This document shows positions 1 to 50,650 of a DNA stretch of 50,650 nt, in pieces (the first letter of the stretch is position 1; the number at the start of each line of letters is the position of its first letter). This DNA is from Methanomassiliicoccales archaeon (GTDB lineage Archaea > Thermoplasmatota > Thermoplasmata > Methanomassiliicoccales > UBA472). The translations under genes were made by a program, and so were the position numbers. The notes beneath the pieces are model-generated. The model searched no databases. It was not told where the DNA came from and saw nothing but the letters and a program-made list of their open reading frames with translations. Location: assembly GCA_028682915.1 (NCBI GenBank), contig JAJRAN010000076.1, forward strand, positions 1-50,650, in the 5' to 3' direction.

Positions 1-91
1 AATGCCAGGATAGGCACTGGGCTACTTTCAGCCCACTCCCCCCTCCACCCCTTTATACGCCGGAGCGCAAGGGGGTACATAGGGGAGGCGA

Positions 92-838
92 ATGAGCCAA
101 TATCTAGAAGCGGACGCGCCCGGCTCCGGGGCGGTGAGCGTCGAGGCCAACAGGGAGCTGATACAGACGCGCCCGCAGCGGCGGCTGAGCACGTCCGTCA
201 AGGCGCTCGACGACTTCATCGGGGGGTTCCCCTCCTCCCAGGTCACGCTGATCGACTCCTCGGACCGCCTGGTGCTCGACATCGTCCACCTCCTCTGCGT
301 CAACCAGGTGCTGGAGGAGGGCCGGGACGTGGTATGGGTGGACGGGGGGAACTCGGTGAACCCCTACGCCCTAACCAGCCTGTGCAAGCGCTTCCGGGTG
401 CGCTCGGGCGAGGTGCTGGAGAGCGTGAACGTGTCCCGCGCCTTCACCGCCTACCAGCTCGTGACCTTGATAGAGGAGATGATGGAGGCGGAGGTCGCCA
501 GGACCAGGGCCGGCCTCCTGGTAGTGACGTCATTCCCCGACCTGTTCCAGGACAAGGACATGTGGTGGTCCGAGTCCCTGCAGCTGATGAAGCGGTGCCT
601 TGCCTGCATGCGCGAGGTGACCAGGAGGCACGGCACCGTCACCCTCGTCACCAACCTCGGCCTGTCTAAAATGCTGTACAAGAAGAGCCTGCGCAGCCTG
701 ATGTACTCCTCCGCGGACCAGGTGCTGCGTATCGAGAGCCAGCGCGCCGCGCTCCGGATCAGCGTGGTCAACGAGGGGCGCAGCATGCTCTATCACCCCG
801 TCCCCTACTACCAGCGCACCCTGGACGAGTTCCGGTGA
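92..838 (+). CDS. RecA/RadA-superfamily protein with degenerate P-loop
   Basis: This 248-residue protein has the layout of a RadA/KaiC-type core: the lead-in ALDDFIGGFPSSQVTLI (about residues 38-54), a Walker-B-like strand (LLVVTSFPDLF) and a following LVTNLG strand. Where the Walker A loop GxxGxGKT should be it has IDSSDRLVL (about 54-62), so the nucleotide-binding Lys and Thr are absent. A TATA-like tttata (52-57) and a GGGGAGG ribosome site (82-88) support the start. In other archaea RecA-like proteins of this sort are associated with PolB2; a PolB2 gene lies 2.2 kb downstream. A non-ATPase scaffold role in damage tolerance is inference. Confidence 0.72.
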   Translation: MSQYLEADAPGSGAVSVEANRELIQTRPQRRLSTSVKALDDFIGGFPSSQVTLIDSSDRLVLDIVHLLCVNQVLEEGRDVVWVDGGNSVNPYALTSLCKRFRVRSGEVLESVNVSRAFTAYQLVTLIEEMMEAEVARTRAGLLVVTSFPDLFQDKDMWWSESLQLMKRCLACMREVTRRHGTVTLVTNLGLSKMLYKKSLRSLMYSSADQVLRIESQRAALRISVVNEGRSMLYHPVPYYQRTLDEFR

Positions 839-903
839 TGCCTAGGCGCGCACCTGACACCTTTAAGCAGGGGGAGTTGCCTAACAGCCTGAGGAGATTC
901 ACC

Positions 904-1317
904 ATGGCGAAGAAGACCAAGAAGGGTTTCGTGGGCAAGATCGAGAAGGATACGATCAAGAATGCGGATTTCCGCCGCGTGCTCTACACCGGCAAGTACA
1001 GCCAGCTGGTGCTGATGAGCCTGAAACCAGGGGAGGAGATCGGGGAGGAGGTGCACGGCGACGTGGACCAGTTCTTCCGCTTCGAGGAAGGCAAGGGACT
1101 CGTGGTCATCGATGACGTCGAGAACGAGGTGAAGGACGGCATGGCAGTGGTCGTCCCATCTGGTGCCAAGCATAACGTGATCAACACCTCCAAGAAGAAC
1201 GACCTCAAGCTGTACACCATCTACTCGCCCCCGGAGCATCAGGACGGGGTGGTGCGCCACACCAAGCAGGAAGCGATGGACAAAGAGGAGCACTACGACG
1301 GGAAGCCGACGGAGTGA
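904..1317 (+). CDS. Cupin-domain protein
   Basis: This 137-residue protein has a single cupin barrel. Motif 1 is around LKPGEEIGEEVHGDVDQFF (one His and acidic residues), and motif 2 is around VVVPSGAKHNVINT. It resembles small archaeal and bacterial cupins of the mannose-6-phosphate-isomerase-like group, whose substrates are mostly unknown. I chose the ATG at 904, preceded by GAGGAG, because the in-frame extension back to 835 overlaps the end of the RecA-like gene and does not look like cupin sequence. The N-terminus is Lys-rich. No catalytic function can be assigned. Confidence 0.82.
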   Translation: MAKKTKKGFVGKIEKDTIKNADFRRVLYTGKYSQLVLMSLKPGEEIGEEVHGDVDQFFRFEEGKGLVVIDDVENEVKDGMAVVVPSGAKHNVINTSKKNDLKLYTIYSPPEHQDGVVRHTKQEAMDKEEHYDGKPTE

Positions 1318-1396
1318 TTTGTAAATAGGGCCAGCAAACCGTTTACCTTCTTTCTCTCAACTCGAGCTTTGCATCAGTTTCAAGACAGTTCGAAAT

Positions 1397-1429
1397 GTTT
1401 ATATGTTAGTTTAACATAACATTTTGTTA
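1397..1429. promoter_or_regulatory. Promoter with overlapping palindromic operators
   Basis: A TATA-like GTTTATATG (1397-1405) is overlapped by two adjoining inverted repeats: TATGTTA-gtt-TAACATA (1402-1418) and TAACA-ttt-TGTTA (1417-1429). Both use a TGTTA/TAACA half-site and they share a half-site boundary. They cover TATA box to expected transcription start, a classic repressor position. The XRE regulator two genes down is the obvious candidate to bind here, which would make the pair autorepressed (inference). Confidence 0.6.
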
Positions 1430-1460
1430 GACATAGATAATATGTCGGAGGTGAAGTAAA

Positions 1461-1883
1461 ATGGATGAGATGACGAGGAGATGGGTGATGGTGGGCATCA
1501 CCACGGTTGTCCTGTTGGCGATCGCGCTCATAATCACCCTGACCGAAGGAATCAACGTCTGGTCGATGTTGATGCTCGTGGCCATAGTGGCATTAGCGCT
1601 GGTAGCTATCGCGATGGTGGTCAAGTCCCAGAGGGAGATAAAGAGCGGCTTCCCCAAGCAGGACGAGAGGTCGATCGCCCTCAGCATGCGCGCCGGCAAC
1701 AAGGCGTTCTACGTTAGCATGTACCTGTTCCTATTCATGGGCTTGGGACTCATGAGTCTGGATGACCAAGAGATGTTGATCTCCAACGCCGAGCTGCTAC
1801 TATTAGCCGTAGCCATCATGGGCTCGATCCATATCGTCCTCAGCGCCTACTACAACCGAAAGGGAAGAGTGGGGCAGGAATGA
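1461..1883 (+). CDS. DUF2178-like four-helix membrane protein
   Basis: This 140-residue protein has four predicted membrane segments (about residues 8-27, 32-54, 83-99 and 111-128) with a basic loop ([16 protein letters not shown]) between helices 2 and 3. Size and topology match DUF2178 membrane proteins, which commonly sit directly before a small XRE regulator. A strong GGAGGTGA (1447-1454) precedes the ATG. The stop overlaps the next gene as ATGA, so the two are probably translationally coupled. The family's biochemical role is unknown. Confidence 0.78.
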
Positions 1884-2074
1884 GGACCAGGATCAAGGAG
1901 CTCAGGGCGCGATACGGCATGACCCAGGAGGACCTGGCCAAGATGGTCGGCGTGCGCAGGGAGACCATCCTCTTCATCGAGAAGGGCGAGTACAATCCCT
2001 CGTTGAACCTGGCGCATGCCATCGCCAGGGCGCTGAAGACCTCCATCGACGAGCTGTTCCTCTTCGACGACTGA
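1880..2074 (+). CDS. Small XRE-family (Cro/CI-type HTH) regulator
   Basis: This 64-residue protein is almost entirely one HTH_3 domain: the recognition region is [21 protein letters not shown] and the closing helix contains [18 protein letters not shown]. It is of the YgzD-like type that accompanies DUF2178 membrane proteins. The start overlaps the upstream stop (ATGA). It probably represses its own operon by binding the TGTTA/TAACA palindromes at 1402-1429, with the membrane partner possibly controlling its activity; both points are inference. Confidence 0.88.
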
Positions 2075-2109
2075 TGCGTTCCGGGACAGCTCGGCTAGGC
2101 GCCCTTTCT

Positions 2110-2724
2110 CTACTCTTTCGCGCTCTGACCCACCTTCCGGTTCTCGGCCGCCGCGCGCGCTATCTCCTCCACCCGCTTGGCCCGGGTCTCGGGGCGCTTG
2201 GCGCTGAGCACCCAGTAGATGGCCTGCTTCTTGTAGGAAGCGATGAAGGACTCGAAGTTCTCCTTGGCCGGAGGATGGGCCAGTAGGGCCTCTTCCAGGT
2301 CAACCGGGACCTTCAGCTCCTCAACGTCCTCGATCATGTTCCAGCTGCCGTTCCTCTTGGCAGCCTCGATCCTTTCCATGCCCGCTGGGGTCATCAGGCC
2401 CTGCTCGATCAGCTTCCTGGCGCGCTCCTTGTTCGACCTGGACCAGATGCTTTTCGGCCTGCGCGGGGACATGTGTATCTTGAAGCGCTCCTCGTCCATG
2501 ACGTTGGGGCGGCTGTCTATCCAGCCGAAGCAGAGCGCCTCCTCCACCGCTTCCACGTAGGAGATGCCCTCCCTCCTCGCTCCCTTCTTGACCAGGACCA
2601 GAAAGACGCTCGCAGTCTGCTCGTGGTTCTTCTCCAACCATTTCCGCCACTTCGCCCGGTCCATGTCGTACAGGACCTCGAGCTGGTCATCGCCCTTGGC
2701 CGTTCGCGCACGCCCCTGGCGCAT
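2110..2724 (-). CDS. YdeI/OmpD-associated family protein
   Basis: This 204-residue protein matches the YdeI (OmdA, PF13376) family: a central block around ALCFGWIDSR, a basic stretch MSPRRPKSIWS, and a C-terminal helical part with FIASYKKQAIYWVLSAKRPETR. Bacterial members have been linked to antimicrobial-peptide or bacteriocin tolerance; the role in archaea is unknown. The N-terminal 10-12 residues are not family-like, so translation may begin slightly further in, at the Met of YDMDRAKW. It is convergent with the XRE gene and lies between the RecA-like gene and the polB2 pair. Confidence 0.8.
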   Translation of the reverse strand: MRQGRARTAKGDDQLEVLYDMDRAKWRKWLEKNHEQTASVFLVLVKKGARREGISYVEAVEEALCFGWIDSRPNVMDEERFKIHMSPRRPKSIWSRSNKERARKLIEQGLMTPAGMERIEAAKRNGSWNMIEDVEELKVPVDLEEALLAHPPAKENFESFIASYKKQAIYWVLSAKRPETRAKRVEEIARAAAENRKVGQSAKE

Positions 2725-2821
2725 TATCGTCGCCCGGGCTAAAGAATGTCTTGGCCACTTTCGCGCATCTCCCCCCTCCCTCCCTTAATACCCTCTCCAC
2801 CGAACTAGGCACGGTGATCCC

Positions 2822-3088
2822 ATGGGGAGGACCGTACCGACGTACCGCATGACCCTCGAGTCCATAATCCAGAGCTGGTCCGATTATCGCCGGGCATTGC
2901 CCAAGGAGGACAGGGACGCGTTCGACCGGATGGTGAACCGGGCGAGGATGCACGCCTCCGCCTCCACCTACGCGGCGTTCCCGGACCCGGTGGAGGGCGC
3001 CCTGCTCTCCATCCTCCTGGAGCAGGAGAAGGAGATCCGACGGCTGAGGAAGAAGGATGAGGGGCTGGATACTGGACTGCTACCCTGA
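2822..3088 (+). CDS. Small helical protein preceding polB2
   Basis: This 88-residue, mostly helical protein has a conserved-looking core (WSDYRRALPKEDRDAFDRM, then a block around HASASTYAAF) and a charged C-terminal helix (EQEKEIRRLRKK). A GGTGAT site precedes the ATG. Its last 32 bases overlap the start of the B-family polymerase in another frame, so the two are tightly coupled. Small uncharacterised helical proteins of this kind accompany PolB2 genes in other archaea. A role as polymerase accessory subunit or DNA adaptor is inference. Confidence 0.78.
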   Translation: MGRTVPTYRMTLESIIQSWSDYRRALPKEDRDAFDRMVNRARMHASASTYAAFPDPVEGALLSILLEQEKEIRRLRKKDEGLDTGLLP

Positions 3089-5270
3089 CTACGAGCACGA
3101 CTGCATCGTAGTCTGGCTCAAGACCGAGCATGGGGTCGACAAGCTGGTCGACCGCCGCTTCCGGCCCTCGTTCTACGTCAAGGCCTCTTCCGACAAGCTG
3201 GGCAAGGTGGAGGAGGGGTTGCGCATGCTCGGCGTGAACGACGTCGAGACAGAGGCGCGCACCACGCTCATGGACCCTAGGCCGCGCCCGTTCCTCAAGG
3301 TCACGCTGGACGAGTACCGCCAGCTCAACCAGCTGGTGAGGCTGGTGGACATGTGGGGCCACTACCGCGACCACGAGCTGTACAACGTGGACCTGAGGTT
3401 CGACCAGCGCTACTTCCTGGAGAAGGGGGTCTTCCCCATGGGGTTGCTGGAGGTGGGCACCGAGTACCGCATGCTCGACTCCCAGGACCTCGTCCACTAC
3501 CCCGTCCCGCCCTTGAGCGCGGTGCAGATCAAGGTCCAGGTGCAGGCGGCGCGGGGCATCCCCACCAACGATGACCCGATTATGCAGGTGAGCGTCGACG
3601 AGGACGTCCTGGAAGGGCCGGAGGACGCCGTCTTGGATGACCTGCTGGAGATCCTCTCCTCCAAGGACCCGGACATCATCTACACCGAGGAGGGCGACGA
3701 GTTCTACATGGAGTATCTGGCGGAGAGGGCGAGACGCTGCGGCCTGGAGAGCTTCGACCTGGGCCGGGAGAAGGGCGTCCGGGTCTCCAAGGGCAAGAGC
3801 TACTTCACCTACGGCCGCATAATGTACAAGCCCCCGGCGCACAAGCTGCGCGGCCGCATCCACCTGGACTCAGGAGGCTCGGCCACCTACGCCCGTAGCG
3901 GCGTCTACGGGCTGATCGACGTCTCCAGGCTGTCGCTCATCTCCGTGCAGGAGCTCGCCCGACTCTCGCCCGGCACGGCCATCAGCGCCATGCAGATCAA
4001 CCAGGCCATCAAGGACGGGCACCTGGTGCTGTGGAAGAAGAACCTGCCCGAGGGGTTCAAGACCGCCGGGCACCTGCTGAACTCCGACCGAGGAGGGTTC
4101 ATCTACGAGCCCGAGGTGGGCATCCACGACCACGTGGCCGAGGTGGACTTCGCATCGCTGTACCCGAGCATCATCGTGCGCCACAACATCTCGCCCGAGA
4201 CGCTCACATGCCAATGCTGCCCGGACACCACCAAGTTCGTGCCAGGGATAGGATACCCGACCTGCGTCAGGCGCGTGGGCCTGCTGCCCAAGGTCCTGGA
4301 GCCGGTGATCAAGCGCCGCCTGGAGCTGAAGCGCCTGCTGAGGGAGAAGAGGGTCGCTGGCCTGGAGAGGGAGGCGGTCGAGCAGAGGTCCGACCTGCTG
4401 AAGTGGATCCTGGTCACCTGCTTCGGGTATACGGGGTACAGGAACGCGCGCTTCGGCCGCATCGAGTGCCACGAGAGCATCAACGCCTACGGGCGCGAGA
4501 TACTGCTTCGCACCACGGAGATGGCCGAGGAGCGAGGGTTCCATGTCCTGCATGGCATAGTGGACTCGCTCTGGCTCAAGGGGGAGGGGGACCCGCAGGC
4601 CTTCTGCGACGAGGTGTCGGAGGAGATCGGCATCTCCCTGCAGCTGGACGGCGTGTTCAAATGGGTGGTCTTCCTGCCCAGCGTCTCCACGGGGGTGGGC
4701 GCGCTCAACCGCTACTACGGCCTCTTCCAGGACGGGGAGCTGAAGCTGCGGGGGGTGTTCCTGCGCAAGAGCGACACCATCGAGCTGGCCAGGGACCTGC
4801 AGAACGACATGCTGGAGGTGTTCTGCAAGGCGGACGACGCGCGCGAGTTCCAGGAGCGCATCCCCGAGGCGCTGGAGGTCCTGGACTCGCACCTGGGCAA
4901 GGTGCGCTCGTTCGAGGCGCCATTGGAGAAGCTGGTGGTGCGCCACAGGGTGGCGAAGGGACTGGAGGAGTACTCGCAGTTCAACGACTCCTACGCGGCT
5001 CTGAGGCAGATGCGGGAGAGGGGCTTCGACGTGCCGCCAGGGAGAAGCGTGGAGTACGTGATCCTCGACGGCCGGAGCAAGAGCGTCTGGGAGCGGGTCA
5101 AGGCCGCCCCCTTCCTGCGCGGCGACGAGCGCTACGACCCCGCCGAGTACGAGGACCTGCTGCTGCGAGCGGCGGCGGACCTGCTGCTGCCCTTCGGCTG
5201 GAGGTTCGAGGCGCTGAAGGAGCGCGCTCACCACAGGAGGCCGATCGCCGCGCTCTCGATGCCGATGTAG
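3057..5270 (+). CDS. polB2: PolB2-type B-family DNA polymerase with altered catalytic motifs
   Basis: This 737-residue B-family polymerase keeps motif A (DFASLYPSII, Asp364) and a motif B region (K449, CFGYTGY), but motif C reads GIVDS (500-504) instead of GDTDS, so one of the two motif C aspartates is gone. The 3'-5' exonuclease also looks dead: the Exo I DxE is Q157-x-K159 and the Exo II Asp is a Tyr. This is the signature of archaeal PolB2, long considered inactivated; crenarchaeal Dpo2 has since been linked to damage tolerance. It overlaps the small gene upstream by 32 bases and the convergent permease gene by 43 bases. It is not the replicative polymerase. Confidence 0.88.
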   Translation: MRGWILDCYPDYEHDCIVVWLKTEHGVDKLVDRRFRPSFYVKASSDKLGKVEEGLRMLGVNDVETEARTTLMDPRPRPFLKVTLDEYRQLNQLVRLVDMWGHYRDHELYNVDLRFDQRYFLEKGVFPMGLLEVGTEYRMLDSQDLVHYPVPPLSAVQIKVQVQAARGIPTNDDPIMQVSVDEDVLEGPEDAVLDDLLEILSSKDPDIIYTEEGDEFYMEYLAERARRCGLESFDLGREKGVRVSKGKSYFTYGRIMYKPPAHKLRGRIHLDSGGSATYARSGVYGLIDVSRLSLISVQELARLSPGTAISAMQINQAIKDGHLVLWKKNLPEGFKTAGHLLNSDRGGFIYEPEVGIHDHVAEVDFASLYPSIIVRHNISPETLTCQCCPDTTKFVPGIGYPTCVRRVGLLPKVLEPVIKRRLELKRLLREKRVAGLEREAVEQRSDLLKWILVTCFGYTGYRNARFGRIECHESINAYGREILLRTTEMAEERGFHVLHGIVDSLWLKGEGDPQAFCDEVSEEIGISLQLDGVFKWVVFLPSVSTGVGALNRYYGLFQDGELKLRGVFLRKSDTIELARDLQNDMLEVFCKADDAREFQERIPEALEVLDSHLGKVRSFEAPLEKLVVRHRVAKGLEEYSQFNDSYAALRQMRERGFDVPPGRSVEYVILDGRSKSVWERVKAAPFLRGDERYDPAEYEDLLLRAAADLLLPFGWRFEALKERAHHRRPIAALSMPM

Positions 5271-6826
5271 AAGAGGAGCAGGGGGAGGAGCAGGCAGCCG
5301 GTCAGATGCACCCTTCTCACGCCCAGGCTGGGAGGGAGGAGGCCGACCAGCGTCGCCACCCCAACCACCAGAAGGCCAGGCAGGCCGTTGAAGGCCAGGA
5401 TGAGGGCGGTGAGCACCAATATCACGATGAGGTTGAGCCTTCCCATGTCCCTCCCGGCGGCCTTCTTGGAGAAGAGGCCCCCGGCCCAAAGGGTGGCATG
5501 ATAGCCTATGGCGGAGGCCACCAGGACCGCGACCAGGAGCGATGAGGACCAAGCTCCGGGGAAGGAGGAAAGGGAGCCCATCCCCTCCTGGCCGACCGCG
5601 CTCTTGAGCGCCAGCATGGCCCCGCTCCGCCCGCTGCCCTCGATACATAGGGCCAGGAGGCTGAAGACCACCGAGGACGTTCCCACCGCGGAGAGCATCA
5701 GAATGTATTCCTTGGTGCCCTGCTCCTCGTCCTTGGGGCGGGGAACGAAACATGATCCGATGACCGTCCCGATGGTGGAGGTCACCCCCGGCATCCATCC
5801 GGACAGGAAGCCAGCGAAGGTGCCGGTGAGGGCGGGGAGGAAGGGGGGACGCTGGTCGCCGGCCGCCGCCTGCGGAGGTATGGGAGCGGAGGAGGCGGCC
5901 GAGAGCAGGGCGGGGAATGCGAAAAGCCCCGAGAGCAGGGGGAAGAGCAGGCTCTGCCCCCAGCCCTGGAAGGTCCCGGCGAGCGGTGGATAGGAATTCA
6001 TCACCACGAAGCCGAGCAGACCGGACAGTGCGAGGACCGCCAGCGCCATCAGCTTGCTCCTCGCCGACCCCTTCCTCACCACCCAGACCCCCTGCACGGT
6101 CACGAACCCTTTCGGCCGAGGCAACGGGCCGGAGACAACCTTCCAATCACCAAAAGGCGTAGCCAGATGGAACGAACGGGCGCCTCGCCTCGTGACCTTG
6201 CCCGAGAGCTTCGCCTCGCCTCCGTCCACGGGGATGGGGTGACATATGCAGAGCTCCCCGGCGGGAAGGACTTGACCGTCGCGGACATCGATGTGGGCGC
6301 GGGGCTCTTCGTGCCCTCTCTCGGTCAAGACCAGCAGGGCCGCGACGCCGACCAGGAGGAAAGGCACTGAGGCGTCGAGGAGGTCGATCAGAGGGGAGGG
6401 GGGTCGAAGCAGGAGCTGCAGCGGCACCGATAGGAGGATGCCCAGCAAGCCGCCGCAGAGGGAGCCGAAGGCGGCATAACGTATGCCCTCCATCCCCTTT
6501 CCTGACTTGAGGAGCCGGTGGGCTGGCAGCAGGCACAGCACGGTGTCCTCGGCCGGCGCCCCCAGGAAGGCGGAGGGGACGAAGTCGACGAAGGAATGCG
6601 CCGTGGCCGCGGCCACCAGGAACGCGGCGAACAGCAGGGTGCCAGAGAGATGGCAGCCGAGCAAAGATGCGGCGTATGAGAGCCCTGAGGCCAGGGGACC
6701 GAGCAGGGCGAGGAGAACCAGGGCCAGGGTGTTGGCGTGGAATCCGGGGATGAGGGCACATGACGCTCCCAGCACGCCTCCGGCGGCGGACACGCCCACC
6801 ACCATCACGAGAACGCCAGGGTCCAT
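5228..6826 (-). CDS. TctA-family (DUF112) permease with soluble insert
   Basis: This 532-residue polytopic membrane protein has the TctA/DUF112 features: an N-terminal half with GFHANTLALVLLALLG and FLGAPAEDTVL, and a repeat half with GWMPGVTSTIGTVIGS. Bacterial TctA works with a periplasmic TctC receptor and small TctB in tricarboxylate uptake; neither partner is nearby, as is usual for archaeal single-gene members. Residues about 170-255 form a hydrophilic beta-rich insert between the halves (HIDVRDGQVLPAGELC through VTVQGVWVV) that may be OB-like. Its substrate is unknown. Its 3' end overlaps polB2 tail to tail. Confidence 0.82.
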   Translation of the reverse strand: MDPGVLVMVVGVSAAGGVLGASCALIPGFHANTLALVLLALLGPLASGLSYAASLLGCHLSGTLLFAAFLVAAATAHSFVDFVPSAFLGAPAEDTVLCLLPAHRLLKSGKGMEGIRYAAFGSLCGGLLGILLSVPLQLLLRPPSPLIDLLDASVPFLLVGVAALLVLTERGHEEPRAHIDVRDGQVLPAGELCICHPIPVDGGEAKLSGKVTRRGARSFHLATPFGDWKVVSGPLPRPKGFVTVQGVWVVRKGSARSKLMALAVLALSGLLGFVVMNSYPPLAGTFQGWGQSLLFPLLSGLFAFPALLSAASSAPIPPQAAAGDQRPPFLPALTGTFAGFLSGWMPGVTSTIGTVIGSCFVPRPKDEEQGTKEYILMLSAVGTSSVVFSLLALCIEGSGRSGAMLALKSAVGQEGMGSLSSFPGAWSSSLLVAVLVASAIGYHATLWAGGLFSKKAAGRDMGRLNLIVILVLTALILAFNGLPGLLVVGVATLVGLLPPSLGVRRVHLTGCLLLPLLLFYIGIESAAIGLLW

Positions 6827-6920
6827 GACCTTGCTTCATACCGTCCAGTCATCAATGGGCCGCTTACCCGTAGCATTTCCCTGGCAAGCTTAATACACGG
6901 AGGCACGATTCCTCAGGCCG

Positions 6921-7832
6921 ATGGAATGGGTCATCACCGCAGAAGGCCTCACCAAGAAGTTCGAGGACCTGACGGCAGTCGATCGTGTCTCCTTCCGAAT
7001 CCGGCCGGGGGAGTGCTTCGGGTTCCTAGGCCCCAACGGCGCGGGCAAGACCACCGCGATACGCATGATCCAGTGCGTCTCCCCCATCACCGCGGGAAAG
7101 CTCGAGGTCCTGGGCATGGACGTGACCGAGAGGCCCAGAGAGATCAAGTCCTTGATCGGGGTGTGCCCGCAGGAGGACAACCTCGACCCGGATTTCACCG
7201 CTTGGAAGAACCTCCTCGTATATGCGCGCTACTTCGGGATAGGGAAGGGGCAAGCAGAGGCCAGGGCGAAGGAGCTCCTGGATTTCATGGCCCTCACCGA
7301 GAAGAAGGACGTGGAGATCGAGAAGCTCTCCGGGGGCATGAAGAGGCGGCTGATAATCGCACGCGCCCTCATGAACGACCCCAAGCTCCTGATCCTGGAC
7401 GAGCCGACCACGGGGCTGGACCCTCAGGCGAGGCATCTCATCTGGGACAAGGTGCGGGAGCTTAAGAGGCGGGGGGTGACGGTCATAATCACCACCCACT
7501 ACATGGACGAGGCGCAGCAGCTCTGCGACCGCCTGGTGATCATGGAGAAGGGCAAGATATTGGTGGAGGGGGGGCCCGCGAGCCTCATCTCCGACCATGT
7601 CGGCTCCGGGGTGGTGGAGGTGCTGAGCCCCGACGAGCCGCTTGACAAGTGGCTGAAGGAGAGCGCTTGGACCTATGAGAGGGCAGGGGACCGCGTCTAC
7701 CTTTACACGGACGACAACCGGAAGGTGAGGGAGACCATCCTCAAGGAGAGCCCGAGCGCGAACGTGATCATCAGGGACGCCACCTTGGAGGACGTGTTCC
7801 TCAAGCTCACGGGGAGGGGGCTGCGGGATTGA
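6921..7832 (+). CDS. ABC-2 type exporter, ATP-binding subunit
   Basis: This 303-residue ABC ATPase has Walker A GPNGAGKTT (about 37-45), signature LSGGMKRR, Walker B LLILDEPTTGLD and an H-loop in ITTHYMDEA. The C-terminal ~80 residues, after the 'EGGPASLI' segment, are the extension found in the DrrA/NodI/CcmA-like exporter group. A TATA-like ttaatac lies about 25 bases before the ATG, consistent with a leaderless transcript. The stop overlaps the permease start as TTGA. Substrate (lipid, polyketide or drug-like compound) cannot be told from sequence. Confidence 0.93.
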   Translation: MEWVITAEGLTKKFEDLTAVDRVSFRIRPGECFGFLGPNGAGKTTAIRMIQCVSPITAGKLEVLGMDVTERPREIKSLIGVCPQEDNLDPDFTAWKNLLVYARYFGIGKGQAEARAKELLDFMALTEKKDVEIEKLSGGMKRRLIIARALMNDPKLLILDEPTTGLDPQARHLIWDKVRELKRRGVTVIITTHYMDEAQQLCDRLVIMEKGKILVEGGPASLISDHVGSGVVEVLSPDEPLDKWLKESAWTYERAGDRVYLYTDDNRKVRETILKESPSANVIIRDATLEDVFLKLTGRGLRD

Positions 7833-8614
7833 GCCTGGTCTCCAACATCAGCCGTCGCTCTTGGGCGGTGTGGCAGCGCAACAAGGACGTATTCTTCAAG
7901 ACCTGGAAGACCAACTTCCTCCCGCCGTTCCTGGAGCCCATCCTCTATTTGCTGGCCATGGGGTTCGGGTTCGGAATGCTCATACAGGAGCTGCCTCCCC
8001 CGTGGGACGTGTTCAGCTATGCCGAGTTCCTCGGCCCTGGCCTCATCGCCATCTCGGCCATGTACGGGGCGTTCTTCGAATGCACCTACGGCTCCTTCGT
8101 GCGCATGCACTACCAGAAGACGTTCGACGCCATCGTGGCGACGCCCCTCACCTTGGAGGACGTAATTGCTGGGGAGATACTCTGGGGGGCGACGAAGAGC
8201 TTCATCAATGCCACCATAGTGGCGCTGGTGGTCGCGGCCTTCGGCCTGATGTCCTTCCCCAGCTTCCTGGTGATCATCCCCTTGACCTTCCTGGTGGGGC
8301 TGCTCTTCGGAGCCATAGCCATGATGTTCACCGCGCTCGTCCCCAACATCGATTCCTTCAACTATCCCTTCTTCCTGTTCATCACGCCCATGTTCCTGTT
8401 CAGTGGGACGTTCTTCCCTCTGGAGATCCTCCCCCAGGCGGTGCAGGACATCGCCATGCTGCTGCCCCTGACCCACACCACCATCCTGATGCGCAGCTTC
8501 GGGCTCGGCGTCTACGGGGCCGTCGACCTGGTCAGCATAGCGTATCTGGTAGTGCTGACCCTGGTGACCTTCTATGCGGCGATATGGATGATGCGCAGGC
8601 GCCTGGTCAGCTGA
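7829..8614 (+). CDS. ABC-2 type exporter, permease subunit
   Basis: This 261-residue permease has six hydrophobic segments in the ABC-2 layout and the typical signature FLFITPMFLFSGTFFPLEILP near residues 186-205, as in the NodJ/DrrB group. It starts with TTG overlapping the ATPase stop (TTGA), so the pair is translationally coupled and forms a minimal two-gene exporter. It ends just past the stop of the convergent phosphoribosyltransferase gene, with an 8-base overlap. Substrate unknown. Confidence 0.9.
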   Translation: MSLVSNISRRSWAVWQRNKDVFFKTWKTNFLPPFLEPILYLLAMGFGFGMLIQELPPPWDVFSYAEFLGPGLIAISAMYGAFFECTYGSFVRMHYQKTFDAIVATPLTLEDVIAGEILWGATKSFINATIVALVVAAFGLMSFPSFLVIIPLTFLVGLLFGAIAMMFTALVPNIDSFNYPFFLFITPMFLFSGTFFPLEILPQAVQDIAMLLPLTHTTILMRSFGLGVYGAVDLVSIAYLVVLTLVTFYAAIWMMRRRLVS

Positions 8615-9191
8615 GGACCTTTAGCCTGCCCTCGCGTATCTCGACCCTCACCAGGGACTTGACGCGGATGCCGACCTCCCTCTCCAGCGCCGCCTTGCCC
8701 TCCCCCTTCTCCACCGCCACGATGACGTCGACTATCTCCGCCCCGATGTGCCGCAAGGCCTTGATGACGGCGAGCAGAGTGCCTCCTGTGCTCACCACGT
8801 CGTCGATCACCACCACCTTGTCCCCTTTGCCGATGCCGTTCACATACATATGGCCCTTGGAGTAGCCAGTGACCTGGCTCACCGCGACCTCGCCGGGCAG
8901 GCCGTATCTCTTCTTGCGTACGACGCTGTATGGGATTCCCAGCTCCAGGGAAAGGGGCACTGCCAGAGGGATGCCCATGGCCTCCGGGGAGACGATGACG
9001 TCGCAGTGGAAGTCGCCTATCTCCTTGAAGGCGTCCAGCACCTCGGCCAGTACCCTTGGGTCCATCTTAGGGATGCCGTCGGTGACCGGGTTCACGAAAT
9101 AATCATAGGACCCCATCCTGACGATGGGCGAGGATTCCAGGCTACTCTTGAACCTTTCCAGGTCGATCGGCGAGGACTGATGGTCCGTCAT
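8607..9191 (-). CDS. hpt: Archaeal hypoxanthine/purine phosphoribosyltransferase
   Basis: This 194-residue type I phosphoribosyltransferase has the PRPP-binding motif VVVIDDVVSTGGT and a purine-PRTase core (DVIVSPEAMGIPLA, RKKRYGLPGE). It matches the archaeal HGPRTase group that salvages hypoxanthine and guanine with PRPP, although adenine use cannot be excluded from sequence. It sits 33 bases downstream of a second, different phosphoribosyltransferase on the same strand, so the two probably form a nucleobase-salvage operon. Confidence 0.87.
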   Translation of the reverse strand: MTDHQSSPIDLERFKSSLESSPIVRMGSYDYFVNPVTDGIPKMDPRVLAEVLDAFKEIGDFHCDVIVSPEAMGIPLAVPLSLELGIPYSVVRKKRYGLPGEVAVSQVTGYSKGHMYVNGIGKGDKVVVIDDVVSTGGTLLAVIKALRHIGAEIVDVIVAVEKGEGKAALEREVGIRVKSLVRVEIREGRLKVLS

Positions 9192-9224
9192 TTTCGTTCC
9201 TTCTTTTAGGGCGCTCGAGGAGCT

Positions 9225-9887
9225 TCAAACGGCCCTCTGCCAGGTCCTGCCGCTCCTCTTGACCTTACCCGAGGCCTCAAGGTCCTTCAGCGTCCCCCTC
9301 ACCAGGTCCTCCGACACCTCGATCTGGAACTGGTCCTTGAACGCCTTGCGTATCTCATCCTCGGTCTTGCCCTCATAGAGCGTCTTAGGCAGGATGGTGC
9401 GCAGGTCCTCGTGTAAGTTCCAAGGGAATATGAACCAGGTCCAGTCGCGCTCCTCGACCCGCAGCGAGTAGAAGTCGGGCTCGATCTTGGAGTGGGTGAT
9501 GTGCAGCAGGGACGCGGTCTGGATGGAGTCGGGGGTAAGGTCTCTCACGTGGGCGATGGCCAGCTTCAGGCTCTCCCCCGTGTCCGTGATGTCATCGACG
9601 ATGAGGACCTGCTCGCCCTTTATCTTGGCGTTCAGTTCCTGGGTCAGGAGGGCCTTTCCGTCCTGATTCGCCGTCACCCCCCAGTGCTCGGTCTTGACCG
9701 CGTATAGCTTCTTGACGTTCAAATGATCGCAAAGCATCCTGGCCGGTATCCATCCCCCTCTGGTGAGCCCGATTATTACCGTCGGCTTGCAGCGGCAGTC
9801 CTGTATCTGGCGAGCGACGTCCAAGGTCCAGCGGGAAATCTCTTCCCAGGTCACGATTTTGCTCCTGAAGCTCTCCACCTTTTCCAT
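9225..9887 (-). CDS. Phosphoribosyltransferase (COG2236-like) with C-terminal winged-helix-like tail
   Basis: Residues 1 to about 150 form a type I PRTase: TVIIGLTRGGWIPAR near the N-terminus and the PRPP loop VLIVDDITDTGES. Family COG2236 is annotated as xanthine or guanine phosphoribosyltransferase-like. The last ~60 residues (EDEIRKAFKDQF... LVRGTLKDLEASGKVKRSG) look like a winged helix, which could be regulatory. I place the start at the ATG at 9887 (MEKVESF), where family similarity begins and a GAGG abuts the codon; an in-frame ATG at 9926 would add 13 unlike residues. Confidence 0.83.
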   Translation of the reverse strand: MEKVESFRSKIVTWEEISRWTLDVARQIQDCRCKPTVIIGLTRGGWIPARMLCDHLNVKKLYAVKTEHWGVTANQDGKALLTQELNAKIKGEQVLIVDDITDTGESLKLAIAHVRDLTPDSIQTASLLHITHSKIEPDFYSLRVEERDWTWFIFPWNLHEDLRTILPKTLYEGKTEDEIRKAFKDQFQIEVSEDLVRGTLKDLEASGKVKRSGRTWQRAV

Positions 9888-10016
9888 CCTCGAACCCTGG
9901 ATGTCTGAACGGCTATGCTTTGGCAAAAGTCTTTCGTTCCGGAAGATGACGATCGACCACCTAGAGCGAGGATGACCGGCGCTCGCGATTGTCCCCTAAT
10001 GTTCTTCTTCTCGTCG

Positions 10017-10283
10017 ATGAATTCGGAAGGCGTGGTCTTTCCCAGGGAAGTGCTGAGCCAGCTCAAATGGGGTCCGGCCGGGGGGCTGGAAAGGGCCGAG
10101 GTAACCTACCTGCACCGAGGCGCCCCCGGCGACGAGATGACGGTCATAGGCTCGGAGATCACCGAGCTGGAGCGCTCCTTCTTCTGCACCAGCGAGAGCA
10201 AGATCCCCTACCACCGGATCCGCAGGATATTGCTGGACGGGAGCGTCCTCTACGACTCGAGCTTGAGGAAGGGCAAGGAATAG
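10017..10283 (+). CDS. MJ1316/DUF504 domain protein
   Basis: The protein matches the DUF504 (MJ1316, UPF0248) family: it opens with a PREVLSQLKW block and ends with IPYHRIRRILLDGSVLYD. The domain has been proposed to recognise RNA cyclic-phosphate ends and is also found fused to RNA-repair or ligase-like proteins. Start choice is uncertain: in-frame ATGs at 9915, 9972 and 10017 all exist. Homology begins a few residues after the 10017 ATG, while the one at 9972 has a GCGAGG upstream. It is divergent from the phosphoribosyltransferase operon. Confidence 0.7.
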   Translation: MNSEGVVFPREVLSQLKWGPAGGLERAEVTYLHRGAPGDEMTVIGSEITELERSFFCTSESKIPYHRIRRILLDGSVLYDSSLRKGKE

Positions 10284-10295
10284 GTTTGCAGCGGG

Positions 10296-10940
10296 TCAGC
10301 GCGGCTCGTTGCAGTTGGGGCAGGTGCGCATGAAGGACGGATACATCACCCCGCACTTCTTGCACTTCACCATCTCCGTCTTCTTAGGCTGCTCGGGCAC
10401 CTGTTCCTCCTGTCTTGGGGGAGCTGCGGCGGGTGGAGTCTGTGGCGCGGGTGGCGCGCCCTGCGTCTGACCTTGCGCGGGGGGTTGACCGGTCGCCCCG
10501 GTCTGATAGCTTCCCGTTGGATAGGGCTGATAGTTGGGCTGGAAGACATCCCTCAGGCGGATGTAGGATAGCAGGAGCAGCACGCCCGGGACCAAGGCCA
10601 GGAACAGCCCCACGATCGCCCAAAGGACGAGCCAGTTCGCGGCGACCTGGAACTTGCCTTGGTCGACGTTGTCGAAGAAGTGCTTCTTGAGGAAATAGAG
10701 CACGATGAAGTAGACCACACCACATGCCAGGATGTACCCGGCCCAGAAGGCCGCCCAAGAGGATTCGATGGTGAAGAAGGAGACTATCCCGCTGATGATG
10801 TACAATATCCCAAGCAGGCCCATTACCCATTGCGTCCACCATGCGATCTCCCTGGACTCCACCACTGGTGCGGGGAGCCAAGGCGGTCCTGCGCTCTTCG
10901 CCATGAACGGCAGGTTGAGGTTGTCAAGTTCGTGTTTCAT
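10296..10940 (-). CDS. Membrane protein with Pro/Gln-rich linker and C-terminal zinc ribbon
   Basis: This 214-residue protein has three hydrophobic segments (about residues 38-58, 64-84 and 99-126). A low-complexity Pro/Gln/Ala linker (about 135-185) follows, then a zinc ribbon CKKCGVMYPSFMRTCPNC. The ribbon should lie in the cytoplasm if the linker is cytosolic. Such membrane zinc-ribbon proteins are common in Thermoplasmatota but have no assigned function. A TATA-like atatat on the minus strand near 11000-11008 fits transcription into this gene. It is convergent with the DUF504 gene. Confidence 0.78.
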   Translation of the reverse strand: MKHELDNLNLPFMAKSAGPPWLPAPVVESREIAWWTQWVMGLLGILYIISGIVSFFTIESSWAAFWAGYILACGVVYFIVLYFLKKHFFDNVDQGKFQVAANWLVLWAIVGLFLALVPGVLLLLSYIRLRDVFQPNYQPYPTGSYQTGATGQPPAQGQTQGAPPAPQTPPAAAPPRQEEQVPEQPKKTEMVKCKKCGVMYPSFMRTCPNCNEPR

Positions 10941-11120
10941 CTATCCCATCCCCTTCGAATCGAAATCGCGGTCGAACCGCTGATAATTGGAAGAGCATGG
11001 CAATATATGAATCTTATCAATGGCCAGCTATTCGATGATAATTATATGGTGCCTCGCAATAATCAGGGGATTCGATAACTCTTGAGACCGCACCAGGATG
11101 TTCGATGCTAGGCCCTATAG

Positions 11121-11168
11121 ATTTATATAATGGCCCAAGACTACAACGGCCCGAAAGAAAGTGAAGCG
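11121..11168 (+). promoter_or_regulatory. TATA box and leader that fix the CDIN1-like start
   Basis: A near-consensus TTTATATAA (about 11122-11130) ends on the first base of an in-frame ATG at 11130. Transcription from this box should start about 25 bases later (near 11150), so the ATG at 11130 would not be transcribed. The next in-frame ATG, 11169, has AGTGA upstream and is taken as the true start. Confidence 0.6.
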
Positions 11169-11954
11169 ATGAAGTCTAATGATTTCAAGAACCTCTATGA
11201 CCAGCTGAAAACCCCTTCCGATGTAAAACGCCTCGCCAAGGAATTGTCCTTGGACGAAGAGCTTCTGACGGTCATCTACACCCAGCGAACCGTGCGGGAC
11301 ACGACCAAGAAATTCTATCGCGTCCAAAGGCACGCCCCCCGGATCCTCAGCGAATGGAAGGGCGGCCGGAGCATGCTCTCCCTGTCGGAGAAGTTCGAGT
11401 TCCCGCCCATGCTCATGGGCCTGATGATATTCCAGGCAAACGGCTGCTCCAAGAAGCAGTTCTGGAAGCTGGTCCGCGAGCCGCATAACATATCCGATAA
11501 GCGAGTCAGGCGCGAGATCGAGGAGATCACCCGCGAGGATTGCATCTACTCCCCTTGGGGAACCGAGCTGCAGTACAAGCGGGGGACCTGGGGCGAAAGC
11601 CAGCTCGAGTCCTGGCTGAAGCGGCACAAATTGACGTACAAGACCGAGAAGGACCTGCGCGGCGAGTTCCCCAAGACGCCTGACTGCTTATTGGACGAGC
11701 CCATCCGCGTGAACGGTTGGGAGATCAACTGGATTGAGTCCAAGGCGTCGTTCGGGGACAAGGTGGAGATAAACAAGAACGTGCGCAAGCAGCTCGAGCC
11801 TTACACCGAGCTGTTCGGCGAGGGCCTCGTGGTCTATTGGTTCGGCTTCGTGGACGAGATCGAGAGCCCGGAGGGCATATACATCACCGATTCGTCCCTG
11901 CTCCACATGGACTGCCAGGTGCTCAGCTCGGAGTGCAAGAGACCTTTATTATAG
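11169..11954 (+). CDS. CDIN1 (C15orf41)-like PD-(D/E)XK nuclease
   Basis: This 261-residue protein has the TPD motif that names the family (T170-P171-D172) and, 18 residues on, E190-S-K192. Together these form the D...ExK core of a PD-(D/E)XK nuclease. The N-terminal ~110 residues are helical and basic, consistent with DNA binding. The family includes human CDIN1/C15orf41, a partner of codanin-1, and is related to archaeal Holliday-junction resolvases; the archaeal role is not established. It is followed 20 bases later by a second PD-(D/E)XK nuclease gene. Confidence 0.82.
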   Translation: MKSNDFKNLYDQLKTPSDVKRLAKELSLDEELLTVIYTQRTVRDTTKKFYRVQRHAPRILSEWKGGRSMLSLSEKFEFPPMLMGLMIFQANGCSKKQFWKLVREPHNISDKRVRREIEEITREDCIYSPWGTELQYKRGTWGESQLESWLKRHKLTYKTEKDLRGEFPKTPDCLLDEPIRVNGWEINWIESKASFGDKVEINKNVRKQLEPYTELFGEGLVVYWFGFVDEIESPEGIYITDSSLLHMDCQVLSSECKRPLL

Positions 11955-11974
11955 GCGCTTGTAGATTCATATGC

Positions 11975-12958
11975 ATGGCCATGGAGCCCGTCTCCGCTAG
12001 CGCCCTGGAGAGATTCGGGTACTGCCCGCTGAGCTGGTGGCTCGCTCTGCGCTCCGACGTCACCTCCAAGCAGCTGGAGGAGGGCGACAAGGAGCATTCG
12101 GCCGTGGCCAATGATCTGGTCGAGATCGTGGAGAAGGAACGGACCGCCCGCGGTTGGGAGCGGATCGTGCTCGCCTTCTCCGTGGTGGCCACCGTCCTGG
12201 CCTTGATCGGGATCACCTTGATGAGCGAGGGCAACGGCCAGCAGCTGAGCGTGGTCCTGGGCGCCCTGTCCATCGTGTGGATTGTGGCGGCCCTGCTGTT
12301 CCTGTTCCGTTCCGCGTCGGTGAAGGACAAGAAGGAGCGGTCCCGGGCGCAGCAGATTGTTGCTGGCTTTGCCATCGTGGCCATGGTCATCGCCCTCAAT
12401 GCCGTATCCATCCTCAACGTCAATCCGGACCTGGCCTTCGTGGTGGAGGTCATCGCCCTGTTGTGGCTGATGGCCGCATCCTTGGCGCTGTACGTCTCCA
12501 TACGCTCGGTCAGGATGGCCAGGGAGATCAGGGAGAAGAGGGACATCCAGGGCGAGATCAAATATGTCGACGACGGCAAGCCCAGGATGCTGAGGTCCGA
12601 GCGCCTTGGTCTGCAGGGCAGGCCCGATTACGTCCTGGAGATAGAGGGCGAGATGGTCCCGGTGGAGATAAAGAGCGGCCGCACCCCCAAGGGCCCGCTC
12701 TTCTCCCACATCCTTCAGGTGGCAGCTTACTGCGTGCTTCTGGAGGAGGAGGGGCAGAAGGTCACACATGGGATCCTCCGTTACGATGAGGCGGAGCACG
12801 AGATCGAATACAACCAGGACCTGCGCAGGATGGTCCTGTCCAAGCTGGAGGAGATGCGCGTCCTCATGAGGAGCGGGGACGTGCACCGCAACCACCATCG
12901 CCCGGGCAAGTGCCGCTCCTGCTCCAGGCGGGAAGGCTGCCCTGAGCGCCTGGCCTGA
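11975..12958 (+). CDS. Cas4-like (RecB-family) nuclease with four inserted membrane helices
   Basis: The 327-residue product has the Cas4/DUF83 pattern: one N-terminal Cys (C17 in FGYCPLSWW), a nuclease core with D218 and E231-I-K233, QVAAYC near 245, and a C-terminal Cys trio (C313, C316, C322) that with C17 could bind a 4Fe-4S cluster. Unusually, four membrane helices (about 64-83, 91-111, 127-147 and 153-176) separate C17 from the core, so the nuclease should be membrane-anchored facing the cytoplasm. A TATA-like tttatta (11945-11951) sits 25-27 bases before the ATG at 11975, suggesting a leaderless mRNA. No CRISPR array or other cas gene is nearby. Confidence 0.83.
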   Translation: MAMEPVSASALERFGYCPLSWWLALRSDVTSKQLEEGDKEHSAVANDLVEIVEKERTARGWERIVLAFSVVATVLALIGITLMSEGNGQQLSVVLGALSIVWIVAALLFLFRSASVKDKKERSRAQQIVAGFAIVAMVIALNAVSILNVNPDLAFVVEVIALLWLMAASLALYVSIRSVRMAREIREKRDIQGEIKYVDDGKPRMLRSERLGLQGRPDYVLEIEGEMVPVEIKSGRTPKGPLFSHILQVAAYCVLLEEEGQKVTHGILRYDEAEHEIEYNQDLRRMVLSKLEEMRVLMRSGDVHRNHHRPGKCRSCSRREGCPERLA

Positions 12959-14749
12959 TCACTCCACGGTAACGCTCTTCGCCAGGTTCTTGGGCTTATC
13001 GATGGAGCAGCCCTTCCTCTTGGCAACGTAATAGGACAGCAACTGCAATGCTACCGTGATAGGGAAGGGCGAGAAGAGGGGCGGGACCTCTGGCACGAGG
13101 ATCACCTTGGACGCGACCTGCTCCAGGTCCCTGTCGCCCTGGAAGCCGATGGCCAGGACGGGCGAGTCGCGCGCCTGCACCTCCGCCACGTTGGATAGCA
13201 TCTTGTCGTAAGTGTGGTCCCGGGGGCAGGCGGCCACCGTCGGCGTCTTGGAGTCCAGCAAGGCCAGTGGGCCGTGCTTCAGCTCTCCCGCGGCATAGCC
13301 CTCGGCATGGATGTAGGATATCTCCTTGAGCTTCAGCGCCCCCTCCAACATGATGGGGAAGTTGATGTTGCGCCCGAGGAAGAAGATGTCCCGGGCCTCG
13401 ACCAGCATGTCCGTGGCCTCCTCGACCTGCGGGGAGGAGTCCAGGACGCTGCGCACCACTTGAGGGAGGCGGAGCAGCTCAGAGCGGAAGGCGCGTAGGT
13501 CGTCGCGGCTCAATGACCTGCGGCCATCCCCCACCCGCATGGCGATAAGGTAGAGCGCGATCAGCTGGGTGATGAAGGTCTTGGTGGCGGCGACCCCGAT
13601 CTCTGGGCCAGCACGGGTATAGAACACCTCGTCCACCTCGCGGGTGAGCGTGCTCCCGACCACGTTGGTGATGGCCAGCGTCTGGCACCCCCTGCGCCTG
13701 GCCTCCCTTGCGGCCGCCAGGGTGTCCGCCGTCTCCCCGCTCTGGGAGATGAGGACCACTAGAGGGTGCTCCTTCGCGCCCGACCCGTAACGGTATTCGG
13801 AGGCCAGCTCAACCGTGGTCGGTACCTTGGCCACCTTCTCCAGGACGTACTTGCCCACCAGCGCGGCGTGGTACGAGGTGCCGCAGGCCACGATCTTGAT
13901 GGATGGGAAATCGGTCTTGCTCAGGAGGTTGCCGCTCTCCACCGCCTCCAGGTTGGAGCGGAGTGTGTTCCTGATGGCCTCGGGTTGCTCGAATATCTCT
14001 TTCAGCATGAAGTGCTCGAACCCGCCCTTCTGGGCCTCGTCCGCGCTCCAGTTTATCAGGCTGGGCTTGCGTTCGACCGGAATGCCGGAAGGGTCGTAGA
14101 TAGTGACCTTCCTGGGGTCGAGCTCCACTATCTCGTCATCCATGACGTACAGGACCTTGTTGGTATAGTTGAGGAGGGCGGTCACGTCGGAGGCGACGAA
14201 GTTCTCACCGACCCCCAAGCCCACGACCAAGGGGTTCTCCTTCCTGGTGGCGAGGATGCGGTCGGAATCCTTCTGCAATAGTACGATGGCATAGGTCCCC
14301 CTGACCTCGCTCAGGGCGGCGACCAGGGCTTGCCGCAGATCGCCATGGTTGTGCTTCTCTATCAGATGGACCAACACCTCGGTGTCCGTCTCCGAGGTGA
14401 AGATGTGGCCATCCTCGATGAGCTTGCGCTTGATCTCCGCATAGTTCTCGATTATGCCGTTGTGCACCAAGGCGATGGAGCCGGTGCAATCTGCGAAGGG
14501 ATGGGCGTTGGGCTTGGAGGGCTTGCCGCAGGTGGCCCAGCGGGTATGGCCGATGCCCACACCGCCCAGAAAATGGGGGAGGGTGGATTCCATGACCGAT
14601 ATCTCGCCCTTGTCCTTGTGGATCTGGATCGAGCTACCGGAGATGGCCACGCCGGCGGAGTCGTATCCCCGGTACTCCAGTTTCTTCAAGGCGTCCAGGA
14701 TGACCTCCGTGGCCACCCTGGGACCGGTATAGCCGATGATCCCGCACAT
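12959..14749 (-). CDS. glmS: Glutamine--fructose-6-phosphate aminotransferase (isomerizing)
   Basis: This 596-residue enzyme makes glucosamine-6-phosphate from fructose-6-phosphate and glutamine. The N-terminal class II amidotransferase domain begins MCGIIGYTG with Cys2 as nucleophile. Two SIS domains follow (for example ISQSGETADTLAA, and the HAEGYAAGELKHGPLAL block), and it ends in the conserved NLAKSVTVE. Length is normal. The start overlaps the glmU-like stop by one base (TGATG), so the two form an amino-sugar operon feeding UDP-GlcNAc synthesis. It is tail to tail with the Cas4-like gene. Confidence 0.97.
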   Translation of the reverse strand: MCGIIGYTGPRVATEVILDALKKLEYRGYDSAGVAISGSSIQIHKDKGEISVMESTLPHFLGGVGIGHTRWATCGKPSKPNAHPFADCTGSIALVHNGIIENYAEIKRKLIEDGHIFTSETDTEVLVHLIEKHNHGDLRQALVAALSEVRGTYAIVLLQKDSDRILATRKENPLVVGLGVGENFVASDVTALLNYTNKVLYVMDDEIVELDPRKVTIYDPSGIPVERKPSLINWSADEAQKGGFEHFMLKEIFEQPEAIRNTLRSNLEAVESGNLLSKTDFPSIKIVACGTSYHAALVGKYVLEKVAKVPTTVELASEYRYGSGAKEHPLVVLISQSGETADTLAAAREARRRGCQTLAITNVVGSTLTREVDEVFYTRAGPEIGVAATKTFITQLIALYLIAMRVGDGRRSLSRDDLRAFRSELLRLPQVVRSVLDSSPQVEEATDMLVEARDIFFLGRNINFPIMLEGALKLKEISYIHAEGYAAGELKHGPLALLDSKTPTVAACPRDHTYDKMLSNVAEVQARDSPVLAIGFQGDRDLEQVASKVILVPEVPPLFSPFPITVALQLLSYYVAKRKGCSIDKPKNLAKSVTVE

Positions 14750-15939
14750 CAGACCACTATGCTCCTGTCGGCCAGGTTGCCTACGACCCTAGCCTGGTCG
14801 GAGATGCGGCACTCAGCGCCGATGATCGAGCCCGGGGCGGCGACAGCACCGGAGCCGATGGCTGTCCTCTCACCGATCAGGCTGCCGATGCGCTTCAGGT
14901 GGAAGTACTCGTGCTCAACATGAGTGGTGGCAGCGGCGGCGGGGGCCCGGAAGCCCGGGCCGATCTGGACACCCTCGTCGAGCACGCAATGGGAGAGATG
15001 GGCGTGAGATGCTATGCTGACGTTGTCGGAGATGAGCGACTCCTCCACGTAGCTGAAGGGGCCGATGCTCACCCCGTCGCCAATGGAGGTGGACGCGGAG
15101 ATCACCACGTTGGGCCCTATCTCGGACCCCTCGCCTATGGCCACTGGCCCTTCGATGTAGGTGCCAGAGCGTATCTTGCTGCCTGCGCCCACCACCACCG
15201 GTCCTCGCAGCACCGCTCCGGCCTCTACCGTCCCGTTGACCTCCTGCCCTTCGAGGTCGAAGGCGAAGGAGTTGAGCTTGATGAGATCCCAAGGATAGAC
15301 CGCGTCCATCCATCTCCCCTGGGTATGAACCGCCCGCAACTGCACCCGGGCCAGGTGTCCTTGCAGGATGTTGGTGATAGCGCCCTCGCCCTCGGAGATC
15401 CCCCGCTCCAGGAGCTTGAATATGTCCGGGGAGAAGCGGTACATTCCGGTGGAGATGACGTTGCCGATCTTCTTCTGCGGCTTCTCCACGATACTCGTGA
15501 CCATCTCGCCTTCCAGCGTCACCACCCCGTACTTGGACGGGGTCTCGGAGGTGGTCACCGCGACGCAGGGGCCCTTGCCTTTATTGAGCATGTCCAGCAC
15601 CGCCTTGGAATCGATGAGGTTGTCTCCGGCGACCACGAGGAACTCGTCGTCCACCTGGGCGGAGGCGGCTTTTAGGGCGTGCGCGGTCCCCAGCTGCCTT
15701 TCCTGAACCACGTAACGGATATTGGCGCCGAACCCTTTCCCGTCCCCGAAGTAGGACATGATCCTCTCCTTCCTGTACCCGACCACCAGGACGATGTCCT
15801 TGACGCCGCTTTCCACCAGGGCCTTGACCACATAGTGCAGGATGGGCTTGTTGGCGACTGGAATCATCACCTTAGGACGGGAGTTGGTGAAGGGGCGCAA
15901 CCTCGTCCCCTCTCCCGCTGCGAGCACTACGGCTTTCAA
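14749..15939 (-). CDS. glmU: Bifunctional GlmU-like sugar-1-phosphate nucleotidylyl/acetyltransferase
   Basis: This 396-residue protein has an N-terminal nucleotidyltransferase domain (LAAGEGTRLRPFT with the following PKVMIPVANKP) and a C-terminal left-handed beta-helix with hexapeptide repeats (residues about 240-390). This layout is that of archaeal enzymes that acetylate glucosamine-1-phosphate and make UDP-GlcNAc. It starts with TTG at 15937-15939 preceded by GGAGG; a TATA-like TTTTAATAA on the minus strand at 15978-15986 gives a short leader. Coupled by one-base overlap to glmS. Confidence 0.92.
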   Translation of the reverse strand: MKAVVLAAGEGTRLRPFTNSRPKVMIPVANKPILHYVVKALVESGVKDIVLVVGYRKERIMSYFGDGKGFGANIRYVVQERQLGTAHALKAASAQVDDEFLVVAGDNLIDSKAVLDMLNKGKGPCVAVTTSETPSKYGVVTLEGEMVTSIVEKPQKKIGNVISTGMYRFSPDIFKLLERGISEGEGAITNILQGHLARVQLRAVHTQGRWMDAVYPWDLIKLNSFAFDLEGQEVNGTVEAGAVLRGPVVVGAGSKIRSGTYIEGPVAIGEGSEIGPNVVISASTSIGDGVSIGPFSYVEESLISDNVSIASHAHLSHCVLDEGVQIGPGFRAPAAAATTHVEHEYFHLKRIGSLIGERTAIGSGAVAAPGSIIGAECRISDQARVVGNLADRSIVV

Positions 15940-15977
15940 ATGTTCGGCCTCCAGGCGAACACAATTCTGTTCGACGT

Positions 15978-15986
15978 TATTAAAAG
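15978..15986 (-). promoter_or_regulatory. TATA box of glmU-glmS
   Basis: On the minus strand the sequence reads TTTTAATAA, about 40 bases before the glmU TTG. Transcription would start near 15956, leaving a short leader that contains the GGAGG site. No other candidate is visible in the 126-base gap. Confidence 0.5.
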
Positions 15987-16065
15987 TTCCCAGCTTGGCC
16001 CTTGGGGATGAAAACGAGGCGGCGGTCGCGCCTGGGAAAAAGGGGATAGGCCATCGCTCGGTGGC

Positions 16066-16287
16066 TCAGCCCACTTCGTCCTCGTCATTGAAGCTGCCGT
16101 ATAGGGAGTGGCGCAGGCTCTCCTTGGCCCTCTCCGTCGCGCGCGTGTATAGGGCGCAGCTCATCTTGGGGGAGACGACCCTCTCCTTCTTCATGCAATA
16201 CAACAGCTGGTCCCCCACCCCCACCTCTGGCCTGGCATCGCGGTACAGGCAGGTGAAGCAGAGCGCCTTCTTGCGGTCCTCGGTCAC
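16066..16287 (-). CDS. Small four-cysteine protein
   Basis: This 73-residue protein carries C10-x2-C13, C31 and C44, spacing that could bind zinc or an Fe-S cluster, and an acidic C-terminus. I do not recognise the family. It starts with GTG; on the minus strand a TATA-like AATTATAG (16309-16316) lies about 25 bases upstream, which implies a leaderless transcript of its own rather than read-through from glpC, whose stop is 41 bases upstream. Confidence 0.6.
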   Translation of the reverse strand: MTEDRKKALCFTCLYRDARPEVGVGDQLLYCMKKERVVSPKMSCALYTRATERAKESLRHSLYGSFNDEDEVG

Positions 16288-16328
16288 GCAGCGGCCATGG
16301 CGCTACGGCTATAATTTGCTTTTCCGCC

Positions 16329-17363
16329 TTACTTCAAGCGAGCGTCCAGGAAGTTGGTGAAGTCCACCGTCTCGACGCCGCCGGCGCGGGATATGTTCAT
16401 TACGCAGAAGGGGCAGGGGGCGACGATAAGATCGGCCTTGGCGCGCTTGGCCGACTCCACCTTGGCCTTGGCCAAGGCCAATGCCACGTCCGGATGGCCC
16501 GCGACCACGCCTCCGCCACCGCCGCAGCAGCGGTCGGCATCCTCCATCTCCACCAGCCTCACCCCGGGCAACCGCTGAAGTATCTCGGCGGCGTAATCGA
16601 TGACATGCTGGCCGACGGTACGGGCGAGGTGGCAGGGTTGGTGCAATGCCACCTTGACCTTCCTGTGCGACGGGAGGGCGGGCAGCTTGCGCACGCCCAC
16701 CACCTCGTACAGGAGCTCGATGGTGTGGAGAGGCTCCAACCCATAGTCCTGGATGAAATGCGTCGTGCATCCGGGGCAGGATGTGACCAGGCGCTCGAAG
16801 CCGTCGAAGAACCTGAGGTTCTCCTCCCGCACCAGGCGGAGGCGCTCGGAGTCCCCCACCTTCTCCAAGGGGGCGCCGCAGCATGACCACCGCTCGGGCA
16901 CGCGGAAGGCCGCCTTGCCCTTGGTCAGGAGGGAGGCTGTGCTCTGGTAGATGATCGGAAGGCGGTTCTCGGCGATGCATCCAGGGAAGTAGAGGAGCTT
17001 GGCGTCCGATGGCTTGGCCTCGGGCCTCCTTGCCGCCGGTTCGATGGACCGCCGGTGCTGGTCGATGTTGGCGAGGATGCGGGCGTGCCCCCCCAACGCC
17101 TTGTCCTTGGCGAAGATGGAGCGGCGCAAGGCCATGATCTGCCCAGTCAGGGGAAGGCGCGCGGGGCACACGTCCCCGCAGCGGAAGCAGGCTGTGCATT
17201 TGTACAGGTTGTCGCGCAGCGCCTCGGCGTCCTCGGGGAAGCGGGAGGAGTCCACGGCCAGACCTCTGGGCCCAGAGAAGGAGCGCAGGCCTTCGATGGT
17301 CACGACCGGACAGGCCTTCTGGCAGCTGTCGCACTTGATGCAACGGTTGGCGAAGGGCGCCAT
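16329..17363 (-). CDS. glpC: Anaerobic glycerol-3-phosphate dehydrogenase subunit C (GlpC/HdrD-like)
   Basis: The 344-residue protein has two N-terminal 4Fe-4S motifs (CIKCDSCQKACP and CTACFRCGDVCP) and two CCG cysteine-rich domains (RWSCCGAPLEK and RCCGGGGG). That is the layout shared by GlpC and HdrD-type subunits. The start follows directly on the glpB stop (no gap), and with glpA and glpB on the same strand the GlpABC assignment is preferred: it would pass electrons from glycerol-3-phosphate to a membrane quinone or another Fe-S carrier. Confidence 0.88.
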   Translation of the reverse strand: MAPFANRCIKCDSCQKACPVVTIEGLRSFSGPRGLAVDSSRFPEDAEALRDNLYKCTACFRCGDVCPARLPLTGQIMALRRSIFAKDKALGGHARILANIDQHRRSIEPAARRPEAKPSDAKLLYFPGCIAENRLPIIYQSTASLLTKGKAAFRVPERWSCCGAPLEKVGDSERLRLVREENLRFFDGFERLVTSCPGCTTHFIQDYGLEPLHTIELLYEVVGVRKLPALPSHRKVKVALHQPCHLARTVGQHVIDYAAEILQRLPGVRLVEMEDADRCCGGGGGVVAGHPDVALALAKAKVESAKRAKADLIVAPCPFCVMNISRAGGVETVDFTNFLDARLK

Positions 17364-18641
17364 TCAGCTCCCCTCCTTGGCGTACTCGGCGGCGATCCAG
17401 GCCGTGAGGAGCTCCCCTCCCAGCCCCACGCCGGTGGGGAACGAGAAGCTGGCTAGGGTGGAGCCGGCTCCGAAGGCGTTCTCGAACGGCCTCCCCTCCT
17501 TGGTCATGAGCCTCATCTCGTGGGTGACCAGGTAGCCGGCCTCCACCACCTGCCGCATCGCCGCGTCATATCTGGTCTGGCCTGGAAGGGGTTCGGTCTT
17601 CCCGAACCACCCTACCTTGAAGGTGGAGAAGGGGTCGACCACCTCCCTCCCGGCCAGGGCGAGCCCTCCTCCGACCAGGTCCCCGGTGGCCAGAATCAGG
17701 GAGTTGAAGCTAACCGCCTGCCTCCGGGTCGGGGTCTCGATGAGCGCGGAGACGGCGCGCTCCCGCTTGACCTCCAGGCGGGTGACGAGATGGTTCTTCA
17801 TCAGGTGGCAGCCGTGGCCCACGGCGGACCGCTCCATCGCGTCCTGGAGGCGAAGGCCGGGCAGGGACATCGGGGTCACGAGCTCGAAGACGTTCTTCTC
17901 GCTCTCGGAGCAGAGCTCGGACATGCCCTTATGAACAGACTGGAGGCCGAAGAGCGGTGGGATGGCCACGCTGTCCTCCTCGAGATCGGATATCGTCTTG
18001 ATGAGCTCCTGGGTCCCACCGTTCTTGAAGCGCGCGGCGGCCTCGGTGGCGGTCATGCCCCCATGGCCCATACAATCGAGCTTGCGCCAATAGGGCCGGA
18101 CCCTCACCCCATCCACATGGCCGGCGCACATGGCCGCGACCAGCCTGGGATCTAGGTCCCGGTGACCCTCGATCCCCAGCAGGGCCAGTGATCCCTCCCT
18201 CAGCCGATCCAACCGGCCCGAGGCGGTGAAGGAAGGGGCGATGGAGCAGGAATACATGGTCCCGGCGTTGGTCAGCATGTCGAAGAAGTGGAAGGCGTCG
18301 TCGGTCATCTCCAGGCCTTGATCGGACAGGGAGCGCTGGAAGAAGGAACTCACCTGCAGCAGCACCTCCTCCAAGGCTAGCGAGCCCCTCTCCATTATGT
18401 CGTTGAAGGGATGCACGGAACGGGCCAGAGCCTCTAGGTCGATGGCACCCCTCTCCTGCCTGAGGATGTCCTTGCGGATGTACGATATGCACCCGGTGGA
18501 CATGGAGGTGGCCGTGGCCCCCTTCCCGACCACCAGGACGTTGTTGTTCTGGCTGGCCAAGGCCGAGGCGGCCATCAGGCCTGAGGCCCCGTGGCCGATC
18601 ACCAGGGCATCCACCTTGATCGGGGGGAGCTCCCTCAGCAT
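17364..18641 (-). CDS. glpB: Anaerobic glycerol-3-phosphate dehydrogenase subunit B
   Basis: This 425-residue flavoprotein starts with a dinucleotide-binding fold (VDALVIGHGASGLMAASALA) and ends with a GGELLTAWIAAEYA block typical of FAD oxidoreductases. I set the start at the ATG at 18641: the Rossmann motif follows directly and the codon overlaps the glpA stop by seven bases. A longer in-frame extension upstream lies inside glpA and is not protein-like. In E. coli GlpB is the FMN or FAD subunit linking the GlpA dehydrogenase to GlpC. Confidence 0.87.
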   Translation of the reverse strand: MLRELPPIKVDALVIGHGASGLMAASALASQNNNVLVVGKGATATSMSTGCISYIRKDILRQERGAIDLEALARSVHPFNDIMERGSLALEEVLLQVSSFFQRSLSDQGLEMTDDAFHFFDMLTNAGTMYSCSIAPSFTASGRLDRLREGSLALLGIEGHRDLDPRLVAAMCAGHVDGVRVRPYWRKLDCMGHGGMTATEAAARFKNGGTQELIKTISDLEEDSVAIPPLFGLQSVHKGMSELCSESEKNVFELVTPMSLPGLRLQDAMERSAVGHGCHLMKNHLVTRLEVKRERAVSALIETPTRRQAVSFNSLILATGDLVGGGLALAGREVVDPFSTFKVGWFGKTEPLPGQTRYDAAMRQVVEAGYLVTHEMRLMTKEGRPFENAFGAGSTLASFSFPTGVGLGGELLTAWIAAEYAKEGS

Positions 18642-20212
18642 CCTCCCTCCCTGATGCTGAGATGGTAGGTGCCGGTGAGAAGGTACCTCTTGAGCACCTC
18701 TTGGCGGAGCTGGTCGCCCTCGAGAACGGGGGAAAGCCCCTTCCATCGCTCGGAGAGGAACTCCTCCAGCATGCGCTTGGGATCCTGCTCCGTCCGCGAT
18801 GCCAGCGATGAAAGGGCCTGTAGGGCGCACATCCCTGACTGGCAGTAGCCCATCCCCGCCCTGGTCCTCCTGGTCAGGTCGCTTAGGGTCCTGACGTCAG
18901 GATGGGCAGCGAAGTGCTCGAGCTCTCCTAGGAGCACCTGCTCGCAGGAGCAGACGACCTCGGTCCCGCGGGAGCGCTGGGCGCAAGCGGCCAATACCTT
19001 CTCCCTGCCTGGGCCGTACTTGCGCCATATGCGCCGCGAATACATCTGCAACGAACCTTCTAGGTGGGGCTCCCCCTCATCCTCGCACAGTGGGGCCTGC
19101 GCCGTCCGGCCGGACCGCGTGGAGCCCAAGGTGAGGCAGGCGAGGTCTGCGGTTTTCTCCGCCATCAGCCGATAGGTGGTGAGCTTGCCCCCCAGGATGC
19201 TCACCAGGTTGTCAACGCCTTGTCTCGAATGCTCCACGACCTGGTAACCCCGGCTGGCGTCCCGGCCGGTCGCCGCGGGGGAGAGAGCTCGAATGCCAGC
19301 GTAGGCGCGGACAGCCCTTCCCTTGGCCAACGAGGGGCAGATCCTGGTCGCTTGCTGGCTCAGCTCCTGAACGTCTTCCTTCGTGGCGCATGCGGGTCCG
19401 GGGCGGCTCATGGGCGCGGAGGTGGTCCCGATGATGGTGGAGGAATGGTTGGGCACCACGATGTCCCCGTTGGTCGGGGAGCGAAGGCGGTTCACCAACC
19501 CTCGGGTGTGGCGACCGTCGATCACCACCATGGTGCCCTTGTCGACCTGGACCTCAAGCTTGACGCGCGCCATGGCGGCCAGCTCCCCCGCCCAGGCTCC
19601 AGCGGCGTTGACCACCACCTCGGGCTTGACCTTATCCGCCTCCCCGGTCACCGCGTCACGGAAGATCACCTCGTCGATGGAGCCCCTGCCCACCTTGAAC
19701 GACTGGATGGATTTGTAGTTGAGGACCTTGGCGCCAGCGTCCCGGGCGGACTCCATGTTACCCAGGACGAGCGCGAACGGGTCCAGAGAGGCGTCGTTCA
19801 CCGAGAAGGCAGAGCGTATCTCCGGGCTCAGCTCCGGCTCTATGCCCCGCGCCTCCTGCACCGTCAAGGGGGAGTAGACCACCCCGGTGGACTTGCATGC
19901 CCGCTCGAACCTATCAGGGTAGGTTGGATCATCCTCAGGAAGCGAGACGAATACGCCGCCGCAGTCCTCGATGCAATAGGGCGCGATGCGACGAAGGACC
20001 CGGGATTCGGAGGCGCAGTCGGCGGCGGAACCGGGGTCCTTAACCGCGTACCTCGCCCCGCTGTGGAGCATGCCGTGGTTGCCACCGGAAGCCCCGTTGC
20101 AGAAATCGCCCCGTTCCAGGAGGAGGACCTCGACCCCTCTCAGAGCCAGGTCCCGGGCGACGCCCGCCCCGGTAGCGCCTCCCCCGATGACGAGAGCCTC
20201 AACTCGTGCCAA
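18635..20212 (-). CDS. glpA: Anaerobic glycerol-3-phosphate dehydrogenase subunit A
   Basis: This 525-residue FAD enzyme oxidises glycerol-3-phosphate to dihydroxyacetone phosphate. It shows the FAD site VIGGGATGAGVARDLALRG, a DAO-family core (SGARYAV, GKLTTYRLMAEKTAD) and a C-terminal BFD-like 2Fe-2S domain with CSCEQV and GMGYCQSGMC. Length is normal. It starts with TTG (20210-20212) and has only a weak ribosome site. With glpB and glpC it forms a tight three-gene operon. The enzyme could serve glycerol or lipid-backbone breakdown; archaeal ether lipids use glycerol-1-phosphate, so this route is probably catabolic or for imported G3P. Confidence 0.93.
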   Translation of the reverse strand: MARVEALVIGGGATGAGVARDLALRGVEVLLLERGDFCNGASGGNHGMLHSGARYAVKDPGSAADCASESRVLRRIAPYCIEDCGGVFVSLPEDDPTYPDRFERACKSTGVVYSPLTVQEARGIEPELSPEIRSAFSVNDASLDPFALVLGNMESARDAGAKVLNYKSIQSFKVGRGSIDEVIFRDAVTGEADKVKPEVVVNAAGAWAGELAAMARVKLEVQVDKGTMVVIDGRHTRGLVNRLRSPTNGDIVVPNHSSTIIGTTSAPMSRPGPACATKEDVQELSQQATRICPSLAKGRAVRAYAGIRALSPAATGRDASRGYQVVEHSRQGVDNLVSILGGKLTTYRLMAEKTADLACLTLGSTRSGRTAQAPLCEDEGEPHLEGSLQMYSRRIWRKYGPGREKVLAACAQRSRGTEVVCSCEQVLLGELEHFAAHPDVRTLSDLTRRTRAGMGYCQSGMCALQALSSLASRTEQDPKRMLEEFLSERWKGLSPVLEGDQLRQEVLKRYLLTGTYHLSIREGGC

Positions 20213-20318
20213 TTACCAGATTCTCCTCTGAATGCTCAGTGTTAACCTTGACCTCACCCCGGCCTAATGAGCCTATCGCATGGGCAGAGGGTCGGGACGG
20301 AGGATGGAGAGAAATGAG

Positions 20319-20393
20319 TAGCGGGGGGTCGATTTGAACGACCGGTCTCCGGGTTATGAGCCCGACGGGATGTCCTGGCTACCCCACCCCGCT
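20319..20393 (-). tRNA. Initiator tRNA-Met (CAU)
   Basis: The 75-base cloverleaf folds with a 7-bp acceptor whose first pair is A1-U72, a D-stem GGGT after U8-G9, anticodon loop CTCATAA, and T-loop TTCAAAT between GGTCG and CGACC. The anticodon stem ends in three G-C pairs (GGG/CCC). A1-U72 plus three G-C pairs marks an archaeal initiator rather than an elongator. The discriminator is A73; CCA is not encoded. No intron is seen. Confidence 0.93.
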
Positions 20394-20449
20394 GTGGAGA
20401 ACTCCTAACTCACATGCCCATTATAAACCTTTGGGGCCGCCCAAGGGCC

Positions 20450-20791
20450 TCAGAAGAACTTCCTCAGGCGGAGGACGTCATCGATCGACCCCTTGACCTT
20501 CACCTTCTTCAGCGCCCATGCCTTCATTATCTTCATCTCGCCGTTGAAGAGCTTGGTGACCGTGTCCGGGTCGGAGATGATGGTTATATCCGGATCGGGT
20601 ATGGTCCCCTCATAGAGCCTTTCCACCTTGGAGCATTCCAGGAGGAAGTAGTATCGCTCGCACCCCAGGTCGAGCTGTACCTTCTTCTTGATGCACTCCA
20701 GCTCCTTGTGGAGCGCGGGATCCTTGGCCACCCGGGCGTTGAAGCGGTCGATGGTGTCCTGTAGGATCGGTCGGCAAACCTGCTCGGGCAA
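20450..20791 (-). CDS. SCP2 sterol-carrier-like domain protein
   Basis: This 113-residue single-domain protein resembles the SCP2 fold: a central antiparallel-sheet segment (KKVQLDLGCERYYFLLE), the PDITIISDPDTVTKLFNGEM block that is typical of the family, and a C-terminal helix with KVKVKGSIDDVLRLRKFF. SCP2 domains bind lipids or acyl-CoA; the ligand here is unknown. It starts four bases after the RNase HII stop and is probably co-transcribed with it. Confidence 0.82.
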   Translation of the reverse strand: MPEQVCRPILQDTIDRFNARVAKDPALHKELECIKKKVQLDLGCERYYFLLECSKVERLYEGTIPDPDITIISDPDTVTKLFNGEMKIMKAWALKKVKVKGSIDDVLRLRKFF

Positions 20792-20795
20792 CTTC

Positions 20796-21440
20796 TCACT
20801 CCCAGTCCGTCAGCTTGGAGGTCTTGGACACGGAGAGCTTCCTCTTGGCCGTCTCCCAAGTCCTGCGGGTGTGGGGCGGTACATCCCCCTTTTCCTTTAT
20901 CCACTTTTCCAGAAACGCCAAGCTTATTTCGTCATGAGCGTAGCCGCTGCCTATGGGCTGGCCCAGCTCCTCCTCGATCTCCCTCACCCGGCGGTCGCGA
21001 ACTGTCTTGGCGATTATGGAGGCGGCCGACACCACGGGGTATCTCTCGTCCGCCTTGTGCTCGCAGAACATCTTTGGATGGTAGCTAAGATGGCCTCGTA
21101 TCCTCCTGGAGAACCTCCGGGCGTCCACGTCGCAGGCGTCGGCGTAAACCACATCGGCCATCAGGGAGGATATCAGGGAGGCGAAGGCTTTGACCTCGAT
21201 GTCGTTGAGAGAGTCGATGGCCATCATCTCATCCAGCTGCGCGGCCTCGATTATCTCCACCTCCACCCGCGCCCGCTTGCGTATCTCAAGCGCCAGCTCC
21301 TCGCGCCGGCGGGGGGAGAGCTGCTTGGAGTCCTTGACCCTGAGCGAGCGGAGGACGGCGTCGTCGTCCACCATCACGGCCGCCACCACCAGGGGCCCGA
21401 TCACCGGGCCGCGGCCAGCCTCGTCCACCCCGCAGATCAT
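20796..21440 (-). CDS. rnhB: Ribonuclease HII
   Basis: This 214-residue enzyme removes RNA from RNA-DNA hybrids, including single ribonucleotides. The N-terminus has the signature GVDEAGRGPVIGPLVVAA with the catalytic Asp-Glu pair (D5, E6). The core also has VVYADACDVD and the block VVSAASIIAKTVRD; family length is as expected. It is followed by the SCP2 gene and is divergent from the DUF362 gene. Confidence 0.95.
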   Translation of the reverse strand: MICGVDEAGRGPVIGPLVVAAVMVDDDAVLRSLRVKDSKQLSPRRREELALEIRKRARVEVEIIEAAQLDEMMAIDSLNDIEVKAFASLISSLMADVVYADACDVDARRFSRRIRGHLSYHPKMFCEHKADERYPVVSAASIIAKTVRDRRVREIEEELGQPIGSGYAHDEISLAFLEKWIKEKGDVPPHTRRTWETAKRKLSVSKTSKLTDWE

Positions 21441-21537
21441 CAGTGCACCATATCCTGGAGGTTGTATTCTGAGTTATCGCAGCTGAAGCAAGCCGGGGGG
21501 CAGCTCGCAAGGTTGATTTGGCCGGAGCGCCTAGTCC

Positions 21538-22650
21538 ATGGCCGTGTCCGAGGTTTACTTCTCAGACCTGAGGGCGGACCGAGAGTCCATGAACATGCCC
21601 AACAAGATAGCCAAGCTTTTCAAGGCCGCAAAGCTGGGCGAGGCATTCAACAAGGGAGAGCTGGTGGCCATCAAGACCCACTTCGGCGAGCCTGGAAGCC
21701 ACACCTTCCTCAGGCCGCAGTACGCGGCCAAGGTCGTCGAGCTGGTGGGCAAGAAAGGAGGCAAGCCCTTCCTTACGGACTCGAACACGCTCTACATCGG
21801 GGGCAGGACGAACGCGGTCGACCACCTGACCACGGCCGCCAGGCATGGTTACGTCTTCCCTGTGGTCAACGCCCCGGTGGTGATCGCGGACGGCCTCACG
21901 GGCAGGGACCATGCGGAGATCAGGGTCGATCTGCGCCACTGCAAGACGGTGAAGGTAGGCAGCGCGGCGGTGCACGCGGACGCGATCATCTGCGTCTCGC
22001 ACGTGAAGGGGCACATCATGACTGGCTTCGGGGGAGCCATGAAGAACCTAGGGATGGGGTTCGGGTCGAGGGCGGGCAAGCTGGAGATGCACACCGACTT
22101 CACGCCGAAGGTCAAGGAGGACGCTTGCAAGGGCTGCGGTTTGTGTATCAGGCACTGCCCGGCCAAGGCCATAGCGCTAAGAAGCGAGAAGGCGCGCATC
22201 GACCCGAGGAAATGCATCGGCTGCGGAGAATGCTTCATCACCTGCTACAATCAGGCGATCGACCCCGGAGAGTGGAGCGGCAACCAGCTGGGACAGGAGA
22301 AGATCGTGGAGTACTGCTTCGGGATAATGAAGGGGAAGAAGAACAAGATGGGGTTCATATCCTTCATCATGGACTTCACCCCCTTGTGCGACTGTCCCTC
22401 CTGGAGCGACCGTCCAGTGATTCCGGACGTCGGCATTCTCGCTTCCCGGGACATCGTTTCGATAGACCAGGCCGCGGCCGACCTGGTCAACGCCCAGGCA
22501 GGCATCGAGGGCACCAAGCTGGACGTGGAATTCCTTGCACCGGGCAAGGACAAGATCCAGGGCTTGAACAAGGTGGATTGGCAGCCACAGCTGAGGTATG
22601 CCGAGGAGCTCGGGCTCGGTTCCAGGAAATACCAGCTCATCAAGGTCTGA
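21538..22650 (+). CDS. DUF362 protein with two 4Fe-4S clusters
   Basis: This 370-residue protein has the DUF362 domain (about residues 1-180, with KTHFGEPGSHTFLRPQY and CVSHVKGHIMTGFGGAMKN). A bacterial-ferredoxin-type insert follows, with CKGCGLCIRHCP and CIGCGECFITC motifs at about 199-237. The C-terminal part (CDCPSWSDRPVIPDVGI, SIDQAAADLV) is also typical. It is common in anaerobic archaea and bacteria; its redox role is unknown. It is monocistronic, divergent from rnhB. Confidence 0.9.
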   Translation: MAVSEVYFSDLRADRESMNMPNKIAKLFKAAKLGEAFNKGELVAIKTHFGEPGSHTFLRPQYAAKVVELVGKKGGKPFLTDSNTLYIGGRTNAVDHLTTAARHGYVFPVVNAPVVIADGLTGRDHAEIRVDLRHCKTVKVGSAAVHADAIICVSHVKGHIMTGFGGAMKNLGMGFGSRAGKLEMHTDFTPKVKEDACKGCGLCIRHCPAKAIALRSEKARIDPRKCIGCGECFITCYNQAIDPGEWSGNQLGQEKIVEYCFGIMKGKKNKMGFISFIMDFTPLCDCPSWSDRPVIPDVGILASRDIVSIDQAAADLVNAQAGIEGTKLDVEFLAPGKDKIQGLNKVDWQPQLRYAEELGLGSRKYQLIKV

Positions 22651-22770
22651 AACACTTACTCTCGATAGCGAGTTCTACCAAAAAAATGGTCATTGGATTA
22701 GAGTTTAAGAACCTCTGACAAATCCGGTCCCGGTGATTGCATCTCGGTCTCTGACGTTCAGAATCATCGC

Positions 22771-23661
22771 TTGTTGAACGGCTTCAAGCTCACCCGGGTA
22801 GGCGTGACTGGAGTGCGCAAGCAGGTCACGGTGAGGAGGGCAGGGGTGGCTGGCTGCCTCAACTGCAACATTGATGTCTTCGTGGACCTCCCCTCAACCC
22901 AACGCGGCTCCCACCTCTCTCGGAACCTGGAGGTAATCGAGGAGGTGCTGGAGTCAAGCGCTTGCGCCCCGGTGTCTGGATTGGAGGTCCTAGCCTCGGA
23001 CATGTGCCGAGGGCTGCTGGAGAAGCATGGATACGCCTCCTATGCGGAGGTGAACGTGCACGCGGATTATTTCCTTGACCGCCATAACCCCAGCGGTCGC
23101 ACCACCAGGGAATACTTCGAGCTGACCGCCAAGGCCAATGGCACCCGTGGGAATGGCCTGAAGAAGATGATCGGAGCGACCGCCATTGGCATGACCGCGT
23201 GCCCGTGCGCGATGGAGACGGTCAGGGAGCAGGTGAAGGGCAATGTCACCATCGACGGCGAGCTGCCGACCATCTCTCACAACCAAAGGAACGTCTCGAC
23301 CCTAATGGTGGAAGTGCCGGAGATGTACGATGTGGAGGCGAACGACCTGATCGAGATCCTGGAAGCGTCCTTCTCCTCACCGACCTACGAGATCCTCAAA
23401 CGCACCGACGAGGCGGCCGTGGTGATAAAAGCACATTCCAACCCCAAGTTCGTCGAGGATGTGGTGCGGGATATCCTCACCAAGGTCCTGGAGAGGTACG
23501 CATCCTTGCCGGACGACGTGATCGTCACCGCTCGCAGCGAGAGCGAGGAGTCCATCCACAAGCACAACGCTTTCGCGGAGAGGGTGACGACACTTGGCGA
23601 GCTGAGGGACAGGTCCTCACAGGAAGGCGTCGATCTGGGACCGAGGGGTGGCTGCTCCTGA
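22771..23661 (+). CDS. mptA: GTP cyclohydrolase IV, MptA
   Basis: This FolE2/MptA-type enzyme opens GTP for the methanopterin or folate-type pterin pathway. It has LTRVGVTGV at the start, the metal and active-site block IGMTACPCAMETV near residue 145, and SHNQRN at about 170. The annotated start is TTG at 22771, the only canonical in-frame start after a stop at 22699-22701. Homology seems to continue upstream: codons from 22741 read xSVSDVQ, like the MxxxDVQ start of other MptA proteins, preceded by GGTGAT. The true start may therefore be the ATC at 22741 or reflect a sequence error. Confidence 0.9.
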   Translation: MLNGFKLTRVGVTGVRKQVTVRRAGVAGCLNCNIDVFVDLPSTQRGSHLSRNLEVIEEVLESSACAPVSGLEVLASDMCRGLLEKHGYASYAEVNVHADYFLDRHNPSGRTTREYFELTAKANGTRGNGLKKMIGATAIGMTACPCAMETVREQVKGNVTIDGELPTISHNQRNVSTLMVEVPEMYDVEANDLIEILEASFSSPTYEILKRTDEAAVVIKAHSNPKFVEDVVRDILTKVLERYASLPDDVIVTARSESEESIHKHNAFAERVTTLGELRDRSSQEGVDLGPRGGCS

Positions 23662-24329
23662 TCAAGGCGCTCGCCTGCGACATCGACGGCACCATCACCG
23701 ACGGGAGCAGACACATCCAGCCGAAGGCCATAGAGGTCCTGAGGAAGGTGCAGGCGAACGGTTATCACGTCATGCTGGCCACGGGCAACGTCCTTCCGGT
23801 GGCCTTCGGCCTTTCCGCCTTCCTCGGAATCAAGGGCCCGGTCATCGCCGAGAACGGAGGGCTGGTGTATTACAAGGAGAAGGTCTACAAGCTCCAGAGC
23901 ATCGATACCCCGCTGCAAGCCTGGGCCTACCTTAAGGAAAGGATGCCCGAGGCGGAGCGGTTGTTCACCGACCATTGGCGGGAGACGGAGGTGGGCCTGA
24001 AGCGATCTACGGACCTGGACAAGGTCCAGAAGATCCTGTTCGACTGGCCAGTGGAGATCGAGGTCACCGGCTTCGCCATCCACATCATGGAGCCGGGCCA
24101 TAGCAAGTTTAAGGGAGTGGTGAAGGGCTGCGAGCTCCTCGGCATCGACCCCCTGCAGGTCCTGGCCATCGGCGACTCGGACAATGACGTGCGCATGTTG
24201 AGGGGGGTGGGTCAGAGCGTGGCTGTGGGGAACGCTTCCTTGCTGGCCAAGCAGGCGGCCACCTTCGTCGCCGAGTCCAGCCACGTGGATGGAGTAATAG
24301 ATGGCCTCCTACATTTCGGGCTCTTATGA
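23658..24329 (+). CDS. Phosphoglycolate phosphatase (archaeal HAD, TA0175-type)
   Basis: This HAD phosphatase has motif I ACDIDGTITD, a cap region with TGNVLPVAFGLSAFLGIKGPVIAENGG in two blocks, and motif IV IGDSDNDVRML. It matches archaeal phosphoglycolate phosphatases in length (223 residues). No ATG, GTG or TTG lies in frame near the expected start. CTG at 23658 gives xIKALACDIDG, aligned with the MIRLAAIDVDG start of the Thermoplasma enzyme. It overlaps the mptA stop as CTGA and has GAGGGGTGG seven bases upstream. A CTG start is therefore proposed. Confidence 0.88.
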   Translation: MIKALACDIDGTITDGSRHIQPKAIEVLRKVQANGYHVMLATGNVLPVAFGLSAFLGIKGPVIAENGGLVYYKEKVYKLQSIDTPLQAWAYLKERMPEAERLFTDHWRETEVGLKRSTDLDKVQKILFDWPVEIEVTGFAIHIMEPGHSKFKGVVKGCELLGIDPLQVLAIGDSDNDVRMLRGVGQSVAVGNASLLAKQAATFVAESSHVDGVIDGLLHFGLL

Positions 24330-24415
24330 AGCGATAGCCGAGCTTGATTCGATGCCAATAAGATGCATCTCGACAACCGTTAATACGGGGGACCGACCTT
24401 TCTGGATATCCTAGG

Positions 24416-25540
24416 GTGCTGAGCTTGCGCGTGGCTGGCATATGCAGGGACATCAACTGGCCTGAAGGCCTGCGCGGCGAGGTCATCGAAGAGATCGAGT
24501 CGGAGGAGGGCATGTTGCAGAGGCTCTCCAAACCAGTCCCCCGGTCGGCGTTCATAAACGCCATGGCCTTGATATTGATCGCGGTCAGCATCATCCTCAT
24601 CCTGATATTCCCCGCAGGCGTGATCGCATGGTTCATCGTCGCCTTCGTCCTCTATTCCTTCAATTTCATCATCCTTTTCCTGCCAACCACGAGGAAGGGG
24701 AAGCGAGACGAGAGCTGCCGCCGTACCATCGGCAGAGACTCGCTGGCACCGATAAATTACCTTCTAAAGAAGAAGAGAAAGCTCGCTGTGGAGGTGGGGC
24801 TTACCATGTTCCTAGGGGGAATGGTCCCCCTGGCACTGAGCTTCTTCGTCCTCTTCGGCATAGGGCTCCTGCTGGTCATCTACTTCGCATTCCTAGCTGT
24901 TACTCTGGACCCCTCGGTCGCTTGGCCAATAATAATCCAGGTGCTGGTCATCATCCTGTTCTTCATAGCGATGGTGCTGATCAGGCCGGACACGCAAGGC
25001 TTGACCAGGATAGCCAGATCGTTCCATAACCGTTACGAGGGGGCCCGCCAGAGGAGCAGGTGGTACACCGCTGCCATCGTCCTCGGAATCGGCCTCGTCG
25101 CCGTGGGCTTGTCGATGCTCCTCGTGGGGGCCATCCTCCTTACCGGTGGCGTGTTGGGGGAGGTCATAACCGAGGGCGGGCGGACAGGCGTCAGCTTGCT
25201 CCTGATCGCCTTAGTCTTCGTTGTGGAACTGGTGGTGATGCGCCATTTCCAGGCGGTATCGAGCCGGAAGATGGCTAGGACGTTGATCAGAAACAGGTTG
25301 GAGATACTGAGGAAGGATGTGCTCGAGCCCCTGACCGCCCTGCTCGACCAAGGCAAGTACGCAGATGAAGAAGGCTATGACAAGGAGGAGTTCGAACGCA
25401 TCAAGACCAACTTCTTCAACGTGGTCATCTACGCGGTCTACGAGCTCAACCTCTTCGGGTACTCATCCGTCTACATCGTAGGGCCCAATGTCAAGTATCT
25501 GATCGATGAGAGGGTCCTCCCATATGTCGGCGGGGTTTGA
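24416..25540 (+). CDS. Polytopic membrane protein of unknown function
   Basis: This 374-residue protein starts with GTG. It has about six membrane segments (near 46-66, 68-90, 128-155, 163-188, 216-240 and 250-268), a basic loop (TTRKGKRDESCRR) after the second, and a ~100-residue soluble C-terminus with EILRKDVLEPLTALLDQGKY and a YVGGV end. I do not recognise a family. It precedes, on the same strand, the three-gene set at 25604-27562, but a 63-base gap with its own TATA-like sequence separates them. Confidence 0.72.
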   Translation: MLSLRVAGICRDINWPEGLRGEVIEEIESEEGMLQRLSKPVPRSAFINAMALILIAVSIILILIFPAGVIAWFIVAFVLYSFNFIILFLPTTRKGKRDESCRRTIGRDSLAPINYLLKKKRKLAVEVGLTMFLGGMVPLALSFFVLFGIGLLLVIYFAFLAVTLDPSVAWPIIIQVLVIILFFIAMVLIRPDTQGLTRIARSFHNRYEGARQRSRWYTAAIVLGIGLVAVGLSMLLVGAILLTGGVLGEVITEGGRTGVSLLLIALVFVVELVVMRHFQAVSSRKMARTLIRNRLEILRKDVLEPLTALLDQGKYADEEGYDKEEFERIKTNFFNVVIYAVYELNLFGYSSVYIVGPNVKYLIDERVLPYVGGV

Positions 25541-25603
25541 ATCGCTGACTAACTATGACATTAACAAAAGGCTATTAGCCCTCGTCCTCCTTTTGCCGCT
25601 CAC

Positions 25604-25801
25604 ATGGGAAAAAAGGAGCAAGTGGCCTCGATCCTGCAGATGATTGGCGGGAACGCGGACCAGGCCGAGAAGGTCGTGGACGAGGTGGACCGTTTCTTCG
25701 ATAACCTGAACGCGGAGATCGAGGACTGGAAGATCTCCATGGAGGAGTTCAAGGACGGGACTAGGATCTTCGCCAGGGTGCAGGTTCTCATCAAGAAGTA
25801 G
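25604..25801 (+). CDS. Small helical protein A (WKxSxEExKxGxR motif)
   Basis: This 65-residue protein has a helical N-terminal ~38 residues (QAEKVVDEVDRFFDNLNAEI) and a C-terminal strand-like end with DWKISMEEFKDGTRIFARV. The C-terminal motif W-K-x-S-x-E-E-x-K-x-G-x-R recurs in the small protein encoded on the other strand at 27597-27770. It is the first gene of a likely operon: the next start is seven bases after its stop. Function unknown. Confidence 0.72.
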   Translation: MGKKEQVASILQMIGGNADQAEKVVDEVDRFFDNLNAEIEDWKISMEEFKDGTRIFARVQVLIKK

Positions 25802-25808
25802 GTGTGCG

Positions 25809-26726
25809 ATGGCCGATAAGAAGAGGGTCGAGCCGGAGGAGGACGACAAATGCACCCATCCCCTGATATGCGCCGAGGAATGGGAGGACTCGGAGGGCGC
25901 GAAGGTCATTGCCGAGTTCCACAAGGATGGGGGGCCGGACGAGGAGAGGCGGGTCGAGGAGGACCTGGACGCTTTCGAGAGATACTGGCAGAAGAAGCAG
26001 GGCATCAATTTCCAAGGGGAGTATCACAAGGAGGGCGCTCCCTTCTTGGAGGAACCCTCCGGATGGGACGGTCATAGACCACGCAGCCAAGAGGCCGTAG
26101 GGGAAGCCCGGCCTGCTACCCAGCCAAGTCTAGCGACCGTATTCGAAGAAGAGGAGAAGCCTGAAAACCTCGCGGCAAGAGAGGCGTCAGAACCGGCCAT
26201 ACTCACCGATGCCGGCATTGTGAAGGGCGAGGCTACTTTGGCCCCATCACCACCGTTGGAGCATGGGAAGGAACCCAAGGAGCCTTTGAAACTCACCGAG
26301 GTCGTGGACATCAACACCCTGGAGGTGATCAGCTATTGGATCTTCCGTGTAGCCTTCGGAAAGGAGCTGCACATACCTATCAAGAAGGAGGGCCTGGCGG
26401 ACATCGACGTCCACATCAAAAACAAGGAAGTGATCGTGAACACCAACCAGCTCTACTTCGCCTTCCCAGAGTTGGTGGTCTGGCACATAACCTATACCCA
26501 TAAGGGCAGGCCGATATTGGAGATAGGCCGCGGGGTGAAGAAGGGCATGAAGGTGCACCGCCTGAACGCCGTGCGGTTGCTGATGGAGGTATGGATGGGC
26601 AGCAGGAAGGCGGAGAAGGCTCCCAAGAAGACCGGCAAGGGCGCATCCGCACCAATACAGGGCGGGAGTAAGAGCCAGAAGGCAAAAGACAACCAGGACC
26701 TAAAGGAGAAAGGGGACATCACCTGA
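25809..26726 (+). CDS. Acidic/basic low-complexity protein with a central folded domain
   Basis: The 305-residue product has an acidic N-terminal ~170 residues of low complexity, then a compact domain (about 175-265; contains VISYWIFRVAFGKELHIPIK and VHIKNKEVIVNTNQLYFAF), and a Lys-rich tail (KAPKKTGKGAS). I do not recognise a family. A TAGGTG site precedes the ATG. The stop shares one base with the kinase-like start (TGATG), so the two proteins are probably made together and may interact. Confidence 0.7.
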   Translation: MADKKRVEPEEDDKCTHPLICAEEWEDSEGAKVIAEFHKDGGPDEERRVEEDLDAFERYWQKKQGINFQGEYHKEGAPFLEEPSGWDGHRPRSQEAVGEARPATQPSLATVFEEEEKPENLAAREASEPAILTDAGIVKGEATLAPSPPLEHGKEPKEPLKLTEVVDINTLEVISYWIFRVAFGKELHIPIKKEGLADIDVHIKNKEVIVNTNQLYFAFPELVVWHITYTHKGRPILEIGRGVKKGMKVHRLNAVRLLMEVWMGSRKAEKAPKKTGKGASAPIQGGSKSQKAKDNQDLKEKGDIT

Positions 26727-27562
26727 TGAGCAAAGAGCACGAGGAAGCGGACCACCTCCAATCCCACAGGGAGTATTTCCGAGAGGTGGTTAGGAAGATT
26801 CATCAGATATCCGCCCAGAGCTTCGGGCTGAGTCAAGTGTCCGTTCATCCTCTCGGCTCGGGTGGGTCGCGCCTTTCGATTCCGGTGAAGATAACCGGGA
26901 CGGATGGGAATGGCAAGAGCACGAAGCTCTTCGGAAAGATCCTTGGCAACGCCGATATCATGACTGCCAGGACCATCCAGACCGTGAAGAACCTATATCT
27001 GCAAATGAACGCGCATGACCCGATGTTCGACTTCGCTCGTGACACCCGGGACATGGCCCTACACCAGTACAGCACCATGAAGGCCATCTACAATCTGGGC
27101 ATCCCCACGGCCAAACCTTTGGGCTGCTACCAGCTGAACGACGTGCTCTGGCTGCTGGTCTATGAGTTCCTTGATGCCAGGCCGGTCACGGACATTGGTA
27201 GGATGTCGCTGGAGCAGATCGACGAGGTGTTCGGTTGGCTCAAGCTGATGCACAAGAAGGGGATCCATCATGGCGACATCAAGCCAGACAATGTGATGTT
27301 GGGGGACAAGCTCTACATCTTGGATGTGGGGAGATATCTCGAGGAAGCGCCCCAGTCGCAGAAGCAGGCCTACGACCTCGCCTGCCAGATCGCGTCGTTC
27401 CTTCCGTTCCAGCCTGCGGACAAGATAGTCAGCGTGGCCAGGAGACATTACTCCAAGGAGGACATGAGGGCGGCCTCGGAATACCTCGATCTGATCCAAA
27501 GGCGGATGGACCTGAAGTTCAATGACGAGACAAAGAGCGAGCTGCTGCGCCTGATGCAATAA
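26726..27562 (+). CDS. Protein-kinase-fold (RIO/APH-like) protein
   Basis: This 278-residue protein has the key residues of a protein-kinase-like fold: a candidate ATP Lys (K71 in FGKIL), the catalytic loop H182-G-D184-I-K186-P-D-N189, and a metal-site D200-V-G in place of DFG. The lack of a typical activation segment resembles RIO, Bud32 or aminoglycoside-phosphotransferase-like kinases rather than Hanks kinases. Its substrate is unknown; the coupled acidic protein and the small helical protein A just upstream are candidates. It is convergent with small protein B. Confidence 0.8.
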   Translation: MSKEHEEADHLQSHREYFREVVRKIHQISAQSFGLSQVSVHPLGSGGSRLSIPVKITGTDGNGKSTKLFGKILGNADIMTARTIQTVKNLYLQMNAHDPMFDFARDTRDMALHQYSTMKAIYNLGIPTAKPLGCYQLNDVLWLLVYEFLDARPVTDIGRMSLEQIDEVFGWLKLMHKKGIHHGDIKPDNVMLGDKLYILDVGRYLEEAPQSQKQAYDLACQIASFLPFQPADKIVSVARRHYSKEDMRAASEYLDLIQRRMDLKFNDETKSELLRLMQ

Positions 27563-27596
27563 GGAATTGACGCAGCCAGCATTTTTGATAAAAGGC

Positions 27597-27770
27597 TCAC
27601 TTGGGCTTGCTCTTCAAGAGGGCGATGGCGTGTATCTCCACCCTCATGCCCTCTTTGGTCTCCTCGACGGAGAACTTCCAGGTCTCCAAGGTCGCCTTCA
27701 GGTCCTTCAACATTGCCTTAAGTTCCTTGCTCTTCTCCCCTAGCTCAGCAGCGATGTCCTCATTTCCCAT
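27597..27770 (-). CDS. Small helical protein B, paralogue-like to protein A
   Basis: This 57-residue protein begins with a charged helix (residues 4-30; GEKSKELKAMLKDLKATLE) and ends with TWKFSVEETKEGMRVEIHA. The C-terminal motif W31-K-x-S-x-E-E-x-K-x-G-x-R43 matches protein A (25604-25801), although the N-terminal helices differ. A GGTGG precedes the ATG by about seven bases. It faces the kinase-like gene, 34 bases away. Function unknown. Confidence 0.68.
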   Translation of the reverse strand: MGNEDIAAELGEKSKELKAMLKDLKATLETWKFSVEETKEGMRVEIHAIALLKSKPK

Positions 27771-27899
27771 ATGTCACTACCACCTTGATTTGGCTTCAGA
27801 TTAGAACTTGCCCTTAATATTGCTTGCTAGAAAGGCACCTATCGACTCGAATAAATAATCGAATAGAGTATTTTACGATGAGATGACAGGGGAACACTG

Positions 27900-28214
27900 A
27901 TGGAGCGAATCCACGTTGGCAAGTCCCAGGACCTGAGGGATGGCGAGTCGAAGATGGTCCGGGCGGGCAAGAAGGAGATATTGGTTGTGAAGCAGGGAGA
28001 CAGATTCTATGCCATCGATGGGTGGTGCTCGCACATGGGCGCATCCCTGGAACAGGGCCAGGTCAGGGACGGGACCATCCGCTGCCGGGTGCACGGAGCG
28101 GTGTTCGACCTGGATACGGGCAAGGTGCTGCAGAACCTCCAGGCCAAGGACATGAGGGTCTACCCGGTGAAGGTTGAGGGCGAGGAAGTCTTCGTGGAGT
28201 ACTCCCCGCTTTGA
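27900..28214 (+). CDS. Rieske-type ferredoxin
   Basis: This 104-residue soluble Rieske domain has cluster-binding boxes CSHMG (Cys-x-His, about residues 43-47) and CRVHG (Cys-x2-His, about 62-66), with no membrane anchor or signal. It resembles small Rieske ferredoxins that deliver electrons to oxygenases or, in anaerobes, unknown partners. A TATA-like region (aataaataatcg near 27850) and a 40-base AT-rich leader precede the ATG. No obvious electron-transfer partner is adjacent. Confidence 0.9.
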   Translation: MERIHVGKSQDLRDGESKMVRAGKKEILVVKQGDRFYAIDGWCSHMGASLEQGQVRDGTIRCRVHGAVFDLDTGKVLQNLQAKDMRVYPVKVEGEEVFVEYSPL

Positions 28215-28296
28215 TCGGTGCACCATCTGCATGGTGCCTTCGCTAGTTTCGGAGGGCAAGGCAATGATTTTACGAGGGCGGGACTAGTTCCCGATC

Positions 28297-28479
28297 ATGC
28301 AGAAGTTGGGACTATGCGCGACCTGCGGGAGACCTGCCAACAACAGCTGCAGGCTATGCGGCCGATTGGTCTGTCCAGAGCATTTCTATCCTTATGCGGG
28401 TTTGTGTTCTCAATGCATACCGCCCTCGGAGAGAGGGCGCAGAAATGAGAGGAAGGAGCCTCCTGGGACTGTCATCTGA
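28297..28479 (+). CDS. HIT-like small zinc-finger protein
   Basis: The 60-residue product is built on four Cys/His pairs: C7-x2-C10, C18-x2-C21, C26-x2-H29 and C37-x2-C40. This is a cross-brace pattern like the zf-HIT or B-box type that binds two zinc ions. A basic tail follows (RGRRNERK). HIT fingers in eukaryotes act in snoRNP and chromatin assembly; the archaeal role is unknown. It lies 82 bases after the Rieske gene on the same strand. Confidence 0.7.
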   Translation: MQKLGLCATCGRPANNSCRLCGRLVCPEHFYPYAGLCSQCIPPSERGRRNERKEPPGTVI

Positions 28480-28503
28480 ATGAGCCGAAATCGGTCTTAA
28501 GTG

Positions 28504-28995
28504 TCAAAGCAGCTTCTTCGCCTTTTCCTCGTCGAGGCCAATCGACTTCAATGAGTACTTCAGCGCCTTCTTGGCTATCATTCCCCTGGTGTTGTCGTCC
28601 AGGAACTGTTCCATGATGATCGGGGCGCGCCGGCTGTACTCCACCGCGAACTCCGAGTAATAGTAAGGCGCGTTATCAAGGTCTAGCTCAGCCGCCTTAT
28701 TATAGGCGGTCTCGGCCTCGTTCAACCGACCGGCATCGAAGCAGAAAGCGCCCAACGAGGAATAATAGAACGGGTTCTTCGGGTCCAGCTGTACGGCCTT
28801 GTTGTAGAGAGCCAGGACCTCCTCGACGCTGACCTTGGGCACGAGGACGGCCGCCTCCGCCTTGAAGAAGTAGGCTTCGGGGTTGTTGGGGTTGGCCTTC
28901 AGGGCTTTATCGAATTTCCCAAGGGCCTGTTGGTATTCCCCATCGCTCATGAGCTGCTGTCCCTGCTGAATCAACTTCTCAGCATCATCTGCCAT
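28504..28995 (-). CDS. TPR-repeat protein
   Basis: This 163-residue soluble protein has about three tetratricopeptide repeats (residues 10-110; for example GKFDKALKANPNNPEAYFFKA, in part, and LGAFCFDAGRLNEAETAYNKA). A C-terminal helical part follows, ending in SIGLDEEKAKKLL. TPRs bind partner proteins. I chose the ATG at 28995, which has GGTG upstream, over the TTG one codon earlier. It is convergent with the zinc-finger gene. Confidence 0.85.
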   Translation of the reverse strand: MADDAEKLIQQGQQLMSDGEYQQALGKFDKALKANPNNPEAYFFKAEAAVLVPKVSVEEVLALYNKAVQLDPKNPFYYSSLGAFCFDAGRLNEAETAYNKAAELDLDNAPYYYSEFAVEYSRRAPIIMEQFLDDNTRGMIAKKALKYSLKSIGLDEEKAKKLL

Positions 28996-29231
28996 CAAAG
29001 CACCATTGCCAATGAAAGAGGGGGGCGCAGATAAACGTTTTCATATGGATATTCGAAAGATGCGAGCTTCCTGCTCTGTTGAGCGCCACTCCTCTCTTCG
29101 ATCTCGCCGCTCTCTATGCGCATCGTTTCCTTGATAAATGTGCAAATTTCGCAGGAGCGAGACTTGGTTGTACCTACTGGCCAGGCAAATGTTATTACCT
29201 ACATACGGATTATATTGCCTGGGGAAGTCGG

Positions 29232-29921
29232 ATGCGCTGCCCAGCTTGCGGATACCCCAACGAGGAGGAGGCGTCGATCTGCTTCTCCTGCAACGCGAGG
29301 ATCGAAGGCTCGGCTCCTCGCCAAAAGACCCCGTCGAGCTTCATAGTTGGACCTGAAACCCAGAAAAAGGGATATTGGCTCCGAAGGTCTGCATCAGAGA
29401 GATGGGAGATATGGCTGATCGCCTCATTAATTCTAATCGTTTCGGCATTATTGCCTTGGGAAAGCGCGTTCTATCGTGACAAATTGACGAACGCCCCCGT
29501 CCTTACCGTGAACGCAAACCTCTTCTCTCTGGTTCTTGCTGATAACATAATCGTTTCAGCCCTGGCACTAATCTTCTTGATCGGACTACTTCTTTCGATG
29601 GTGCTTCCACGCCTGATAGTGATTCCGATCGGCGCAATGGTCCTATTGGTTTTCACCATGCCCGAATATGTGCTATCCCAGCTCCCCTCCAGTCCACCTA
29701 ACTCTGAACAGGATTTCTACACCAATTCCGCAATAGGGTTTGGGTACATATTGGCCTGGCTCGCATTGGTGGTGGTCGGGACGCTGGTCCTCAAGGATGA
29801 CGAGGTTCGATTTCAAAGAAGGCGGGGCAAGGACCAGACCCCCAGTGAAGACCAGCAGCCCAATGACGTCAGCTGGTTCTGGCGATGGGGGGGCGGTGGC
29901 GGCCAAGGCGGGGGCCCTTAA
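29232..29921 (+). CDS. Membrane protein with N-terminal zinc ribbon
   Basis: This 229-residue protein begins with a zinc ribbon (C3PAC6, then C17FSC20), followed by a linker and four hydrophobic segments (about residues 60-80, 93-112, 115-140 and 172-190) and a Gly-rich end. I chose the ATG at 29232 because the ribbon starts there and a TATA-like ttatatt (29210-29216) lies just upstream, giving a leaderless mRNA. The gene is visibly more AT-rich than its neighbours. Function unknown. Confidence 0.75.
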   Translation: MRCPACGYPNEEEASICFSCNARIEGSAPRQKTPSSFIVGPETQKKGYWLRRSASERWEIWLIASLILIVSALLPWESAFYRDKLTNAPVLTVNANLFSLVLADNIIVSALALIFLIGLLLSMVLPRLIVIPIGAMVLLVFTMPEYVLSQLPSSPPNSEQDFYTNSAIGFGYILAWLALVVVGTLVLKDDEVRFQRRRGKDQTPSEDQQPNDVSWFWRWGGGGGQGGGP

Positions 29922-30016
29922 TAATCATAATTGCCGAGATTCTATGGAACATGTTGCGTGAAGGGCGCACAACTTCAAAGACCCGTAAGAATATTCGATT
30001 AATGAGGGAAGCCGGA

Positions 30017-30230
30017 GTGAAATGCCCATATTGCGAATATTCGAATCTTGAGGGCAACGAGGTTTGCTTCCAATGCGGGAAGCGCATTAGAGTGGACAGA
30101 GGACCCTTCCGCAGCGAATTCGACCAGACGCCATTGATTCGGTATCGCACGGAAAATGGCATGGACAATGGTTTTATAGAACGGTGCAGTAATCATCTCG
30201 TCCCTCATCGTGCTCGGATAGCTTCTGGAA
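30017..30230 (+). pseudogene. Decayed zinc-ribbon gene remnant
   Basis: A GTG at 30017, about 25 bases after a TATA-like aatattc (29990-29996), opens a frame encoding VKCPYCEYSN then EVCFQCGKRI. This is a zinc ribbon very like the start of the gene at 29232. After about 40 residues the frame loses protein character and runs through gatC in the wrong frame. No membrane helices follow. It looks like the 5' end of a duplicated zinc-ribbon membrane gene whose remainder is gone; a short expressed ribbon peptide cannot be ruled out. Confidence 0.45.
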
Positions 30231-30239
30231 GTGCAGTCC

Positions 30240-30512
30240 ATGGACATCGAAACGGTACGGAAGGTGGCCCGGGTGGCGAGGCTCAGGCTCACTCCGAGCG
30301 AGGAGCTGCAATTCGCCCAGGACTTAGAGGAAGTTCTCCAGTACTTCTCCTTGCTGGACGAGGCACCGCAAGTCGACACCCATGATTTCAATCCAGTGAG
30401 GGTCGCGGACGTTCTGAGGGACGATGAGCCATCGAGGGACGTCAATGCGGAAAGGCTGCGGGAGTCCATGGACACCTATGATGACTTGGTCAGGGGGCCC
30501 CGGCTCTCATGA
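30240..30512 (+). CDS. gatC: Asp/Glu-tRNA amidotransferase subunit C
   Basis: This 90-residue protein has the GatC pattern: MDIETVRKVARVARLRLTPSE, then FAQDLEEVLQYFSLLDE, and the VLRDDEPSR motif. GatC wraps around and stabilises GatA-GatB. The start is the ATG at 30240, preceded by GGAAGTG. A TATA-like ttttata (about 30172-30178) gives a ~40-base leader. The stop overlaps gatA as ATGA. First gene of gatCAB. Confidence 0.92.
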   Translation: MDIETVRKVARVARLRLTPSEELQFAQDLEEVLQYFSLLDEAPQVDTHDFNPVRVADVLRDDEPSRDVNAERLRESMDTYDDLVRGPRLS

Positions 30513-31846
30513 GCTGCTCGCCCACACCGGAGAGGCTAATCCAACTCAATGAGCGCTTCAGGATCTTCTGCGAGATGGCCGAGGACCTCTCTGGCCTGCA
30601 GGATTATCCACCCCGCCCCACGTTCTCGGCGAAGGACAATCTTTGCGCCATGGGATTCCAGGCCAGGGCGGGCTCCCGCATACTCGAAGGGTATCGTCCT
30701 CCCTTCGACGCCACGCCAGTGTGGAGGATGAGACAGGAAGGGATGCTCCTCCTAGGCAAGACCAATATGGACGAGTTCGGCTTCGGTACCTTCAGTACCA
30801 ACTCTGGCTACGACGTTCCGCGAAACCCGTTCGATGCGGGCCGCGCCTGCGGCGGCAGCAGCGGTGGGGCCGCGGCGGCCACCAGCCTGCTGGAAGGGCA
30901 TGTGGCGCTGGGAGTATCCACCGGCGGTTCAATCTCCTGTCCCGCCAGTTTCTGCGGTGTGCTAGGGCTCACCCCGACATATGGCCGGGTTTCCAGGTAC
31001 GGGCTGATCGACTATGGCAACTCCCTGGACAAGGTGGGCCTAATGACCCGAGATTCGGGCTCTTTGCGCACTTGGTTGCCAGTCATATCCGGGCCGGACC
31101 CCAAGGACCCCACCTCCTGCGTGCAGCCGATGCTCGATCTAAGCCCCAGGAAGGTGGAGCGGGTGGCGGTGCCTTTGGAGGCGATGCAGAACCTCGGCAG
31201 CGGCGTGGAGTCCAGTTTCGCGAGCGCCCTAAAGTCCTTGCAGGATGACCACGACATCCTGGTGGAGGAGGTCTCCATGCCCTCCCTGAAGTTCGCATTA
31301 TCTGCCTATTACGTGCTGGCTACCTCGGAAGCGTCCACCAACCTCGCCCGATACTGTGGCATGCGATTCGGGGTGCGTAACAGCAACATATCGCAGCACT
31401 TCAACGATTTCTTCTCCGAGACCAGGAGCGCCAATTTCGGTACCGAGGCCAAGCGCCGCATACTTCTGGGAACGTATGCTCGCATGGTCGGCTTCCGTGA
31501 CCGATACTACATGAAGGCCTTGGCCGTGAGGCAGCTGGTCATATCGGAGTATAAGCGCGTGCTGAACGACCATGACCTGGTGCTCACGCCCACTATGCCC
31601 TTCATCGCCCCTCGGTTCGCGGACATAGAGAAGATGAGGCCGCTCGAGGCCTATCAGGCGGACTTCCTCACCGTCCCGCCCAATCTTGCTGGTCTGCCGC
31701 ACCTCAGCCTGCCCTGCGGTTACATCGAAGGGATGCCGGTGGGCATGCAGGCCGTCGCCCCCCATTGGGAGGAGCGGGCGCTTTTGGACATCGCCGAGCG
31801 CTGGACCTCCAAGTTCCAAATGAGGTTCCCGGAGGTCGCGAGATGA
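30509..31846 (+). CDS. gatA: Asp/Glu-tRNA amidotransferase subunit A
   Basis: This 445-residue amidase-signature enzyme supplies ammonia from glutamine. It shows the catalytic Lys in FSAKDNLC, the GGSSGGAAAA segment, and the Ser of STGGSISCPASFCG. Length is slightly short of bacterial GatA (~480). It is overlapped by gatC (ATGA) at its start and gatB (ATGA) at its end, so all three subunits are translationally coupled. With the non-discriminating AspRS gene next door the expected task is Asp-tRNA(Asn) to Asn-tRNA(Asn). Confidence 0.95.
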   Translation: MSCSPTPERLIQLNERFRIFCEMAEDLSGLQDYPPRPTFSAKDNLCAMGFQARAGSRILEGYRPPFDATPVWRMRQEGMLLLGKTNMDEFGFGTFSTNSGYDVPRNPFDAGRACGGSSGGAAAATSLLEGHVALGVSTGGSISCPASFCGVLGLTPTYGRVSRYGLIDYGNSLDKVGLMTRDSGSLRTWLPVISGPDPKDPTSCVQPMLDLSPRKVERVAVPLEAMQNLGSGVESSFASALKSLQDDHDILVEEVSMPSLKFALSAYYVLATSEASTNLARYCGMRFGVRNSNISQHFNDFFSETRSANFGTEAKRRILLGTYARMVGFRDRYYMKALAVRQLVISEYKRVLNDHDLVLTPTMPFIAPRFADIEKMRPLEAYQADFLTVPPNLAGLPHLSLPCGYIEGMPVGMQAVAPHWEERALLDIAERWTSKFQMRFPEVAR

Positions 31847-33198
31847 AGATCGGATTGGAGATCCATGTCCAGCTTCCCACCCGTTCCAAGCTCTTCTGCT
31901 CCTGCCCCACCACCGCGGACGAGCCGAACTCCTCGGTCTGCCCCACCTGCCTAGGATTCCCGGGGTCCAGGCCGGTCCTGAACCGAAGGGCGCTGGAGAT
32001 GGCGGTGCAGATCGCCCGCTTCCTGGAATGTCGTGTTGCATCTGAAATCTGGTTCTCCAGGAAGACCTACTTCTATCCGGACCTCCCCAAGCATTTCCAG
32101 ATCACCCAATACGACTCGCCGGTCGGAGTGGACGGCAGCTTCGTGGTCGGAGGCAGGAGCATAGGGATATGGCGCGTCCACGTGGAGGAGGATCCGGGCA
32201 GGATCAAGCGCGTCGGTAGGTCGGGCGAGGAGGTCTCCCTCATCGACTACAACCGCTCTGGCATACCTCTGGTGGAGATCGTCACCGCTCCCGACCTCAC
32301 CTCACCGGACGAGGCGCGCAACTTCCTCAACGAGCTGCTGGTGGAGCTCAGGCACATCATCGGGACCACCGCGAGCGACGAGCAGAGCGTCCGGGCCGAT
32401 GCCAACATCTCCCTGGGCGAGGAGCGGGTCGAGGTCAAGAACGTTCAGGGATTGAAGAACCTGGAGCGGGCCCTCAAGTTCGAGGCCAGCCGCCAGCAGA
32501 AGCTCCTGGAGGCGGGGATGAGGGTGGTGCGCGAGACCCGGCGCTTCGACGAGGAGCGAAAGGTGACCCTCTCCGCCAGGGAGAAGGAGCTCGAGGAGGA
32601 CTACGGATACATCGGCGAGCCCGACCTCGGCGTCTACGACCTGAGCAGGATCTCCGCTGGCCTGTTGGAGGTGGAGACGCCGCTGCGGCGCGCCCAGCGC
32701 ATGTCCGCCCATTACGTGGTCGACTATGACAAGGCCAGGCAGGTGGTCCTGACCTCGATGGCCATGGCCGACCTTTTCGAGGCGTTGGCCAACGCCGTCG
32801 ATCCCGAGGTGGCCATGAACTGGACGCTCGGGCCCATATCCGCGAACTGGGAACTGCTGCTGCCACGGATGAACGACCAGAGCACCAAGGAGATCGTGGA
32901 GGTGGTGCAACTGGTGGTGGGCCGGCAGATCACCGATTCCGAGGGTAGAAGGCGCATCGGAGCCATAGCAATGGGGGAGTGCCCCACGGACATTTCCTGC
33001 GCGGTCCAGGACGAGGCGTTGGGGTCGCTCATTAACGATTATCTCAACGAACATCCTCAGGTGGTGAGGGATCACGCCTCCAACCCCAAGGCGGCCAACG
33101 CGGTGATCGGCCACGTGATGAAGGTCGCCAAGGGCAAGTACAATTCGCAGGAGATTGTCGAGGCCACAAGGAAGGAGATCGAGAGGCGGACGAGCTGA
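31843..33198 (+). CDS. gatB: Asp/Glu-tRNA amidotransferase subunit B
   Basis: This 451-residue subunit binds tRNA and phosphorylates the Asp or Glu side chain before amidation. The start is IGLEIHVQL, followed by a four-Cys zinc site (CSCP and CPTC), RKTYFYPDLPK, and the YNRSGIPLVEIVT block; the C-terminal YqeY-like tail ends with GKYNSQEIVEATRKEI. I set the start at the ATG at 31843, overlapping the gatA stop. It is tail to tail with aspS with no gap. Confidence 0.95.
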   Translation: MKIGLEIHVQLPTRSKLFCSCPTTADEPNSSVCPTCLGFPGSRPVLNRRALEMAVQIARFLECRVASEIWFSRKTYFYPDLPKHFQITQYDSPVGVDGSFVVGGRSIGIWRVHVEEDPGRIKRVGRSGEEVSLIDYNRSGIPLVEIVTAPDLTSPDEARNFLNELLVELRHIIGTTASDEQSVRADANISLGEERVEVKNVQGLKNLERALKFEASRQQKLLEAGMRVVRETRRFDEERKVTLSAREKELEEDYGYIGEPDLGVYDLSRISAGLLEVETPLRRAQRMSAHYVVDYDKARQVVLTSMAMADLFEALANAVDPEVAMNWTLGPISANWELLLPRMNDQSTKEIVEVVQLVVGRQITDSEGRRRIGAIAMGECPTDISCAVQDEALGSLINDYLNEHPQVVRDHASNPKAANAVIGHVMKVAKGKYNSQEIVEATRKEIERRTS

Positions 33199-35037
33199 TC
33201 ACTCCGCCTCCTTGTCCTCCTCGGCGATGCTGATCAGCATCAGCTCCTGCAGCTTCGATTGGTCCACCTTGGCAGGAGAGCCGTCCACCAGGGACTGGAA
33301 CTTCTTGTTCTTGGGGAAGGCGATCACGTCCCGAATGCTCTCGCATCCCAGCAAAATGGAGACCACCCGGTCCATGCCCAGGGCGATGCCTCCATGCGGC
33401 GGCGCCCCGAACTCCAATGCCTCGAGGAAGAAGGAGAACTCCCGTTCGATGGCCTCCTCGCTCATGCCCAGGTGCTTGAAGACCTTCCTTTGCACCTTGG
33501 GGTCATGGTTGCGTATGGAGCCCGAACCGATCTCGCTCCCGTCCAGCACCAGATCATAGGACTGGCCCATGACCTTGGCCATGTCCCCGGATTTGGGAAG
33601 GTCGTCCTCCACTGGCCTCACGAATGGATGGTGGAAGGCCGAGAGCTTGCCGGTGACCGGGTCGGCCTGGAACAAGGGGCAATCCACGATCCAAACGAAA
33701 TGGTGGCCCTTGCCCTCGAGGAGGGCATTGTCCCGGGCCAGCTTCATGCGCAGAGCGCCGCCCGCTTTCAACGTGGGCATCCTCGGCCCGGCCAGGAAGA
33801 GCAGCAGGTCGCCGACCTCGGCGCCCATCCTCTCCTGCAGCTTGCGGCGCACCTCGTCCGGGAAATACTTCACTATGTTGGACTCGAGGCCGGTGGGGGT
33901 GCAGCGCATCCAGGTGAGCCCTCCCATCCCCTGCTGCTTGGCCCAGTCAATGAGCCGGTCCACCTCCTTCCGCCCGACCCCCGCGAACTCTTGGTCCTTC
34001 TCCTTGACCAAGGACGCCTTCAGGTTCATGCAGACCACGACGGTGCCCTTCTTTGCCAGCACCTTCTGGAATATCTCATAATGAGCTTGACGCGCGATCT
34101 CCGTGACCTCGACCAGCTCCAGGCCGAAGCGCGTATCGGGCGCATCGGTCCCGAAGCGCGCCATCGAATCATGATAGGGGAGTCGGGGGAAGGGCGTTCT
34201 GAGCTCCTCGTTGTAGATGCATTTCCATACCGAGGCCAGCACCTTCTCCACGACCTCGTGGACATCCCGCTCCTCGACGAAGGACATCTCCACGTCCATC
34301 TGGGTGAACTCCGGCTGCCGGTCCGCCCTTGAGTCCTCGTCCCGGAAGCAGCGCGCGAACTGGAAATAGCGCTCCACGCTGCCGACCATCAGCATCTGCT
34401 TGAACAGCTGGGGGCTCTGTGGCAGGGCGTAGAAGTGCCCGGGTTGTATCCGAGAGGGGACCAGGAAGTCCCGCGCTCCCTCGGCGGTTGATCGGGTGAG
34501 CATCGGGGTCTCCACCTCCATGAACCCCATGCCGTTCAGTGCATCCCTGGTAGCGGCGAAGAGCCTGGCCCTGAACCTGAGGTTGCTGATCATCTGGGGC
34601 CTTCTCAAATCGAGATAACGATAGCGGATGCGAAGGTCCTCGTTCGGGAGCTGTGAGTTCTTTTGCTCCGCCACCTCGAAGGGGATGGCTTTGGAAGTGC
34701 TCAGAACGTTTGCCCTCTCTATGAGTACCTCCACCATCCCGGTGGGGTTGCGGGGGTCCTCCGTACCAGGGACCCTCTCCCTAACCACTCCCGTTGCCTG
34801 GACGACGTATTCGCGACCTAGGCTATTGAGCGTCTCCGAGAGGCTTTTACGGTCGATCTCCTGCCTCAAGGCCTCGGGGTCGAACACCAATTGGGTGGTG
34901 CCGTTGGAGTCCGCCAGGTCGAAGAAGAGCACTCCGCCATGGTCACGGCGGAAGCGCACCCATCCTGCCAGGGTGACTCGCTTCCCGAGGTCCTCCGATC
35001 TGAGCTTGCCACAATCGTGCGTGCGCAACATCTTCAC
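33199..35037 (-). CDS. aspS: Bacterial-type aspartyl-tRNA synthetase, probably non-discriminating
   Basis: At 612 residues with an inserted GAD domain, this is the bacterial form of AspRS, not the ~440-residue archaeal form. It has an N-terminal OB-fold (VTLAGWVRFRRDHGG), motif 2 (FARCFRDED) and motif 3 (GIALGMDRV). In bacterial AspRS, His at the loop position here occupied by H33 and Gly at the position of G91 mark enzymes that charge both tRNA(Asp) and tRNA(Asn). Both are present, matching the gatCAB operon that faces it. It was probably acquired from bacteria. Confidence 0.93.
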   Translation of the reverse strand: MKMLRTHDCGKLRSEDLGKRVTLAGWVRFRRDHGGVLFFDLADSNGTTQLVFDPEALRQEIDRKSLSETLNSLGREYVVQATGVVRERVPGTEDPRNPTGMVEVLIERANVLSTSKAIPFEVAEQKNSQLPNEDLRIRYRYLDLRRPQMISNLRFRARLFAATRDALNGMGFMEVETPMLTRSTAEGARDFLVPSRIQPGHFYALPQSPQLFKQMLMVGSVERYFQFARCFRDEDSRADRQPEFTQMDVEMSFVEERDVHEVVEKVLASVWKCIYNEELRTPFPRLPYHDSMARFGTDAPDTRFGLELVEVTEIARQAHYEIFQKVLAKKGTVVVCMNLKASLVKEKDQEFAGVGRKEVDRLIDWAKQQGMGGLTWMRCTPTGLESNIVKYFPDEVRRKLQERMGAEVGDLLLFLAGPRMPTLKAGGALRMKLARDNALLEGKGHHFVWIVDCPLFQADPVTGKLSAFHHPFVRPVEDDLPKSGDMAKVMGQSYDLVLDGSEIGSGSIRNHDPKVQRKVFKHLGMSEEAIEREFSFFLEALEFGAPPHGGIALGMDRVVSILLGCESIRDVIAFPKNKKFQSLVDGSPAKVDQSKLQELMLISIAEEDKEAE

Positions 35038-35138
35038 AGGCCTCTGGAAACTTCGGTAAGGCGTGGAAATAAGGGCGGGATTATATACACTTTGCCCACA
35101 GGAGGAACGCTGAATCTAGGTAGGAAACGGGCCAGATC

Positions 35139-35621
35139 TCATCTCTCCACATCGCTCGATTCGCCGAAGCGAGGCAGGAACTGGAACGGGTCCTTGATCA
35201 TGTTCAGGACGACGTAGGTGTTGGTCTTCTTCACGCCCTTTATCTGGAGCATGGACTTGATGACGGCGCTGAACTCCTCGCGGTTCTTGCACGCCACCCA
35301 GGCTATCGAGTCGCATTCCCCCGTGACGTCGAAGACGGCCACCACGTCCTTGAGGGACCTTATCCTCTGCTGGATGTCCAACAAATCGCCTTCGACGTAG
35401 ATGTGCACGATGGCCATGAACTCGTAGCCGAGCTTGAGATAGTCCACGTGGGCCCGATATCCATGGATTACGCCCAGCTCCTCGAGGTTCTTCACCCTTT
35501 GGATGAGGGTCGTCGGATGGATGCCCAATCGCTTGGCTATCTGGCGATACGAACCTTGGCTGGAGGTGCACAGCTCTTGGATGATACGCTTGTCAAGATC
35601 GTCGAGATTGCTGCTGGCCAT
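35139..35621 (-). CDS. Lrp/AsnC-family regulator
   Basis: This ~160-residue regulator has an N-terminal HTH (DLDKRIIQELC..., GSYRQIAKRLGIHPTTLIQRV) and a C-terminal RAM ligand domain (VAVFDVTGECDSIAWVAC). It probably acts as an octamer sensing an amino acid. The start is the ATG at 35621; a TTG three codons earlier is possible. Its upstream region has three copies of a TTTGTC motif, also present around the glnA promoter, pointing to autoregulation and glutamine synthetase control (inference). Confidence 0.88.
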   Translation of the reverse strand: MASSNLDDLDKRIIQELCTSSQGSYRQIAKRLGIHPTTLIQRVKNLEELGVIHGYRAHVDYLKLGYEFMAIVHIYVEGDLLDIQQRIRSLKDVVAVFDVTGECDSIAWVACKNREEFSAVIKSMLQIKGVKKTNTYVVLNMIKDPFQFLPRFGESSDVER

Positions 35622-35666
35622 CTCTTCCAAATCCTTTCACTAGATGTTTCAGGTATGGTCGGATGG

Positions 35667-35706
35667 ATATTTGTCTGTTTGTCCTAGCATCTACGATACA
35701 TTTGTC
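35667..35706. promoter_or_regulatory. Three TTTGTC motifs upstream of the lrp gene
   Basis: ATATTTGTC (35667-35675), TGTTTGTCC (35675-35683) and ACATTTGTC (35698-35706) lie on the plus strand in the lrp-alaX intergenic region. The first and third are 31 bases apart, about three helical turns. The same word recurs as an inverted repeat before glnA (37090-37130). They are candidate Lrp sites. Confidence 0.5.
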
Positions 35707-35876
35707 GAGTGCGGAGATGGCCAGTTACAATTATTATTTATACTAATAGATTTAACATTTTCTCTTTTGATTACCGCCCAGTATTAGCTCCGCGAGATTT
35801 CAATGGATGGCGACCTCCCCGGTCTTTCCTGCCCACCCCGAGATGTTTTTAGAATGGTACCGCCATGGGTAGGGCA

Positions 35877-37067
35877 ATGACCCGCCTGCTTTACGAGGCC
35901 GACCCATACCTAACCAAGTTCGACGCCACCGTCACAAAGGTGCAGGGGGAATGGGTCGTCCTGGACAGGACCGCGTTCTTTCCAGGTGGTGGGGGGCAGG
36001 ACCATGACACCGGCTGGATGAGCGGCCTCGAGGTCAAGGTCGTGAGGTCCCAGGACGGGGAGGTCGTTCACCAGGTTCCAGGTCACGCCCTTTCCGCAGG
36101 GGACAGGGTGGATTGCGAGGTCGACTGGGAGCGCAGGAACGACCTAATGCGGGCGCATACCGGGGAACATCTCCTTTTCTCCATCCTTAGCAGAATGAGC
36201 CCGGAGCTGGAGCTGGTAAAGATCGCGATCACCTCGCCCAAGAAAAGCCTCGTAGTGAGAGGTGAGCTCAGCTGGCCGATGATGGCCCAGGCCCAGGAAC
36301 AGGCTAACGAAGCCATCGCCGCCCAGCTCCCGGTGAGCGATGTCTGGGTTTCGAAGAATTCCGAGGTGCTCAAGGACATCCGGATCAAGGTTGACAGGAT
36401 CCATGGGGATAAGGTGCGCGTCGTAACCATCGGGGACCTTGACAAGGCGGCCTGTGCCGGCGTGCACATCCAGAACACCAGGGAGCTGAAGATGCTGCTG
36501 GTCACTAAGCTGACCTCGGCCCGTCCCGTGGGAGATTACGAGATCGAGTTCGAGACGGGCCGCCGGGCGATGCAGACGGCGTTGAGGTTATCCAGCATCG
36601 GGCTGCAAGCCGCGGAGTCGGTGAGGGCTCAGCCCGAACACCTATTGAATGCCTTGTCCAACCTGAAAGGCGAGCTGCTGGTGGCACAGGACGCGGTCAG
36701 AGCCTATGGGAGGCAGGCCTTGAAGCGGTTGGAGCCTGAAAAGGTGGAAGGGGTGCGCTTGTACTCAGGAATCTTCGATGGTTTGGACAAGAAGACGTTG
36801 GTGGACTCCATCAACGAGCTGATAGGGGCAGACCGCACCGTGGCCATCATGGCCTCGGTGGATGAGCGGCTCACGCTCTTCGTCGCCACCAGCAAAGACC
36901 TAGAGATCGACAGCCGGGAGGTCCTCAACCGTGGTCTGAAGGTCGTTGACGGGAAGGGAGGGGGCGGCAAGAACTTCGCTTCGGGCGGGGCAAGCCATCC
37001 CCAGAGGGCGAAGGAAGCCCTGGATGCGGCAAAGGATGGATTGCGAGCGCTATTGACCGCTGGTTAA
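35877..37067 (+). CDS. alaX: Alanyl-tRNA editing protein AlaX-L
   Basis: This protein (~396 residues) is the long AlaX type: an N-terminal beta-barrel part (LDRTAFFPGGGGQDHDTG), the editing zinc site HTGEH with CAGVH further on, and a C-terminal DHHA1-like domain with GGGGKNFASGG. It removes mischarged Ser or Gly from tRNA(Ala). I prefer the ATG at 35877 because a TATA-like tttttagaa (35846-35854) lies about 26 bases upstream; the ATG at 35865 is possible. It is divergent from the Lrp gene. Confidence 0.92.
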   Translation: MTRLLYEADPYLTKFDATVTKVQGEWVVLDRTAFFPGGGGQDHDTGWMSGLEVKVVRSQDGEVVHQVPGHALSAGDRVDCEVDWERRNDLMRAHTGEHLLFSILSRMSPELELVKIAITSPKKSLVVRGELSWPMMAQAQEQANEAIAAQLPVSDVWVSKNSEVLKDIRIKVDRIHGDKVRVVTIGDLDKAACAGVHIQNTRELKMLLVTKLTSARPVGDYEIEFETGRRAMQTALRLSSIGLQAAESVRAQPEHLLNALSNLKGELLVAQDAVRAYGRQALKRLEPEKVEGVRLYSGIFDGLDKKTLVDSINELIGADRTVAIMASVDERLTLFVATSKDLEIDSREVLNRGLKVVDGKGGGGKNFASGGASHPQRAKEALDAAKDGLRALLTAG

Positions 37068-37089
37068 CCATGTTCTTTCATAAAATATC

Positions 37090-37160
37090 GACAAATATCT
37101 ATTGATTGTCAAATTTACTATATATTTGTCTAATTACCGGAGAGCAAATTACTTTTATAA
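37090..37160 (+). promoter_or_regulatory. glnA promoter with inverted TTTGTC repeats
   Basis: GACAAATAT (37090-37098) and ATATTTGTC (37122-37130) form a perfect 9-base inverted repeat 32 bases apart, with a partial ATTGTC in between (37105-37110). A TATA-like TTTTATAA (37153-37160) follows, about 24 bases before the glnA ATG, so the mRNA should be leaderless. The repeat matches the motifs upstream of the Lrp gene, suggesting that Lrp binds just upstream of the TATA box, where it could activate. Confidence 0.6.
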
Positions 37161-37180
37161 CCTGTCTGATAGCCCGGGAC

Positions 37181-38533
37181 ATGACATCACCGAAAACCTT
37201 CAATGAGGCGAAGGAAGCCATCCTCAAAAAAGTCAAGGACGAGGACGTGCGCTTCATCGAGATGCAGTTCTCGGACATCATCGGCATGGTGAAGAGCGTC
37301 TCCATCCCCGTGACCAAGCTGGACCGGGCCATGGACGAAGGGGTTTTCATCGATGGGTCTTCGATCCTGGGTTATGCGACCATCGAGGAGAGCGACATGC
37401 GCGCCCAGCCGATCCTTGAGACGTTCCAGATTTACCCGTGGACGTGCGACTCCCCCATGAAGACCGCGCGCTTCATGTGCAACATATACGACCACAGCGG
37501 CAACCGGTTCAAGGGCGACCCCCGCTGGGTGCTTGAGAAGATGATCACCAAGGCCAAGGAGAAGGGCTGGGTCTTCAACGTGGGACCCGAGTTCGAGTTC
37601 TTCCTCTTCAACATGGACGAGAAGGGCAACCCCCTGGCCGAGCCGGCCGATTCGGGCGGGTACTTCGACCTCATGCCACTGGACATCGGGGAGATGGTGC
37701 GCAAGGACATTTTGCTCGCTTTCGACGCCATGCATTTCGACATGGAGGCCTCGCACCATGAGGTCGCGCCCGGGCAGCTCGAGGTCGATCTGCGCTACCA
37801 GAACGCCCTCACCATGGCCGATCGAATGATGACCCTCAAGTTCGGCGTGAAGACCATCGCTGCCCAGTACGGGCTTTACGCCACCTTTATGCCCAAGCCG
37901 CTTTACGGCGTCAACGGCTCGGGGATGCACGTGCACCAGAGCCTCGCTCAGACCGACGGCCAAAACGTCTTCGACGACCCCAACGGGAAGTACGGGCTCA
38001 GCGAGGTGGCCATGAAGTATCTCGGCGGCCTCCTGACGCACGCTCAGGAGATATGCGTCATCCTGGCCTCCCATGTCAACTCCTACAAGCGACTGGTGCC
38101 TGGCTTCGAGGCTCCATGCTACATCTCCTGGGCCAACATGAACCGGTCTGCGCTCATCCGCGTCCCGGCCGGGCGCGGTGGCAGGACGAGGGTGGAGCTG
38201 CGCAACCCCGACCCGTCGGGCAACCCCTACCTGCAGTTCGCGGTCATGCTCGCCGCGGGATTGGATGGCATAGAGAGGAACATCTATCCGCCCGAGCCGG
38301 TGGAGAAGGACATCTACCATATGACCAAGGACGAGCGCAAGCGCCTGGGCATCGATTCGCTGCCGGAGTCCCTAGGGCAGGCGCTCGAGATATTCTCCCA
38401 GAGCAAGCTGATGAAGGAGGTGCTGGGTGAGCACATCTTCTCCCACTACCAGCACATCAAGAACGAGGATTGGGACGAGTACCGCACCTGGGTCAGCGAC
38501 TGGGAGCACAAGAAGTACCTGAAGGTGCTTTGA
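37181..38533 (+). CDS. glnA: Glutamine synthetase, type I
   Basis: This 450-residue enzyme makes glutamine from glutamate, ammonia and ATP. It shows the GS-I N-terminal beta-grasp (FIEMQFSDIIGMVKSV), FEFFLF, the ATP-binding and active-site block NGSGMHVHQSL, and NMNRSALIRVPAG. I set the start at the ATG at 37181, just after a TATA box; the in-frame extension to 37106 lies inside promoter sequence. Length fits the GSI-alpha group, which lacks adenylylation. Glutamine is also the amide donor for GatCAB and GlmS in this window. Confidence 0.96.
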   Translation: MTSPKTFNEAKEAILKKVKDEDVRFIEMQFSDIIGMVKSVSIPVTKLDRAMDEGVFIDGSSILGYATIEESDMRAQPILETFQIYPWTCDSPMKTARFMCNIYDHSGNRFKGDPRWVLEKMITKAKEKGWVFNVGPEFEFFLFNMDEKGNPLAEPADSGGYFDLMPLDIGEMVRKDILLAFDAMHFDMEASHHEVAPGQLEVDLRYQNALTMADRMMTLKFGVKTIAAQYGLYATFMPKPLYGVNGSGMHVHQSLAQTDGQNVFDDPNGKYGLSEVAMKYLGGLLTHAQEICVILASHVNSYKRLVPGFEAPCYISWANMNRSALIRVPAGRGGRTRVELRNPDPSGNPYLQFAVMLAAGLDGIERNIYPPEPVEKDIYHMTKDERKRLGIDSLPESLGQALEIFSQSKLMKEVLGEHIFSHYQHIKNEDWDEYRTWVSDWEHKKYLKVL

Positions 38534-38556
38534 GGCTGCCAGAGCCTTGCCAAACC

Positions 38557-38584
38557 TTTTCCTGTCCCTTTTCATCCCTTTTTC
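38557..38584 (+). terminator. Pyrimidine/T-rich terminator after glnA
   Basis: Three T-runs (ttttcc, ttttc and a six-T run) in a pyrimidine-rich stretch follow the glnA stop by about 25 bases, just before the NAC promoter (TATA-like tttaaaag at 38591-38598). T-rich tracts without a hairpin are the usual archaeal terminators. Confidence 0.5.
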
Positions 38585-38626
38585 AAAAGGTTTAAAAGAC
38601 GCTGCTGATTTGTCATCCTCGTTACC

Positions 38627-39016
38627 ATGATGCCAGGAATGCGCGGTGTAAACCCTCGGCAGGTCAAGCAGGCCATGAAGAAGATGGGCATCGAGACCGA
38701 GGAGCTGAAGGATGTCACCGAGGTAATCATCCGCACCAGGGACAAGCAGTACGTCATCAAGGATGCGGAGGTCACCATCATGAAGGTGCAAGGCCAGAAG
38801 ACCTTCCAGATCGTGGGCGATGACAAGGTCATGCCCCTGGACCAGGTCCTCAGGCCGGCCGGGGATAAGGACGCTCCCGCGCAGCCTTCCATCCCTGAGG
38901 AGGATGTCCTGCTGGTGATGAGCCAGACCGGGGCATCGAGGGAGAAAGCCATCGAGGCTTTGAAGGCCTGTGATGGCCAGCCAGCGGAGGCCATCATCAA
39001 GCTGATGTCGTCCTGA
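38627..39016 (+). CDS. nac: Archaeal nascent polypeptide-associated complex protein
   Basis: This 129-residue protein binds nascent chains at the ribosome exit. It has a NAC domain (about residues 12-75; IRTRDKQYVIKDAEVTIMKVQG, split around position 45) and a C-terminal UBA domain (EEDVLLVMSQTGASREKAIEAL). The archaeal protein acts as a homodimer. A TATA-like tttaaaag (38591-38598) places the transcript start close to the ATG; the second ATG at 38630 is an equally good start. Confidence 0.94.
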   Translation: MMPGMRGVNPRQVKQAMKKMGIETEELKDVTEVIIRTRDKQYVIKDAEVTIMKVQGQKTFQIVGDDKVMPLDQVLRPAGDKDAPAQPSIPEEDVLLVMSQTGASREKAIEALKACDGQPAEAIIKLMSS

Positions 39017-39025
39017 GGTGCTGAC

Positions 39026-39253
39026 ATGTGCCTAGCTGTTCCCGGTAAGATCGTGTCCATAAACGGCCAGAACGCCCTGATCGATTTCGGTGGCGTGCAG
39101 AGGGAGGCGAACGTTTCGCTGATCGAGCCCATAGTGGGAGATTATGTCGTGGTCCACGCGGGCTTCGCCATCCAGGTCGTCGACGAAGAGGAAGCCAAAG
39201 AGACGATCAAGCTCTGGGAGGAGCTTATGGCCTCGCAGCAGCAGGAAGGCTGA
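39026..39253 (+). CDS. hypC: HypC/HupF-family hydrogenase maturation chaperone
   Basis: This 75-residue protein starts with the invariant MCLAVPGKIV, whose Cys2 is the functional residue. It has the OB-like core ALIDFGGVQREANVSLI and the GDYVVVHAGFAI block. HypC delivers the Fe(CN)2CO unit to HypD and the NiFe-hydrogenase large subunit. It is nine bases after the NAC stop. No other hyp or hydrogenase gene is in the window, so its partners must be elsewhere. Confidence 0.95.
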   Translation: MCLAVPGKIVSINGQNALIDFGGVQREANVSLIEPIVGDYVVVHAGFAIQVVDEEEAKETIKLWEELMASQQQEG

Positions 39254-39365
39254 GCCATCAAGCGAGTCTAGTTTTGATAATTCCCTTTCAACAACATTTA
39301 TACCGATTGCGCTCTCCCTCCTATTCCAAATTTCGAAAGTGACGTCCCCCGTCCGGAGGAGACCT

Positions 39366-40076
39366 ATGAAGACGATATATGGGCCAGTGGCCTCATGGCG
39401 AATCGGTGAATGCTTCAACGCCGACCCTATATGCCGCTCCCCCAAGGTCTGCAGCTTCGATTGCGTTTACTGCAAGTTCGGTTCTGCTGGCTTCGTCAGC
39501 ACCAAGCGCTGCGACATGGTCGACGCCGAGGAGTTCTCCGATGACGTGTCCCACCTGACATCGCAACAGAAGCGCATCCCATTGAGGTTCAGCGGAAGCG
39601 GAGAGCCGACAATGGCCAGCAACCTCGGCGACCTCGTTTCCAAGGCGAGGGTCGCGGGAGTTAGCACCATAGTTGCGGTCACCAACTCCTCCCTGCTCTC
39701 GATGCCCGATGTTCGCGAGGACCTAAGGGACGTGGATGTGGTCATCGCCAAGCTCGACGCCGCTGATGAGCACGATTTCCAGAGCATAAACAGGCCGCAC
39801 CCCAGCGTCACTTACTCGAATGTCCTGGCCGGTCTCCGCACGATGCGATCGTCCTTCAAAGGGAGCCTAAGGCTGCAGATCATGCTCATGGAGCGGAACC
39901 GGTACGGCCTCGAGGCCTTGGGGGAGATATGCCAAGACCTCTCTCCCGACATCACCTACCTCAGCACCCCGACCAGGTCCAGCAGCTGCGAGCCTTTGAG
40001 CCACAAGGTCATGCTTTCGGCGGCTCGGAAGCTCGAGCGCAAGGGTTGCAGGGTCTCGGTCGAAGGAAAGCTCTAG
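39366..40076 (+). CDS. Radical SAM protein (COG0731-like)
   Basis: This 236-residue radical SAM enzyme has the cluster motif CSFDCVYC (CxxxCxxC) near residue 35 and the SAM-binding 'GE' region RFSGSGEPTM. It resembles the COG0731 group (TYW1-related Fe-S oxidoreductases), with an additional CRSP Cys before the main motif. The ATG at 39366 has a GGAGGAG site eight bases upstream. A TATA-like ttata at about 39298-39302 is 65 bases before it. The substrate is unknown; it lies 112 bases after hypC. Confidence 0.88.
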   Translation: MKTIYGPVASWRIGECFNADPICRSPKVCSFDCVYCKFGSAGFVSTKRCDMVDAEEFSDDVSHLTSQQKRIPLRFSGSGEPTMASNLGDLVSKARVAGVSTIVAVTNSSLLSMPDVREDLRDVDVVIAKLDAADEHDFQSINRPHPSVTYSNVLAGLRTMRSSFKGSLRLQIMLMERNRYGLEALGEICQDLSPDITYLSTPTRSSSCEPLSHKVMLSAARKLERKGCRVSVEGKL

Positions 40077-40165
40077 GCGGAATTCACGTCGCAAAGCAGC
40101 GATTCTGATGCCAATCTACCTCTAAAAAGGAAATAGCAAAAGAATGGAAGGGTTTTTGCGCGATA

Positions 40166-41116
40166 TCAGTGCTTGCACAGCCTGAGCAGCTCCTGCCACT
40201 TGCTGTCGACGTTGGCCTGGATCTCGTCCGCCACGAACTTCCATTTCTCCTTGGTCAAGTGGCCGAACCTCCCTTGTGACTTGAGCCAATCCGAGACCGG
40301 AAGCTTCTGCCTCGATCCCTCGGCGATGCGCAGCGACTCGCCGGTTAGCCTCCACTCCCCCCGCTCGAACTCGTAGAGGGGCCAGACGCAGGTCTCCACC
40401 GCCAGCTTGGCTATCTCGATAGTCTTCGCCGAATCGTGCCTCCATCCCCTGGGGCAAGGGGAGATGACGTTCAGGAAGGCAGGGCCGTTGGCCTCGAAGC
40501 CCTTCGCCGACTTCTCGATCATGTCCTTGTAGTTGTGCGGCGAGGCCTGGGCGGCGTATGGGAGGTCATGGGCGATGATGATCTTGGTCAGGTCCTTCGG
40601 GAACTCGCGCTTTCCGGGAATGCATGTACCAGCGGGGCAGGTGGTCGTCTGCGCTCCCCTGCTGGTCGCGCCGGAACGCTGGATTCCGGTGTTCATGTAC
40701 GCCTCGTTGTTCAGGCACACGTACATGAAGCGGTGCCCGCGCTCGATCGCTCCTGATATGGCCTGGAAGCCTATGTCGTAGGTGGCCCCGTCTCCTCCAA
40801 AGGTGATGAACCTTATGTCCTCGGTGATCTTGCCTTGGCGCTTGAGCGACAGGTAGGCGGCCTCCACCCCGGAGATGGTGGCAGCCGCGTTCTCGAAGGC
40901 GCTGTGGATCCAAGGGACGTTCCACGATGTGAATGGATAGATGGACGAGGACACCTCGAAGCATCCGGTGGCGTTGGAGACCACGACCGGCTTTTCGGTG
41001 GCCATGAGGATCTGGCGGGCGATTATCGGCTCCGCGCACCCGGCGCACAGGCGGTGACCCTCGACGTACCGGTCCTCCCTCTCCGACAGGACCTTGAGGC
41101 TGGTCACGGTGCTCAT
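40166..41116 (-). CDS. porB: Pyruvate:ferredoxin oxidoreductase, beta subunit
   Basis: This 316-residue subunit binds thiamine diphosphate. It has the N-terminal cluster Cys pair (LCAGCAEP), the TPP motif FGGDGATYDIGFQ, NNEAYMNTGIQRSG (specific to pyruvate-type enzymes), and a further cluster Cys in SPCPRGW. It overlaps porA by four bases (ATGA). Last gene of the porGDAB operon. Confidence 0.96.
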   Translation of the reverse strand: MSTVTSLKVLSEREDRYVEGHRLCAGCAEPIIARQILMATEKPVVVSNATGCFEVSSSIYPFTSWNVPWIHSAFENAAATISGVEAAYLSLKRQGKITEDIRFITFGGDGATYDIGFQAISGAIERGHRFMYVCLNNEAYMNTGIQRSGATSRGAQTTTCPAGTCIPGKREFPKDLTKIIIAHDLPYAAQASPHNYKDMIEKSAKGFEANGPAFLNVISPCPRGWRHDSAKTIEIAKLAVETCVWPLYEFERGEWRLTGESLRIAEGSRQKLPVSDWLKSQGRFGHLTKEKWKFVADEIQANVDSKWQELLRLCKH

Positions 41117-42273
41117 GCCCTCACCCCCAGGAAGTTGACGAGCTCTCCCTCGTTGTAGATCAGCTGCTTGTAGACGTGCTTCAGCTCCTCGGGCTTGATG
41201 TCCCTTCCTCCCAACCCGTAGATGTAGTTCTTCAGCTTGGGCCTGTCCTTGGCGTCGTAAAGGGCGCTCCTCACCTCGGGGAAGAGCGGGCCAGAGGCGC
41301 CGATGCTCACCGCGCGGTCTAGGATGGCGACTCCCTTGAGACCCTGCAGGATCTTCGCCAGTTCCTGAGCGGGGAAGGGCCGGAACAGGCGCAACTTGAT
41401 GCTGCCCACCTTCTTGCCCTCCGCCCTGAGCTCGTCAACGATGTCCTTCAGGGTCCCAGCGGTGGAGCCCATGGCCACCACGGCGTAATCGGCGTCATCG
41501 AGGCGATATGGCTCGATGATGTTGTACCTGCGCCCCGATACCTTGGCGAAGTCGTCCTGGACCTGCTCCATCACCGGGATCACGTGACGCATGGCGTCCA
41601 CCTGCTGATACTTGTGCTCGAAGTAGAAGTCGGTCCAGTCGAATGGGCCGAAGGTGGTTGGGTTCTTGACGTCGAGCAAGGATCGCTTATACTTGAAGGG
41701 GCCGACGAACTTCTTGACCACCTCGTCCGGCAACGGCTCGAACCTCTCCAAGGAGTGGGTGACGATGAACCCGTCCAGGCAGGTCATGGTGGGCAGGCGG
41801 AGGTCCATGTGCTCGGCGATGCGGAAGGCCATTATGGAGTTGTCGTAGGCCTCCTGCACGTTCTCGCCGAAGATCTGGATCCAGCCAGAGTCCCTCGCGC
41901 CCATGGCATCGCTGTGGTCGCAGTGGATGTTGATCGGGCCGGAGAGAGCGCGGTTGGCCACCGCCATGACGATGGGCAGCCTCATCCCGGAGGCGATGTA
42001 GAGCATCTCCCACATGAACGCGAGCCCCGCCGACGCCGTGGCCGTGGCCGTCCTGGCACCGCTGGCCGAGGCACCGATGCACATGGACATGGCGCTGTGC
42101 TCGGACTCTGCGCAGACATATTCCGTGTTCACAAGACCATCAGCCACGTACTCGGAGAACGCCTCCACTATAATGGTCTGTGGGGTGATGGGATAGGCCG
42201 CCACCACATCTGGGTCGATCTGCTTCCAGGCAAGAGCGATGACCTGGTCCCCGTTCATCGCGACTTTTTCCAT
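41113..42273 (-). CDS. porA: Pyruvate:ferredoxin oxidoreductase, alpha subunit
   Basis: This 386-residue subunit provides the pyruvate-binding core: VVAAYPITPQT near the N-terminus, ESEHSAMSMCIGASASGART, and a C-terminal part with VAILDRAVSIGASGPLF. With PorB, PorD and PorG it interconverts pyruvate and acetyl-CoA plus CO2 with ferredoxin. It follows porD without a gap and overlaps porB by four bases. Confidence 0.96.
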   Translation of the reverse strand: MEKVAMNGDQVIALAWKQIDPDVVAAYPITPQTIIVEAFSEYVADGLVNTEYVCAESEHSAMSMCIGASASGARTATATASAGLAFMWEMLYIASGMRLPIVMAVANRALSGPINIHCDHSDAMGARDSGWIQIFGENVQEAYDNSIMAFRIAEHMDLRLPTMTCLDGFIVTHSLERFEPLPDEVVKKFVGPFKYKRSLLDVKNPTTFGPFDWTDFYFEHKYQQVDAMRHVIPVMEQVQDDFAKVSGRRYNIIEPYRLDDADYAVVAMGSTAGTLKDIVDELRAEGKKVGSIKLRLFRPFPAQELAKILQGLKGVAILDRAVSIGASGPLFPEVRSALYDAKDRPKLKNYIYGLGGRDIKPEELKHVYKQLIYNEGELVNFLGVRA

Positions 42274-42555
42274 TTACGCTCCCTCCTCAACCATCTTGAT
42301 GCATTTCGCAGGGCACTGGTTGGCGCATATCCCGCAACCCTTGCAGTGCGTGAGCTTGAACCCCACCCTCTTTCCTTCCTTGACGATGACGCTGTTGTCC
42401 GGGCAGTATATCCAGCAGATGAGGCAATTCGTGCACTTGCTCTCGTCGCACACCGGCCGCATCGACCTCCAATCACCGGTGTTGTACTTCCTGGAGGAAC
42501 CTGCCTCCAATATCATTCCACCCTCTGGTATCTCCCCAGCCTTCTCGCCTGCCAT
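42274..42555 (-). CDS. porD: Pyruvate:ferredoxin oxidoreductase, delta (ferredoxin) subunit
   Basis: This 93-residue subunit has two 4Fe-4S motifs: CTNCLICWIYCP and CKGCGICANQCP. It passes electrons from the TPP subunit to external ferredoxin. It lies directly between porG (stop at 42556) and porA (start at 42273) with no spacer on either side, so all four genes must be one transcript. Confidence 0.95.
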   Translation of the reverse strand: MAGEKAGEIPEGGMILEAGSSRKYNTGDWRSMRPVCDESKCTNCLICWIYCPDNSVIVKEGKRVGFKLTHCKGCGICANQCPAKCIKMVEEGA

Positions 42556-43128
42556 CTACTGCACCTCCTCGTGCGCGCGCACCACCGCTCGGATGTTCTT
42601 GTTGATGACTTCCTGGTTGAACTTGCCGGAGAACTTCGACGCCAGCTCGGCCGTGACCGTGTTGATGTCGACCAGCTTTGACACCTTGACGAGGGCCCCA
42701 AGCATGGCGGTGTTGGCCATCGGACGGCCGATCTCATCGGTGGATATCTTGGTGGCGTTGACCGCATAGACATGGTGGTTGCCGAACATGGCCTTCAGCT
42801 TCTCCTTGGAGTCTGGATAGTTGACGATCACGCTACTCTTCTCCGTGAGGCCTTCCTTGACCATCGGATTGCTCAGCAATGTGTGGTCTAGGACGACCAC
42901 GTAATTGGGATAATATACCTGGCTATGATTGTTAATAGGCTTGTCCGAGATGCGAGCGAAAGCCCTGATGGGCGCGCCCATCCTTTCTGGACCGAACTCT
43001 GGGAAGGCTTTGATGTACTTGCCTTCCTTGAGCGCGGCGCCAGCAAGAATCTCGTTTGCCGTGACGACCCCTTGCCCGCCCCTACCGTGCCATCTAATCT
43101 CGACCGTGCTCACGTGAAACACTCTCAC
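42556..43128 (-). CDS. porG: Pyruvate:ferredoxin oxidoreductase, gamma subunit
   Basis: This subunit (~190 residues) has the GamG signature IRWHGRGGQGVVTANEILAGAAL and the PEFGPERMGAPIRAFARI block. I place the start at the GTG at 43126-43128, which has GGGAGG (43134-43139) at good spacing; a GTG at 43111-43113 is also possible. It is the first gene of porGDAB. A TATA-like ATAAAAG on the minus strand near 43250 would give a leader of about 100 bases. Confidence 0.93.
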   Translation of the reverse strand: MRVFHVSTVEIRWHGRGGQGVVTANEILAGAALKEGKYIKAFPEFGPERMGAPIRAFARISDKPINNHSQVYYPNYVVVLDHTLLSNPMVKEGLTEKSSVIVNYPDSKEKLKAMFGNHHVYAVNATKISTDEIGRPMANTAMLGALVKVSKLVDINTVTAELASKFSGKFNQEVINKNIRAVVRAHEEVQ

Positions 43129-43515
43129 GCCTGCCTCCCAGTAATTAATGATATTATTTGAAGATTTCACTCAAATGCTACGAAACACACAGAACTTCTT
43201 ACGAAACTGCGGAAAGTGTTCGATGGAATACGATTCTCAAATACTTCTTTTATGATGAAAAGATTAGATTGAATGAATTAAACGAAAAACGAGCGTTCGT
43301 GAATTCAGTGATAGCTTCGTGAATGCGGATAATTTGGCGAAACGATGCGCGCGTGAGGCGCTCTTGCTCGCGGTTGGCGACAAGTGAGTGATGCGGTTGC
43401 CGTCGATGGACCTTGACGCTCTCCCCCGTCCTTAGGCCGAGCCCTCTGGATTATCACCATCTAATTCCAACCCCCAATAAGGTTAATACCGATGAGTTTA
43501 TTCGACTAACGCATC
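43129..43515. promoter_or_regulatory. Divergent porG/ppsA regulatory region
   Basis: Between the divergent por operon and ppsA there is a gene-free, partly AT-rich stretch. It has a direct repeat TTCGTGAAT at 43296-43304 and 43316-43324 (20-base period, two helical turns) and several ACGAAA words around it. TATA-like sequences point both ways: cttttatg near 43250 (minus, por) and ggttaatac or gtttatt at 43482-43502 (plus, ppsA). The two operons act on pyruvate, so joint control is plausible. Confidence 0.5.
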
Positions 43516-43587
43516 ATGTCATCTGAGGGCTGCGGCACTCCGCAATCCTCGCGAAAACCCCTTCGTACCACCTTGGTGAGCCTATGA
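43516..43587 (+). CDS. Possible 23-residue leader ORF of ppsA
   Basis: An ATG at 43516, about 30 bases after a TATA-like ttaatac, opens a 23-codon frame (MSSEGCGTPQ..., ending TTLVSL). Its TGA overlaps the ppsA ATG as ATGA, the same coupling seen between real genes here. It may be a translated leader that couples to ppsA, or a chance frame. Codon content is unremarkable and there is no homology I recognise. Confidence 0.35.
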   Translation: MSSEGCGTPQSSRKPLRTTLVSL

Positions 43588-45884
43588 AGAGGATAATGAG
43601 CATCGCGGAATTGGGAGTGAACGACATACCTATCGCAGGCGGCAAGGCCGCGAACCTCGGGGAGTTGATCTCGGCCGGTTTCCATGTCCCTGGGGGCTTT
43701 GTCCTTACTACAGCCTCCTATGACTACTTCCTCGAGAAGAATGACCTGCTGGTGAAATTCTCGCCTCTCCTCGAGAAAGTGGATGTCTCGTCCGAGGCAT
43801 CCTTGCAGGATTGCTCGCAAAGGATACGAAAGGCATTCGATGAGGCTGAGGTCCCTGAGGACCTCAGATTCGAGATACTCAAGGAATTCCACTCATTGTT
43901 CGAATCGAAGAAGAAGCTGGGATTGGTAGCGGTGCGCTCGAGCGCCACCGCCGAGGACCTGCCAACGGCGTCGTTCGCTGGACAACAGGATACCTTCCTC
44001 AACGTCTATGAGCCCGATGACCTGATAGACAAAGTGAAGAAATGCTGGTCTTCGCTCTTCACCCCGAGGGCCATCTCCTATCGCTCAAGCAAGGGTTTTG
44101 AGGACACGAAGGTGAAGCTCGCCGTGGTGGTGCAGAAGATGGTGAACTCGGACGTCGCGGGCATCATGTTCACCGTGGACCCCAACTCCGAGCTTCCGCA
44201 CATAATCGTCGAGGCTGGCTACGGGCTGGGCGAGGCGATAGTGGGGGGAAAGGTCACCCCTGACACCTACGTCGTGGACAAGTTCCACACCAAGATCATC
44301 AACAAGCGGGTGGCAAAACAGACGTGGAAGCTCGTGCGCGGTAAGACCGGGGACACCGTGAGGGAGGAGGTCCCGGTGGCCGATGCCGAGAAGCAGAAGC
44401 TCACCGACGATCAGATCCTCGAGGTGGCGGACATCGGCAACCAGATAGAGCTCCATTACAACAAGCCCATGGACATCGAGTGGTGCTTGGAGGATGGAGA
44501 GTTCTTCATCGTCCAGGCGAGGCCGGTGACGACGTTAGTCGGCAATGGGGGTAAGAAGGTGGCAGAAAAGGGCAAGGAACCGAAGGAGGCAGGCAAGATA
44601 CTGTTGAAGGGCTTGGCGGCAAGCCCTGGCATGGCCTCCGGTCCAGTGAGGCTCTACAAGGAGGAGGAGAGCCTGGATGTGGTCAAGAAGGGCGACATAT
44701 TGGTCACGATAATGACGTCACCAGATATGGTCCCGGCCATGACCAGGGCCGCGGCCATCATCACCGACGAAGGAGGGATGACCTGCCATGCGGCCATCGT
44801 GGCGAGAGAGCTCGGAACCCCCTGCATCGTCGGCTCCAAGGAGGCCACCAAGCTGCTCAAGGACGGCATGGTCGTCACGGTGGACGGGGCAAGGGGCGTG
44901 GTAATGGAGGGGGCACAGGAAATTAAGGATGAGGATAAGGGGCCTTCCTCCTTGGCCGTTAGCGTCCCGATAACTGCGACCAAGATAATGGTCAACGTGG
45001 CCATCCCGCACAAGGCTGACGAATATTCCAAGCTGCCAGTGTCGGGAGTGGGGCTCATGCGCATCGAGTTCCTCTTCACCTCGTTCATCGGGGAACATCC
45101 CTCTCACATGGTGGAGAAGGGCCGCTCCAAGGAACTCGTAGACAAGCTGTCCGAGGGCATCGGCATCGTGGGCAGAGCGTTCTTCCCGCGCCCCATCATC
45201 CTCAGGCTCAGCGACTTCAAGACCAACGAGTACAGGGACATGCCAGGAGGAGAGAAGTTCGAGCCACCGGAGCAGAACCCGATGATCGGTTGGCGCGGCT
45301 GCTCCCGCTATGTCAGCTCCTCGTACCGGGACGCGTTCAAGTGCGAGCTCCTGGCCGTCAAGAAGGCGCGCGAGGAGATGAACCTCAAGAACATTTGGTT
45401 GATGCTGCCGTTCGTGCGCACCGTAGGCGAGGTCAAGGAGATCACCGCCATGATGGAGGAGGTAGGTCTGAGGCGCGGCAACGACTTCAAGCTGTACCTC
45501 ATGGCCGAGGTGCCGGTCATCATCTTCATGGCCGAGGAGTTCTCAGAGGTGTGCGATGGGTTCTCCATCGGCTCCAACGACCTGACCCAGCTGATCATGG
45601 GCGCGGACCGCGACTCGGACATCCTGGCGAAGATGGGGTACTTCGACGAGAGGCAGGAAGCCATCAAGAGGGCCATCGCCCACCTCATCGAGGCGGCGCA
45701 CAAGAAGGGCGTGCCCGTGGGCATATGCGGCCAGGCGCCCAGCGTGTACCCGGAGTTCACGGAGTTCCTGGTGCGCTGCGGCATCGACTCCATCTCGCTG
45801 AACCCTGACACGGTGGTCAAGACGATCAGCATGGTCGCTTCGGTGGAGCAGCGCATAATCCTCGAATCGCTAAGGAAGCGCTGA
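43584..45884 (+). CDS. ppsA: Phosphoenolpyruvate synthase
   Basis: This 766-residue enzyme converts pyruvate and ATP to PEP, AMP and phosphate. The N-terminal ATP-grasp part has AVRSSATAEDLPTASFAGQQD. The swivelling domain has the phosphorylated His402 in GGMTCHAAIVARELGTPC, and the C-terminal TIM barrel ends with ICGQAPS and the SLNPDTV segment. Length is normal. The ATG overlaps the small leader frame; GGTGAG is about six bases upstream. It is divergent from porGDAB, and the two fit a gluconeogenic route from acetyl-CoA. Confidence 0.96.
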   Translation: MKRIMSIAELGVNDIPIAGGKAANLGELISAGFHVPGGFVLTTASYDYFLEKNDLLVKFSPLLEKVDVSSEASLQDCSQRIRKAFDEAEVPEDLRFEILKEFHSLFESKKKLGLVAVRSSATAEDLPTASFAGQQDTFLNVYEPDDLIDKVKKCWSSLFTPRAISYRSSKGFEDTKVKLAVVVQKMVNSDVAGIMFTVDPNSELPHIIVEAGYGLGEAIVGGKVTPDTYVVDKFHTKIINKRVAKQTWKLVRGKTGDTVREEVPVADAEKQKLTDDQILEVADIGNQIELHYNKPMDIEWCLEDGEFFIVQARPVTTLVGNGGKKVAEKGKEPKEAGKILLKGLAASPGMASGPVRLYKEEESLDVVKKGDILVTIMTSPDMVPAMTRAAAIITDEGGMTCHAAIVARELGTPCIVGSKEATKLLKDGMVVTVDGARGVVMEGAQEIKDEDKGPSSLAVSVPITATKIMVNVAIPHKADEYSKLPVSGVGLMRIEFLFTSFIGEHPSHMVEKGRSKELVDKLSEGIGIVGRAFFPRPIILRLSDFKTNEYRDMPGGEKFEPPEQNPMIGWRGCSRYVSSSYRDAFKCELLAVKKAREEMNLKNIWLMLPFVRTVGEVKEITAMMEEVGLRRGNDFKLYLMAEVPVIIFMAEEFSEVCDGFSIGSNDLTQLIMGADRDSDILAKMGYFDERQEAIKRAIAHLIEAAHKKGVPVGICGQAPSVYPEFTEFLVRCGIDSISLNPDTVVKTISMVASVEQRIILESLRKR

Positions 45885-45928
45885 GCCCAAACCATTTAAA
45901 GATTTATTATTTTATATATTAGAATAGA
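45885..45928. terminator. AT-rich convergent terminator region
   Basis: The 44 bases between the convergent ppsA and CBS-ParB genes are almost all A/T, including atttattattttatatatta, with T-runs on both strands. This could end transcription from both sides. Confidence 0.45.
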
Positions 45929-46732
45929 TCATCTGCCCTCGTCCTTCAACAGGCGAGTGGTTATCTCCACCAGAGGATGGTGTGACGCGTCGATGATCTT
46001 GACGTCGTCCAAGGTGTTGAGCCCGTGCTCCTTGGCCGTCTTCTCCATTCCCAGCTCCACGTCCCTATCGGGCTGGAGCACCACGGCGGAGAACTGCTTC
46101 ACCCCCATCTGCTTCGCGGCCAGGACGCGATGATGACCATCGACCAGAAGATAATAATCACGCTTCTGCACCACGATTATCGGCTCGACCAGACCCCTTT
46201 TTATCTCCTCTTGGCGGCCTAGCAGCTCATCGGCGAACACCTCCCACTGCGTCGGCCTCAATTCCTCGATGGGTATGACTCGGCGCTTGACCACGATGCT
46301 TATGCCGTGCTTCTTCTCCAGGAAGGTCTTGACCATCAGAACCTTGTTGGGGGTGGCCCTCTCGATATGCGAACGGACCACGTCCAGATTGGATATGATG
46401 CCGATGAGCATGCCCTTCTCGTTGATGACCGGTACATTGCGCAGCCCATAGCGGAAAAGCACCCTTGCCGCATCGTCCAGGTCCATGTCAGGGCTCACCG
46501 AATAGGTGCCGCGGCGGATGATGGAGCGGATCTTGGCCTCGGGACGGTTGATGTTCCTGAGAAGCTCCTTGGCGGTGACGAAGCCGATCAGCCTTCCCTT
46601 GTCCGTGACAGGTAGGCCATGGAACTCGGTATGAGTGAGCTTGTCGATGGCCTGCTGAACGGTGAAATCCCCGGGGATGGAAATGACGTCCCGGATCATG
46701 TAGTCCTCGACCCTGAGCTTCTTGTCCTCCAT
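45929..46732 (-). CDS. CBS-pair protein fused to a ParB/SerK-like domain
   Basis: Two CBS domains (about residues 8-60 and 70-125; GLPVTDKGRLIGFVT and NVPVINEKGMLIGIIS) are followed by a ParB/Srx-fold domain (about 145-260) with the motif LLVDGHHRVLAAKQMG. The DGHHR motif occurs in ADP-dependent serine kinase SerK of Thermococcus. CBS pairs usually bind adenine nucleotides, so this could be an energy-sensing serine kinase or a DNA-binding regulator. I chose the ATG at 46732: a minus-strand TATA-like tttatc near 46756-46761 lies 25 bases upstream. The ATG at 46750 would overlap the TATA region. Confidence 0.83.
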   Translation of the reverse strand: MEDKKLRVEDYMIRDVISIPGDFTVQQAIDKLTHTEFHGLPVTDKGRLIGFVTAKELLRNINRPEAKIRSIIRRGTYSVSPDMDLDDAARVLFRYGLRNVPVINEKGMLIGIISNLDVVRSHIERATPNKVLMVKTFLEKKHGISIVVKRRVIPIEELRPTQWEVFADELLGRQEEIKRGLVEPIIVVQKRDYYLLVDGHHRVLAAKQMGVKQFSAVVLQPDRDVELGMEKTAKEHGLNTLDDVKIIDASHHPLVEITTRLLKDEGR

Positions 46733-46892
46733 GTCGCAACTCGATTGCATTCACCGATAAAGAGTTTGCAGTGGGCCTATCACCCATGAGAAAGGCGTGG
46801 AGAGGTCGAGCGCTCATCGACCAGAGAGGTGGGCGCGGCCCTCCATACCTCAACTGATAAATAGGACTAATTTATTCTGGAGACCACCGCAA

Positions 46893-46968
46893 GCCCTGGT
46901 AGTGTAGCGGCCTATCATGAAGCCCTGTCGAGGCTTCGACTCGGGTTCAAATCCCGACCAGGGCGCCA
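46893..46968 (+). tRNA. tRNA-Asp (GUC), CCA encoded
   Basis: The acceptor stem pairs GCCCTGG (46893-46899) with CCAGGGC (46958-46964), followed by discriminator G (46965) and an encoded CCA (46966-46968). The anticodon loop CTGTCGA has anticodon GTC, and the T-loop TTCAAAT lies between CGGG and CCCG. G73 and GUC are the main aspartate identity elements. No intron is present. Confidence 0.95.
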
Positions 46969-47015
46969 TTCTTTTTCACGCTCTAAAATCGTTCGACAGA
47001 GCTCCACTTTCTTTC

Positions 47016-48098
47016 TCACTTAATGAGCGGGAGCGCCTCAGCTTTAAGGCGCCTGATGGTCTCATCTACCTCCCCTGGCACTTCCTCTGGCTCGGGCATG
47101 CCCTGCTTGTCGTGCAGCGCCTCGAAGGCCTTCATATCCTTCGGATACACACCAGATATGGTGCAGAACATTATCGCCCAGCAGCGAGGAACGGCCTCGA
47201 GATTGTAGCCGCCACCTCCCACGACCATGTACTGGCCATTGCAGAGCCTGTGGGCCGCGTCGTGGGTCATCTTCGCTATGCTCTCGTAGGCATGTGTGGT
47301 CAGCCCCAGTCCGACCAGGGGGTCGGAGAAGTGCGCATCGACCCCGAACTGGTGGATGATCATGTCCGGTCGGTACTCGTCCAGGGCGGTCATGACTATC
47401 TCCCTGTAGGCTTTTAGATAGGTCCCATCCCCGGTGCGGAAGGGCAGGGGGACATTGATCGCGTATCCCTTGCCGTACCCCTCGCCTGTCTCCCTGGTAT
47501 TCCCTGTCCCTGGATAGAATCCAGAGCTGAGATGGTGCAGGGACACGGTGAGGATCTTCTCCTTGTAGAACACCGATTGCGTGCCGTCGCCGTGATGCCC
47601 ATCGATGTCGATGATGGCTACCCGCTCCTTCTTGAATCGCCGCTGCAACGCCCGCACCGCCACCGCGATGTCGTTGAAGACGCAGAAGCCGGACGAGCAT
47701 TCCGAGCGGGCGTGGTGGAGTCCTCCGGCGGGGTTGAAGGCGTGCAGGAACCTTCCGTTCACGATGCCTTCCACCCCATCCAAGGTGGCGCCGACCGCAG
47801 CCAGGCTCCCCTCGTACAATGTCTCCGTGGCCGGGGTGTCCCCCCTGTCCAAGAGTCCTCCTCCGGATTGGCAGCGCTTCTTCACGAAATCGATGTGCTG
47901 TTGGCTATGGACCATGAGCAGGTCCTGTTCGGTCGCTGGTTGGGTCTTGTAGATGATGGCGTGGTCGCCGAAAATGCCCATGCCTTCCAACAGCTCCCGG
48001 GTCTTCCAATCCCGATGTGGTTGCCAGGGATGGTTCTCCCCGAAGTAGTATTTGGGGAATTCCTCATTATATAGGAAGGCGCAATGGTCCCCAGTCAT
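47016..48098 (-). CDS. Histone-deacetylase-family (AcuC-like) deacetylase
   Basis: This ~360-residue enzyme has the arginase-deacetylase fold motifs: the His pair in GGLHHARSE, the zinc ligands DIDGHHGDGTQ, and GVDAHFSDPLVGL, with GGGGYNLEAVPRCW near the end. The family includes acetoin-utilisation AcuC and true lysine or polyamine deacetylases; the archaeal substrate is unknown. I chose the ATG at 48098, preceded by GGTGG, over a GTG three codons earlier. Confidence 0.93.
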   Translation of the reverse strand: MTGDHCAFLYNEEFPKYYFGENHPWQPHRDWKTRELLEGMGIFGDHAIIYKTQPATEQDLLMVHSQQHIDFVKKRCQSGGGLLDRGDTPATETLYEGSLAAVGATLDGVEGIVNGRFLHAFNPAGGLHHARSECSSGFCVFNDIAVAVRALQRRFKKERVAIIDIDGHHGDGTQSVFYKEKILTVSLHHLSSGFYPGTGNTRETGEGYGKGYAINVPLPFRTGDGTYLKAYREIVMTALDEYRPDMIIHQFGVDAHFSDPLVGLGLTTHAYESIAKMTHDAAHRLCNGQYMVVGGGGYNLEAVPRCWAIMFCTISGVYPKDMKAFEALHDKQGMPEPEEVPGEVDETIRRLKAEALPLIK

Positions 48099-48168
48099 AG
48101 AGGCCACCTTAAACTTGGGCTAGTATAAATCTGTGATGGGGACTTAAGGCAATCGTAGAAAAGCCACG

Positions 48169-48498
48169 TCATTCGACGAAATGGAGGCAAAGTGGGCTCC
48201 TCCCCTTGGCCAAGGTCCTGGATATCATCCCAAGCTCCACCCAGGCGCAATTGAAGATTGCCGTCGGCACCAGGCAGGTGGTCGTCAGTCCCGACCGCGA
48301 GGCCAGGTCGAGGATGCGGTTGTTCGTCCAATCCGTGAGGTCGTCCATGTCGGCCTCCTTCAGAAGCCCGGCGAAGTGAGCGACGCTGGGGCAGTTGGTA
48401 TCGATATCGATGGAGACCTTTCCCCCGCCGATGTCCTTGACCACTATGGTGGTCGAATTGTCGCATATTGTGGCATCCACCCTGACCTTCGAAGGCAT
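48169..48498 (-). CDS. DUF6951-like conserved cysteine protein
   Basis: This 109-residue protein resembles a family of small proteins in methanogens and other anaerobes: a VRVDATICDNSTTIVVKD start, an IDIDTNCPSV core, and a TTTCLVPTAIFNCAWVELG segment near the C-terminus. Conserved Cys at about 12, 36, 75 and 84 could bind a metal. I am moderately sure of the family (DUF6951) and know of no function. It lies 70 bases upstream of the deacetylase gene on the same strand. Confidence 0.75.
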   Translation of the reverse strand: MPSKVRVDATICDNSTTIVVKDIGGGKVSIDIDTNCPSVAHFAGLLKEADMDDLTDWTNNRILDLASRSGLTTTCLVPTAIFNCAWVELGMISRTLAKGRSPLCLHFVE

Positions 48499-48558
48499 TC
48501 CAGCACCTAATCTAGGAACGGGGGTCGGGGATATTAAGAATCGTGGCTGAGCTCACCC

Positions 48559-49356
48559 TCAGTTGGCAGACACCGTCCCCAGGATGGTGAGGCTGTAGGC
48601 GTTGATGCGCTCGTCGTATTGCACCAAGGAGCGTATCTTGAAGACCTTCTCCACGTTATCCTGGGTAAGCACCTCTGGGACCTTTCCGGCCGAGAGCACC
48701 CTTCCCTCGCTGAGCAATATCAGCTTGTCGCAGAAACGGGCGGCCAGATTGAGGTCGTGCGAGACCATTATCACCGTGAGCTTCTCGCGGTCGGCCAGCT
48801 CCTTCACCAATTCCATAATCTCCATCTGGTGGTTGACGTCCAGATGCAGCGTCGGTTCGTCCAGGAGCATTATCTTCGGTTGCTGGGCCAGCGCCCGCGC
48901 TATGATCACCCTCTGCCTCTCGCCTCCGGATAGCTGGTTCATGGAGCGTCCTGCGAGGCCGCTCACGCTGGTCGCGTCCATGGACCTCTTCACTATCGCG
49001 ATGTCCTCCTTGGCCTCGCGCTGGAACCTGTCCATGGAGGGGTTGCGGCCCATCATGACGACCTCCAGCGCAGTGAAGGGGAAGGTGATGACGCAGTTCT
49101 GGGGGACCACCGCCATCTCGCTGGCGATCTCCCTGCGGCTCATTGACCCTATCTCCTTGTCCTCCACCATCACCGTGCCCTTGGAAGGAGAGAGGGCGCG
49201 GTTCATGCAACGCAGGAGCGTCGTCTTGCCGGAGCCGTTAGGGCCTAAGACGCCGATGATCTCGCCCTCCTTGGCCTCAAAGGCCACGTCCTTCAGCACG
49301 GGGACGGAGTTGTAGGCGAACTCGATACCCTGGACGCTGAGGCGCATGTTCACCAT
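48559..49356 (-). CDS. ABC importer ATPase, FecE/BtuD-type
   Basis: This 265-residue ATPase has Walker A GPNGSGKTT, signature LSGGERQRV, Walker B IMLLDEPTLHLD and H-loop VSHDLNLAARF. It belongs to the group serving iron-siderophore, haem and cobalamin importers. Its start overlaps the permease stop by seven bases. The substrate-binding protein is not in the window; it may lie elsewhere. Confidence 0.94.
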   Translation of the reverse strand: MVNMRLSVQGIEFAYNSVPVLKDVAFEAKEGEIIGVLGPNGSGKTTLLRCMNRALSPSKGTVMVEDKEIGSMSRREIASEMAVVPQNCVITFPFTALEVVMMGRNPSMDRFQREAKEDIAIVKRSMDATSVSGLAGRSMNQLSGGERQRVIIARALAQQPKIMLLDEPTLHLDVNHQMEIMELVKELADREKLTVIMVSHDLNLAARFCDKLILLSEGRVLSAGKVPEVLTQDNVEKVFKIRSLVQYDERINAYSLTILGTVSAN

Positions 49357-50408
49357 TCCGTCGCCTCCCTCTTCCGCCTCAGTAGATAGAGGAAGAACGG
49401 CCCGCCCATGAGGGCGGTGATTATGCCCACCGGTAGCTCCTGGGGCGCCATGACCGTCCTGGCCACGGTGTCGGTCAGGATCAGGAATATCGCCCCGCCG
49501 AGCAAGGAGGCGGGGAACAGGATCCGGTTATCGGGCCCGATGAGCATGCGCATGATGTGGGGTACGATGAGGCCAACGAAGGCGATGACCCCGGTGAAGG
49601 CGACTGCCGCCCCGGTGACCAGCGCGGCCCCGGAGAGCATTATCTTGGTGGTGGTCTTGGGGTCCACGCCCAGGCTGGTGGCGTGGGTCTCGCCCACGAT
49701 CATGGCGTTCAGGTCCCGGGAGAAGGCGAAGAGCAAGATGAAACCAGGGATGAGGAACGCGAGAACGATCCAGAACTGGGACCAGTTGGCCAGGCTAAGG
49801 CTCCCCATCATCCAGAAGACCACCCTCTCCATCGTCCCGGTGGACCCCTGCGCCGCCAGTATCTGCATCAGGGACACCAGGGCCGAGAAGAACGCGCCGA
49901 CGGCAATGCCGGCCAGGAGAAGGGTCGTGGTGGGCAATGCGCCCTCCACCTTGCCCAGCATATAGACCAGGAACAGGGTGAGCATGGCGAAGAGGAAGGC
50001 CGATACGGGAATGGCGAAATCCCCCGCGACCACGGTGAACCCCAGGACGATGGTAAGGGAGGCACCGAAGGCCGCGCCTTGCGATATCCCGATGACCGAA
50101 GGTGATGCCATCGGGTTCTTGAATATGCCTTGCAGGGCCGTGCCGGCGATGGAGAGGCACGCGCCAACGACCCCCGCCAGAAGAATGCGCGGCAACCTGA
50201 CCTGCTGGATGATGTTCACTTCATAGGCTGGGATGCCCGCAGTGTTGCCAATGAGTATCGCCAGGACCCGGTCCGGAGGGATGTACACCGTCCCCAGGCA
50301 GATGCAGAGGACGATGGCGATGAATAGCGCCCCGATCAGCACGATCAATGCCAGCGTCCACTTACCCAGCTTTTCAGCATGGAGCTGCTCGATCGGCTTG
50401 GCCTCCAT
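49350..50408 (-). CDS. ABC importer permease, FecCD/BtuC-type
   Basis: This 352-residue permease has about ten membrane helices and FecCD signatures: VRLPRILLAGVVGACLSIAG, LQGIFKNPMASPSVIGISQGA in two blocks, and GVIAFVGLIVPHIMRMLIG, the ATPase-contact region. It imports a metal chelate such as ferric siderophore, haem or a corrinoid. I set the start at the ATG at 50408, where homology begins; a longer frame upstream lies inside the radical SAM gene, whose stop is two bases away. Confidence 0.94.
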   Translation of the reverse strand: MEAKPIEQLHAEKLGKWTLALIVLIGALFIAIVLCICLGTVYIPPDRVLAILIGNTAGIPAYEVNIIQQVRLPRILLAGVVGACLSIAGTALQGIFKNPMASPSVIGISQGAAFGASLTIVLGFTVVAGDFAIPVSAFLFAMLTLFLVYMLGKVEGALPTTTLLLAGIAVGAFFSALVSLMQILAAQGSTGTMERVVFWMMGSLSLANWSQFWIVLAFLIPGFILLFAFSRDLNAMIVGETHATSLGVDPKTTTKIMLSGAALVTGAAVAFTGVIAFVGLIVPHIMRMLIGPDNRILFPASLLGGAIFLILTDTVARTVMAPQELPVGIITALMGGPFFLYLLRRKREATEW

Positions 50409-50410
50409 GC

Positions 50411-50650
50411 TCAGGCCCCCTGCTGCTCGCCATGCAAGGAGTCCTTCCCTGACATGGAGAGGTACTCCTTGACGCTCAGGATGGAGCATGTGACCCTCGG
50501 CATGTGCCTCTTGGCGGCAATGACCGCGTCCGCCATCTCGTCGCGGGTCGGCCTCCTCCACGGGAGTCCGGGAACCGGGATGTAGCCGGTGATGTGCAGG
50601 GGGACGTCGTTGCCCACCTTGGCCACGAACTTGGCTATCTCCTCTATCTC
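50411..50650 (-). CDS. Radical SAM protein, C-terminal fragment (runs off window)
   Basis: The last 79 codons of a gene whose 5' part is beyond the window. The visible part has VPLHITGYIPVPGLPWR, then PTRDEMADAVIAAKRHMP, and an end with SVKEYLSMSG. The DVPLH...P...PTRDE pattern is like the C-terminal part of the radical SAM enzymes related to pyruvate-formate-lyase activases (AmmeMemoRadiSam type). The catalytic CxxxCxxC would lie outside. It stops two bases before the permease start, so it probably is co-transcribed with the importer. Confidence 0.65.
   Translation of the reverse strand, partial: EIEEIAKFVAKVGNDVPLHITGYIPVPGLPWRRPTRDEMADAVIAAKRHMPRVTCSILSVKEYLSMSGKDSLHGEQQGA

What the first reader, a model, noticed from the sequence alone, without database searches (positions are those of the whole stretch)
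24416..27770. Unassigned locus: kinase-fold protein, low-complexity partner and two related small proteins
A three-gene operon (small protein A, acidic/Lys-tailed protein, RIO/APH-like kinase with HGDIKPDN and DVG) is coupled by a 7-base gap and a 1-base overlap. A second small protein B faces it and shares the motif WKxSxEExKxGxR with A. Repeated small proteins flanking a kinase and its coupled partner suggest a signalling or toxin-control module not named in any family I know.
Basis: partly seen in the sequence, partly recalled or inferred. Interest (0 to 1): 0.6.

Follow-up and report, generated by a model that had tools for sequence, protein, structure and literature searches.

The report
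Conserved archaeal kinase cassette, function unknown
A methane-producing archaeon and scattered relatives carry the same four neighbouring genes - an unusual kinase, its coupled partner protein and two sister small proteins - which look like an uncharacterised switch working by protein phosphorylation.

Summary
The order A-mid-kinase with B convergent recurs in 16 of 22 sampled genomes of the window's family (Methanomassiliicoccales). It also recurs, at lower identity, in other families and classes of the phylum, as a set. One relative has lost it, leaving a truncated A. A and B are paralogues (hhalign probability 96.8%). A, B and mid match no family in Pfam, NCBIfam, PHROGs, PADLOC or PDB. 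Mid is not just low-complexity: it has an exactly spaced repeat, W-x11-[YF]HK, and a conserved C-terminal domain resembling no solved structure. The kinase is RIO/Bud32/APH-like but below every curated cut-off; its catalytic residues are intact, yet an invariant Gln replaces the usual alpha-C Glu in all 24 members. In 11 cassette-bearing genomes a dual-specificity phosphatase gene adjoins the locus. I read it as a protein-phosphorylation module: kinase, coupled scaffold and two paralogous small subunits. That mechanism is inference; substrate and signal are unknown. The toxin-control reading is not supported.

The parts
25604..25801 (+). Small protein A (65 aa), first gene of the operon; paralogue of B
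25809..26726 (+). Mid (305 aa), putative scaffold/partner of the kinase; acidic disordered N-terminal half, conserved C-terminal domain, basic tail
25881..25931 (+). First copy of the mid repeat W-x11-[YF]HK (WEDSEGAKVIAEFHKDG)
25986..26036 (+). Second copy of the mid repeat (WQKKQGINFQGEYHKEG)
26292..26627 (+). Conserved C-terminal domain of mid (112 aa), predicted helix-strands-helix, no match among solved folds
26726..27562 (+). Atypical kinase (278 aa), RIO/Bud32/APH-like, overlapping mid by one base
27065..27067 (+). Codon of kinase Gln114, invariant in the family at the position of the alpha-C Glu
27269..27331 (+). Catalytic loop HGDIKPDN to metal-binding DVG
27597..27770 (-). Small protein B (57 aa), convergent to the kinase; paralogue of A
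24416..25540 (+). Multi-span membrane protein, next to the cassette in this family (divergent in most relatives, same strand in this genus); possible associate, not core

Best explanation
A chromosomal phosphorylation module made of one atypical kinase and three dedicated partners. SHOWN: A, mid, kinase and B are selected, co-inherited genes; A and B are paralogues; mid and kinase genes abut or overlap; the kinase keeps its ATP/metal-binding and catalytic residues but has Gln for the alpha-C Glu. INFERRED: mid holds the kinase, with its W-x11-[YF]HK repeats as docking sites; A and B, each a helix plus hairpin, form a (hetero)dimer that docks on mid or the kinase and tunes its activity, perhaps helping to set the active state that the missing Glu normally locks. 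The kinase then phosphorylates mid, A/B or an unlinked protein, and where present the adjacent dual-specificity phosphatase reverses the mark. The membrane protein may feed in a signal in this family.
For: Conserved order in 16 of 22 family genomes and set-wise presence across families and classes while flanking genes differ. Strict co-occurrence of mid and A in 300 genomes of the class. Kinase inverted in G348 yet the four genes remain together. Mid-kinase overlap of 4 bases in most loci. Intact catalytic residues and invariant Gln in 24 members. A/B paralogy. Exact repeat spacing in mid. Dual-specificity phosphatase, above the Pfam cut-off, beside the locus in 11 cassette-bearing genomes and just upstream of A on the same strand in G009.
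Against: No direct evidence of binding, activity or substrate. The phosphatase is missing from several family members and from the distant relatives examined, is elsewhere in the window's genome, and is kept by G006 after loss of the cassette. Not every member has two mid repeats, so a one-repeat-per-small-protein rule fails. A lone extra kinase copy exists in G010.
Confidence: 0.5

Rival explanations
1. A KEOPS/RIO-like machine: the kinase works as an ATPase that drives RNP assembly or RNA modification, with A and B as Pcc1/Pcc2-like small subunits and mid as a Cgi121-like or RNA-binding partner.
For: Best NCBIfam match of the kinase is Bud32 (7.5e-07, below cut-off). KEOPS also joins a RIO-like kinase with two paralogous small subunits that heterodimerise (PMC9889334). 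Mid has a basic tail.
Against: No Kae1, Pcc1 or Cgi121 match among the cassette proteins; the genome has a separate Bud32-like gene; the cassette is absent from most of the phylum, so it is not a universal housekeeping machine.
Confidence: 0.2
2. A regulated structural assembly: A and B co-polymerise or form a shell, and the kinase with mid controls assembly.
For: A and B are small, paralogous and more conserved than the kinase.
Against: No similarity to known shell or filament proteins; no structure was modelled for A or B.
Confidence: 0.12
3. A small-molecule kinase (APH/Kdo-type) with accessory proteins.
For: Weak APH and Kdo profile matches.
Against: Below cut-off; no metabolic genes consistently linked; three dedicated protein partners and a linked protein phosphatase are unusual for a metabolite kinase.
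Confidence: 0.1
4. A toxin-antitoxin or defence module.
For: Patchy distribution across the phylum; PADLOC kinase models (PD-T4-6, MkoA) match the kinase weakly.
Against: Those matches cover mainly the generic catalytic region and the partners have no defence match. No virus, phage or plasmid copy. Strong conservation of the small proteins and stable presence in one family.
Confidence: 0.05

Closest known systems
Bud32 / KEOPS complex
   Same: RIO-like kinase acting with small partner proteins, two of them paralogues in archaea (Pcc1/Pcc2, PMC9889334)
   Different: Kinase far below the Bud32 cut-off (28.8 of 125 bits); no Kae1, Pcc1 or Cgi121 match in the cassette; the genome has its own Bud32-like gene; patchy distribution
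RIO1/RIO2 kinases
   Same: Catalytic loop and overall motif order; closest named relative in plasmids is a haloarchaeal 'RIO1 family regulatory kinase/ATPase' (24.6% identity)
   Different: 18 of 22 bits needed; alpha-C Glu replaced by Gln; linked partners
APH / Kdo small-molecule kinases
   Same: Weak profile matches in the catalytic region
   Different: Below cut-off; no metabolic context; dedicated protein partners
Archaeal dual-specificity phosphatases (DSPc)
   Same: The linked phosphatase is a member by profile score and C-x5-R loop
   Different: It is a family-specific neighbour, not part of the core, and not in this window

Membership tests
Protein-kinase-like (PKL) superfamily | Catalytic and ATP/metal-binding residues (beta-3 Lys, catalytic-loop Asp and Asn, DFG-type Asp) | tested here: met
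   Lys71, Asp184, Asn189, Asp200 invariant in 24 members
Protein-kinase-like (PKL) superfamily | alpha-C Glu (E91), one of ten key residues in the survey PMC1821047 | tested here: not met
   Gln in all 24 members; Glu in the haloarchaeal relative and in the genome's own Bud32-like gene. The position is assigned from alignment and motif spacing, not from a structure
RIO kinase (Pfam RIO1) | Score over the curated cut-off | tested here: not met
   18 bits against 22 for the window protein; 10 of 16 relatives match at E up to 0.1, best 4.6e-8
Bud32 / KEOPS | Score over the Bud32 cut-off | tested here: not met
   28.8 bits against 125
Bud32 / KEOPS | Kae1, Pcc1 and Cgi121 partners in the cassette | tested here: not met
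   A, B and mid have no such match
APH | Score over the Pfam cut-off | tested here: not met
   21.6 bits against 23.2
Toxin-antitoxin / defence system | Recognised toxin, antitoxin or defence partner domains | tested here: not met
Toxin-antitoxin / defence system | Toxicity or protection in cells | not testable with these tools
   needs an experiment
Protein kinase (function) | Phosphate transfer to a protein | not testable with these tools
   needs an assay
Dual-specificity phosphatase (linked gene) | DSPc score over cut-off and C-x5-R loop | tested here: met
   Four of five scanned over 33.5 bits (about 44-46), G006 copy just under (33.1); Cys76 and Arg82 invariant in 11
Dodecin (considered for A/B) | Profile similarity to dodecins | tested here: not met
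   hhalign probability 2.6% (A) and 0.1% (B), against only two dodecin sequences

The most novel reading that the evidence does not exclude
A previously undescribed archaeal kinase complex in which two paralogous small proteins dock on a repeat-bearing scaffold and compensate for the missing alpha-C Glu contact, switching on a RIO-like kinase, with a phosphatase and a membrane protein added in one family: a multi-subunit, partner-activated protein kinase of the Thermoplasmata and their relatives.
Probability: 0.25. Interest if true: 0.72.

Novelty: new variant of a known kind. Interest (0 to 1): 0.52.

Why it matters
Protein phosphorylation in archaea is poorly understood and many archaeal kinases have no assigned partner or substrate. 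This cassette gives a kinase whose likely partners are already identified by four-gene co-inheritance across a phylum, three protein families absent from the libraries searched, and a signature active-site change. The partners and the role of the Gln can be tested directly by co-expression and kinase assay.

Tried and rejected
Toxin-antitoxin or defence module: no toxin or defence partners, no mobile copies. YHKxGAP as a general substrate motif: its DNA pattern occurs at most once per genome and only in the mid gene. Weak A hits in G255 and G258: antisense frames of an unrelated gene. Weak B hits in G112 and G508: short stretches inside long frames, judged chance. B without the cassette in G381: the contig ends close by, so a contig break is likely. 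Full-length mid structure: poor (pLDDT 49.9). C-terminal domain alone: moderate (74.7, pTM 0.59) with no fold match in PDB or viral libraries. Literature searches found no description of the cassette, though only open-licence papers are held.

Full report
OBSERVATION. The window holds A (25604-25801, +), mid (25809-26726, +), a kinase (26726-27562, +) and B (27597-27770, -), preceded by a membrane protein (24416-25540, +). Pfam, NCBIfam, PHROGs and PADLOC give nothing significant for A, mid, B or the membrane protein; the kinase matches APH, Pkinase, RIO1 and Bud32 weakly and below every curated cut-off. PDB sequence searches give nothing credible for A, B or mid.

WHERE IT OCCURS. A search of 100 relatives found full-length kinase homologues almost only in the window's own family. 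Around them tblastn shows A, mid and kinase in order on one strand and B convergent: 16 of 22 sampled family genomes, plus G040 of another family, where the short contig could be contamination. In most loci mid and kinase overlap by four bases, and in several genomes of one genus kinase and B overlap tail to tail by four bases. Profile searches extend the cassette to G180 and G297 in the class and to G348, G356, G393 and G402 in other classes of the phylum. These distant kinases are about 36-53% identical to family members, and the flanking genes differ. In G348 the kinase is inverted in place, yet all four genes remain together. In G297 and G402 the cassette is split by contig ends.

CO-INHERITANCE. 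In the same 300 genomes of the class, all 12 genomes with mid have A; the one further genome with a significant A (G006) has a copy cut off after residue 42, beside the retained membrane protein and phosphatase. That is a remnant of a lost cassette. The spread over the phylum is patchy; the kinase and mid-domain trees have long branches for the distant members and cannot separate repeated loss from transfer. No virus, phage or plasmid copy was found. Two close pairs give dN/dS of about 0.01-0.16, with A and B changing least at non-synonymous sites.

A AND B. Profile comparison of A against B gives 96.8% probability over 40 columns, E 3e-10 for the pair. The A profile finds B, and the B profile finds A (8e-9 in the window's genome), in whole-genome searches. 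Over 12 A and 13 B sequences E40, W42, K43, E47 and G52 are invariant. The pattern reads as a helix followed by a hairpin (from the sequence; not modelled). A dodecin relationship was tested and rejected.

MID. The N-terminal half is acidic and mostly low-confidence in the model, but it holds two copies of W-x11-[YF]HK with the same spacing in nearly every family member and in two distant relatives; G180 and G393 keep one copy each. The DNA pattern for YHKxGAP occurs at most once per genome, always in mid, with none for the reversed control. The C-terminal 112 residues are conserved across the phylum and are modelled with moderate confidence as helix, strands, helix (pLDDT 74.7, pTM 0.59); neither PDB nor the viral library has a match. 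The tail is basic.

KINASE. Lys71, His182, Asp184, Asn189, Asp200 and Asp217 are invariant in 24 members, so the active site looks competent. The residue 11 before the Gly of GIPTAKP, which is the alpha-C Glu in RIO and Bud32 kinases (my assignment from alignment and spacing), is Gln in all 24. It is Glu in the haloarchaeal RIO1-like relative and in the genome's own Bud32-like gene. A published survey of kinase families lists E91 among ten key residues and describes its replacement by Phe in two families (PMC1821047). G010 carries an extra lone kinase copy.

LINKED PHOSPHATASE AND MEMBRANE PROTEIN. In the window's family the membrane protein lies near the cassette, divergent in most genomes and on the same strand in the window's genus. 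Beyond it, in 11 cassette-bearing genomes, lies a small dual-specificity phosphatase (DSPc above cut-off in four of five scanned, C-x5-R loop invariant). In G009 it sits between the membrane protein and A, on A's strand, about 90 bases upstream. The window's genome has one on another contig. In G393 a HAD-family gene sits between kinase and B. These links suggest reversible phosphorylation, but G006 keeps the phosphatase and membrane protein after losing the cassette, so the tie is not obligatory.

MECHANISM. Shown: four co-inherited genes, paralogous A and B, abutting or overlapping mid and kinase, intact catalytic residues, Gln at alpha-C. Inferred: mid is the kinase's scaffold; A and B pair and dock on mid or kinase; activity is directed at protein and reversed by the phosphatase where present. 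The strongest rival is a KEOPS-like or RIO-like ATPase role; KEOPS also joins a RIO-like kinase to two paralogous small subunits (PMC9889334), but membership fails on score, on partners and because the genome has its own Bud32-like gene. Small-molecule kinase, structural assembly and toxin or defence readings are less likely, for the reasons given in their entries.

VERDICT. The cassette is a conserved unit not named in any library searched here. I rate it a new variant of a known kind (a kinase with dedicated partners), interesting chiefly because partners and active-site change are directly testable.

Noticed in passing
L139:8045-8167(-) (G006): A is cut off after residue 42 next to the retained membrane protein and phosphatase: remnant of a lost cassette.
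   Followed up: yes
L037:6836-7669(-) (G010): A second, lone kinase copy without A, mid or B beside it.
   Followed up: partly
L147:4256-6408 (G348): Kinase inverted relative to A and mid while the four genes remain together.
   Followed up: yes
L149:8680-9324(+) and L168:9168-9806(-): A HAD-family hydrolase gene sits beside B in one distant family, between kinase and B in G393.
   Followed up: partly
G000:C79:7580-7945(-) and L198:5295-5666(-): Further copies of the dual-specificity phosphatase away from the cassette; in G003 the second copy lies beside a Rieske-type ferredoxin gene.
   Followed up: partly
window 27900-28214(+), 28297-28479(+), 28504-28998(-): Downstream of B: a Rieske-type ferredoxin, a small cysteine-rich (zinc-finger-like) protein and a TPR-like protein, shared only with the sister genome G001 (L024).
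   Followed up: partly
L149:4856-6511(-): PAS-PAS-DUF835-winged-helix protein upstream of the cassette in the distant genus of G393 and G402.
   Followed up: no
L025 (G040): The only cassette in another family of the same order lies on an 8.5 kb contig and branches among the window's family in the kinase tree: transfer or assembly contamination.
   Followed up: partly
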